This document shows positions 1 to 38,260 of a DNA stretch of 38,260 nucleotides, piece by piece. Origin of the DNA: Chryseobacterium gleum (lineage in GTDB: Bacteria > Bacteroidota > Bacteroidia > Flavobacteriales_F > PHOS-HE28); assembly GCA_945872795.1 (NCBI GenBank), contig CAMCAZ010000035.1:1-38260 (forward strand), read 5' to 3'. The position numbers and the translations under genes are program-made. The notes under the pieces are model-generated. The model saw nothing but the letters and a program-made list of their open reading frames with translations. It searched no databases and had not been told where the DNA came from. The stretch's first letter is position 1, and every line of letters starts with the position of its first letter.

Positions 1-710
1 AGCCGCGCTTCAAGTTCGCGTTCATCCATCACCTTCGCTACCCCGAGGAAGTCCAGGTTGTAGCTGTTCTTGATCGCCTCTTGTGCCTGTTGTGCAAGCG
101 CGGTCGGCAGCGCCTTGGCGAAATTGTTCGAACGGTTCAGACTGTGACCATAGGCATCAGCGAGGATCTGGTTCAGCAGTACGTTGCGGCTCCATCCGAA
201 GTGGGCACAGGCACGCATATACCAGATGCGTTCGCTCACATCGCCAAGCTTGTTCAGGAGCAGCAAATGGTGGCTCCAAGGTATTTCTGCGACAGCCTGT
301 CGCAGAATTTCATTTGGCCTGGGAACCCTTGTCTTTGCTGAGTTCTTTGCTGTTCTCTTTCCCGTGATGATGTCCTTTCCTGAGGGCTTCTGCAATTCTG
401 CGACAGCCTGTCGCAGAATTGCAGGCGTGGCCCATGCCTCATGGAACCTGCGCATGTCCCATAGGTTCCGGGAAGAGAAGCCGAAGGTGCCAGGGTAGTG
501 GCGGCATAGGTCTCGTGATAGGCGCTCCACCACGCCATCGCCCCAACCCAGTTTACGCTGCTTTTCCAAGATCCCCTTGCCGATGTCCCAGTAGAGCAAT
601 ACCAGTTCATGGTTCACCGCTCGTGCCGCCTGACCACGTGCCGCATCGATGCGCTCACGCATTCCGCTCAGGAAGATCCTGTACTCCGATATGCTGATGG
701 TCTTGCCCAT
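1..710 (-). CDS. DUF1016/YhcG-type protein, N-terminal part (cut by window edge)
   Basis: The minus-strand frame from the ATG at 710 is open to the left edge, giving 236 residues without a stop, so the C-terminus lies outside. The product starts MGKTISISEYRIFL and has features of the DUF1016 N-terminal domain: LVLLYWDIGKGI near residue 37, RNLWDMRRFHEAW near 82, VAEIPWSHHLLLLNKL, then FGWSRNVLLNQI and YNLDFLG. Known family members carry a C-terminal PDDEXK nuclease-like domain, which would be off the window, and often occur near restriction or defence loci. The gene begins 19 bp after the hexosaminidase stop on the same strand. Its middle carries a 37-codon in-frame segment bounded by two copies of ILRQAVAE, each encoded by a perfect palindrome; most family members seem to have one copy. 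Family assignment is firm; the nuclease role is inferred. Confidence 0.85.
   Translation of the reverse strand, partial: MGKTISISEYRIFLSGMRERIDAARGQAARAVNHELVLLYWDIGKGILEKQRKLGWGDGVVERLSRDLCRHYPGTFGFSSRNLWDMRRFHEAWATPAILRQAVAELQKPSGKDIITGKRTAKNSAKTRVPRPNEILRQAVAEIPWSHHLLLLNKLGDVSERIWYMRACAHFGWSRNVLLNQILADAYGHSLNRSNNFAKALPTALAQQAQEAIKNSYNLDFLGVAKVMDERELEAR
285..307. repeat. Palindromic repeat, copy 1, inside the DUF1016 gene
   Basis: A 23-bp perfect inverted repeat with 11-bp arms (TTCTGCGACAG / CTGTCGCAGAA) around one central base. It encodes the LRQAVAE that precedes the conserved IPWSHH motif in the minus-strand gene. The same 23 bases recur at 396-418. Confidence 0.9.
390..424. repeat. 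Palindromic repeat, copy 2, extended to 35 bp
   Basis: This copy shares the 23-bp core of the repeat at 285-307, and its symmetry extends outward to 17-bp arms around one central base. The two cores are 111 bp apart, exactly 37 codons, so the gene stays in frame. It encodes the extra ILRQAVAELQ. Confidence 0.9.
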
Positions 711-729
711 GGTAGAGCGAATATCGCAC

Positions 730-2988
730 CTATCGCACCTCGATCTCATCCAGGAACATCCACGCCGGACTGCCCGCGCCAGGGAAGCCCTCCGGGATGA
801 TGCCGGGATGTTTTACGGTAAGGCGCACGTAGCGGGCCTTGGTGGTCTTCTCCACACTGAACGCATTGCGGCCGACACCTACCTTCGGTTCAGAGGTGCC
901 ATATGGCGTGAAGGTGCTTCCATCCGTGCTCACCGCGTATGCCGCGGTCTTTGGCGCATGGATCCAGCTGTAGGTCTCGTACAACGCGCCGATGCTCATC
1001 CAACGGATGTCCTGCACGCTGCCGAGGTCCACCGTGATGGTGACGCTCTCCTTCCAGCCCAGCCATTCAGTATTCACGCGTTTCTCCTGCGCGGTGATGC
1101 CATCCACCAGCGTGAAGGCGCCGCCTTCGTTGTAGCGCTCGTTGGGTTGTACGCTCAAGGTGATCTTTTGGGCAGTGGCTTTGTTGAACAGAAAGCGGCG
1201 CTTCGAGATGGGACCGGTAAGGCCTTCACGCTGGAGCCAACCGTGTAGTTCGCGATCGCTGTTGATGATCATTGGGGTCGAGTAGACCGCAAGAGCGGCC
1301 ATGCTCTTATCGTACGGTGGTGCCATCTCCGTCATGCTGAAGCTTCCTCCTGATGCCAGGTTCATCTCAACGGTGATCTCCCCGGGCTTGGGCCCTTGCT
1401 TGGGGCGGATGCTCACTTGGTAAAGGCTCTTGCTCGCGTTCACCTTCATCGCCTCCAGCTTCGGGAATTCCCGCTCCAGCCGGGCGATGAAGTCGGCTTC
1501 GTTCCGCTTCTCCTTCGGCGTCCACAACACTTCCGCCAGCGCAAGCATGCGCGGCACGGCCATGTACTCAACGTGGTCGCTGGTGAGGATGTACTCCGTC
1601 CACACATTGCCCTGGGCGCCGAGGATGTACTTGTGCTCTTTAGGCTTCAGCTCGGCTGGAATGGGTTCGTAGCTGTACACCTTTTGCACCGTGGTGTAGC
1701 CGCCGATGGCCAACGGTTCATTCGCGGGATCGCCTTGGTAATGGTCGAAGTAGCAATGGCTGCCGGGGCTCATCACCGCATAGTGACCGCTCCGAGCCGC
1801 TGCGATGCCGCCCTCGGTGCCCTGCCAGCTCATCACCGTGGCGTTCGGTGCCAGGCCACCTTCCAGGATCTCGTCCCAGCCGATGATCTTCCGGCCCTTG
1901 GCGTTCACGAACTTCTCGATGCGCTGGATGAAGTAGCTCTGCAGCTCGTGCTCGTCCTTCAGGCCTTCCGCTTTCTTGCGCGCCTGGCATTTGGCGCAGG
2001 TCTTCCATTGCTCCTTCGGACATTCGTCACCACCGATGTGGATGTACGGGCCGGGGAAGAGGTCCATCACCTCGGTGAGCACATCCTCCAGCATGGCGAA
2101 GGTGCTGTCGTTGCCCGCACAGAACACGTCCTCGAACACGCCCCAGCCGCGCTGTACTTCATACGGACCACCGGTGCAGCCCAACATTGGGTAGGCCGCC
2201 AGCGCCGCCATGGCATGGCCCGGCATTTCGATCTCCGGCACCACGTTGATGTGCCGCGACGCTGCATACGCCACCACCTCACGGATCTCATCCTGCGTGT
2301 AGAAGCCGCCGTAGGGGATGCTGTCGTATTCGCGCCGGCTGTACGGTCCCACCTGGCTGCCCTTCCGCCGGGCCCCCACTTCGGTGAGCTTCGGGTGGCT
2401 CTTGATCTCGATCCGCCAGCCCTGGTCCTCCGTGAGGTGCCAGTGGAAGCTGTTCATCTTGTACCGCGCCAGCAGATCGATGTACTTCTTCACGAACTCC
2501 ACGGGGAAGAAGTGGCGGCACACGTCCAGGTGCATGCCGCGCCACTCGAAGCGCGGTTGGTCGGTGATGGAGAGGCAGGGTAGGCGGCCGGTACCCTGGC
2601 CTTGTTCCAGCAACTGAATGAGGGTGCGTGTGCCCCGGAACAAGCCTTCCTCCGTGGTGGCGGAGATCACGATCCCGTCCCTCATCACCCCAAGCGCATA
2701 CCATTCGGGTGGCAACAGGGTGTCAGGCGTGACCACCTGCAGTGCGATGGTCATGGGCATCAGGCAGTTGAGGTCCGATGCGGGATGCAGTTGCGCGATC
2801 TCCTGCTCGAACAGGTCAGCCAATGCCTTGTACCGTTCGCTGCTGACTTGAACGGTCCACGGACACCTCAGGTCAAGTGTACCTTGGTCCATCTGCAGGT
2901 GGGCCGGGCGGGGAATGAGGTCGGGCTCCGGTGGTGCTTGGGCCAGAGCGGCCGTGGCCAAGAGGAAGGCGGGTAGAAGAAGTCGCAT
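730..2988 (-). CDS. Beta-N-acetylhexosaminidase, glycoside hydrolase family 20
   Basis: This 752-residue enzyme should remove terminal beta-linked GlcNAc or GalNAc from chitin fragments, glycans or peptidoglycan-derived sugars outside the cytoplasm. Residues 1-17 form a signal peptide ending in ALAQ. A GH20b-like domain follows to about residue 140, then the TIM barrel starting RFEWRGMHLDVCRHF. The catalytic Asp-Glu pair of the family is D321-E322 in HIGGDECPKEQW, and HWHLTEDQGWRIEI (near 182) and EIEMPGHA (near 252) match substrate-site blocks. The last 150 or so residues resemble an F5/8 type C (discoidin) domain. The start at 2988 was chosen because it creates the signal peptide; the frame runs open further upstream, but that part is antisense to rpsP and rimM. 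The DUF1016 gene follows on the same strand. Confidence 0.95.
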   Translation of the reverse strand: MRLLLPAFLLATAALAQAPPEPDLIPRPAHLQMDQGTLDLRCPWTVQVSSERYKALADLFEQEIAQLHPASDLNCLMPMTIALQVVTPDTLLPPEWYALGVMRDGIVISATTEEGLFRGTRTLIQLLEQGQGTGRLPCLSITDQPRFEWRGMHLDVCRHFFPVEFVKKYIDLLARYKMNSFHWHLTEDQGWRIEIKSHPKLTEVGARRKGSQVGPYSRREYDSIPYGGFYTQDEIREVVAYAASRHINVVPEIEMPGHAMAALAAYPMLGCTGGPYEVQRGWGVFEDVFCAGNDSTFAMLEDVLTEVMDLFPGPYIHIGGDECPKEQWKTCAKCQARKKAEGLKDEHELQSYFIQRIEKFVNAKGRKIIGWDEILEGGLAPNATVMSWQGTEGGIAAARSGHYAVMSPGSHCYFDHYQGDPANEPLAIGGYTTVQKVYSYEPIPAELKPKEHKYILGAQGNVWTEYILTSDHVEYMAVPRMLALAEVLWTPKEKRNEADFIARLEREFPKLEAMKVNASKSLYQVSIRPKQGPKPGEITVEMNLASGGSFSMTEMAPPYDKSMAALAVYSTPMIINSDRELHGWLQREGLTGPISKRRFLFNKATAQKITLSVQPNERYNEGGAFTLVDGITAQEKRVNTEWLGWKESVTITVDLGSVQDIRWMSIGALYETYSWIHAPKTAAYAVSTDGSTFTPYGTSEPKVGVGRNAFSVEKTTKARYVRLTVKHPGIIPEGFPGAGSPAWMFLDEIEVR

Positions 2989-2992
2989 CGTT

Positions 2993-3001
2993 GCAAAGGT
3001 G
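2993..3001 (-). promoter_or_regulatory. Possible -7 element for the hexosaminidase gene
   Basis: On the minus strand this reads CACCTTTGC, one base from the Bacteroidota -7 consensus TAnnTTTGC. It lies 4 bp before the ATG, so transcription would start at or just inside the start codon, implying a nearly leaderless mRNA. No clear -33 element is seen. Confidence 0.3.
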
Positions 3002-3086
3002 CGCCGGGCCGTCCAATGCCCGATGCACCTGCCGGGCGGTCTTGGTAAGCGGCTATTGGTCAGTGGCTGCTGCCAGAGGTCGAGCC

Positions 3087-3118
3087 TTGGATTTCTCAGG
3101 AAGATCCCCCACATTTGC
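3087..3118 (+). promoter_or_regulatory. Likely promoter of rpsP
   Basis: TTGG at 3087-3090 and CACATTTGC at 3110-3118, separated by 19 bp, resemble the Bacteroidota sigma-A promoter (TTTG at -33, TAnnTTTG at -7). It lies 35 bp before the rpsP ATG. Confidence 0.5.
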
Positions 3119-3153
3119 ACCCCCAATTCCGGGGAAACCAAACACACCGCGAC

Positions 3154-3693
3154 ATGCCAACTCGCATCCGCCTTCAGAGAAAAGGCAAAAAAGGCCGGCC
3201 TTACTACCACGTCGTAGTAGCCGATTCCCGTGCACCACGCGACGGGAAATACATTGAACGGATCGGTGCTTACGACCCGAACCAGAACCCCGCGTTCATC
3301 GAGCTGAACAACGAGAAGGCCCTGGATTGGTTGCAGAAAGGCGCACAGCCCAGCGACACCTGCCGTGCCATCCTCAGCTACACGGGCATCGTGTACAAGA
3401 ACCACCTCGCCAACGGGGTGAAGAAGGGTGCCTTCACCCAGGAAGAGGCCGAGCGCCGCTTCGATATCTGGTTGAACGCGAAGAACACCAAGATCGAAAG
3501 CAAGAAGTCGGGTCTGGCCCAAAGCGCTGATGCTGCCAAGAAGGAGCGCATTGCTACGGAGACCAAGAAGGCAGCCGACATGGCCGCCGCACTGAGCGCC
3601 AAGCTCGCTGCCGCCGCTTACGTGCCGCCCGCACCCGTGGAGGAAGCCGCTCCTGAGGCTGCTGCCGAAGGCGAAGCTCCTGCTGCCGAGTAA
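3154..3693 (+). CDS. rpsP: 30S ribosomal protein S16
   Basis: S16 is a structural protein of the small ribosomal subunit, binding 16S rRNA in the body domain. The 179-residue product opens with the family signature MPTRIRLQRKGKKGRPYYHV, followed by RDGKYIERIGAYDPNQNP. The conserved S16 core takes about 85 residues; a Lys-rich stretch and then an Ala/Glu-rich low-complexity tail (from about residue 120) make it twice the length of the E. coli protein, as is usual in Bacteroidota. The start at 3154 was chosen over an in-frame ATG 39 bp upstream because the protein family begins MPTRIR. A promoter-like sequence lies upstream and a strong hairpin terminator follows. Confidence 0.98.
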   Translation: MPTRIRLQRKGKKGRPYYHVVVADSRAPRDGKYIERIGAYDPNQNPAFIELNNEKALDWLQKGAQPSDTCRAILSYTGIVYKNHLANGVKKGAFTQEEAERRFDIWLNAKNTKIESKKSGLAQSADAAKKERIATETKKAADMAAALSAKLAAAAYVPPAPVEEAAPEAAAEGEAPAAE

Positions 3694-3712
3694 GCTGAAC
3701 ACGAACACATCG

Positions 3713-3742
3713 AAAGCCCGCACCAACAGGTGCGGGCTTTTT
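3713..3742 (+). terminator. Intrinsic terminator or attenuator between rpsP and rimM
   Basis: A perfect 12-bp stem (AAAGCCCGCACC / GGTGCGGGCTTT) with an ACAA-type 4-nt loop (3725-3728) runs into a T tract ending at 3742. It begins 20 bp after the rpsP stop and ends 35 bp before rimM, so it may lower rimM expression relative to rpsP. Confidence 0.85.
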
Positions 3743-3777
3743 CGTTCACACCTCTTCTCCCTGATTACCTTTCCACC

Positions 3778-4302
3778 ATGGACCTCGAAAGCCTGCAACG
3801 CATCGGCAAGCTGGGAAAGCCTTGGGGACACCAGGGCGAGCTCACCGTGCACCTCGATGAGGTGGACGTCGACGACCTGGTCCATGCCGGCTGTTTCTTC
3901 GTGGACATCGAAGGCCAGAAGGTGCCCTTCTTCTTCTCCAAACTGCACGACAAGGGCCGTGACATCCTGGTGAAGTTCGAGGACTTCGGAGATCCGCAAA
4001 GCGCGGCGATATTGGTGGGCCGTGATATCTACGCCCCGCCGGGTATGCTGGTGGACGGGAGCGATGAGAGCTGGGACCCCGAGGAGTTCATCGGCATGGT
4101 GGTGGCCGATGAGGAGCATGGCGACCTGGGCGAAGTGACGGGGATCGAGGGCACCGACAAGAACCCTGTGCTGGTGATCCTTCGCGGCGAGCAGGAGGTG
4201 ATGGTGCCCCTTGCGGAGGAGATGATCATCGGCATTGACCCAGAGACCAATACCCTGCTGGTGCGCACGCCGCCTGGTCTGATCGATCTGTATCGCGGTT
4301 AG
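3778..4302 (+). CDS. rimM: Ribosome maturation factor RimM
   Basis: RimM assists late assembly of the 30S head and binds ribosomal protein S19. The 174-residue product has the N-terminal beta-barrel with the family motif GKLGKPWGHQGELTVHL (residues 10-26) and a C-terminal PRC-barrel-like half containing EEFIGMVVADEEHGDLGEV and NPVLVILRGEQEVMVPL. The length fits the family. The start at 3778 was preferred over an in-frame ATG 48 bp upstream, which would put the start inside the terminator hairpin. It follows rpsP, a pairing common across bacteria, but here the two are separated by a hairpin; trmD and rplS, which follow in many other phyla, are absent. Confidence 0.95.
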   Translation: MDLESLQRIGKLGKPWGHQGELTVHLDEVDVDDLVHAGCFFVDIEGQKVPFFFSKLHDKGRDILVKFEDFGDPQSAAILVGRDIYAPPGMLVDGSDESWDPEEFIGMVVADEEHGDLGEVTGIEGTDKNPVLVILRGEQEVMVPLAEEMIIGIDPETNTLLVRTPPGLIDLYRG

Positions 4303-4401
4303 TTCCGGTATGCCGTTCAGCACCCACCAACATGCTTAGGTACGCACCTGTCGTGTCTACACACTGGGTCCACCTCCATTGATCAACGGTCGAAGGATAG
4401 A

Positions 4402-5112
4402 ATGCCCAAACCATCCTTCCGTTTCAAACAGTTCACCATCCACCAGGACCGCTGTGCCCTGAAGGTGGGCACGGATGGCGTGTTGTTCGGTGCCTGGGTG
4501 GACCACCGCGGTGCTGCGCGCATCCTGGACATCGGTACGGGCACCGGGCTGCTGGCGCTGATCGCCGCCCAACGTGGACCCACCGCGCAGATCGATGCCG
4601 TGGAGATCGACGATGCCTCGGCAGGCCAGGCGGCGGAGAATTGTGCCGCAAGTCCCTGGGCCGATCGCCTGCGGGTCCATCGGATGGATGCGCGCCGCAT
4701 GCGCGCCTCGGAGCCCTACGACCTCATCATCTGCAACCCGCCTTACTACGCCGGTTACTCCGCCTCGCCCGATCCGCGTATCGGCCTGGCCAAGCACAGC
4801 GACGAATTGCTGTTCCCCGAACTGGTCGCTATCGTGGGACGGCTGCTGGCGCCTGCCGGACGTTTCGCGGTGATCATTCCCCTGAACAGGGAACAGGAGT
4901 TCATCCGTGAGGCCGCGCGCATCGATCTTGCACCGGTGAGGCGTTGCACCGTGCGCTATGTGGCGCATCGGCCGGCGAAACGAGTGCTTCTGGAGCTGGA
5001 TCGGAGCCGTCGCCCCGTGAAGGAGGAGGACCTGACCATCGAAGCGACGGGTCCTTTCGACTACTCGCCGGAGTACCGTGCCTTGATCAGTGACCTGATG
5101 CTGGGTTTCTGA
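4402..5112 (+). CDS. trmN6: tRNA1(Val) adenine-37 N6-methyltransferase-like protein
   Basis: The 236-residue product is a class I SAM-dependent methyltransferase. It has motif I (ILDIGTGTGLLALIAA, residues 41-56), an acidic residue after motif II (AVEIDD) and the amino-methyltransferase motif NPPYY at 112-116, the signature of N6-adenine and related amino methylases. The opening FKQFTIHQDRCALKVGTDGVLFG is characteristic of the TrmN6/YfiC group, which methylates A37 of tRNA-Val in E. coli. The specific substrate is inferred from that group. It lies 99 bp after rimM on the same strand and ends 10 bp from the convergent saccharopine dehydrogenase-family gene. No obvious promoter was found in the preceding gap. 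Confidence 0.88.
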   Translation: MPKPSFRFKQFTIHQDRCALKVGTDGVLFGAWVDHRGAARILDIGTGTGLLALIAAQRGPTAQIDAVEIDDASAGQAAENCAASPWADRLRVHRMDARRMRASEPYDLIICNPPYYAGYSASPDPRIGLAKHSDELLFPELVAIVGRLLAPAGRFAVIIPLNREQEFIREAARIDLAPVRRCTVRYVAHRPAKRVLLELDRSRRPVKEEDLTIEATGPFDYSPEYRALISDLMLGF

Positions 5113-5121
5113 ACCCTTCGC

Positions 5122-6459
5122 TCATTCCACTTCCTCCTCGGCGAACACCACCCCGTGTTTCTCCAGTTCGTTCAGGATGGGATCGTAGATGGAGGGCACG
5201 AGCGGCAGCAGCACGCCCCGGTCCTCCACCTTGCCGTTGAGGACCAGCTTGCAGGCCATCGCGATCGGCAGGCCTACTGTGCGGGCCATGGCCGTGTGCG
5301 TTTGGTCATGCCCGATCACGCCCAACGAGGCATGGATCTCCTGATGCTGGCCTTCCACGCTGTACCGGAACCGGTGCCACATCACCACCAGGTCCTTGTC
5401 GTCGGGTCCCAGCTTCCACTTGCGCTCCAGCAGGCTCTGCAGGGTGGCGGCCGGTGAAAGGCGGGCCACGCCGATCCGCTCCTGACCGAACAGGCCCAAC
5501 CAGTCGAGCTTCTGCATCACCTCACCAGCAGGGTCGAGGCCGAGGTAGTTCGCCAAGTTCGCGCGGGTATCCAGGGAGGAGTGGTGGGGAAGGAAGGCGT
5601 CCAGATAGTCGTTCCACGTGGCGTCAGCGGTCAGTTCCATGGCGAACCCGTCGTCCGTGCAACCCAGTTGTACGAAGGTGTCCCAGGCTGCGCAATAGCC
5701 CGCTTTTCGCAGGGTTCCGCGCACCAGCGTGGGGATCTCTTCGATGCCATAGGCCTTACGGTACTTGAGCGAGTCGCGGTTGGCATAGCCGTCGAAGCTC
5801 CCGAGCCCCGGCACCGCGATGCGCACGGTCTGTTGGAAGAGCTTGTGGTAGGGGATGTACTTGGTGACGCCATCACGGATGTACTTGGCCGAACCGCCCT
5901 GCCCGGCGAGGATCACGTTGCGCGGGTTCCAGCTGAACTTGTAGCCCCACGGGTTGTCGTCGCTCTCGGGGGCCACCAGTCCGCCACAATAGCTTTCGAA
6001 GGCCTCCATCCGTCCACCCTCCCGGCGGATGCGGTCCAGGATGCGCATGGCGCTCATATGGTCGATACCGGGATCGAGGCCCATCTCGTTCAATACGATC
6101 AGCCCGGCGGCCTTCAATTCGGCATCCATCGCCCACAGGGCATCGGGCACATAGCTCGGTGTGATCACGTGTTTCTTCAGCCGCATGCAGTCCTTGAGCA
6201 CGTCCATGTGCATGAACGCGGGAAGCATGCTGATCACCAGGTCGTGCCGGGCGATGGCGGCCGAGCGGGCCTCCCCGTCAGTGGCATCCAGCGCGATCCC
6301 GGTGGCCACGGTGGGGCCTTCGTGCACCAGGCGGGCTGCACTTGCGGCATCCTTGTCGGCCACGGTGATCCGCCATTCCTGCTGGTCGGCATGCGTGATG
6401 AGGTAGTGGATCAGGGAGGAGGCCGAACGCCCGGCGCCGAGGATGAGGATGGTGCGCAT
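5122..6459 (-). CDS. Saccharopine dehydrogenase-family oxidoreductase
   Basis: This 445-residue protein begins with a Rossmann fold (ILILGAGRSASSLIHYL, residues 4-20), followed by VADKD at the cofactor ribose-binding strand, and has a saccharopine dehydrogenase C-terminal domain with NEMGLDPGIDHMSAMRI and SYCGGLVAPESDDNPWGYKF. The family (LYS9-like) oxidises saccharopine to glutamate and 2-aminoadipate semialdehyde using NAD(P), in lysine metabolism; Bacteroidota usually have such a protein. No lysine-pathway partner (for example LKR or an aminoadipate semialdehyde dehydrogenase) is beside it, so the exact reaction is inferred from the family. It is cytosolic, with no signal peptide. It is divergent from the DUF4476 gene across a 184-bp promoter region. 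Confidence 0.88.
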   Translation of the reverse strand: MRTILILGAGRSASSLIHYLITHADQQEWRITVADKDAASAARLVHEGPTVATGIALDATDGEARSAAIARHDLVISMLPAFMHMDVLKDCMRLKKHVITPSYVPDALWAMDAELKAAGLIVLNEMGLDPGIDHMSAMRILDRIRREGGRMEAFESYCGGLVAPESDDNPWGYKFSWNPRNVILAGQGGSAKYIRDGVTKYIPYHKLFQQTVRIAVPGLGSFDGYANRDSLKYRKAYGIEEIPTLVRGTLRKAGYCAAWDTFVQLGCTDDGFAMELTADATWNDYLDAFLPHHSSLDTRANLANYLGLDPAGEVMQKLDWLGLFGQERIGVARLSPAATLQSLLERKWKLGPDDKDLVVMWHRFRYSVEGQHQEIHASLGVIGHDQTHTAMARTVGLPIAMACKLVLNGKVEDRGVLLPLVPSIYDPILNELEKHGVVFAEEEVE

Positions 6460-6643
6460 GGTGGATGCCGTTGCTCCGGCGAAGTAGGGATGGAGGCGCG
6501 AAGATGCGAAAGCCCGGTGGGGGGGCGGTCACCTCATGGACCGAAATCCATCATTCAGGCCCGATGAACGCGACTTTCAACGCTTTGGCACAGGGCTTGC
6601 CTGCCACGACGCAACATCTAACTTCGCGACCCATCCCACGACC
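6460..6643. promoter_or_regulatory. Divergent intergenic region between saccharopine dehydrogenase-family and DUF4476 genes
   Basis: This 184-bp gap separates two divergent genes. On the plus strand, TTG at 6597-6599 and TAACTTCGC at 6619-6627 with a 19-bp spacer form a good Bacteroidota-type promoter 17 bp before the DUF4476 ATG. On the minus strand, TACTTCGCC at 6478-6486 is a weaker match for the other gene. No further structure was identified. Confidence 0.5.
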
Positions 6644-7720
6644 ATGACGCGACATCTTACCCTTGCCTTCCTGTTCCTGGTGACCCTGTTCACCGCACAG
6701 GCACAGATTTCCGACCTCGTATTCTTCACCGACGACGGAGCCAAGTTCACCCTGATCATCGATGGCGACATCAAGAACGCCCAGCCAGCCTCACGTGTGT
6801 TGGCCACCGGGATCCGCACGGAGTCGCCCATGGTCATAGTGAAGTTCGAGGACGCTGCGATCCCGCAAATGCGGAAACCCGGCTATTTCGAGCTGGGGAA
6901 GGAGTACACCGTTATGATCACCACGAACAAGAAGGGCGAGCGGGTGCTGCGGCCGACGGGTGAAGCTGAACTGGGTACAGCCGCCCAGGCCGAACCCGCA
7001 AAGCCGAGACCTGAGACCTTCGTGGAGGATGAGCCCGCAACGCCCGTTTCAACCACTACCATCTCCACCACCACCAATACCCAGGGTGTGGATCAGACCA
7101 TCGATATCGGTGGTGTGGAACAGGTGACCTCCGTGACCGTGGTGGAAGAGGTGGAGGAAGGTGATGAGATGGGCACCGGGGAGAACGTGAACATCAACAT
7201 GGGGGTGAACGGCGTGGGCTTCAACATGTCCGTGAAAGTGGATGAAGGTGGATTGAACACCGGCTTGGGCACCACCAATACCACGAACACCACCGTACGC
7301 ACCACCACCACAACGACCACCACCAGTGGTACCGTGAAGCCTGTGGCTCCGGCAGTGGTGGAGGTCCCTGCGCCCGTAAAGGAGCCCGAGGTGTACCGCA
7401 TGCCCGGTTACTCTGGCCCCATCGGCTGCAGCTGGCCCATGAGCAGTACGGAGTTCACCGAGGCCAAGGCGAGCATCGAGAGCAAGGGCTTTGAGGAGAC
7501 CAAGATGACCATGGCCAAACAGATCGGTCGTGACCGCTGCTTCACCGTGGAGCAGGTGAAAGGCATCATGGGCGTATTCGGCTTCGAGGACACCAAGCTC
7601 GATTTCGCCAAGTATGCCTACGAGCGCACCTATGACATCGGTAACTATTACAAGGTGAACGATGCGTTCAGCTTTGAGACTTCCGTGGAGGAACTGAACG
7701 AGTACATCCAAGCCCGCTGA
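6644..7720 (+). CDS. Secreted DUF4476 domain protein with Thr-rich linkers
   Basis: This 358-residue protein has a signal peptide (residues 1-20, cut after AQA). An N-terminal beta-rich domain (about 21-110) opens ISDLVFFTDDGAKFTLIIDG, a start often seen in Bacteroidota DUF4476 proteins. Two Thr-rich stretches (about 135-155 and 210-230) flank a segment of repeated Val, Gly and Asn. The C-terminal DUF4476 domain (about 267-358) has the pattern FTVEQVKGIMGVFGFED and LDFAKYAYERTYDIGNYYKV. The function of the domain is unknown. It is the first gene of an apparent operon: the CsgG-like lipoprotein follows after 32 bp. The start at 6644 gives the signal peptide and lies just downstream of a promoter-like site; the frame is open 108 bp further upstream, with no support. 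Confidence 0.85.
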   Translation: MTRHLTLAFLFLVTLFTAQAQISDLVFFTDDGAKFTLIIDGDIKNAQPASRVLATGIRTESPMVIVKFEDAAIPQMRKPGYFELGKEYTVMITTNKKGERVLRPTGEAELGTAAQAEPAKPRPETFVEDEPATPVSTTTISTTTNTQGVDQTIDIGGVEQVTSVTVVEEVEEGDEMGTGENVNINMGVNGVGFNMSVKVDEGGLNTGLGTTNTTNTTVRTTTTTTTTSGTVKPVAPAVVEVPAPVKEPEVYRMPGYSGPIGCSWPMSSTEFTEAKASIESKGFEETKMTMAKQIGRDRCFTVEQVKGIMGVFGFEDTKLDFAKYAYERTYDIGNYYKVNDAFSFETSVEELNEYIQAR

Positions 7721-7752
7721 TCGGAGATCACCCGGCAACGAACACGTGGACC

Positions 7753-9132
7753 ATGCGCAGCACAACATGCATAGCACCTTTCCTGGCACTGGCCCTTCTG
7801 GTCGTTTCCTGCAGTGGATCCAAGTCCTTTTCCAAGAAAGCCGAGAAGCTCGATGAGGCAGGCTTGTACGCCGAAGCGGCGGACATGTACCTGCAGTCGG
7901 CACAGCGCAACATCAAGAATATCGACGCCAAGATCGGCCTGAAGAAGACCGGCCAACAGGTGCTGAACGACAAGCTCAGTGTGTTCTTCAAGAACATGGC
8001 CATGGGCGATAGCAAGGGCGAGGCCGTGTCCGCCTATCTGGAGGCCAAGCGCTACCAGGAACAGGTGCAACGGCTGGGCGTGGTGCTCGAAGTGCCGGAC
8101 CATTACAAGGCTGATTTCGATCGCGTGAAGGGCGAGCATCTCGTCGACCTGTACGATCAGGGTCAGGCGCTCTTGGCCAAGCAGGATTTCCGCGGGGCCG
8201 AGCAGGTGTTCTCCCAGATCGCCAAGCTCGAACCCAATTACAAGGATGCCAGCAGCCTGCAGGCTGTAGCCTACCTGGAGCCACTGTACCGTGCCGGCAT
8301 GTCTGATCTGGAAGGAGGGCGCTACCGCAAGGCCTACGATGAACTGAGCAGGGTGGTGGAGAAGGATGCGTCCTACAAGGATGCCGCGTCCCTGCGTCAA
8401 CAGGCGCTTACCAAGGGCCAGTACACCATCGCCGTGCTGCCCTTCACCTCGGATGTCAAGCGCGCTGAGATCACCTCGCGCGTGCAGGCCCATGCCATGA
8501 CCTCGCTGGTGGAGACCAAGGACCCCTTCCTGAAAGTGGTTGACCGGGAGAACATCGATCGCATCCTGGAGGAACAGCGACTGGGGCTCAGCGGCATCGT
8601 GGACGAACAGACCGCCGTGCGGGTGGGTAATCTCATCGGAGCACAGGCCGTGCTCATGGGCTCCGTCATCGACTACCGCGAGGAACCCGGCACCCTGCGT
8701 CGCAGCACCAAGGATGGCTTCGAGAGTTACCGCGTGCAGCAGGTGAACAAGGAGACCGGTGAGAAGTACTTCATCACTAAGTACAAGCCTGTTCGTTACA
8801 GCGAATTTTACCAGGAGAACAAGGTGGTCATGTCCTTCTCCTTCCGGTTGGTCTCCTTGGAGACCGGGGAAGTGCTGGCCAGCAAGGTGATGGACCGACA
8901 GGCCGAGGATCACATCTACTACGCCACTTACGACGGCAATGCCGATGCCCTGTTCCCTGCCAAGAACGGCTTGGTGGATGCCGCCGACCGCACGCGAAGT
9001 GACCTGCGCGGATTGCTCTCCGCACCGCGCGAGATGAAGAGCATCGCTACCCTGGGGTCGGAACTGGTGCGTACCGCATGCTCCACCATGGCATCCGATA
9101 TCCAACAGGACATCAGCAGCCGATTGCCGTGA
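7753..9132 (+). CDS. CsgG-like outer-membrane lipoprotein with TPR-like repeats
   Basis: The 459-residue product has a lipoprotein signal peptide with the lipobox VVSC at 17-20. Residues 25-215 are helical, with TPR-like units (AGLYAEAADMYLQSAQR, LAKQDFRGAEQVFSQIAKLEP and GGRYRKAYDELSRVVEKD). From residue 224 a CsgG-type domain starts YTIAVLPFTSD and includes DRENIDRILEEQRLGLSGI and RVGNLIGAQAVLMGSV. CsgG forms the curli secretion pore in E. coli, but CsgG-like domains also occur in LpoB- and FlgO-like proteins, and no curli subunit genes are nearby, so secretion is not implied. The stop overlaps the GTG start of the next gene (GTGA), indicating translational coupling to an LPP20-like partner. 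Confidence 0.88.
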   Translation: MRSTTCIAPFLALALLVVSCSGSKSFSKKAEKLDEAGLYAEAADMYLQSAQRNIKNIDAKIGLKKTGQQVLNDKLSVFFKNMAMGDSKGEAVSAYLEAKRYQEQVQRLGVVLEVPDHYKADFDRVKGEHLVDLYDQGQALLAKQDFRGAEQVFSQIAKLEPNYKDASSLQAVAYLEPLYRAGMSDLEGGRYRKAYDELSRVVEKDASYKDAASLRQQALTKGQYTIAVLPFTSDVKRAEITSRVQAHAMTSLVETKDPFLKVVDRENIDRILEEQRLGLSGIVDEQTAVRVGNLIGAQAVLMGSVIDYREEPGTLRRSTKDGFESYRVQQVNKETGEKYFITKYKPVRYSEFYQENKVVMSFSFRLVSLETGEVLASKVMDRQAEDHIYYATYDGNADALFPAKNGLVDAADRTRSDLRGLLSAPREMKSIATLGSELVRTACSTMASDIQQDISSRLP

Positions 9133-10511
9133 GAACGCTCATCCATATTTCCATCTTCGCTGCCGTATTGGGCTGTAAGGGCCGTCAGGAGACCCTGGTG
9201 ACACCGATGCCCGATGCTTCCCAGCGCCCGGCGTGGGTCTCCTCCCGGCCGGTGTCGTCGGCCTACTATGTCGGTGTTGGCATGGCCCCCCGCAGCCGAC
9301 CCGACCATCAGGAGACCGCCAAGATGAACGCGCTGAACGACCTGGCCAGCGAGATCAGCGTCAACGTGGAAGGGAACAGCCTGCTCTACACCCTGGACCG
9401 CAGGACCCAGTTCGACGAGACCTTCACCAACACCGTGCGCACCACCACCAGCGAGCAGATCGAAGGTTTCGAACTGGTGGACAGTTGGGAGAACGCCAAC
9501 GAGACCTGGACCTACTATCGCCTGTCCAAGGCGGAACATGCCCGCATCAAGGCCGAGCGCAAGGCACAGGCCATCGGAACGGCCACCGACCTGTACGCCA
9601 GGTCGCGCACCAGCCTCAGTTCCGGCGACCTGCGCGGGGCGGTGGACCAGGACCTGCGGGCCCTCATCGCCATGAAAGCCTACTGGGGTGAGAACGACCT
9701 GGTGGATATCGATGGCAAGCAGGTGCCCCTGGTCAATGAACTGTATGCCGACCTGCAGCGCCACACCAGCAGCGTGCACTTCTCCATCCTGCCCGAGCGC
9801 TGTGTCCTGGATCATGGCAACCGTTTTAAGCGTGAGCTGATGGTGAGCGCCACCTACGGCAATGGCGGCACCTCCCAGGACCTCATCCAACTACCGGTAT
9901 CGATCTCCTACTCCGGCATCAGCGGTCCGGTGGTGGAACTGAAGAGCACGGATGCAGAGGGACGTTTGCGCACCACCATTCAACGTGTGGACGTGTCGGC
10001 ATCCGTCAAGGAGGTGCTCGTTAAACTGGACATCGATCGCTTGGTGAGCCCTGAACTGGAACCGCCGCTGGTCAAGGCCTTGTTGGCAAGTCTCACCGTT
10101 CCGGAAAAACGCGCCATCATCGAACTGGCCATGCCCAAGGTCTTTATGCGGGCCAGTGAGACCAACCTGGGTGTGCCCGTGGGCGATGCCGGGGTGGCAA
10201 TGCCGGTGCGCGAGGAGATGACCAAACGCGGCTTCCGCTTCGTGGACCGCGAATCCGATGCCGACCTGCTGATGAACCTCAATGCCACCACCCGGCAGGG
10301 TGGTGAATCCTCCGGTTTCTTCACCACCTTCCTGGATGTGACCTACACCGTGCGTGATCGGCGCAGCCAGGATGTGGTGCATGAGGGCGGCAAACAGGCG
10401 GTCAAGGGTGTGCAACTGGCTTATGACAAGGCCGGTCTGGATGCTTACAAAAAGGCTGCAGCCGATGTCCGCAAGGAGCTCATCCCCGCCATGATGAGCG
10501 CTCTTTTTTAA
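9129..10511 (+). CDS. LPP20-like lipoprotein
   Basis: The start is a GTG at 9129 overlapping the stop of the preceding gene by 4 bp. It gives a 460-residue protein with a short lipoprotein signal whose lipobox VLGC ends at Cys16; an in-frame ATG 51 bp upstream would bury that signal. After the lipid anchor, RPAWVSSRPVSSAYYVGVGMA and the following helix KMNALNDLASEISVNVEG are typical of the LPP20/FlgP lipoprotein family, whose members often accompany CsgG-, FlgO- or LpoB-like proteins. Residues 230-460 form a second part with beta-rich repeats, not recognised with confidence. Its probable role is in the periplasm or at the outer membrane together with the CsgG-like partner; the precise function is unknown. 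Confidence 0.82.
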   Translation: MRTLIHISIFAAVLGCKGRQETLVTPMPDASQRPAWVSSRPVSSAYYVGVGMAPRSRPDHQETAKMNALNDLASEISVNVEGNSLLYTLDRRTQFDETFTNTVRTTTSEQIEGFELVDSWENANETWTYYRLSKAEHARIKAERKAQAIGTATDLYARSRTSLSSGDLRGAVDQDLRALIAMKAYWGENDLVDIDGKQVPLVNELYADLQRHTSSVHFSILPERCVLDHGNRFKRELMVSATYGNGGTSQDLIQLPVSISYSGISGPVVELKSTDAEGRLRTTIQRVDVSASVKEVLVKLDIDRLVSPELEPPLVKALLASLTVPEKRAIIELAMPKVFMRASETNLGVPVGDAGVAMPVREEMTKRGFRFVDRESDADLLMNLNATTRQGGESSGFFTTFLDVTYTVRDRRSQDVVHEGGKQAVKGVQLAYDKAGLDAYKKAAADVRKELIPAMMSALF

Positions 10512-10588
10512 GTTTGACGGGCATTGCCGAAGTTTGGCACGCATTTGGGATTAGCACCAACAACAGACACCATCAACGTCCTACAACC

Positions 10589-11182
10589 ATGAATATCCTG
10601 AACACCAACCGCCCATTGACGGTCCTGATGACGGCGCTGATGCTGTCCGGAGCCTTGACCGCCTGCAAAAAGAAGAAAGAGCTCGTAACCGACACCATGC
10701 CCACCGGTGAGACCGAGATCAAGGTGATGTGCTCGGGCCCCGAGTTCTTCACCAACGACAAGGTCTTCCGCCAGAACGCCGTGGGGGAGAGCCTCGACCA
10801 GATGACCTCCAAGAACAAGGCCCTCAGTGCTGCCCGTGGTCTGCTGGCCGCCGACATCAACACCCAGATCAAACGGGTGATCGACAGCTACGTCAACAGC
10901 CGCGAGATGAACAACCGCGAGGAAGTGGCCGAGCGCTACGAAGGCCTCACTCGCGAAGTGGTGGACCAAAAGCTCACCGGCACGAAGACCATCTGCGAGA
11001 AGCAGGTGACGGTGAACGGAACCGGCAACTACAAGACCTACATCGCCATCGAACTCAGCGCCCAGGACCTGCTCTCCGCTTACAACGAGCGTCTGAGCAG
11101 CGACGAGCGCCTCCGCGTGGACTACGACTACGAGAAGTTCAAAGAGACCTTCGAGGCCGAGATGAACAAGATGGGCAAGTAA
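10589..11182 (+). CDS. Small lipoprotein of the CsgG/LPP20 cluster
   Basis: The 197-residue product has a lipoprotein signal ending in the lipobox LTAC (Cys26), followed by a Lys-rich patch KKKKE. The rest is a mostly helical domain with KNKALSAARGLLAADINTQI and ERYEGLTREVVDQKL. This resembles the helix-plus-strand layout of LPP20-type proteins (a conserved residue-rich start followed by a helix with AARxxLA), so it may be a short paralogue of the preceding gene; this is inference. The start at 10589 was chosen for the signal peptide. It lies 77 bp after the LPP20-like gene and is followed at once by a strong terminator, which makes it the last gene of the cluster. Confidence 0.8.
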   Translation: MNILNTNRPLTVLMTALMLSGALTACKKKKELVTDTMPTGETEIKVMCSGPEFFTNDKVFRQNAVGESLDQMTSKNKALSAARGLLAADINTQIKRVIDSYVNSREMNNREEVAERYEGLTREVVDQKLTGTKTICEKQVTVNGTGNYKTYIAIELSAQDLLSAYNERLSSDERLRVDYDYEKFKETFEAEMNKMGK

Positions 11183-11202
11183 GCCCTCCTCCACCATCTG
11201 AT

Positions 11203-11236
11203 GGAAAGCCTCCGGTGACGGGGGCTTTCCCGTTTT
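11203..11236 (+). terminator. Intrinsic terminator of the envelope lipoprotein cluster
   Basis: A 12-bp stem (GGAAAGCCTCCG / CGGGGGCTTTCC, one G-T pair) with a GTGA loop at 11215-11218 is followed by CGTTTTCTG. It begins 21 bp after the stop codon. Confidence 0.85.
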
Positions 11237-11242
11237 CTGTCA

Positions 11243-11250
11243 GACCTTTG
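11243..11250 (+). promoter_or_regulatory. Possible -7 element for the DUF423 gene
   Basis: GACCTTTG differs by one base from TAnnTTTG and lies 32 bp before the DUF423 ATG, just after the terminator. No convincing -33 element is present. Confidence 0.3.
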
Positions 11251-11282
11251 TCCCCTTCATCTTCACCACCCAGCACCTGTTC

Positions 11283-11684
11283 ATGAAGGATCAACGCATC
11301 GCCGTCGGCGCTTTGCTCTTGCTTATCGCCGTGGCAGCCGGCGCTTTCGGCGCCCATGGCCTGCGTGCACGGCTCTCACCGCAGGCCCTGGCCCAATGGC
11401 ACACCGCTGTGGAGTACCAGTTCTACCATGGCCTTGGGATCCTGTTGGTGGTCGCATTGTCAGAGCGCCTCGGTACGGGCTCCGTGCGCTGGGCATGCCG
11501 TCTGTTCCTGGGTGGTACCCTGCTCTTCAGTGGCTCCATCTACCTGCTGAGCACCAGGGAGTTGACCGGCTTTCACGGTATCGGGTCCATGCTCGGGCCG
11601 ATCACCCCGCTCGGCGGCCTGCTGCTGATGGCGGGCTGGGCGACCCTGTTGATATCCGCTGTACGACGATCTGACGTCGGTTAG
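11283..11684 (+). CDS. DUF423 (YgdD-type) membrane protein
   Basis: This 133-residue integral membrane protein has four predicted transmembrane segments, the first spanning residues 7-24. It carries the family hallmark AAGAFGAHGLRARLSPQAL (19-37) and VEYQFYHGLGILLV, followed by FLGGTLLFSGSIYLL and IGSMLGPITPLGGLLLMAGW. Members are inner-membrane proteins of unknown function. The length is normal. It stands between the terminator of the lipoprotein cluster and the promoter of pckA, so it may be its own transcription unit. Confidence 0.9.
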   Translation: MKDQRIAVGALLLLIAVAAGAFGAHGLRARLSPQALAQWHTAVEYQFYHGLGILLVVALSERLGTGSVRWACRLFLGGTLLFSGSIYLLSTRELTGFHGIGSMLGPITPLGGLLLMAGWATLLISAVRRSDVG

Positions 11685-11705
11685 GTCCACGATCACGGAA
11701 GGACC

Positions 11706-11714
11706 TACTTTTGC
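11706..11714 (+). promoter_or_regulatory. -7 element of the pckA promoter
   Basis: TACTTTTGC matches the Bacteroidota -7 consensus TAnnTTTGC exactly and lies 26 bp before the pckA ATG. A TTAGG about 20 bp upstream is only a weak -33 candidate. Confidence 0.6.
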
Positions 11715-11740
11715 GCTCCCATTACTCAACCTTTAGGAAC

Positions 11741-13354
<1,614 letters not shown>

Positions 13355-13374
13355 GCGCACCATCGTTCCTCTTG

Positions 13375-13409
13375 GAGGCCCTTCCGGGAACGGAGGGGCC
13401 TCTTTGTTC
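13375..13409 (+). terminator. Intrinsic terminator of pckA
   Basis: A 12-bp stem (GAGGCCCTTCCG / CGGAGGGGCCTC, one G-T pair) with a GGAA loop at 13387-13390 is followed by TTTGTT. It starts 20 bp after the pckA stop. Confidence 0.85.
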
Positions 13410-13461
13410 GGGAACGGTCCGGATCTTGCACAGCGGCAGAGAGCTGCGACACCGATCCGGC

Positions 13462-13470
13462 TACCTTTGC
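13462..13470 (+). promoter_or_regulatory. -7 element upstream of the S41-like gene
   Basis: TACCTTTGC matches TAnnTTTGC exactly and lies 16 bp before the ATG at 13487. No -33 element is found at the usual spacing. Confidence 0.5.
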
Positions 13471-13486
13471 CGCCCTTTCCGAGGTC

Positions 13487-14941
13487 ATGAGGAGGATGAG
13501 AACGTGTTCATTGCTGGTCGCTGCTGTACTGGCGGTCTCCGCGCTTGCACAGGGATCCAACACGGGCGGACCTTTCTACCCTGAAAAGCTGCATTCCGAT
13601 CTGGAGGTGCTGCGGGATGTCCTTCACCGTGCCCATCCCGATCCCTATCGCTACGCCACGCAGGCCGGCCTGGACCGTGCCTTCGACGCGGTGCTGGACA
13701 GCATAACCGTCCCACTGGACAGGCAGGCCTTCCTCAACGCCCTGATGCCGGTCTTCCACCTGGTGGGCGACGCGCATTGCTACCCCGATCTGCCTGCCAC
13801 ACAGCGGGGACGGATCGAACAGGAACTGCCCGTGATCCCCATCAAGGTGAGCATCCTCAACGAAGGGCTCTACGTGGAGGAGGAGCTGAAAGGGTTTCGG
13901 AGCCTGCCCCTCGGCGTTCGGATCCTGTCGATCAATGGACACAGCGCCGAGCATATCCTGCAACGCCTGGGGCGCATGATCACCGTGGACGGCGCGAACA
14001 CCACCCTGCGCGTCAGAAGGTTGGAGAAGGAGTTCCCCTGGCTGTACCGGCGGTACATTGATGCCTCCAGCTCTTTCACGGTGCGCTATCAGATGACCGA
14101 TGGCAGCGAGGCGGAACAGAAGGTCTTTGCCATGACCGGTGAAGAGATGGCCAGGACACGTAAACCCGATGGGGCCGGGTTGAACTCTTGGCGCGTGTTC
14201 TGGGACCAGGACAGCGAGGCCCTGTGGGTCACGCTCCGCACTCTGGACCTGGATACGCTGGCAGCAGCGGGCATCCGTCCGGATAGATTCCTGGCCGCCA
14301 TGCTGAAGGACGCCCGGCGGAACAAGGCCCGTTCGGTGGTCTTTGACCTGCGCGGTGCGGGTGGCCGCGACCTGGCTGCTGCCGAACTGGTCTTTGCCAG
14401 CGTCGCCAAAGCCCCTTTCCGGGTGGTGCAGAGCATGACCGTACGGAGCATCGATCCAGCCCTTGGACCCCTCGCGGGCCTTCCCGCCGATCACCTCAGC
14501 ATGGTGCTGGACCAGTTCGTGCCCGGACCCAACGGAGTGTCCCACCTGCGGCCGGACGACACGCGCCTGGTACCTCTGCAGCCCATGGCCAAGGCCTTTC
14601 AAGGCAAGGTTTATGTGGTCTGCGATGGAATGACCCGCGATGCCGGTGCCGCCTTGGTGATGTTGGCCAAACGAACGGGCAGGGCCCGTGTGGTGGGCGA
14701 GGAGGTGGGCTCCAACGCGCTGAGCTTCACGGGTGGTCGGGCCTTGACCACCGTGCTGCCGCATTCCGGCATTGAGCTGCATGTGCCGCTGATGCGCTAC
14801 GTCCCCGATGGCATGCCTTCGGGTCCGATGGACCATGGTGAACGGCCCCACCACGAGGTGGAGCAACAGCCCTGGGGGATCGCCAAAGGACGCGACACCA
14901 TCCGTGAGGCCTTGTTGGAGATGATCCGCGAGCTGCGATGA
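13487..14941 (+). CDS. S41 peptidase-like secreted protein, probably inactive
   Basis: The 484-residue product has a signal peptide (about 1-22, ending SALAQ). A helical N-terminal S41 domain includes LRDVLHRAHPDPYRY and FHLVGDAHCYPDLP; a PDZ-like region contains LPLGVRILSINGHSAEHIL; the C-terminal peptidase fold includes ARSVVFDLRGAGGRDLAAAE and RARVVGEEVGSNALSFTGGR. In active S41 enzymes the serine sits in a T-x-S-A-[AG] motif; here the aligned stretch reads GMTRDAGAALV with Asp385 in its place. The protein may be a binding or scaffold pseudo-enzyme. A second in-frame ATG at 13496 is a possible alternative start. The stop overlaps the start of the substrate-binding lipoprotein gene (ATGA), so the two are probably made together. 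Confidence 0.82.
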   Translation: MRRMRTCSLLVAAVLAVSALAQGSNTGGPFYPEKLHSDLEVLRDVLHRAHPDPYRYATQAGLDRAFDAVLDSITVPLDRQAFLNALMPVFHLVGDAHCYPDLPATQRGRIEQELPVIPIKVSILNEGLYVEEELKGFRSLPLGVRILSINGHSAEHILQRLGRMITVDGANTTLRVRRLEKEFPWLYRRYIDASSSFTVRYQMTDGSEAEQKVFAMTGEEMARTRKPDGAGLNSWRVFWDQDSEALWVTLRTLDLDTLAAAGIRPDRFLAAMLKDARRNKARSVVFDLRGAGGRDLAAAELVFASVAKAPFRVVQSMTVRSIDPALGPLAGLPADHLSMVLDQFVPGPNGVSHLRPDDTRLVPLQPMAKAFQGKVYVVCDGMTRDAGAALVMLAKRTGRARVVGEEVGSNALSFTGGRALTTVLPHSGIELHVPLMRYVPDGMPSGPMDHGERPHHEVEQQPWGIAKGRDTIREALLEMIRELR

Positions 14942-15999
14942 AGTGGTCGGTACTGGCCACAGCTGTCATCCTGACCGCGTGCGGTCCTCGTTCGCAGCCT
15001 CCCACGGACAACGCCTGGACGGATGAGGCGAACGCGCACGCCCGTTTTTTCCGCCTTCAGACCAGGGGGGGGCAACACCGCGCACTGGTCTTCGGACCCG
15101 GTGGGACGGACGATACACTGGCCGTGATCGACCTTTCCGCGACGCCCTGGCAGCGCGTGGCCGTGATGAGCACCACCCATGTACCCTACATCAGTGCCTT
15201 GGGCCTGACGGACCATATCGTTGCTGCGGCCTACCTGGATGCGGTGAGGGACGCTTCCCTGCGCCAACGGATCCTCAATGGACAGGTGGTGGAACTGGTG
15301 ACCGGGGAACGCCTGGACCGGGAGCAGTTGATGCTGCTGAGTCCGGACGCCTTGTTTGACCAGCCCTTCGGTCGCGCCGACCGGGCTCCTCGGGCCGAAG
15401 GTGTCCTCACGGTTCCGGTCACGGAATATCTTGAAGAGCACCCACTGGGCCGTGCGGAATGGATCCGGTTCTTCGGTGCCGTGATGGGGAGGAAGGCCCA
15501 GACCGATTCCCTGTTCGCCGCGATCGAAGCACGCTACGATGAGGCCGCCCAACGGGTGGATACCGTGACCACCCGTCCCGTGGTGTTCTTCGGCAGCACC
15601 TGGCAGGGCCGATTCCATGCTGCTGCGGGGAACAGCTATATGGTGCGCACCCTGCGTGATGCCGGCGGCACACCGTGGGCGAAGGACACCATGCTAAGGG
15701 AGAACCCTCCGGTGGATATCGAAGGCATGATGGCCCTGGCCGATGAAGTGGACCATGTGGGACTGGTGGTCGCCCTGCGCTCACCGCCTGATGCCCGTGC
15801 ATTGATGGGGGGCGATGAACGGCTGGCACATGCCCGCGGGGTGGAACAAGGCGGGTTCTACGCCAACAGCGAAGCCACCGATGTCTTCGGACAGGCCCTG
15901 CTGGAACCCGAGGTGGTGCTGCTCGACCTGATCAAGGTCCTGCATCCGGAACGTGCGCAGGACCATACCCCGCGCTATTTCCACCGCATCGTTCAATAG
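14938..15999 (+). CDS. ABC transporter substrate-binding lipoprotein (TroA/BtuF-like)
   Basis: This 353-residue protein has a lipoprotein signal with the lipobox LTAC ending at Cys15. Its body resembles class III periplasmic binding proteins for iron chelates or cobalamin: VAVMSTTHVPYISALGLTDHIVAAAYLD in the first lobe, LMLLSPDALFD, then VVFFGSTWQGRFHAAAGNSYM and VDIEGMMALADEVDHV in the second lobe. These proteins deliver a chelated metal or corrinoid to an inner-membrane ABC importer. No permease or ATPase gene is in the window, so the ligand and transporter are unknown. Its start overlaps the stop of the S41-like gene by 4 bp. At the 3' end it overlaps the convergent Mpo1-like gene by 7 bp. 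Confidence 0.82.
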   Translation: MKWSVLATAVILTACGPRSQPPTDNAWTDEANAHARFFRLQTRGGQHRALVFGPGGTDDTLAVIDLSATPWQRVAVMSTTHVPYISALGLTDHIVAAAYLDAVRDASLRQRILNGQVVELVTGERLDREQLMLLSPDALFDQPFGRADRAPRAEGVLTVPVTEYLEEHPLGRAEWIRFFGAVMGRKAQTDSLFAAIEARYDEAAQRVDTVTTRPVVFFGSTWQGRFHAAAGNSYMVRTLRDAGGTPWAKDTMLRENPPVDIEGMMALADEVDHVGLVVALRSPPDARALMGGDERLAHARGVEQGGFYANSEATDVFGQALLEPEVVLLDLIKVLHPERAQDHTPRYFHRIVQ

Positions 16000-16466
16000 C
16001 TGATGCCCAGCCGCCGGTAGATGAAGCCCATCAGCCAGGCCGGACCGATCATCAGGAACTGCAGGTCGTCCAGGAAGCTGGGTTTCTTCCCCTCCACCTT
16101 GTGGCCGTAGAACTGTCCGATCCAGGCGGCTACGAAGAGCACCAGGGCGATGGACCACAATGGCCGATCAGCGTGGGTATCCAGCCAGGCACTGAGCAGC
16201 AGGCAGAGACCGCTGAACAGCGCCATTCCGAACATGATGGGTATGGACAGGCGCACGTAGAACAAGGCAACGAGCAGCAAGGCTGACATCGCCGCCCAAC
16301 CGCTGGGCAGCCAGGGTGTGGAGGGCCATCCGGGGATACTCCAGAGCAGCGCGACCAAGCAGAAATAGATGGTGGGCACACAGATCCAGTGGATCAGTTT
16401 GTTGGTGGGGTTCCGGTGGCTTTCGCCGTAGGCGTCGAACCACTGCTGGATGCTGCGCGCGGCCAT
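15993..16466 (-). CDS. Mpo1-like (DUF962) membrane protein
   Basis: The 157-residue product has four hydrophobic segments and the conserved histidine motifs of the Mpo1/YGL010W family: YGESHRNPTNKLIHW (residues 13-27) near the N-terminus and QFYGHKVEGKKPSFLDDLQF in the second half. Yeast Mpo1 is an Fe(II)-dependent dioxygenase acting on 2-hydroxy fatty acids; the bacterial members share the histidines but are mostly uncharacterised, so this activity is an inference. It is the last gene of the four-gene minus-strand group that starts at the TPR gene, beginning 4 bp after the DinB-like stop. Its stop overlaps the end of the convergent binding-protein gene. Confidence 0.88.
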   Translation of the reverse strand: MAARSIQQWFDAYGESHRNPTNKLIHWICVPTIYFCLVALLWSIPGWPSTPWLPSGWAAMSALLLVALFYVRLSIPIMFGMALFSGLCLLLSAWLDTHADRPLWSIALVLFVAAWIGQFYGHKVEGKKPSFLDDLQFLMIGPAWLMGFIYRRLGISY

Positions 16467-16470
16467 GGCT

Positions 16471-16989
16471 TCAGAGGTATCGTTCGTTGATCACGGTGAG
16501 GTGATGGGACGTATGCCCGGCGATGATCCAGCCCAACGCACGCACCGTCACGCGCCCCCTGTTCGCCGTGCCCCACCTCACGAGCATCCCGTCCGTGAAG
16601 CTCTGGAACAGGTCCATGGTGCCGGCCCTTACGGTGCGCCACTCGGTGGTGAGCTCGGCCCAAGGGCGGCGGTCGGTATCGGCGTTCGCCACGTAGGCAT
16701 CCTCATCGAAACCCGGCAGCGAGGCCTGTTCACCCCGCGCAAAACAGAGGGCGCGGTAGGCCATGATCCGCTCGCAATCGGTTAGGTGCTGCACCACCTC
16801 GCGCAGGCTCCATTTGCCGGCAGCGTAGCGATGCAGACTTCGATCGGCCCTGACCGTGTCCAAGGTGCGCAGGGTCTGCTTGGTGTTCTGGTCCAAGGCG
16901 TCGAACAGGTCCGAGCCCTCCATGCGGGTCACGTAACCGTGGTAGAAGGGAGGCATTTCCTCCAAGGCCGGACGGCGAGCTTCGATCAT
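16471..16989 (-). CDS. DinB-like (DUF664/DinB superfamily) protein
   Basis: The 172-residue product folds as a four-helix DinB bundle by sequence pattern. The expected metal-binding histidines are in place: VVQHLTDCERIM in helix 2 and GWIIAGHTSHHLTVINERYL at the C-terminus. Relatives include bacillithiol or mycothiol transferases and many proteins of unknown activity; the substrate cannot be told from sequence. The start at 16989 gives the usual family length; the frame is open further upstream, but that part overlaps the DUF218 gene antisense-free in another frame and is less likely. It lies 26 bp after the DUF218 gene and 4 bp before the Mpo1-like gene. Confidence 0.85.
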   Translation of the reverse strand: MIEARRPALEEMPPFYHGYVTRMEGSDLFDALDQNTKQTLRTLDTVRADRSLHRYAAGKWSLREVVQHLTDCERIMAYRALCFARGEQASLPGFDEDAYVANADTDRRPWAELTTEWRTVRAGTMDLFQSFTDGMLVRWGTANRGRVTVRALGWIIAGHTSHHLTVINERYL

Positions 16990-17015
16990 GATCCCAAGAT
17001 AGGGATCCACGTCGC

Positions 17016-17954
17016 TCACGGTTCCACCGTGCCGTTGAGGACCTGCGAGGCAGGCAGCCCCACCAGTTCCTTGGCCACCCGCAGGCAGCCCAGCGGACTT
17101 CTCCACCAGCCATTTGCCGGTGTGGCCGGGTCGGGGAGGGCCACCACGCCCACCAGCACACCGCCACCACAGGCATCCTGGTAGGTTCTCCGTGAGCGTC
17201 GCGCATGCACTCCCATGGACAGTACGTCCACAGCATCCAGTCCGTCCTGGCGGGCGCGTGCGGCGAAGGCCCCCGCATTCGCAAGGGTGCGGCTGTCGTC
17301 CACCTGCGCACTGGGCACGGCCGTGATGCGCTGTCTGGGGATCCCCGCCCTCACGAGGCGCGCTGCCGCCGCTTCGGCGAAGGTTGGCCAGCCCGGCTCC
17401 AAGGCTCCCGAGGCGCGCAGGAACTGCACCTGTCCGGGAAGTCCGTGCATGTTCCGCCCATTGATCCGAAGGTCCTTGATGAACAGGTTGCGTGTGCCGC
17501 TGTCCAGGGTCCGCGGATGCCTGCTGTGCAGTTCCAATCGGGTCGAAGGCCTGGTAAGGCTCGCGAACAGTTCCGTGGGTGCTCCGCTGACCTGCTGTGC
17601 CATGATCGTGTCGCCGTTGGCGATCAGCACCAGCTGAGCTCCATCGATCCCGCTCGCGTTCACCATCAGTTCGCCACGGACCGCGCCGTTGAGCGTGATC
17701 ACCAAGGCTTCGTCCTGATCCAGATAGTACGCGAAAGGCCTCAGCGTCCCGGTGGTGTAGATGCGGTCATATCCCCGCCGCCCGATCTCCGCAGCAGCCT
17801 CTGGGATCAGCTCCATGGGCAGCCAGCCCTCCACCACCACGGTCCGGGAACCGCTCGCTTCGGTGATGGCCAGGTAGGGATGAACGCGCCATGCGCCCAA
17901 CACCAGCAGCAGCAAGGCGACGATCGCTGCGATCAGCCAGGTCCTGCGTTTCAT
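17016..17954 (-). CDS. DUF218 (YdcF/SanA-type) protein with an inserted jelly-roll-like domain
   Basis: The 312-residue product begins with a transmembrane anchor (residues 6-22) and then a DUF218 domain in two parts. The first part is TVVVEGWLPMELIPEAAAEI with GYDRIYTTG (38-69); the second runs from about 190 (FAEAAAARLVRAGIPRQRI, DDSRTLANAGAFAARARQ and VDVLSMGVHARRSRRTYQD). Between them, about residues 77-167, lies a beta-rich insert (VITLNGAVRGELMVNASG ... GTRNLFIKDLRINGR) whose end resembles Ca-dependent xylan-binding modules (CBM60-like). DUF218 proteins act in envelope barrier functions in E. coli, mechanism unclear. The carbohydrate-binding idea is inferred from pattern only. The start overlaps the TPR gene stop by 4 bp. 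Confidence 0.78.
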   Translation of the reverse strand: MKRRTWLIAAIVALLLLVLGAWRVHPYLAITEASGSRTVVVEGWLPMELIPEAAAEIGRRGYDRIYTTGTLRPFAYYLDQDEALVITLNGAVRGELMVNASGIDGAQLVLIANGDTIMAQQVSGAPTELFASLTRPSTRLELHSRHPRTLDSGTRNLFIKDLRINGRNMHGLPGQVQFLRASGALEPGWPTFAEAAAARLVRAGIPRQRITAVPSAQVDDSRTLANAGAFAARARQDGLDAVDVLSMGVHARRSRRTYQDACGGGVLVGVVALPDPATPANGWWRSPLGCLRVAKELVGLPASQVLNGTVEP

Positions 17955-18277
17955 CCCTCGCTGTCCAACAATTGATCCCGCAGGGCGATCAGTTCGGTGC
18001 GGGCCTTGCGCTCGCCCTGCACCAATGCACGGAGCGATCCGGCATTACAGGTCTCCACGGCATCGCTCACGCGTCCCAGCTCGGCCAGCCAGGTGGCCAG
18101 CTGGTAGTAGCTCGCCACGTGGTCGGGTTTGTCGCGGAGCAGGGCCTCCAGGTCGGCGATGGCCTCCTCCATCCGGCCCAGACGTTTCAGCTCCAGCGCG
18201 ATGGCGTAGCGCAGAAAGGCATCCTCAGGCTCCTCGGCCTGCATGGCGCGCAGTTGGTCCAGTCGCTCGACGCTCAT
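17951..18277 (-). CDS. Small tetratricopeptide-repeat protein
   Basis: This 108-residue soluble protein contains about two TPR units: DAFLRYAIALELKRLGRMEE followed by AIADLEALLRDKPDHVASYY and QLATWLAELGRVSDAVETC. TPRs are protein-interaction scaffolds, so the partner is probably encoded nearby; the stop overlaps the start of the DUF218 gene (ATGA), making that membrane-anchored protein a candidate. No signal peptide is present. It is the first gene of the minus-strand group and follows a structured gap after the helicase gene. Confidence 0.85.
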   Translation of the reverse strand: MSVERLDQLRAMQAEEPEDAFLRYAIALELKRLGRMEEAIADLEALLRDKPDHVASYYQLATWLAELGRVSDAVETCNAGSLRALVQGERKARTELIALRDQLLDSEG

Positions 18278-18341
18278 GGTGTGAAGCAGAGGTGGTCGGG
18301 CTGGAGCAGGTAGGACACGAGAGGATGTGTGTTGACACCGG

Positions 18342-18389
18342 GACCGCGAAGCTAAGCTTCTCAGCTGCTGAGGGCGGTCGCTGTCCGCC
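18342..18389. repeat. Cluster of short inverted repeats between helicase and TPR genes
   Basis: Two adjacent 13-bp perfect palindromes (GAAGCTAAGCTTC at 18348-18360 and CTCAGCTGCTGAG at 18360-18372) are followed by GGCGG...CCGCC arms (18373-18377 and 18385-18389). GACCGC at 18342-18347 can also pair with GCGGTC at 18375-18380, enclosing both palindromes. There is no T tract, so a classic terminator is not supported. It lies directly downstream of the helicase stop. Confidence 0.6.
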
Positions 18390-18391
18390 GT

Positions 18392-19552
18392 TCACACACC
18401 TGCCAGGTCCACATCCTCGGTGCCTTCCAGGGTGAGCCACTGGCCCATCTTCTTCTGGATCACCTTGAAATGCGGCTGGTCCTCCGGCGTTACCAGGGTG
18501 AAGGCCTCGCCCGGTCGTTCCGCGCGGCCCGTGCGACCGATTCGGTGCACGTGGTCCTTGGGGGACCGGGGCAGTTCATAGTTGATCACATAGGGTAGGA
18601 ATTCGATGTCGATGCCGCGTGAAAGCAGGTCGGTGGTGACCAGCACACGGAGCTTGCCGGCCTTGAAGTTGGCCAGCGTTTCCTGCCGGGCGTGGTTGCT
18701 CTTCTTGCCATGCGTGGCGCGGGCATCGATGCCGTGCTTCCGCAGCTTGTCCGCCACATGGTCGGCGCTATGGCTGCTGGCGGTGAACACCAACACCTGC
18801 TGCATGTCCCGGCTCTTGATCAGGTAGCGCAGGTAGGGGCCTTTGCGTTCGGGCGACACCCGGAAGGCCCGTTGCTGGATCAGCGTGACCTCCTGCGGTT
18901 CGCTACTGGCCTGGATCACTTCCGGTTTGTGCAGCACCACCTGCGTGATGGCGTTCACCGCATTGCTCAGCGTGGCGGAGAACAGCAGGTTCTGCCGCTT
19001 GCGGGGCATCATCGCCAACAGGCGGTCCATTTCGTCCTTGAAACCCAGGTCGAGCATCCGGTCGGCTTCGTCCAGCACCAGCATCTTCACTTCCGCCAGG
19101 TGTACGGCCTTGTGGTCCACCAGGTCCAGCAGTCGGCCCGGCGTGGCGATGAGCACTCGCACACCCTGCATGCCGATCATCTGCGGGTTGATGGAGACGC
19201 CACCGAAAACCGCCACGATCTTCACCGGCTCCGAAAGTCCGGCGCTGAATTCGTTGAAGACCGCCTCTACCTGAAGCGCCAGTTCACGCGTAGGCACCAG
19301 CACCAGCACGGGCACGTGCCGGTTCTGAACGGCCCAGCGCTCCTCCATCAGGCGTTGCAGCACGGGCAGCACATAGCTCGCCGTTTTCCCCGAACCCGTT
19401 TGTGCAATGCCCAGCACGTCCTTGCCGAAGAGCACAGCCGGTATGGCCTGCTCCTGGATGGGGGTGGGCTGCGTGTAGGGCAGGCCTTCCAAGGCCTTGA
19501 GCAGGGCGGCGGAAAGGCCAAGGGCGCCAAAAGTCGAGGTGGAAGTGTCCAT
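18392..19552 (-). CDS. DEAD-box ATP-dependent RNA helicase
   Basis: The 386-residue product has all core DEAD-box motifs: the Q motif region PYTQPTPIQEQAIP, Walker A AQTGSGKTAS, PTRELALQ, the DEAD box VLDEADRMLDLGF, SAT, and HRIGRTGR at the end of helicase domain 2. It unwinds short RNA duplexes, probably in ribosome assembly or mRNA turnover. It most resembles RhlE-type helicases but has almost no C-terminal extension after the core, so it is close to a minimal helicase. The ATG at 19552 was preferred over one 12 bp upstream. A possible -7 element lies at 19603-19611. Its 3' end is followed by a cluster of inverted repeats. Confidence 0.93.
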   Translation of the reverse strand: MDTSTSTFGALGLSAALLKALEGLPYTQPTPIQEQAIPAVLFGKDVLGIAQTGSGKTASYVLPVLQRLMEERWAVQNRHVPVLVLVPTRELALQVEAVFNEFSAGLSEPVKIVAVFGGVSINPQMIGMQGVRVLIATPGRLLDLVDHKAVHLAEVKMLVLDEADRMLDLGFKDEMDRLLAMMPRKRQNLLFSATLSNAVNAITQVVLHKPEVIQASSEPQEVTLIQQRAFRVSPERKGPYLRYLIKSRDMQQVLVFTASSHSADHVADKLRKHGIDARATHGKKSNHARQETLANFKAGKLRVLVTTDLLSRGIDIEFLPYVINYELPRSPKDHVHRIGRTGRAERPGEAFTLVTPEDQPHFKVIQKKMGQWLTLEGTEDVDLAGV

Positions 19553-19602
19553 ACAGGGAACCAAGGCGAAGCAGCGGGGAACTCCCCTGTTGCCTTAGCG
19601 GC

Positions 19603-19611
19603 GGCAAGGTA
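19603..19611 (-). promoter_or_regulatory. Possible -7 element of the helicase gene
   Basis: On the minus strand TACCTTGCC resembles TAnnTTTGC with one T missing. It lies 50 bp before the helicase ATG; the leader between them contains a short GGGGAACTCCCC inverted repeat. Confidence 0.3.
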
Positions 19612-19677
19612 CCGCCACGCTTTCCATCGATCATCAGTGCCAGGCCCTCTCGGACCGTTTACACATGTGGAAGGGCG

Positions 19678-19704
19678 AAAAGGAGCAGGTGGATGATGTG
19701 CTCC
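19678..19704 (-). terminator. Probable terminator of miaA
   Basis: Read on the minus strand, a 6-bp stem (GGAGCA / TGCTCC) with an 11-nt loop is followed by TTTTCG. It lies 31 bp after the miaA stop. The stem is short, so efficiency is uncertain. The rest of the 183-bp gap to the helicase start holds only the possible helicase promoter. Confidence 0.5.
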
Positions 19705-19735
19705 TGATCGGTGTGAAGATCCAGGCTCCCGGGTC

Positions 19736-20635
19736 CTAGGCCCCCGCGCGTGCCAGGTCCAGCATTCGGCTGTCGTCCTGGGGATCCACCGCGTGCCAAC
19801 CCGGCTCCCTGCGCAACCAGGTGCCCTGCCGTTTGGCATAGTTGCGGGTGTGCTGCTTGATCGCGGCCAGCGTATCGGCGTGGTCCATGGTTCCCTCGAA
19901 GTGCGCGAACCACTCGCGGTAACCCACGGTCTGCAAGGCGTTCAGTGCTTTGTGCGGATGCAAGGCACGGGCCTCGGCCTCCATGCCTTCGTCCACCATG
20001 CGGTCCACGCGCGCATCGATGATGCGGTAGAGCTTCTCACGGGGCACGTCCATGGCGATGCGCACCAGGTGCAGGTCCGTGCGGTCCCTGGGCTGGCTGC
20101 GTTGCTCGCTGTAGGGTCGTCCGGTGATGAGGCAGATCTCCAAGGCCCGGATCACGCGGTGCGGATTGGCCCGGTCGATGGTGCGCCAGGTCTCTGGATC
20201 GTGTTGGTGCAACTCCTCCAGCAAGGGGACCAGGCCGGTCTCCCGGTAGCGCTCCTGCAGGCGTTCGCGGGTGCGTGCATCACCGGCCGGCAGGGGGTCC
20301 AGTCCCTTGATCAGCGCGTCGATGTACAGACCACTTCCCCCCACGAGCACCGCTAATCCGTGGGCCTTCAACAGCTCCTGCAGCACAGGCTCAGCCTCCC
20401 GGGCGAAGTGCCCCGCGCTCCAGGTCTCCTCCAGCTCCAAATGCCCCAGGAAGTGGTGGCGCACGCCCAGCAGTTCGGCTTCCGTGGGACGCGCGGTCCC
20501 GATGCGCATGGCCCGGTAGAACTGCCTGGAGTCCGCACTGATCACCTCGGTGCCCAAGTTCCGGGCCAGGGTGGCCGCGGCCCGGGTCTTTCCCGATGCC
20601 GTGGGACCGCCGATGATGACCAGGGTGGGGGGCAT
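19736..20635 (-). CDS. miaA: tRNA dimethylallyltransferase
   Basis: MiaA transfers a dimethylallyl group from DMAPP to the N6 of A37 in tRNAs that read UNN codons. The 299-residue product has the P-loop IGGPTASGKTRAAATLA (8-24), the family signature VISADSRQFYRAMRIGTARP (34-53), HHFLGHLELEETWSAGHF, VLVGGSGLYIDALIKGLDP, NPHRVIRALEICLITGRPY and QTVGYREW near the C-terminus, followed by KQHTRNYAKRQGTWLRRE. The length is normal. It lies 67 bp downstream of the pRiA4b ORF-3-like gene on the same strand and has a likely hairpin terminator after it. Confidence 0.97.
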   Translation of the reverse strand: MPPTLVIIGGPTASGKTRAAATLARNLGTEVISADSRQFYRAMRIGTARPTEAELLGVRHHFLGHLELEETWSAGHFAREAEPVLQELLKAHGLAVLVGGSGLYIDALIKGLDPLPAGDARTRERLQERYRETGLVPLLEELHQHDPETWRTIDRANPHRVIRALEICLITGRPYSEQRSQPRDRTDLHLVRIAMDVPREKLYRIIDARVDRMVDEGMEAEARALHPHKALNALQTVGYREWFAHFEGTMDHADTLAAIKQHTRNYAKRQGTWLRREPGWHAVDPQDDSRMLDLARAGA

Positions 20636-20702
20636 GCGGGTGGATCAGATCACCGGAAAGGCGGAAAAGCGTGATGCGCGGATGGCCACGCCGGAGCGCA
20701 GC

Positions 20703-21284
20703 TCATCGGAATTCCTCACCCAGGTCATCGATGCTGCCGTGGCCGAACTCGTCGCCACCCTCCTCTTCACCGAAGCCGAGATCATCGTCCTCATCGTCAT
20801 AGTGGTGCTCCTCATCATCCATGGCATAGGGGTCCTCCGACAGGATGCCTGCCGAGAGGTCGTCCTCCTTGCTGTGCTCATCGGGAGCCTCGTTCATGCT
20901 CATCACCACCCGCGGGTAGGTGGCACCCACCTCCGGGTCCTGCGCGCTGATCAGTTCCACCATGAACATCCACATGTGGAGGAAGTCGTAGGCGTAGATG
21001 AAACGCTGGTCGGTGCTGCGGATGTGGTCACTGATGTACACCTGGTCCATCAAGGCGGGCACGGTGCCTTCCTCGGCGAATCCCATGTCGGCCAGCGGGA
21101 TCTCCGCGCCTTTGCCCCATTCCTCGTCGCTCACATAGAAGCAGGCCATCTCCTGACCGATGAACCCGAAGGCTTCCTTGATGGCCTTGTGCAGGTCCAT
21201 GAAGCTTTGCTCCGAGCCGATCTCGATGTCGCGAAAAGCCTCGCTGGGGTGGTCGATCAGGACGCGGAAGCGGTAGATGCGCAT
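20703..21284 (-). CDS. pRiA4b ORF-3-like protein with a very acidic tail
   Basis: The 193-residue product opens MRIYRFRVLIDHPSEAFRDI and continues SFMDLHKAIKEAFGFIGQEM and ACFYVSDEEWGKGAEIPLAD, the pattern of the plasmid pRiA4b ORF-3-like family (also seen next to transposons of the IS1096 type, but common as a chromosomal gene in Bacteroidota). The predicted domain resembles a ubiquitin-like beta-grasp fold; function is unknown. After about residue 145 the sequence becomes an Asp/Glu-rich tail containing DDEEHHYDDEDDDLGFGEEE. No transposase is nearby, so it looks like a resident gene. A TAATTTCGC -7 element lies 47 bp upstream of the ATG, and miaA follows. Confidence 0.8.
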   Translation of the reverse strand: MRIYRFRVLIDHPSEAFRDIEIGSEQSFMDLHKAIKEAFGFIGQEMACFYVSDEEWGKGAEIPLADMGFAEEGTVPALMDQVYISDHIRSTDQRFIYAYDFLHMWMFMVELISAQDPEVGATYPRVVMSMNEAPDEHSKEDDLSAGILSEDPYAMDDEEHHYDDEDDDLGFGEEEGGDEFGHGSIDDLGEEFR

Positions 21285-21330
21285 GGTTGCTGAGGGACGC
21301 AGGCCGGGCGATGGCCGCTGTCTGCGGAGC

Positions 21331-21339
21331 GCGAAATTA
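21331..21339 (-). promoter_or_regulatory. -7 element upstream of the pRiA4b ORF-3-like gene
   Basis: On the minus strand this reads TAATTTCGC, the same TAnnTTCGC form seen before the DUF4476 operon and the nuo operon. A TTAG about 19 bp upstream could serve as a weak -33 element. Confidence 0.45.
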
Positions 21340-21383
21340 ACGTTCGTGCAGGGATGGCCTAACGATCCTGCTCAGGCAGTGGC

Positions 21384-22865
21384 CTACAGGCCCTGTTCCG
21401 GCAAGGGTCCGGGGTCCTCGGTCACCACGGGTTCCACGCCCAGTTTCCGGCCGGTGTCCAGCATCAGCTGCCAGGCCTGCGCCCGCTCGTTCTGGATCTC
21501 GCCGTCCAGGATCGCGTCCTTGATCACGGTCTTGATGTCGCCGATCAGTTTGCACGGCGGTATGGCGAAGGCCTTCATCACGTCCTGGCCGGTGATCGGT
21601 GGCTGGAAGTTGCGCACGCGGTCCTTCTCCTCCACTTCCTTCAGCTTCTGCATCACCACCTCGTAGTTGCGCAGGTAGCGTTCTTTCTTCTTCTCGTTCT
21701 TGCTGGTGATGTCCGCCCGGCATAGGATCATCAGCGCGTCGATGTTGTCCCCCGCGTCGAACAGCAAGCGACGCACGGCACTGTCGGTCACCTCCACCTT
21801 GGTAAGAGCGATCGGCCGCAGGTGCAGGGCCACCAGGTTCTGGACGTACTTCATCTTCTCGTCCAGCGGCAGCTTCAGGCGGCGGAAGATGCCGGGCACC
21901 ATACGCGCGCCCTTGTCCTCATGTCCGTGAAAGGTCCAGCCGTGCCCGTTCTCGAACCGTTTGGTCTTCGGCTTGGCGATGTCGTGCAGGATGGCCGCCC
22001 AGCGCAACCACAGGTCGTCGCTATGCTCACACACATTGTCCAGCACCTGCAGGGTGTGGTAGAAGTTGTCCTTGTGCCCGATGCCGAATTTCTCCTCGGC
22101 GCCCGCCAGTTCGAGGAACTCGGGGAAGAACTCCTGCATCAGCCCACTGTCCCGCAGCAGGATGAAGCCCTCGCTGGGCCGGCGGCACAGGATGATCTTG
22201 TTGAGCTCGGTATGGATGCGCTCGGCGCTGATGATCTCGAGCCGGGACGCATTGCGTTTGATGGCATCGAAGGTGGGCGGGTCGATGACGAAGCCTAACT
22301 GGTTGGCGAAACGCACGGCCCGCAGCATCCGCAAGGGATCGTCGCTGAAGGTGATGTCCGGGTCAAGCGGTGTGCGCAGCAGCCCACGGTCCAGATCGAG
22401 GATGCCACCGAAAGGGTCCACCAGCGCTCCCATGCTGCCGCTGTTCAGCGAGATGGCCAGCGCGTTGATGGTGAAGTCGCGGCGCTCCTGATCGTCCTTG
22501 ATGGTCCCGGGCTCCACGGCCGGTTTGCGGCTGTCGCGGCTGTAGCTCTCCTTGCGGGCACCCACGAACTCCACTTGGAGGTCGCCGTACATGAACATGG
22601 CCGTGCCGAAGGTCTTGAACACGTTCACATGGCCGGCCCCAAGCCGTTCGGAAACACCTTGGGCAAAGGTGATCCCATCACCCTCCACCACGAAGTCGAT
22701 GTCCTTGCAGGGCCTGCCGATCAGCCGGTCGCGCACGTATCCCCCGATCGCAAAGGCCGCCATGTTCTGCCGCGCTGCCTCGGCCGCCACAGCCGCGAAC
22801 AAGGGCTCCGCCACCGCGCCTTCGAGGCGGTCGGGGTCCACGGTGTAGCTGCTCGTGCGGGACAT
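21384..22865 (-). CDS. CCA-adding enzyme / tRNA nucleotidyltransferase family with HD domain
   Basis: The 493-residue product belongs to class II poly(A) polymerase/CCA-adding enzymes, which build or repair the 3' CCA end of tRNAs. The head domain has [20 protein letters not shown] followed by DFVVEGDG with the catalytic carboxylates (about residues 36-62), then [11 protein letters not shown] and [17 protein letters not shown], the neck signature. An HD phosphohydrolase domain begins near residue 280 with [18 protein letters not shown] and [10 protein letters not shown]. The start at 22865 was chosen for family length; the frame is open 108 bp further upstream past the predicted promoter. It lies 99 bp before the pRiA4b-like gene on the same strand. 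Confidence 0.93.
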
Positions 22866-22931
22866 GGCGATCAGAAAATGTGGCGATCGGAAGATCGGGG
22901 AATGGAATTCCTCGTTGGTGTTCGGTGGGCG

Positions 22932-22940
22932 GCAAAAGTA
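22932..22940 (-). promoter_or_regulatory. -7 element of the CCA-adding enzyme gene
   Basis: On the minus strand TACTTTTGC matches the Bacteroidota -7 consensus exactly and is identical to the pckA element. It lies 66 bp before the ATG at 22865. No clear -33 element at normal spacing. Confidence 0.5.
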
Positions 22941-23096
22941 GGTTCTGGGCTCAGGATGCGACCCCAGCGTCAAGGCAATAGCGCAGGCACGGCGAAAATG
23001 TCCGAGGCCAGTTCATGGTCGCCTCAGGCACGGATCAACGTGAACGGTGAACGCATCCGGAAGGAGGACATTAGTGAATATGACCGGAGGTGGGTT

Positions 23097-23105
23097 TACA
23101 TTCGG
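23097..23105 (+). promoter_or_regulatory. Possible -7 element of the symporter gene
   Basis: TACATTCGG resembles TAnnTTTG/TTCG and lies 17 bp before the symporter ATG. The remaining divergent gap (22941-23096) shows no gene or other convincing structure. Confidence 0.35.
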
Positions 23106-23122
23106 CGCCACTGAGCACGCCC

Positions 23123-24352
23123 ATGACGAAGAACAATCGACTGACCATCTGGATCCTGATCGCCATGGTACTGGGCATCGCTGTGGGATACGCCATGCAC
23201 CATGGGATGGAGCTCCAGGCCAGAAAGGAAGTGGCCGAGAACCTGAAGATCTTGACGGACATCTTCCTGCGATTGGTGAAGATGATCATCGCCCCGTTGG
23301 TGTTCAGTACGCTGGTCGTGGGCATCGCGAAGTTGGGTGATATGAAGACCGTGGGCCGTGTGGGCGGCCGTGCGCTGCTCTGGTTCATGTCCGCCTCATT
23401 GGTCAGTCTCCTGCTCGGTATGGTGCTGGTGAACGTGCTGAAGCCTGGTGTGGGACTTCAGCTGGAAGCCAGCGGTGATGTGGCCGATGTGATCGGTAAG
23501 ACACAGGCTTTCACGCTGAAGGACTTCATCGCGCACCTGTTCCCCAAGAGCATCGTGGAAGCGATGGCCACCAACGAGGTGCTGCAGATCGTGGTGTTCA
23601 GCCTGTTCTTCGGGGTGGCCTGTGCCAGCATCGGCGACTATGCGAAGCCGGTGGTGAAGCTCCTGGAGAGCGTGTCGCACGTGATCTTGAAGATGGTGGG
23701 GTACGTGATGAACTTCGCCCCGTTGGGTGTCTTCGGGGCCATTACGGCCGTGATCGCAATACATGGGCTCGGTGTCCTCAGCACGTATGCTGTGTACATC
23801 GGTCAGTTCTACCTCGGCCTGCTCATTCTGTGGATCATCCTGTTGGGGGTCGGGTTCCTTTTCCTGGGTCTGCGGATGAAGGAACTGATGCGACGCATCA
23901 TACAGCCGGTGACCATTGCCTTCAGCACCACCAGCAGTGAAGCGGTGATGCCGAAGCTCATGGAGGAATTGGAACGCTTCGGCTGCAAGGACAAGGTCGT
24001 GAGCTTCGTGCTGCCATTAGGCTACAGCTTCAACCTGGACGGCAGCATGATGTACATGACCTTCGCCAGTCTCTTCATTGCGCAGGTCTACGGCATCACG
24101 CTCGACCTAGGGACCCAGATCACCATGCTGCTCACGCTGATGTTGACCAGTAAAGGGATCGCCGGTGTTCCACGGGCCTCACTGGTCGTTGTGGCAGCTA
24201 CACTGGGCATGTTCGGCATCCCCGTGGAAGGCATCGCGCTGATCCTTCCCATCGATCACTTCTGCGACATGGGCCGCAGTGCCACGAACGTGGTGGGTAA
24301 CGCCATCGCCACCAGCGTGGTGAGCAAATGGGAGGGTGAGCTCGGGCACTAA
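23123..24352 (+). CDS. Dicarboxylate/amino acid:cation symporter (DAACS family)
   Basis: This 409-residue inner-membrane protein takes up glutamate, aspartate or C4-dicarboxylates with H+ or Na+. It has about eight transmembrane segments and two re-entrant loops. The family signatures are present: RLVKMIIAPLVFSTLVVGIA in the first half, the serine-rich hairpin AFSTTSSEAVMPKLMEEL, the cation/substrate motif GYSFNLDGSMMYMTFASLFI, then SKGIAGVPRASLVVVAATL and DHFCDMGRSATNVVGNAIAT. Substrate choice cannot be fixed by eye. The start at 23123 avoids an upstream in-frame ATG that precedes the predicted transcription start. It is a single-gene unit, convergent with nuoN. Confidence 0.95.
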   Translation: MTKNNRLTIWILIAMVLGIAVGYAMHHGMELQARKEVAENLKILTDIFLRLVKMIIAPLVFSTLVVGIAKLGDMKTVGRVGGRALLWFMSASLVSLLLGMVLVNVLKPGVGLQLEASGDVADVIGKTQAFTLKDFIAHLFPKSIVEAMATNEVLQIVVFSLFFGVACASIGDYAKPVVKLLESVSHVILKMVGYVMNFAPLGVFGAITAVIAIHGLGVLSTYAVYIGQFYLGLLILWIILLGVGFLFLGLRMKELMRRIIQPVTIAFSTTSSEAVMPKLMEELERFGCKDKVVSFVLPLGYSFNLDGSMMYMTFASLFIAQVYGITLDLGTQITMLLTLMLTSKGIAGVPRASLVVVAATLGMFGIPVEGIALILPIDHFCDMGRSATNVVGNAIATSVVSKWEGELGH

Positions 24353-24489
24353 AGCGTCATTAGCGGGTCCGGTCCGATCATGCCTGCATTCCCCAGCAGG
24401 AAACGAATGGGCACTAAGCGCACCAAGGTCTCACCGAGCTCATTTCCTGGTACTGTCCGCTTGTCAGGGACATTACAGGCGCCTGAAGT

Positions 24490-25857
24490 TCAGAAACGGA
24501 GCAGTTCGGGCACCAGACCGAGCACCACCACCGCGAGCCCGCAGAAGGAGATCACCAGCCAGTTCAATCGGCTCACCACCAGTTCCGGGGCCTGTTCACG
24601 GGGGGTGAACGCCTCCCGGATCACCAACACGTAGTAATAGACCCCGACCAGCGCCATCGCCACCGCGAAGGCCGTCGTCAGGGTGTAGCCACCTTCAATT
24701 CCCAACAGGAACACCTGGTACTTGGCTACGAATCCGGCTGTCATCGGTATGCCTGCCAGGGAAAGGAGCAACAACATGGTGACGATGGCCAGCCATGGGC
24801 TGCTGCGGTAAAGCCCCCGAAAGATCCGGATATTCTCGTCGCCATTTGCCGCCCGTTTGGCGAGCGTGAGCACCACGAAGAGCCCCATCGTGGCCAAGGA
24901 ATAGGTGATGGAATAATAGAACAGGACACCCGGCGCCCCAGGATCGCTTCCCAGAAAGGCCAGCAGCAGGAACCCGCTGTGGGCGATGCCGGAATAGGCG
25001 AGCAAGCGTTTGAACTGGGTCTGGCGCAAGGCCACGATGTTACCCAGGAACAGGGTGAGCAGGGTCATCACCACCAGCATCGTTTGGATCGCACCCGGGA
25101 GTTCCATACCCGCGATCAAGCGGTGGAAAGCGGCGAAGGCGGCCGTCTTCACCACCGTGCTCATGTAGGCGGTCACCAAGGTGGGCGAACCTTCATAGAC
25201 GTCGGGGCTCCAGAAGTGGAAGGGCACCGCCGCCACTTTGAAGGCCAGTCCTGCGATGGTGAAGAACAGGCCCAGGAGGTACAGCATGTGGGCCGACCCG
25301 CTCGCAGAGGCCGCCGAAGCCTGAACCGTGGCAAGGTCCAGGGATGCGGTGGAGCCATAGAGCAGTGCGATGCCCATGAGGAAGAAGCCCGAGGCGAAGG
25401 ATCCCTGCAGGAAGTATTTGAAGGCCGCCTCACCGCTCCGGAAGCTGTCCCGCTTGCCACCCGCGAGGATGTATAAGGGGATGCTCAGGATCTCGATCCC
25501 CAGGAACAGTACCAACAGGTTGGAATAGCTGATCAGCAGTACCGCACCGACCAGTGAGAAGATGATCAGGGCATACTGCTCGGCCACGTTCTCCCGCACG
25601 CGGCTGTAGTAATCGATGCCGAAGATGAACAGCAGCACGGTGATCAGCGTGAGCGCCTGCCCGAAGACGGAGCCGAAGTGATCGAAGCGCACCATGGCAC
25701 CCACCAGTGGCACGTTCATCATCCAGCCGGAGCGGATGACGACCATTGTGGCCAGCAGGCCGATGATCCCCAGGGGGGCCAGCAGCGTGCGTTTTCCGAA
25801 GAGGCCTGCGTAAAGCAGCAGTACACCAAGGACGGAGAGCAGGACCAGGGCGCTCAT
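24490..25857 (-). CDS. nuoN: NADH-quinone oxidoreductase subunit N
   Basis: NuoN is one of three antiporter-like proton-pumping subunits of the complex I membrane arm. The 455-residue product has about 14 hydrophobic segments and the family blocks NLLVLFLGIEILSIPLYILA (with the key TM5 glutamate), GEAAFKYFLQGSFASGFFL, AVPFHFWSPDVYEGSPTLVT and KRLLAYSGIAHSGFLLLA. It is the last gene of the nuo operon, starting 1 bp after the nuoM stop. The downstream gap to the convergent symporter (24353-24489) holds no clear terminator; a 10-bp GGCGCC-centred palindrome at 24477-24486 lacks a T tract. Confidence 0.97.
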   Translation of the reverse strand: MSALVLLSVLGVLLLYAGLFGKRTLLAPLGIIGLLATMVVIRSGWMMNVPLVGAMVRFDHFGSVFGQALTLITVLLFIFGIDYYSRVRENVAEQYALIIFSLVGAVLLISYSNLLVLFLGIEILSIPLYILAGGKRDSFRSGEAAFKYFLQGSFASGFFLMGIALLYGSTASLDLATVQASAASASGSAHMLYLLGLFFTIAGLAFKVAAVPFHFWSPDVYEGSPTLVTAYMSTVVKTAAFAAFHRLIAGMELPGAIQTMLVVMTLLTLFLGNIVALRQTQFKRLLAYSGIAHSGFLLLAFLGSDPGAPGVLFYYSITYSLATMGLFVVLTLAKRAANGDENIRIFRGLYRSSPWLAIVTMLLLLSLAGIPMTAGFVAKYQVFLLGIEGGYTLTTAFAVAMALVGVYYYVLVIREAFTPREQAPELVVSRLNWLVISFCGLAVVVLGLVPELLRF

Positions 25858-25858
25858 C

Positions 25859-27304
25859 TCAGTTCAGGGTTGGGAATGAGGTGAGCAGCACTTGCACGGG
25901 CCCCTCCACGAGGTCCAGGATGGGACGGGGATGCACGCCGAGCACGAAAGTGAGGGTCACCAGCGGCACCAGCACCAGGTGGTCGCGCAGGCTCACGTCG
26001 TTCATCTCGATACCCCATTTGTCCGTCCCCAGCATCACCCGCTGATAAGCGTAAAGCATGTAGATGGCCCCCAGCACGATGGTCGATACCGCCGCCAACG
26101 ACAGCCACGCGTTCACCTGCCAAAGCCCCGCGAACATGAGCCATTCGCCCACAAAGCTCTGTGTGAACGGCAGTCCGATGGCATTGACGAGCACCAGCAT
26201 GAACAGCACGGCCAGACGTGGTACACGGGCTTTCAGGCCTCCCATGGCAGCCATCTCGCTCGACCCCACGCGCTCCTTCAACGCGCCGGAGATGTACAGC
26301 ATGCCGATGGCCAATACCGCGTGCGCAAAGGCCTGATAGAGCGAACCGGTCATGCCCAGGCGGTTGCAGGTGAACAGTCCGGCGCATAACACTCCGACGT
26401 GGCTGAGGGATGAATAGGCGATCAAGCGGCGAAGGTCCGACTGACGGAAGGCGATGATGGCCGCGTAGATCGCACCGACCAGGCTGAGCACGATGACCGT
26501 GTCGCGCCAGTGTTCAACACCGAGCGGCACGGCCGGGAACACGATGCGCATGGTGCCATACAGGCCCATCTTCAGCATCACGGCAGAGAGCACCATGGTG
26601 CCCTGCACAGGTGCGGTGGTGTACGTGTCGGGCTGCCAGCCGTGGAAGGGAAAGATCGGCAGCTTGATGGCAAATGCCAGGAACAGCACCCAGAACAGCC
26701 AGACCTGTGTGTCATAGGGCAGGTCGAGCGTGGCCAGTGCCGACAGGTCGCCATTGAATCCTTCCACCTGCACCAGGCAATAGACCGCACCGAACAGGAG
26801 CGAAAGACCGCCCAGCAGGGTGTACATGAAGAACCGCACGGTGATGGCCCGTCGCCGTTCACCGCCCCAGTAAAGCAGCAGGAAGAACACCGGCAACAGG
26901 GCCAGTTCGTAGAAGATGTAGAACAGCAGCAGGTTCTGCGCCGTGAACACGCCCATGACGAAGCTCTGGGTGAACAGCAGCAGGGCGTTGATCATGGAAG
27001 GGTGCTGGAGCCGTTCACCATAGCCCGCCCCGATGATGAAGGGATACACCAACGCGGTCAGCAGGAGCATCAGCAGGCCCACCCCGTCGTACCCCAGCGT
27101 GAACCGAAGGCCCCAGGCCGTGGCCCATTCGACGTCCAATGCCTGCACGGGTATGCCTTGGTAGTTCGACCACAGCCAAAGCGTGAGCGCCAGGCTCACC
27201 AAGCTGGAGAACAAGGCGATGCCCCTGGCGTAACGCGTCGGTGTGGCCACCAGCAGCACCATGGCCGTGAGCAAGGGGATGAGCAGGAGCGCGAGCAGGG
27301 CCAT
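25859..27304 (-). CDS. nuoM: NADH-quinone oxidoreductase subunit M
   Basis: NuoM is an antiporter-like proton channel subunit in the complex I membrane arm. The 481-residue protein has about 14 transmembrane segments. Diagnostic blocks are LLLFYIFYELALLPVFFLLL (TM5 with its glutamate), KLPIFPFHGWQPDTYTTAPV, SDLRRLIAYSSLSHVGVLCA and LPFTQSFVGEWLMFAG. It lies between nuoL and nuoN with 1-bp gaps on both sides, so it is clearly translated from the common nuo message. Confidence 0.97.
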   Translation of the reverse strand: MALLALLLIPLLTAMVLLVATPTRYARGIALFSSLVSLALTLWLWSNYQGIPVQALDVEWATAWGLRFTLGYDGVGLLMLLLTALVYPFIIGAGYGERLQHPSMINALLLFTQSFVMGVFTAQNLLLFYIFYELALLPVFFLLLYWGGERRRAITVRFFMYTLLGGLSLLFGAVYCLVQVEGFNGDLSALATLDLPYDTQVWLFWVLFLAFAIKLPIFPFHGWQPDTYTTAPVQGTMVLSAVMLKMGLYGTMRIVFPAVPLGVEHWRDTVIVLSLVGAIYAAIIAFRQSDLRRLIAYSSLSHVGVLCAGLFTCNRLGMTGSLYQAFAHAVLAIGMLYISGALKERVGSSEMAAMGGLKARVPRLAVLFMLVLVNAIGLPFTQSFVGEWLMFAGLWQVNAWLSLAAVSTIVLGAIYMLYAYQRVMLGTDKWGIEMNDVSLRDHLVLVPLVTLTFVLGVHPRPILDLVEGPVQVLLTSFPTLN

Positions 27305-27305
27305 G

Positions 27306-29198
27306 TCAGTTGCTCAACAAGGTGATGAGGAGGAAGATGATGATGCCTGCCAACATGGCCAACAGGTGGAAGCTGGCGTTCCCGGTCTGGATCCTGCGCA
27401 CCAAGCCGCCCAGCCGGAGGGTGATCGCACCGAAACCGACCATCAACGGGATCATCACGCGCTGTTCACCCACGGCGTGGAATTGCGTGCTCAACCAGCC
27501 GAAGGGACGCTCGAACGCCCAGGCATACAGTTCATCGATGCGCCAGCGTTCCGCCAACAGACGCTTGGGCATCGGCATGGAAGAGCTATCGCCATCCAGT
27601 GTTGGAGCGATGGCGAAGCGGCGGTAGGTCAGGGCCACTGTGGCGATCACCAGTGCCGTAGTGATGCCCATGAGCGTCCATTCCACGGCTGCCGCAAGGT
27701 GAAGGCTGGAGGCACCCAGGGCCGGGGATGCGGTGGACAGGTAGTGCTTCATCGCCTCATGGCCACCCAGCAGGTGCGGTACGTTCAGCACGCCGCCCAC
27801 CACGCTGAGCACCGCGAGGATGATCAGGGGAGTGGTCATCGTAGCGGGGCTTTCATGCGGATGTGCGCCGCCCCGGTAGCTTCCATGGAACACGAGGAAG
27901 AAGAGGCGGAACATGTAGAAGGTGGTGAGCAACGCCCCGCCGAGCAACAGGGCGAAGACCACCGGGGAATACTGGTAGGCGTGGGCAAGGATGAGGTCCT
28001 TGCTGAAGAAGCCGCTGAGCAACGGAAGACCCGAGATGGCGAGCGTGCCGATCAGGAAGGTGATGTACGTGATGCGGATGCTGCCGCGCAGTCCGCCCAT
28101 ACGCCGGATGTCCTGTTCACCGCCCAAGGCATGGATCACACTGCCGGCCCCCAGGAAGAGCAGGGCCTTGAAGAAGGCATGGGTCAGCACATGGAACATG
28201 GCCGCGTCATAGGCCCCCATGCCCAGTGCGGCGAACATGTAGCCCAACTGGCTCACGGTGGAATAGGCCAGCACTTTCTTGATGTCGTTCTGGAACAGGC
28301 CGATGCTCGCGGCCAGCAGGGCGGTGGCGGTCCCCACGGCCAGGATCACGTCCTGGGTGACAGGTGCCAGTTCGAAGAGCACCGAACTGCGCACCACCAG
28401 GAAGATGCCCGCCGTGACCATGGTGGCCGCGTGGATGAGGGCGCTGACGGGCGTGGGACCCGCCATGGCGTCGGGCAACCAGGTGAAGAGCGGGAGCTGC
28501 GCGCTTTTCCCCATGGCACCGACGAACAGCAGCAGTGTGGCCAACACCACCAGGTGGTTCCCGGTCAACAGCGATCCGGCCTGTTCGGCGATGGCCGCAT
28601 ATTCCAAGGTGCCGAATTGCTGGAACAGCAAGGCCATGGCCAGCACCATCCCCACGTCGCCGATCCGGTTGATCACGAAGGCCTTGCGCGCCGCGTAGTT
28701 GTAATCCCGATTGGTGTACCAGAACCCGATCAATAGGTAGCTGCACAGCCCTACGCCCTCCCAACCGATGAAGGTGATCAACAGGTTGGAGCCCATCACC
28801 AGCAGGAGCATCGCGAAGCAGAACAGGTTCAGCTGCGCGAAGAAGGTGCTTGCCCGGCCATCGGCATGCATGTAACCGATGGAGTACAGATGGATCAAGG
28901 TGCCCACGCCGGTCACCAGCAGTATCATGGTCAGCGACAGGGCGTCGATCCGGAAGGCGAAGGGGATCATCATGCCCTCCACGTGTATCCAATCGAAAAG
29001 CCGAAGCGTGCGACCGCCCAGCTCGGTGTGCTCGCTGAGGAAGAGCGCCACGCTGCAGGCAAAAGCACCCGCAAGAAAGGTCGTGGCCAGTCCGCCGGCA
29101 AGGCCCGCGGAAAGCCGTTTGCGCAGTGTGCCTATGAGCACCGCCCCGAGCAGGGGCAGGGCGGGGACCAGCAGCACCAGGACGTCCTGCCCTACCAT
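27306..29198 (-). CDS. nuoL: NADH-quinone oxidoreductase subunit L
   Basis: NuoL is the distal proton-pumping subunit of complex I, with a long lateral helix at its C-terminus. The 630-residue product shows SNLLITFIGWEGVGLCSYLL (TM5), KSAQLPLFTWLPDAMAGPTP, HAATMVTAGIFLVVRSS and HAFFKALLFLGAGSVIHALG, all typical. The ATG at 29198 was chosen because it gives MVGQDVLVLLVPALPLLGAV as the first transmembrane segment and overlaps the nuoK stop by 7 bp; the same frame is open further upstream but only as an antisense-free shadow inside nuoK. nuoM follows after 1 bp. Confidence 0.97.
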   Translation of the reverse strand: MVGQDVLVLLVPALPLLGAVLIGTLRKRLSAGLAGGLATTFLAGAFACSVALFLSEHTELGGRTLRLFDWIHVEGMMIPFAFRIDALSLTMILLVTGVGTLIHLYSIGYMHADGRASTFFAQLNLFCFAMLLLVMGSNLLITFIGWEGVGLCSYLLIGFWYTNRDYNYAARKAFVINRIGDVGMVLAMALLFQQFGTLEYAAIAEQAGSLLTGNHLVVLATLLLFVGAMGKSAQLPLFTWLPDAMAGPTPVSALIHAATMVTAGIFLVVRSSVLFELAPVTQDVILAVGTATALLAASIGLFQNDIKKVLAYSTVSQLGYMFAALGMGAYDAAMFHVLTHAFFKALLFLGAGSVIHALGGEQDIRRMGGLRGSIRITYITFLIGTLAISGLPLLSGFFSKDLILAHAYQYSPVVFALLLGGALLTTFYMFRLFFLVFHGSYRGGAHPHESPATMTTPLIILAVLSVVGGVLNVPHLLGGHEAMKHYLSTASPALGASSLHLAAAVEWTLMGITTALVIATVALTYRRFAIAPTLDGDSSSMPMPKRLLAERWRIDELYAWAFERPFGWLSTQFHAVGEQRVMIPLMVGFGAITLRLGGLVRRIQTGNASFHLLAMLAGIIIFLLITLLSN

Positions 29199-29524
29199 TT
29201 CAAGCGGTTCAGTTGGTTCACGTCCACGCTGTCCACATTGCGCTTCATCATCACCAGGATCGCCAGGCCCACGGTGACCTCGGCCGCAGCCACGAGCATG
29301 ATGAAGAACACGAACACCTGAGCGCGCGGGTCGCTGTGGTACGCGCTGAAGGCCGTCAACAGCAGGTTCACGCTGTTGAACATCAGCTCCAGGCACATCA
29401 GGATGATGATGGTGTTGCGACGGAAAACCACGCCCGCCACACCGATGCTGAACAGCAGGAAGCTCAGCATCAGGTAGTGCTCCATCGGGATCACACGGAT
29501 CGAAGTGATGATGCTCTGGTCCAT
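29192..29524 (-). CDS. nuoK: NADH-quinone oxidoreductase subunit K
   Basis: This 110-residue subunit has three transmembrane helices and contributes glutamates to the proton path of the membrane arm: NTIIILMCLELMFNSVNLLL contains the conserved Glu of TM2, and FIMLVAAAEVTVGLAILVMM that of TM3. A GTG at 29530 overlapping the nuoJ stop (GTGA) is an alternative start adding two residues; the ATG at 29524 was preferred because a GGAA-type ribosome site lies 9 bp upstream of it. The 3' end overlaps nuoL by 7 bp. Confidence 0.95.
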   Translation of the reverse strand: MDQSIITSIRVIPMEHYLMLSFLLFSIGVAGVVFRRNTIIILMCLELMFNSVNLLLTAFSAYHSDPRAQVFVFFIMLVAAAEVTVGLAILVMMKRNVDSVDVNQLNRLKW

Positions 29525-29526
29525 GC

Positions 29527-30072
<546 letters not shown>

Positions 30073-30080
30073 GGTCCCGG

Positions 30081-30671
30081 TCAGCGATTGTGTGCGGCCT
30101 TCACCACCTGTTTGAAGCGCAGCACTTCCGGCGTCTGTCGTTTGCTCACATCCACGCGTCTGGCGGGGTCCAAAGGCTCCACGAGCTCGTCCTTGCTGAA
30201 CACGAAGGGTGTGCGCAGGTAGTTGCTCTCCACCAGGCGGTCGGTCAGGAAGATGGCCTCCTTCGGACAGGCCTCCTCACAATCGCCGCAGAAGATGCAG
30301 CGCAGCATGTCGATCTCGTAGGTGACAGCGTACTTCTCCTCTCGGTACAGGCCTTCCTCGCCCGCCTTGCGCTCGCCGGAGGTCATGGTGATGGCCTCGG
30401 CAGGACAGGCGACCGCACAAAGCCCGCAGGCGGTGCATCGTTCGCGGCCCTGGTCATCGCGCTTGAGCACATGCTGGCCGCGGTAATTGTCGCTCATCGG
30501 GCGCTTTTCCTCCGGATACTGGATGGTAGGCCGCTTGGTGCGGAACATGTGCCGGATGGTGATCAACAGGCCGCCCACGATGGCGGGCAGGTAGATGCGC
30601 TCCATCAGCGTCATCCTCTTGTTGCTCACCACACGGGAGCGGCTTGTCAGGGGCTGCAGCGCGTTGGCCAT
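30081..30671 (-). CDS. nuoI: NADH-quinone oxidoreductase subunit I
   Basis: NuoI carries clusters N6a and N6b, which pass electrons toward N2 in the peripheral arm. The 196-residue protein has two ferredoxin motifs: ERCTACGLCAVACPAEAITM and MLRCIFCGDCEEACPKEAIF, with all eight cysteines. The N-terminus LTSRSRVVSNKRMTLMERIY is the form usual in Bacteroidota. The ATG at 30671, 1 bp after the nuoH stop, was chosen because that N-terminus is conserved; internal ATGs near 30610 would remove it. nuoJ follows after 8 bp. Confidence 0.96.
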   Translation of the reverse strand: MANALQPLTSRSRVVSNKRMTLMERIYLPAIVGGLLITIRHMFRTKRPTIQYPEEKRPMSDNYRGQHVLKRDDQGRERCTACGLCAVACPAEAITMTSGERKAGEEGLYREEKYAVTYEIDMLRCIFCGDCEEACPKEAIFLTDRLVESNYLRTPFVFSKDELVEPLDPARRVDVSKRQTPEVLRFKQVVKAAHNR

Positions 30672-30672
30672 C

Positions 30673-31689
30673 TCAAAAGCCGTTGATGAGGTAATACAAG
30701 CCACCGGTCACCACGATGTTGAGGATGCCCAACGGGATCAAGCGCTTCCAGCCGAGGTTCATCAACTGGTCGAAGCGGAAGCGGGGGATGGACCACCGCA
30801 CCCACATGAAGAAGAAGATGAAGAAGAAGGTCTTCGCGAACATGGCCGCGGCGCCGATGACCGTCACCAGGTTCGGGTCGAGGCCCAACGAGGAGAGGCC
30901 CGGCACATGGCTTCCGCCGAAATAGAGCGTGGCGATCACGGCACTGCTCATGAACATGTTGATGTACTCTGCGAAGAGGTAGAAACCGAGCTTCATGCTG
31001 CTGAACTCGGTGTGGTAACCGCCCACCAGTTCGGTCTCGCACTCGGGCATGTCGAAGGGTGCCCGGTTGCATTCGGCGAAGGCGCACACGATGAAGATCA
31101 GGAAACCCAAAGGCTGGTGGATGATGCCCCAGCCGTTCTCCACCTGGTAGGCCACGATGCCGCTCAGGCTCAGCGTACCGGTCAGCATCACCAGGGCCAC
31201 GATGCTCAGGCCCATCGCCAGTTCATAGCTCACCATCTGGCTGGCCGCGCGGATGGCTCCCAACAACGCGAACTTGTTGTTGCTCGCCCAGCCCCCGAGC
31301 ATGATGCCATAGACGCCGATGCTCACCATGGCGAACACGTACAGGATGCCGATCTCCGGGTCCGTGCCCTGCAGGTCGAAGCTCACATCGCCGAAGGTCA
31401 GCGTGCCGCCCCAAGGGATCACCACACCCGTGAGCAGGGCCGTCATCATGGCGATGGCCGGGCCCAACACGAAGAGCTTGCGGTTCGCCATGGCGGGGAT
31501 GAAGTCCTCCTTCATGATCATCTTCAGCCCGTCGGCCACCGGTTGCAGAAGGCCGAAGGGCCCTGCGCGGTTGGGGCCGATACGGTCCTGCATGAAGGCC
31601 GCCACCTTGCGCTCGCCGAAGGTGGAGTAGGCCGCCACGGTCAGCGTGACCACGAAAAGCACCAGCAGGAAGATCGCGGTGATGATCAT
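30673..31689 (-). CDS. nuoH: NADH-quinone oxidoreductase subunit H
   Basis: NuoH is the membrane subunit that forms much of the quinone chamber. The 338-residue product has about eight transmembrane helices. It contains the signatures YSTFGERKVAAFMQDRIGPN and GPFGLLQPVADGLKMIMKED, and the acidic loop CAFAECNRAPFDMPECETEL, where the conserved glutamates couple quinone reduction to pumping. The ATG at 31689 overlaps the nuoG stop by 4 bp (ATGA); the frame is open further upstream, but only inside nuoG. Confidence 0.97.
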   Translation of the reverse strand: MIITAIFLLVLFVVTLTVAAYSTFGERKVAAFMQDRIGPNRAGPFGLLQPVADGLKMIMKEDFIPAMANRKLFVLGPAIAMMTALLTGVVIPWGGTLTFGDVSFDLQGTDPEIGILYVFAMVSIGVYGIMLGGWASNNKFALLGAIRAASQMVSYELAMGLSIVALVMLTGTLSLSGIVAYQVENGWGIIHQPLGFLIFIVCAFAECNRAPFDMPECETELVGGYHTEFSSMKLGFYLFAEYINMFMSSAVIATLYFGGSHVPGLSSLGLDPNLVTVIGAAAMFAKTFFFIFFFMWVRWSIPRFRFDQLMNLGWKRLIPLGILNIVVTGGLYYLINGF

Positions 31690-32696
31690 CGGTCCTTGAG
31701 CTCCTTGCGTTTGGCGATCTCCGGAACGTTCGGGGCGGGGGCGTTCAACAGCTGCTGCTTGCGCTGAAGCATGTAATGGCCCTGGCCGATCACACTGTGA
31801 CGGTCGATCTTGCGGGGACCTTCCACCTTCCAGGCGTTCAGGTCCTTCTTGTCGAAGCGACAGGTGTTGCAGATGAAGTCCTCCACCTCGCCCCATTGGT
31901 CCTTGCGACCGGTCACGCGCAGCACTTCGTTGCCCTTCAGCCACAGCACGGCCTTGCCCGCGCAGGTGCCGCACTCACGGTGGGCGTCCACGGGATTGGT
32001 GAACCACACGCGGCTGGAGAAACGGAAGGTGCGGTCGGTGAGCGCTCCCACGGGACATACGTCGATCATGTTCCCGCTCATGTCGTTCTCCACCGCCTGG
32101 CTGATGTAGGTGCTGATCTCGCTGACATCGCCCCGGTTGATCACACCGTGCACGCGGCCATCGGTCAACTGGTCCGCCACCTTCACGCAGCGGTAGCAGA
32201 GGATGCACCGGTTCATGTGCAGCTTGATACTGTCCCCGATGTCGACGGGCTCGAAGGTGCGCCGCTCGAACTCATACCGGCTGGCGGCCTTGCCGTTCTC
32301 ATAGCTCAGGTCCTGCAGGTGGCATTCGCCGGCCTGGTCGCAGACCGGGCAATCCAGCGGATGGTTGATGAGGAGGAACTCCACCACACCCTTGCGGGCC
32401 TCCAGCAGTTCCGGGTCGGTGGTGTTCGCCACCTCCATGCCGTCCATCACCGCGGTGCGGCAGCTCGCCACCGGCTTCGGCATGGGACGTGGGTCCTTGT
32501 CGCTGCCCTTGGTCACCTTCACGATGCAGGTGCGGCAGTAGCCCCCGCTGGTCTCGAGCTTGGTGTAGTAGCACATGGCCGGCGGGACCACGTGCCGGTG
32601 GGCCTTGTCCCGCTCACCGATCAACCGGGCGGCCTGCAGGATGGTGGTCCCTTCCGGGACTTCGATGGGGATACCGTCGATGGTGACCTTGGGCAT
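31686..32696 (-). CDS. nuoG: NADH-quinone oxidoreductase subunit G, short form
   Basis: NuoG carries Fe-S clusters of the electron chain in the peripheral arm. This version is only 336 residues. It has the [2Fe-2S] region with MCYYTKLETSGGYCRTCIV, the His-Cys3 N5 motif HPLDCPVCDQAGECHLQDL, the N4 ferredoxin motif NRCILCYRCVKVADQ with DVCPVGAL, and a last Cys-rich piece (HRECGTCAGKAVLWLKG ... FICNTCRFDKKD). The large molybdopterin-oxidoreductase-like domain of the roughly 900-residue E. coli protein is missing, a known trait of Bacteroidota. The ATG at 32696 lies 2 bp after the nuoF stop; the frame open upstream belongs to a shadow in nuoF. Confidence 0.96.
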   Translation of the reverse strand: MPKVTIDGIPIEVPEGTTILQAARLIGERDKAHRHVVPPAMCYYTKLETSGGYCRTCIVKVTKGSDKDPRPMPKPVASCRTAVMDGMEVANTTDPELLEARKGVVEFLLINHPLDCPVCDQAGECHLQDLSYENGKAASRYEFERRTFEPVDIGDSIKLHMNRCILCYRCVKVADQLTDGRVHGVINRGDVSEISTYISQAVENDMSGNMIDVCPVGALTDRTFRFSSRVWFTNPVDAHRECGTCAGKAVLWLKGNEVLRVTGRKDQWGEVEDFICNTCRFDKKDLNAWKVEGPRKIDRHSVIGQGHYMLQRKQQLLNAPAPNVPEIAKRKELKDR

Positions 32697-32698
32697 GG

Positions 32699-34054
32699 CT
32701 AAGCGGTCGCGAAGTTGGCATTCCGCACGAAAGGTTCCTTCGCGAAGTGCTTGGGGTCCTTCACTTTCTGCGGGAAACGCACGTGATACTCGAATTCCTC
32801 CCTGAAATGCCGGATGGCCGAGGCCACCGGCCAGGCGGCGGCATCGCCCAGCGGGCAGATGGTGTTGCCCTCGATCTTGCGCTGGATGTCCCACAGCAGG
32901 TCGATGTCCTCCGTGCGACCTTCGCCATGTTCCAGGCGCTCCAGCACCTTCTCCATCCATCCGGTGCCTTCGCGGCAGGGGCTGCATTGGCCGCAGCTCT
33001 CGTGGTGGTAGAAGCGCGTGTGGTTCCAGGTGCTGCGCACGATGCATTGCGCATCGTTGTAGGCGTAGAAACCGCCGGAACCGAGCATGGTGCCACTGAC
33101 GAAACCGCCGTCGGCCAGGCTCTCATAGGACATCAGTCGCGGTTCTCCGGCAGCGGTGCGCAGGAACAGTTCGTAGGGCACGATGGGCACGCTGCTGCCG
33201 CCCGGCACCACGGCCTTGAAGGCGCGTCCGTCCACACCGCCGCAATACTCATCACTGTTGATGAACTCATCGCAGCTCAGGCCGAGTTCGATCTCGTAAA
33301 CGCCGGGCCGCTTGATGTTCCCTCCGGCACTGATCAGTTTGGTACCCGTGCTCTTGCCCACACCGATCTTGGCGTATTCGGCACCACCATCGTTCACGAT
33401 GGGCACCACTGCCGCAATGGTCTCCACGTTGTTCACCACGGTGGGGCAGCCGTAAAGGCCTTTCACCGCTGGGAAGGGCGGCTTGATGCGCGGATTTCCC
33501 CGTTTGCCTTCGAGGCTCTCGAGCAGCGCGGTCTCCTCTCCGCAGATGTAGGCACCGGCGCCCACCTGCACATGGATCTCGTGATCGAAGCCGCTGCCGA
33601 GGATGTTCCTGCCCAGCCAACCAGCGGCACGCGCTTCCGCGATGGCCTGCTCCAGGATGCGTGCGACGTAGAAGTACTCCCCGCGGATGTAGATGTAACT
33701 GGTGTTGGCGCCCAACGCGAAGCTCGAGGTGATCATGCCCTCGATCATCAGGTGCGGGATCCGCTCCATGAGGTAGCGGTCCTTGAAGGTGCCGGGTTCG
33801 CTCTCGTCGGCGTTCACCACCAGGTAGCGCGGCACTCCGGGAGGCTTCGCCAGGAAGCTCCATTTCATGCCCGTGGGAAAGCCGGCACCACCGCGACCGC
33901 GGAGGCCACTGGCCTTCACCTCTTCCACCACGGCCTCGGGGCTCATGGTGCGCAGGGCCTTTTCCACGCTGCGGTAGCCGCCGTTCGCCCGGTAGCCCTC
34001 CAGCCCCCGGACCCCGGGGGTGTTGATGTGCTCGAAAAGGAGTTGGCGGCCCAT
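32699..34054 (-). CDS. nuoF: NADH-quinone oxidoreductase subunit F
   Basis: NuoF binds NADH and FMN and carries the [4Fe-4S] cluster N3, the electron entry point of complex I. The 451-residue product has the FMN/NADH-binding runs SGLRGRGGAGFPTGMKWSFL and VVNADESEPGTFKDR, then GAGAYICGEETALLESLEGK, and the cluster motif ESCGQCSPCREGTGWMEKVL with the fourth cysteine in NTICPLGDAA. Its ATG overlaps the nuoE stop by one base (TGATG). Presence of E, F and G shows this is a full NADH-dependent complex rather than the 11-subunit form found in some lineages. Confidence 0.98.
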   Translation of the reverse strand: MGRQLLFEHINTPGVRGLEGYRANGGYRSVEKALRTMSPEAVVEEVKASGLRGRGGAGFPTGMKWSFLAKPPGVPRYLVVNADESEPGTFKDRYLMERIPHLMIEGMITSSFALGANTSYIYIRGEYFYVARILEQAIAEARAAGWLGRNILGSGFDHEIHVQVGAGAYICGEETALLESLEGKRGNPRIKPPFPAVKGLYGCPTVVNNVETIAAVVPIVNDGGAEYAKIGVGKSTGTKLISAGGNIKRPGVYEIELGLSCDEFINSDEYCGGVDGRAFKAVVPGGSSVPIVPYELFLRTAAGEPRLMSYESLADGGFVSGTMLGSGGFYAYNDAQCIVRSTWNHTRFYHHESCGQCSPCREGTGWMEKVLERLEHGEGRTEDIDLLWDIQRKIEGNTICPLGDAAAWPVASAIRHFREEFEYHVRFPQKVKDPKHFAKEPFVRNANFATA

Positions 34055-34611
34055 CAGCGATCCGTGTAGTTGGTCCGTGAATTCCGGGCGCGCAGCTCAT
34101 CGATCAAGGCATCGGCGCGTTCGATGGTGAGGTCCTCGTGGTAGTGTGCACCGCACTGCAGCATCGGCGCCGTGCCGCAGCTGCCCAGGCATTCCACGCC
34201 CTTCAGGGTGAACATGCCGTCGGCGGTGGTCCCGCCGCAATGCACGCCGAGCTTCCGCTCCAAGTGCGCGATCACGTCGTCGCTGCCCCGAAGCATGCAG
34301 GGGGTGGTCCGGCACACGTCAAGCACATAGGTGCCCACCGGGTGCAGGTTGAACATGCTGTAGAAGCTGGCCACCTCGTACACCTCGATGCGTTGCAGCC
34401 CGAGCACTCCGGCCACGGCATCCATGGCGTTCACGCTCAGCCAGCCGTCGTTCTCCGCCTGCGCGATGTGCAGGATGGGGATCAGGGCACTCTTACTGCG
34501 GCCCTCGGGATACCGGGCCATCAGGGCCCTGCATTCGGCCAGTGCCGCTTCGCTGAACGCGAAGGGGCGGGTGCCCTCGGTGGTGGTGATGGGTCTCGTG
34601 CGCGCGCTCAT
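34054..34611 (-). CDS. nuoE: NADH-quinone oxidoreductase subunit E
   Basis: NuoE is a thioredoxin-like subunit with the [2Fe-2S] cluster N1a beside NuoF. The 185-residue product has a helical start with KSALIPILHIAQAENDGWLS and VYEVASFYSMFNLHPVG, then the cluster cysteines in VCRTTPCMLRGSDD and VECLGSCGTAPMLQCG. The start overlaps the nuoD stop by 4 bp (ATGA), and the stop overlaps the nuoF start. Confidence 0.97.
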   Translation of the reverse strand: MSARTRPITTTEGTRPFAFSEAALAECRALMARYPEGRSKSALIPILHIAQAENDGWLSVNAMDAVAGVLGLQRIEVYEVASFYSMFNLHPVGTYVLDVCRTTPCMLRGSDDVIAHLERKLGVHCGGTTADGMFTLKGVECLGSCGTAPMLQCGAHYHEDLTIERADALIDELRARNSRTNYTDR

Positions 34612-35843
34612 GCGTCCAGCTCTCCTGCGATCACGTTCATGCTGCTCATGGTGAGGATCGCATCGCTCAACATGCTGCCTTTGATCATTTCAGGGAAGGC
34701 CTGATAGTAGATGAAGCACGGCCTCCGCAGATGCAGGCGGAACGGGGTCCTTCCCCCGTCGCTCACCAGATAGAAGCCCAGTTCACCGTTGCCACCCTCC
34801 ACGCAGTGGTAGACCTCGCCCACCGGTACCTCCGATTCACCCATCACGATCTTGAAATGCCAGATCAGGGGTTCCATGGCGCTGTACACTTCCTCCTTCG
34901 GGGGAAGGGCCCATTCGGGGACGTCAGCCCGGAAGGTGGTCTTGTCCTTCATGCCATCCAGCTTGTCCATCGCCTGCCGGATGATGGAGAGGCTTTCCCA
35001 CATCTCCTGTTGGCGCACCATGAAGCGGTCGTAGGTGTCGCCGCTCTGGCCCACGGGAATGATGAAATCGAAGTCCTCGTAGCTGCTGTAGGGGTCCGCC
35101 ACACGCACGTCGTGGTCCACCCCGCAGGCCCGGAGGTTGGGACCGGTGAAACCATAGGCCAGCGCGCGATCGGCGCTGAGGGGGCCGCAGTTCACCGTCC
35201 GGTCCATGAAGATCCGGTTGCGCACCAGCATCCGTTCGAATTCCTTCAGCACCGCGGGAAGGTCACGCTGGATGCCGCGGACGCGCTCCCAGACCAAGGG
35301 GCTGAAGTCGCGTTCCCAGCCGCCCACGCGGCCCATGTTGGTGGTGAGCCGTGCGCCACAGATCTCCTCATACACCTCGTAGATCTTCTCGCGCCACTGG
35401 TACACGTAAAGGAAGGGGGTGGTGGCCCCGGCGTCCTGACCCACGATGGTGTTGCAGATGATGTGGTCCGCGATGCGCGCCAGTTCCATCACCACCACGC
35501 GCATGTACTCCACGCGCTTGGGCAGTTCGATGCCCAGCAGCTTCTCCATCGTCATGTGCCAGCCCATGTTGTTGATGGGTGCACTGCAGTAGTTCATCCG
35601 GTCCGTCAGCGTGGTGATCTGGTAGAACGGACGGCGTTCGGCGATCTTCTCAAAGGCCCGGTGGATGTACCCGATTGTCTGCTCGGTATCCAGGATGATC
35701 TCCCCGTCCAGGGTGAGCACGTTCTGGAAGATGCCATGGGTGGCCGGGTGTGTGGGGCCGAGGTTCAGCGTGGTGAGCTCGCGGAGGTCCTTGCCCTCCA
35801 CCAGGTCCTTCTTCCAGAAATCAGGTCTGCGGGTCTTCTTCAT
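34608..35843 (-). CDS. nuoD: NADH-quinone oxidoreductase subunit D
   Basis: NuoD is the 49-kDa-type subunit that lines the quinone site together with NuoB. The 411-residue product has the conserved LGPTHPATHGIFQNVLTLDG with the quinone-site histidine, YIHRAFEKIAERRPFYQI, DRMNYCSAPINNMGWHMTME and the C-terminal GELGFYLVSDGGRTPFRLHL. It is not fused to nuoC, unlike in E. coli. The ATG at 35843 overlaps the nuoC stop by 4 bp; the frame open upstream is a shadow inside nuoC. Confidence 0.98.
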   Translation of the reverse strand: MKKTRRPDFWKKDLVEGKDLRELTTLNLGPTHPATHGIFQNVLTLDGEIILDTEQTIGYIHRAFEKIAERRPFYQITTLTDRMNYCSAPINNMGWHMTMEKLLGIELPKRVEYMRVVVMELARIADHIICNTIVGQDAGATTPFLYVYQWREKIYEVYEEICGARLTTNMGRVGGWERDFSPLVWERVRGIQRDLPAVLKEFERMLVRNRIFMDRTVNCGPLSADRALAYGFTGPNLRACGVDHDVRVADPYSSYEDFDFIIPVGQSGDTYDRFMVRQQEMWESLSIIRQAMDKLDGMKDKTTFRADVPEWALPPKEEVYSAMEPLIWHFKIVMGESEVPVGEVYHCVEGGNGELGFYLVSDGGRTPFRLHLRRPCFIYYQAFPEMIKGSMLSDAILTMSSMNVIAGELDA

Positions 35844-36352
35844 CGGCCAAAGAAGGCATCGTTCTTGTCCTGGCGGGTGGGGTCCTCCAAGGGATAGTCC
35901 TTGCGCAACGGGAAGGCCGGAAAGTCCTCCATGTTCAGGATGCGCTTCAGGTTCGGGTGCCCCTCGAAGCGGATGCCGAAGAAGTCCCAGGTCTCGCGCT
36001 CCATCCAGTTCGCCGCCGGCCACAGGTCCACTGCGCTGCGGAATACGGGGTCGGCCATGGTGGTGCGGCTCTTCACCCGCAACCGGTGCCCTTCCCGCAT
36101 GTTGTTCAGGTGGTACACCACGCCCAGTTCCTGCTCGGTATCGGGGAAGTGCATGCCGCACAGCGTGGTCAGGAACGTGAACCCGAGCTCGTTCCGCAGG
36201 TGCTCCAGCACGCTCAGGAGGCCATCCTTGTGCACGGTGATGCACAGCAGGTCCGACTCCATGGCGATGGTCGTCACCGAGTCCTTGAAGGCGACCATGT
36301 GGTCCCGCACCAGCTGATCACGTTCTGGCCTGGGAACAAAGCGGGAGACCAT
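35840..36352 (-). CDS. nuoC: NADH-quinone oxidoreductase subunit C
   Basis: NuoC is the 30-kDa-type subunit of the peripheral arm. The 170-residue product has FTFLTTLCGMHFPDTEQELG and VVYHLNNMREGHRLRVKS, then the family signature ERETWDFFGIRFEGHPNLKR (near 118-137) and DFPAFPLRKDYPLEDP. The length is typical of the unfused form. It starts 1 bp after the nuoB stop and ends overlapping nuoD. Confidence 0.96.
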   Translation of the reverse strand: MVSRFVPRPERDQLVRDHMVAFKDSVTTIAMESDLLCITVHKDGLLSVLEHLRNELGFTFLTTLCGMHFPDTEQELGVVYHLNNMREGHRLRVKSRTTMADPVFRSAVDLWPAANWMERETWDFFGIRFEGHPNLKRILNMEDFPAFPLRKDYPLEDPTRQDKNDAFFGR

Positions 36353-36353
36353 C

Positions 36354-36920
36354 TCAGTCGATCGCGTATTTGTTCAACAGGTCCTCGTACTCCTTGCTGT
36401 ACCGGCGCCGCAGGCTTTCGTTCGCGGCCAGTTCCTGGATCTTCAGGATGCCATCGATGATCTGCTCGGGTCGCGGAGGGCAGCCGGGGATGTAGACGTC
36501 CACCGGTATCACCCGGTCGATGCCCTGCAACACGCTGTAGGTGTCGAAAATGCCTCCGCTGCTGGCGCAGGCACCCATGCTCAACACCCACTTGGGTTCG
36601 GCCATCTGGGTGTACACCTCGCGGAGCACGGGCGCCATCTTCTTGGCGATGGTGCCCATCACCATCAGCAGGTCGCTCTGGCGGGGGCTGAAGCTCAAGC
36701 GCTCCATGCCGAAACGGCTCAGGTCGTAATGCGAGCTCATGGCGCTCATGAACTCGATGCCACAGCAGGAGGTGGCGAACGGCAAAGGCCAAAGGCTGTT
36801 CTTGCGTGCCAGGCCCACCGCCTGGTCCATGGTGGTGGCGAAGAAACCGGTGCCCACGTGGCCGTCCGGTGGGGTCACGATGGTCGGCTTGGGCCGTTCG
36901 ATGGATCGCTCCTGGCTCAT
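36354..36920 (-). CDS. nuoB: NADH-quinone oxidoreductase subunit B
   Basis: NuoB holds cluster N2, the last Fe-S centre before quinone. The 188-residue product shows the cysteines of N2 in FATSCCGIEFM, SMGACASSGGIF and YIPGCPPRPEQI, plus RQSDLLMVMGTIAKKMAPVL. The ATG at 36920 overlaps the nuoA stop by 4 bp (ATGA); the frame is open further upstream but only as a shadow inside nuoA. The final 25 residues are a charged helix. Confidence 0.97.
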   Translation of the reverse strand: MSQERSIERPKPTIVTPPDGHVGTGFFATTMDQAVGLARKNSLWPLPFATSCCGIEFMSAMSSHYDLSRFGMERLSFSPRQSDLLMVMGTIAKKMAPVLREVYTQMAEPKWVLSMGACASSGGIFDTYSVLQGIDRVIPVDVYIPGCPPRPEQIIDGILKIQELAANESLRRRYSKEYEDLLNKYAID

Positions 36921-37288
36921 TCGAATTTCATTACACCCTTGCGCAACACGTAGTACAGGCCGGCGAGGACGAAGGTCACGAAGACCAGCATTTCCACGAA
37001 GCCCAACACCCCCAGCGCCTTGAAGTTCACGGCCCAGGGGTAGAGGAAGATGATCTCCACGTCGAACAGCACGAACAGGATGGCGATCAGGAGGTATTTC
37101 ACCGAGAATGGCGTCCGGGCGTTCCCCTGCTGGTCGATACCGCACTCGAAACTGTCGTCCTTTCGTGTGCCCCTCACCTTGGGACCGACCCATGCGGCCA
37201 GGGCCAGCACAAAGCCCACGAAGCCCATGGCAATGAGCGTTTGCAGCAGGATGGGAAGATAGTCGGCGGGCGAGGGTGCGTGCTCCAC
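36917..37288 (-). CDS. nuoA: NADH-quinone oxidoreductase subunit A
   Basis: NuoA is a three-helix membrane subunit at the junction of the two arms. The product contains the family blocks DDSFECGIDQQGNARTPFSV (with the exposed loop cysteine) and KYLLIAILFVLFDVEIIFLY with its conserved acidic pair. No ATG is available in the right place: the GTG at 37288 gives a normal 123-residue protein starting (M)EHAPSPADYLPILLQ. An in-frame ATG at 37402 would add 38 unusual residues and lies upstream of the probable promoter at 37315-37323, so it is unlikely. It is the first gene of the nuo operon. Confidence 0.9.
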   Translation of the reverse strand: MEHAPSPADYLPILLQTLIAMGFVGFVLALAAWVGPKVRGTRKDDSFECGIDQQGNARTPFSVKYLLIAILFVLFDVEIIFLYPWAVNFKALGVLGFVEMLVFVTFVLAGLYYVLRKGVMKFE

Positions 37289-37314
37289 GAGCGGGGTGGA
37301 TCTTGAAGGCGGGG

Positions 37315-37323
37315 GCGAAGTTA
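37315..37323 (-). promoter_or_regulatory. -7 element of the nuo operon promoter
   Basis: On the minus strand this reads TAACTTCGC, identical to the element before the DUF4476 operon. Transcription would start about 20 bp before the nuoA GTG. No clear -33 element is present at 19-20 bp spacing. The rest of the 138-bp gap to the glycosyltransferase gene holds nothing else recognised. Confidence 0.5.
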
Positions 37324-37426
37324 GGGGTATCGTGATGGATGGTTCGCCCAGAATGGGGGAAAGGGCCAACAGGGCTTGTTCAAATGCAGGATAGAATAGC
37401 AAGTCAGGCTGGTGCGTTCAGCACGC

Positions 37427-38260
37427 TCATGCCACCACCTGTTCGACTCCGATCCCCAAAGCACACTTGAAGTGCCCCTTCGGGCAAGCCCGGTGCCCAT
37501 GCAACCCGCATGGCCGGCAATCCAGCTTTTCGGTGGTCTCCACCACACGCCCGTTCTCCCGTAGCGGCCCGAAGCCGAAAGCGGGCACCGTGCTGCAGAA
37601 CACGGTGGTCACCGGTGCGTTCATGGCGCTTGCGATGTGCAGCGGCGCGCTGTCGTTCACGTAGTTCATGGCGGCGCCCTCCATCAGGGCGGCACTGGCC
37701 AGCAGGCTCAGTTCCTCGGCCAGCACCACACCCCGGCCGGCGGCCTTGGCGATCCGGGTGCACAGCGCATTGTCGGCCGGCGCACCGATCAGGAACACGT
37801 GCAGGGCCGGCGACAGGGCCTTGATGAGCTCCACCCACTTGGCCTCCGGCCATTGTTTGGTGAACCACACGCTGGCCGGTGCGATGGTGACGTAGCGGCC
37901 CTGACCTTCCGTGTGTTGGAACACCAGGCGTTCTGCGTCCGTGCGGGCCTGCGGGGTGGGGTACAGGCGAGGCAAAGGCCTGCTGCCATCCGTGAGGTGC
38001 GCGATCAGGTCGTTCAGGCGGTCCACCTCATGCGGCGTTACCCTGAGCGCTTGCCCAGAGCGCAGTCGAAGGGGAGTCGAAGGGTCGCCTATGGTGTGCT
38101 TCACGGTACGTGAGAAGCCCAGGCTCAGCGGGTTCTTGTCGAAGCCGATCTTCTCCTTGCCGCGTGCCAACACGGTCATCAGGCCCGTACTGAAGAAGCG
38201 CTGGCAGTTGATGATGTGGTCGTATTCGGTCTTCCGCAGCTCGCCGATCAGGGTGAAGAG
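37427..38260 (-). CDS. Glycosyltransferase family 9 (heptosyltransferase-like), 5' end cut by window
   Basis: The minus-strand frame is open from the right edge to the stop at 37427, so at least 277 residues are present and the N-terminus lies outside. The sequence has GT9 features: HIINCQRFFSTG and KIGFDKNPLS in the first lobe, IAPASVWFTKQWPEAKWVEL at the donor-domain start, VFLIGAPADNALC, and NDSAPLHIASAMNAPVTTVF followed by GFGPLRENG. It ends with a Cys-rich block CRPCGLHGHRACPKGHFKC. GT9 enzymes transfer heptose or related sugars onto lipopolysaccharide cores at the inner membrane. An 18-codon insert (STPLRLRSGQALRVTP) interrupts the region before HEVDRLNDLI; it matches a dispersed DNA repeat described separately. 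An internal ATG at 38179 is not the true start. Confidence 0.9.
   Translation of the reverse strand, partial: LFTLIGELRKTEYDHIINCQRFFSTGLMTVLARGKEKIGFDKNPLSLGFSRTVKHTIGDPSTPLRLRSGQALRVTPHEVDRLNDLIAHLTDGSRPLPRLYPTPQARTDAERLVFQHTEGQGRYVTIAPASVWFTKQWPEAKWVELIKALSPALHVFLIGAPADNALCTRIAKAAGRGVVLAEELSLLASAALMEGAAMNYVNDSAPLHIASAMNAPVTTVFCSTVPAFGFGPLRENGRVVETTEKLDCRPCGLHGHRACPKGHFKCALGIGVEQVVA
38037..38089. repeat. Dispersed palindromic repeat inserted in frame in the GT9 gene
   Basis: The plus strand reads GTTACCCTGAGCG, then CTTGCCCAGAGCGCAGTCGA, then AGGGGAGTCGAAGGGTCG. It consists of the core CCCTGAGCG...AGTCGAAGGG, known as a common dispersed repeat in many environmental bacterial genomes, with a second partial copy (CAGAGCGCAGTCGAAGGGG) nested inside. 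The GCGC arms at 38048-38051 and 38060-38063 could form a hairpin. It adds about 18 codons without breaking the frame. Confidence 0.75.

Follow-up and report, generated by a model that had tools for sequence, protein, structure and literature searches.

A Conserved Four-Gene Envelope Cluster of Bacteroidota: Probable Genes for an Undescribed Outer-Membrane Ring or Scaffold

Introduction

Rings of the FlgO/FlgP/FlgT type are known as accessories of the flagellum. In Vibrio fischeri, the genes of the H-ring trio bear consecutive locus tags (VF_1883-1885) and their products ring the flagellar L-ring (PMC6375700). In the FlgP family, oligomerisation into rings correlates with the presence of an insert between the helix and the second strand of the SHS2 domain, as in FlgT (PMC12222027). 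The locus described here consists of four envelope genes on the forward strand of a sewage-type Bacteroidota bacterium, within a window of 38,260 nucleotides, i.e., the whole stretch of DNA that was analysed. Like the Vibrio H-ring (FlgO/FlgP/FlgT) and the FlgP basal disk of Campylobacter, it has adjacent genes, an SHS2/LPP20 domain with a hairpin insert (as in FlgP and FlgT), a FlgT-middle/CsgG-like domain, present in the products of genes 2 and 3, and an outer-membrane location (PMC12222027; PMC6375700). On the other hand, it differs from them by the lack of FlgH in its genome, by the TPR solenoid of gene 2, the Ig-like domain of gene 3 and the DUF4476 gene, and by low sequence identity to the flagellar proteins. 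As a set of parts, namely FlgT-like, FlgP-like and FlgT-middle/CsgG-like lipoproteins encoded by adjacent genes, the cluster has its closest counterpart in the H-ring trio of Vibrio. FlgH, the flagellar L-ring protein, had no match in the whole genome in a search that detected it in three flagellated control genomes, and no curlin repeat was matched genome-wide; the original prediction that flagellar and curli genes are missing thus extends, for FlgH and curlin, to the entire genome. The cluster may function as an H-ring does, but it is not classed as one, since the test for a flagellar context was negative.

With the curli channel CsgG, the cluster has in common a match to the Pfam family CsgG, the fold of the periplasmic domain and an outer-membrane lipoprotein, but it lacks the constriction loop, the second membrane hairpin and curlin, and gene 2 carries an added TPR solenoid. 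PelC, the lipoprotein dodecamer that forms a ring in exopolysaccharide export, has the fold of gene 2 and of the C-terminal domain of gene 3; however, PelC is a single small domain, and neither a PelB-type porin nor polysaccharide genes were found in the neighbourhood of the cluster, the flanks of which are unrelated and differ between lineages. LpoB, an activator of cell-wall synthases, is likewise an outer-membrane lipoprotein of this fold family, whereas gene 2 falls below the Pfam cut-off for LpoB and its fold match to LpoB is weaker than those to FlgT and PelC. LpoB systems are not known to have an LPP20 partner. Finally, the lipoprotein LipL41 of Leptospira has a second, small lipoprotein, Lep, as its partner. 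The cluster shows a pairing of this kind too, and gene 2 gives a weak and partial match to the NCBIfam model of LipL41 over about 50 residues (E 1.6e-4), with a score far below the cut-off (20.7 vs. 400 bits).

Genes, Export Signals and Boundaries

The four open reading frames of the original prediction are all present. Gene 1 (6644..7720) codes for a secreted protein composed of a signal peptide without lipobox, a conserved N-terminal domain, a Thr-rich linker and a C-terminal DUF4476 domain (residues 266-355, bases 7439-7708; Pfam E 1.2e-19). Gene 2 (7753..9132; lipobox Cys at 7810-7812) codes for a CsgG-like lipoprotein in which a TPR-type solenoid (residues 23-222) precedes a CsgG/FlgT-middle/PelC-like domain (residues 223-459). 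The product of gene 3 (9129..10511; GTG start, Cys at 9174-9176) is an LPP20-like lipoprotein comprising an LPP20/SHS2 domain (residues 34-133), helices, an Ig-like domain (residues 214-334) and a CsgG/PelC/FlgT-middle-like domain (residues 335-460), and that of gene 4 (10589..11182; Cys at 10664-10666) is a small lipoprotein with what appears to be a diverged, stand-alone LPP20 domain. All four genes are read from the forward strand. As predicted, genes 2 and 3 overlap by 4 bp (GTGA), the GTG start of gene 3 lying inside the stop of gene 2, and the overlap has precisely this length in 32 of the 47 loci. The terminator expected 3′ of the cluster was also recognized, at 11203-11230, as a terminator-like hairpin with a 12-pair stem and a 4-base loop followed by a T-rich tail (with the tail, 11203..11240, forward strand).

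Export signals are upheld for all four products, the last three being lipoproteins. Among relatives, the lipobox Cys is invariant in every aligned sequence of gene 2 (38/38), gene 3 (38/38) and gene 4 (17/17). In Bacteroidota, an acidic run after the lipobox Cys is a signal for export to the cell surface. No such run occurs among the residues that follow the Cys in the aligned relatives of genes 2 to 4, which makes it likelier that these lipoproteins face the periplasm.

Conservation of the Block

The search for each of the four proteins covered 58 relatives. Of the 20 longer loci of the genus, 19 have the complete order 1-2-3-4 and the remaining one is cut by a contig end, and the genes are not scattered in relatives within the genus. 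A scan of named genomes yielded 50 loci, 35 with the full order and six more cut by contig ends. Wherever the contig permits the test, genes 2 and 3 are adjacent (47/47 named loci), and this pair recurs in several orders of Bacteroidota, for instance in Salibacter halophilus, Raineya, a Cytophagales MAG, Marinilabiliaceae JC040 and a Salinivirgaceae MAG. Flanking genes vary between and within groups; those of distant loci are mostly unrelated (DUF547, CoA-binding, DNA polymerase IV, carboxyl transferase, thioredoxin) and offer no common hint. Since the flanks vary while the block stays, the block itself is the conserved thing, and the predicted four-gene envelope cluster can be regarded as a unit of real genes kept in order. 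The full order is kept within the genus where contigs allow, and the pair formed by genes 2 and 3 is kept across orders.

The distribution within the phylum is patchy, with genes 2, 3 and 4 detected in 6, 8 and 5 of 198 genomes, respectively (E <= 1e-15). One family (f14) has genes 3 and 4 together without gene 2, and in Salibacter gene 4 stands apart from genes 2 and 3. Gene 1 is the loosest member of the cluster: relatives of DUF4476 occur in 15 of 24 genera, compared with 5 of 24 for gene 2, many genomes encode them without the other three genes, and many loci that keep genes 2 and 3 have no gene 1.

Sigma-54-Type Sites

An exact match to a sigma-54-type (-24/-12) site, TTGGCACAGGGCTTGC, is located on the forward strand at 6585..6600, 44 bases 5′ of the start codon of gene 1. 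Upstream of gene 1, 36 of 40 relatives have a best site with no more than one mismatch, vs. 0.4% of 600-bp background windows, and the bases flanking the site are not conserved. The 40 relatives are not independent of one another; nevertheless, relatedness alone explains the conservation of the site poorly, because identity between the encoded proteins has fallen to about 35-70% and the surrounding bases vary. The promoter that had been predicted before the cluster is therefore represented by a signal of the sigma-54 type, whereas the scan upstream of gene 1 revealed no sigma-70-type promoter. A putative promoter of the Bacteroidota -33/-7 type (TTG-N19-TAacTTcG), considered by eye upstream of gene 1, was set aside in favor of the -24/-12 site, which fits better and is conserved. 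RpoN is encoded in the genome, and only two exact sigma-54 sites exist there, one of them before gene 1. Based on the conserved -24/-12 site and the presence of RpoN, we propose that the cluster is under sigma-54 control. The other exact site of the genome lies 41 bases 5′ of a gene coding for a BamB-like propeller, which is followed by a TonB gene.

A second, weaker sigma-54-like site, TTTGGCACGCATTTGGG, with a -12 part off consensus, precedes gene 4 (10533..10549, forward strand). Its TTTGGCAC element is kept in 36 of 37 gaps between genes 3 and 4 and is followed by TTGGAAA or TTCGCAAA, so that the -12 part departs from the consensus; within the window, TTTGGCAC occurs only at the two sites, before gene 1 and before gene 4. 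Given this second site, gene 4 may also be transcribed separately. Sites with one or two mismatches are also found before gene 3 in family f14 and before gene 4 in Salibacter, those with two mismatches being individually weak.

These sites bear on the reading that the cluster codes for separate lipoproteins with targets of their own, in the manner of single-subunit lipoproteins such as LptE and PqiC. Under envelope or nutrient stress, they would respond together through sigma-54 but would form no single complex. The persistence of sigma-54-like sites in Salibacter, where gene 4 stands apart, and in family f14, which lacks gene 2, fits such an arrangement, as do the second site, which permits separate expression of gene 4, and the fact that LptE and PqiC have the same fold. 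However, genes 2 and 3 remain neighbours with a coupled overlap in different orders, a pattern that usually signifies joint assembly, and gene 4 is homologous to the N-terminal domain of gene 3; we consider independent functions unlikely.

The CsgG-Like Lipoprotein

The product of gene 2 matches the Pfam family CsgG (3e-13; 50 bits vs. a cut-off of 20.8), as do 36 of its 38 relatives (E <= 0.001), and gives weak TPR matches at residues 130-217. In the monomer model (pLDDT 87.6), a helical solenoid (residues 23-222) is followed by an alpha/beta domain with the predicted fold common to FlgT-middle, PelC, CsgG, TolB-N and LpoB. The TPR-like repeats that had been noted before the CsgG domain are thus seen in both the Pfam matches and the predicted solenoid; a fold match of the solenoid to 14-3-3 proteins was taken as a common arrangement. 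The model is closest to FlgT (Z 14.6; 152 aligned residues, 3.6 Å), a ring listed as LPHT (Z 14.2; 152, 3.0 Å) and PelC (Z 14.2; 124, 2.2 Å), ahead of CsgG (Z 12.8; 171, 7.2 Å) and LpoB (Z about 11). Compared with the sequences of solved structures, gene 2 returned weak TPR matches only, whether as a single sequence or as a profile. Its kinship to CsgG is drawn from Pfam and from the fold, because the comparison of the profile with the single CsgG sequence of E. coli was insignificant.

Could the cluster then code for a secretion channel of the CsgG type, in which gene 2 would form a beta-barrel pore in the outer membrane, the LPP20 proteins would be accessories, and the exported client would be the Thr-rich DUF4476 protein or a different one? 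The Pfam match over the cut-off and its recurrence among relatives, the place of CsgG among the fold matches, and the secreted product of the first gene of the operon all agree with it. The model also has a long hairpin where CsgG has its first membrane hairpin, but 30-39% of its residues are charged and it lacks the alternation of a membrane strand, according to a crude composition test in which the hairpins of CsgG themselves alternate weakly. Moreover, the constriction loop (Tyr51, Asn55 and Phe56 of mature CsgG) is missing, the loop between the first strand and the helix of gene 2 being about 10 residues shorter and unconserved, and the position of the second membrane hairpin is occupied, in the confident monomer model, by a short strand and a helix. 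A curli-type channel is unlikely because of these two missing features, and gene 2 is probably not a curli-type pore. Considering also that gene 1 is missing from many loci with genes 2 and 3, that the genome has no curlin, and that no CsgE or CsgF was seen nearby, export through such a channel seems rather improbable.

The same domain invites comparison with regulators of cell-wall synthesis, by which gene 2 would reach through the peptidoglycan in the manner of LpoB to activate a synthase, with the LPP20 proteins as co-factors. Similarity to the Pfam family LpoB in 15 of the 38 relatives (E <= 0.001), the fold match to LpoB, a helical spacer, and the proximity of LPP20 genes and gene 3 relatives to an MltC-like transglycosylase in one genome are in line with this reading. 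Yet the protein of the window scores just under the LpoB cut-off (21.2 vs. 22.3 bits), FlgT, PelC and CsgG are better fold matches, the cluster is patchy in the phylum, and its neighbourhood has no link to a penicillin-binding protein; a role of this kind is quite improbable. LpoB-type systems had been named in the original prediction among those with CsgG/LPP20 partners; by structure, the best matches are instead FlgT and PelC for gene 2 and FlgP-, FlgT- and CsgG-type domains for gene 3.

The LPP20/SHS2 Domains

The product of gene 3 exceeds the cut-off of the Pfam family LPP20 (5e-14) and belongs to no named family in NCBIfam. Its monomer model (pLDDT 85.6) reproduces the SHS2/LPP20 domain, the helices, the Ig-like domain and the second domain of CsgG/PelC fold. 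Within the SHS2 domain, a helix (residues 60-76) is followed by two predicted strands (residues 80-91 and 94-105) and then by residues 115-121; the two strands constitute a hairpin insert (residues 80-105; 9366..9443, forward strand) that stands, in a part of the model with low confidence (pLDDT <50), at the same place as the insert of FlgP and FlgT. The C-terminal domain has fold matches at Z about 10 (PelC, Z 10.2; FlgT, Z 9.4), and Foldseek also returned FlgP of Campylobacter (9hmf). A match of the Ig-like domain to macroglobulins was taken as a common arrangement.

Although the gene 4 protein of the window has no match in Pfam, its profile matches the LPP20 domain of gene 3 (probability 92%, E 6e-7), with an insert of similar length, and 13 of 17 aligned members match LPP20 weakly (E <= 0.1; best 3.9e-4). 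Judging from these sequence comparisons, gene 4 is probably a diverged LPP20 domain, so the fourth protein would be LPP20-like as well.

A Proposed Assembly under the Outer Membrane

The original prediction of an outer-membrane assembly of a new kind is maintained insofar as the folds are those of proteins that form outer-membrane rings; as a curli-type channel, it is unlikely. Since the parts resemble those of the H-ring while FlgH and curlin are absent, a flagellum-independent ring or scaffold of the outer membrane is proposed. With a probability that we place just short of even, the cluster would encode a sigma-54-controlled, periplasm-facing outer-membrane ring or scaffold, for which we infer ring formation, mutual interaction, orientation and scaffold function. 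The lipoproteins encoded by genes 2 to 4 would be anchored in the inner leaflet of the outer membrane, exposed to the periplasm. The FlgT-like product of gene 3 and the FlgP-like product of gene 4 would oligomerise via the hairpin insert of the SHS2 domain into one or more rings, upon which gene 2 could stack through its own CsgG/FlgT-middle/PelC-like domain, while its TPR solenoid would hold a periplasmic partner. The secreted DUF4476 protein could be a client or an extra subunit added in one lineage; as its relatives are common in genomes without the other three genes, the role of client is only a guess. Such a ring would most likely serve as a collar or scaffold without a pore, as do the H-ring and PelC, and not as a beta-barrel channel.

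Several observations weigh against this reading. By sequence, the LPP20 domains match the family as a whole, and some of its members are not known as ring formers. The CsgG/PelC fold is shared by LptE, PqiC and TolB, none of which is a large ring. In the model of gene 3, confidence is low at the hairpin insert, and some lineages have genes 3 and 4 without gene 2, or gene 4 apart.

A closer relationship to the H-ring and the basal disk can also be envisaged, in which the cluster would code for a sigma-54-controlled machine of multiple rings, built from FlgT-, FlgP- and CsgG-type lipoproteins around an export or surface structure and independent of the flagellum. We hold such a machine to be possible yet doubtful.

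Novelty and Significance

What the cluster encodes is probably a ring or scaffold beneath the outer membrane, of a kind not yet described. The prediction of an undescribed system agrees with the open-licence literature, in which no description of it was found: no paper joins CsgG, LPP20, Bacteroidetes and lipoprotein, none pairs LPP20 with CHASE2, and for DUF4476 only work on spiralian animals was found. The occurrence of these parts as a conserved, regulated set in bacteria that have no flagellar L-ring protein would point to outer-membrane rings of this type as a construction kit of general use, and would provide an outgroup for the recruitment of flagellar disks. LPP20, CsgG and DUF4476 proteins of Bacteroidota, to which no function is assigned, are now tied to a defined operon and a transcription signal, and are hence testable. 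In one other Bacteroidota genome, a relative of gene 3 and LPP20 genes are found beside genes for an MltC-like transglycosylase, a BamB-like propeller, an M48 peptidase and a CHASE2 cyclase.

Second Exact Sigma-54 Site and Candidate Partner Operon

Besides the exact sigma-54 site of the four-gene cluster, the genome carries one other, located on the minus strand near position 9647 of L136, a locus extracted from the same genome (G000:C43:14000-28000). A BamB/PQQ-like propeller gene (7651-9621, minus strand) starts 41 bases after this second exact site and is followed by a TonB-domain gene (6422-7000, minus strand), and the two genes are a candidate partner operon co-regulated with the cluster. 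In a different genome (G240), the gene 3-gene 4 pair of L126 is followed, after a few intervening genes, by an ORF (11617-13071, plus strand) whose start, judged by eye, looks like that of rpoN.

Relatives of the Cluster Genes

A CsgG-only gene devoid of TPR repeats immediately precedes a gene 3 relative in another locus (L123:6406-8442); therefore, the CsgG/LPP20 pairing occurs without the solenoid. Many genus members, the window's own genome not among them, encode a second TPR-CsgG lipoprotein (~30% identity to gene 2; L043:7005-8165 and L044:7343-9373, the latter on the minus strand) without LPP20 neighbours. In the genome of L100 (identical to L045; 4999-6605), gene 2 itself is broken into two overlapping frames, owing to a frameshift or to faulty assembly.

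Away from the cluster, the window's own genome harbours a gene 4 paralog (~30% identity; G000:C3:58115-58648, L042:8020-8679) adjoined by unrelated genes; nearly all genus members have one. In another Bacteroidota genome, a pair of LPP20-type genes and a relative of gene 3 (L122, G147:C42:25000-42000, 5651-16999, minus strand) lie close to genes for an MltC-like transglycosylase, a PQQ propeller, an M48/SH3 peptidase and a CHASE2-guanylate cyclase.
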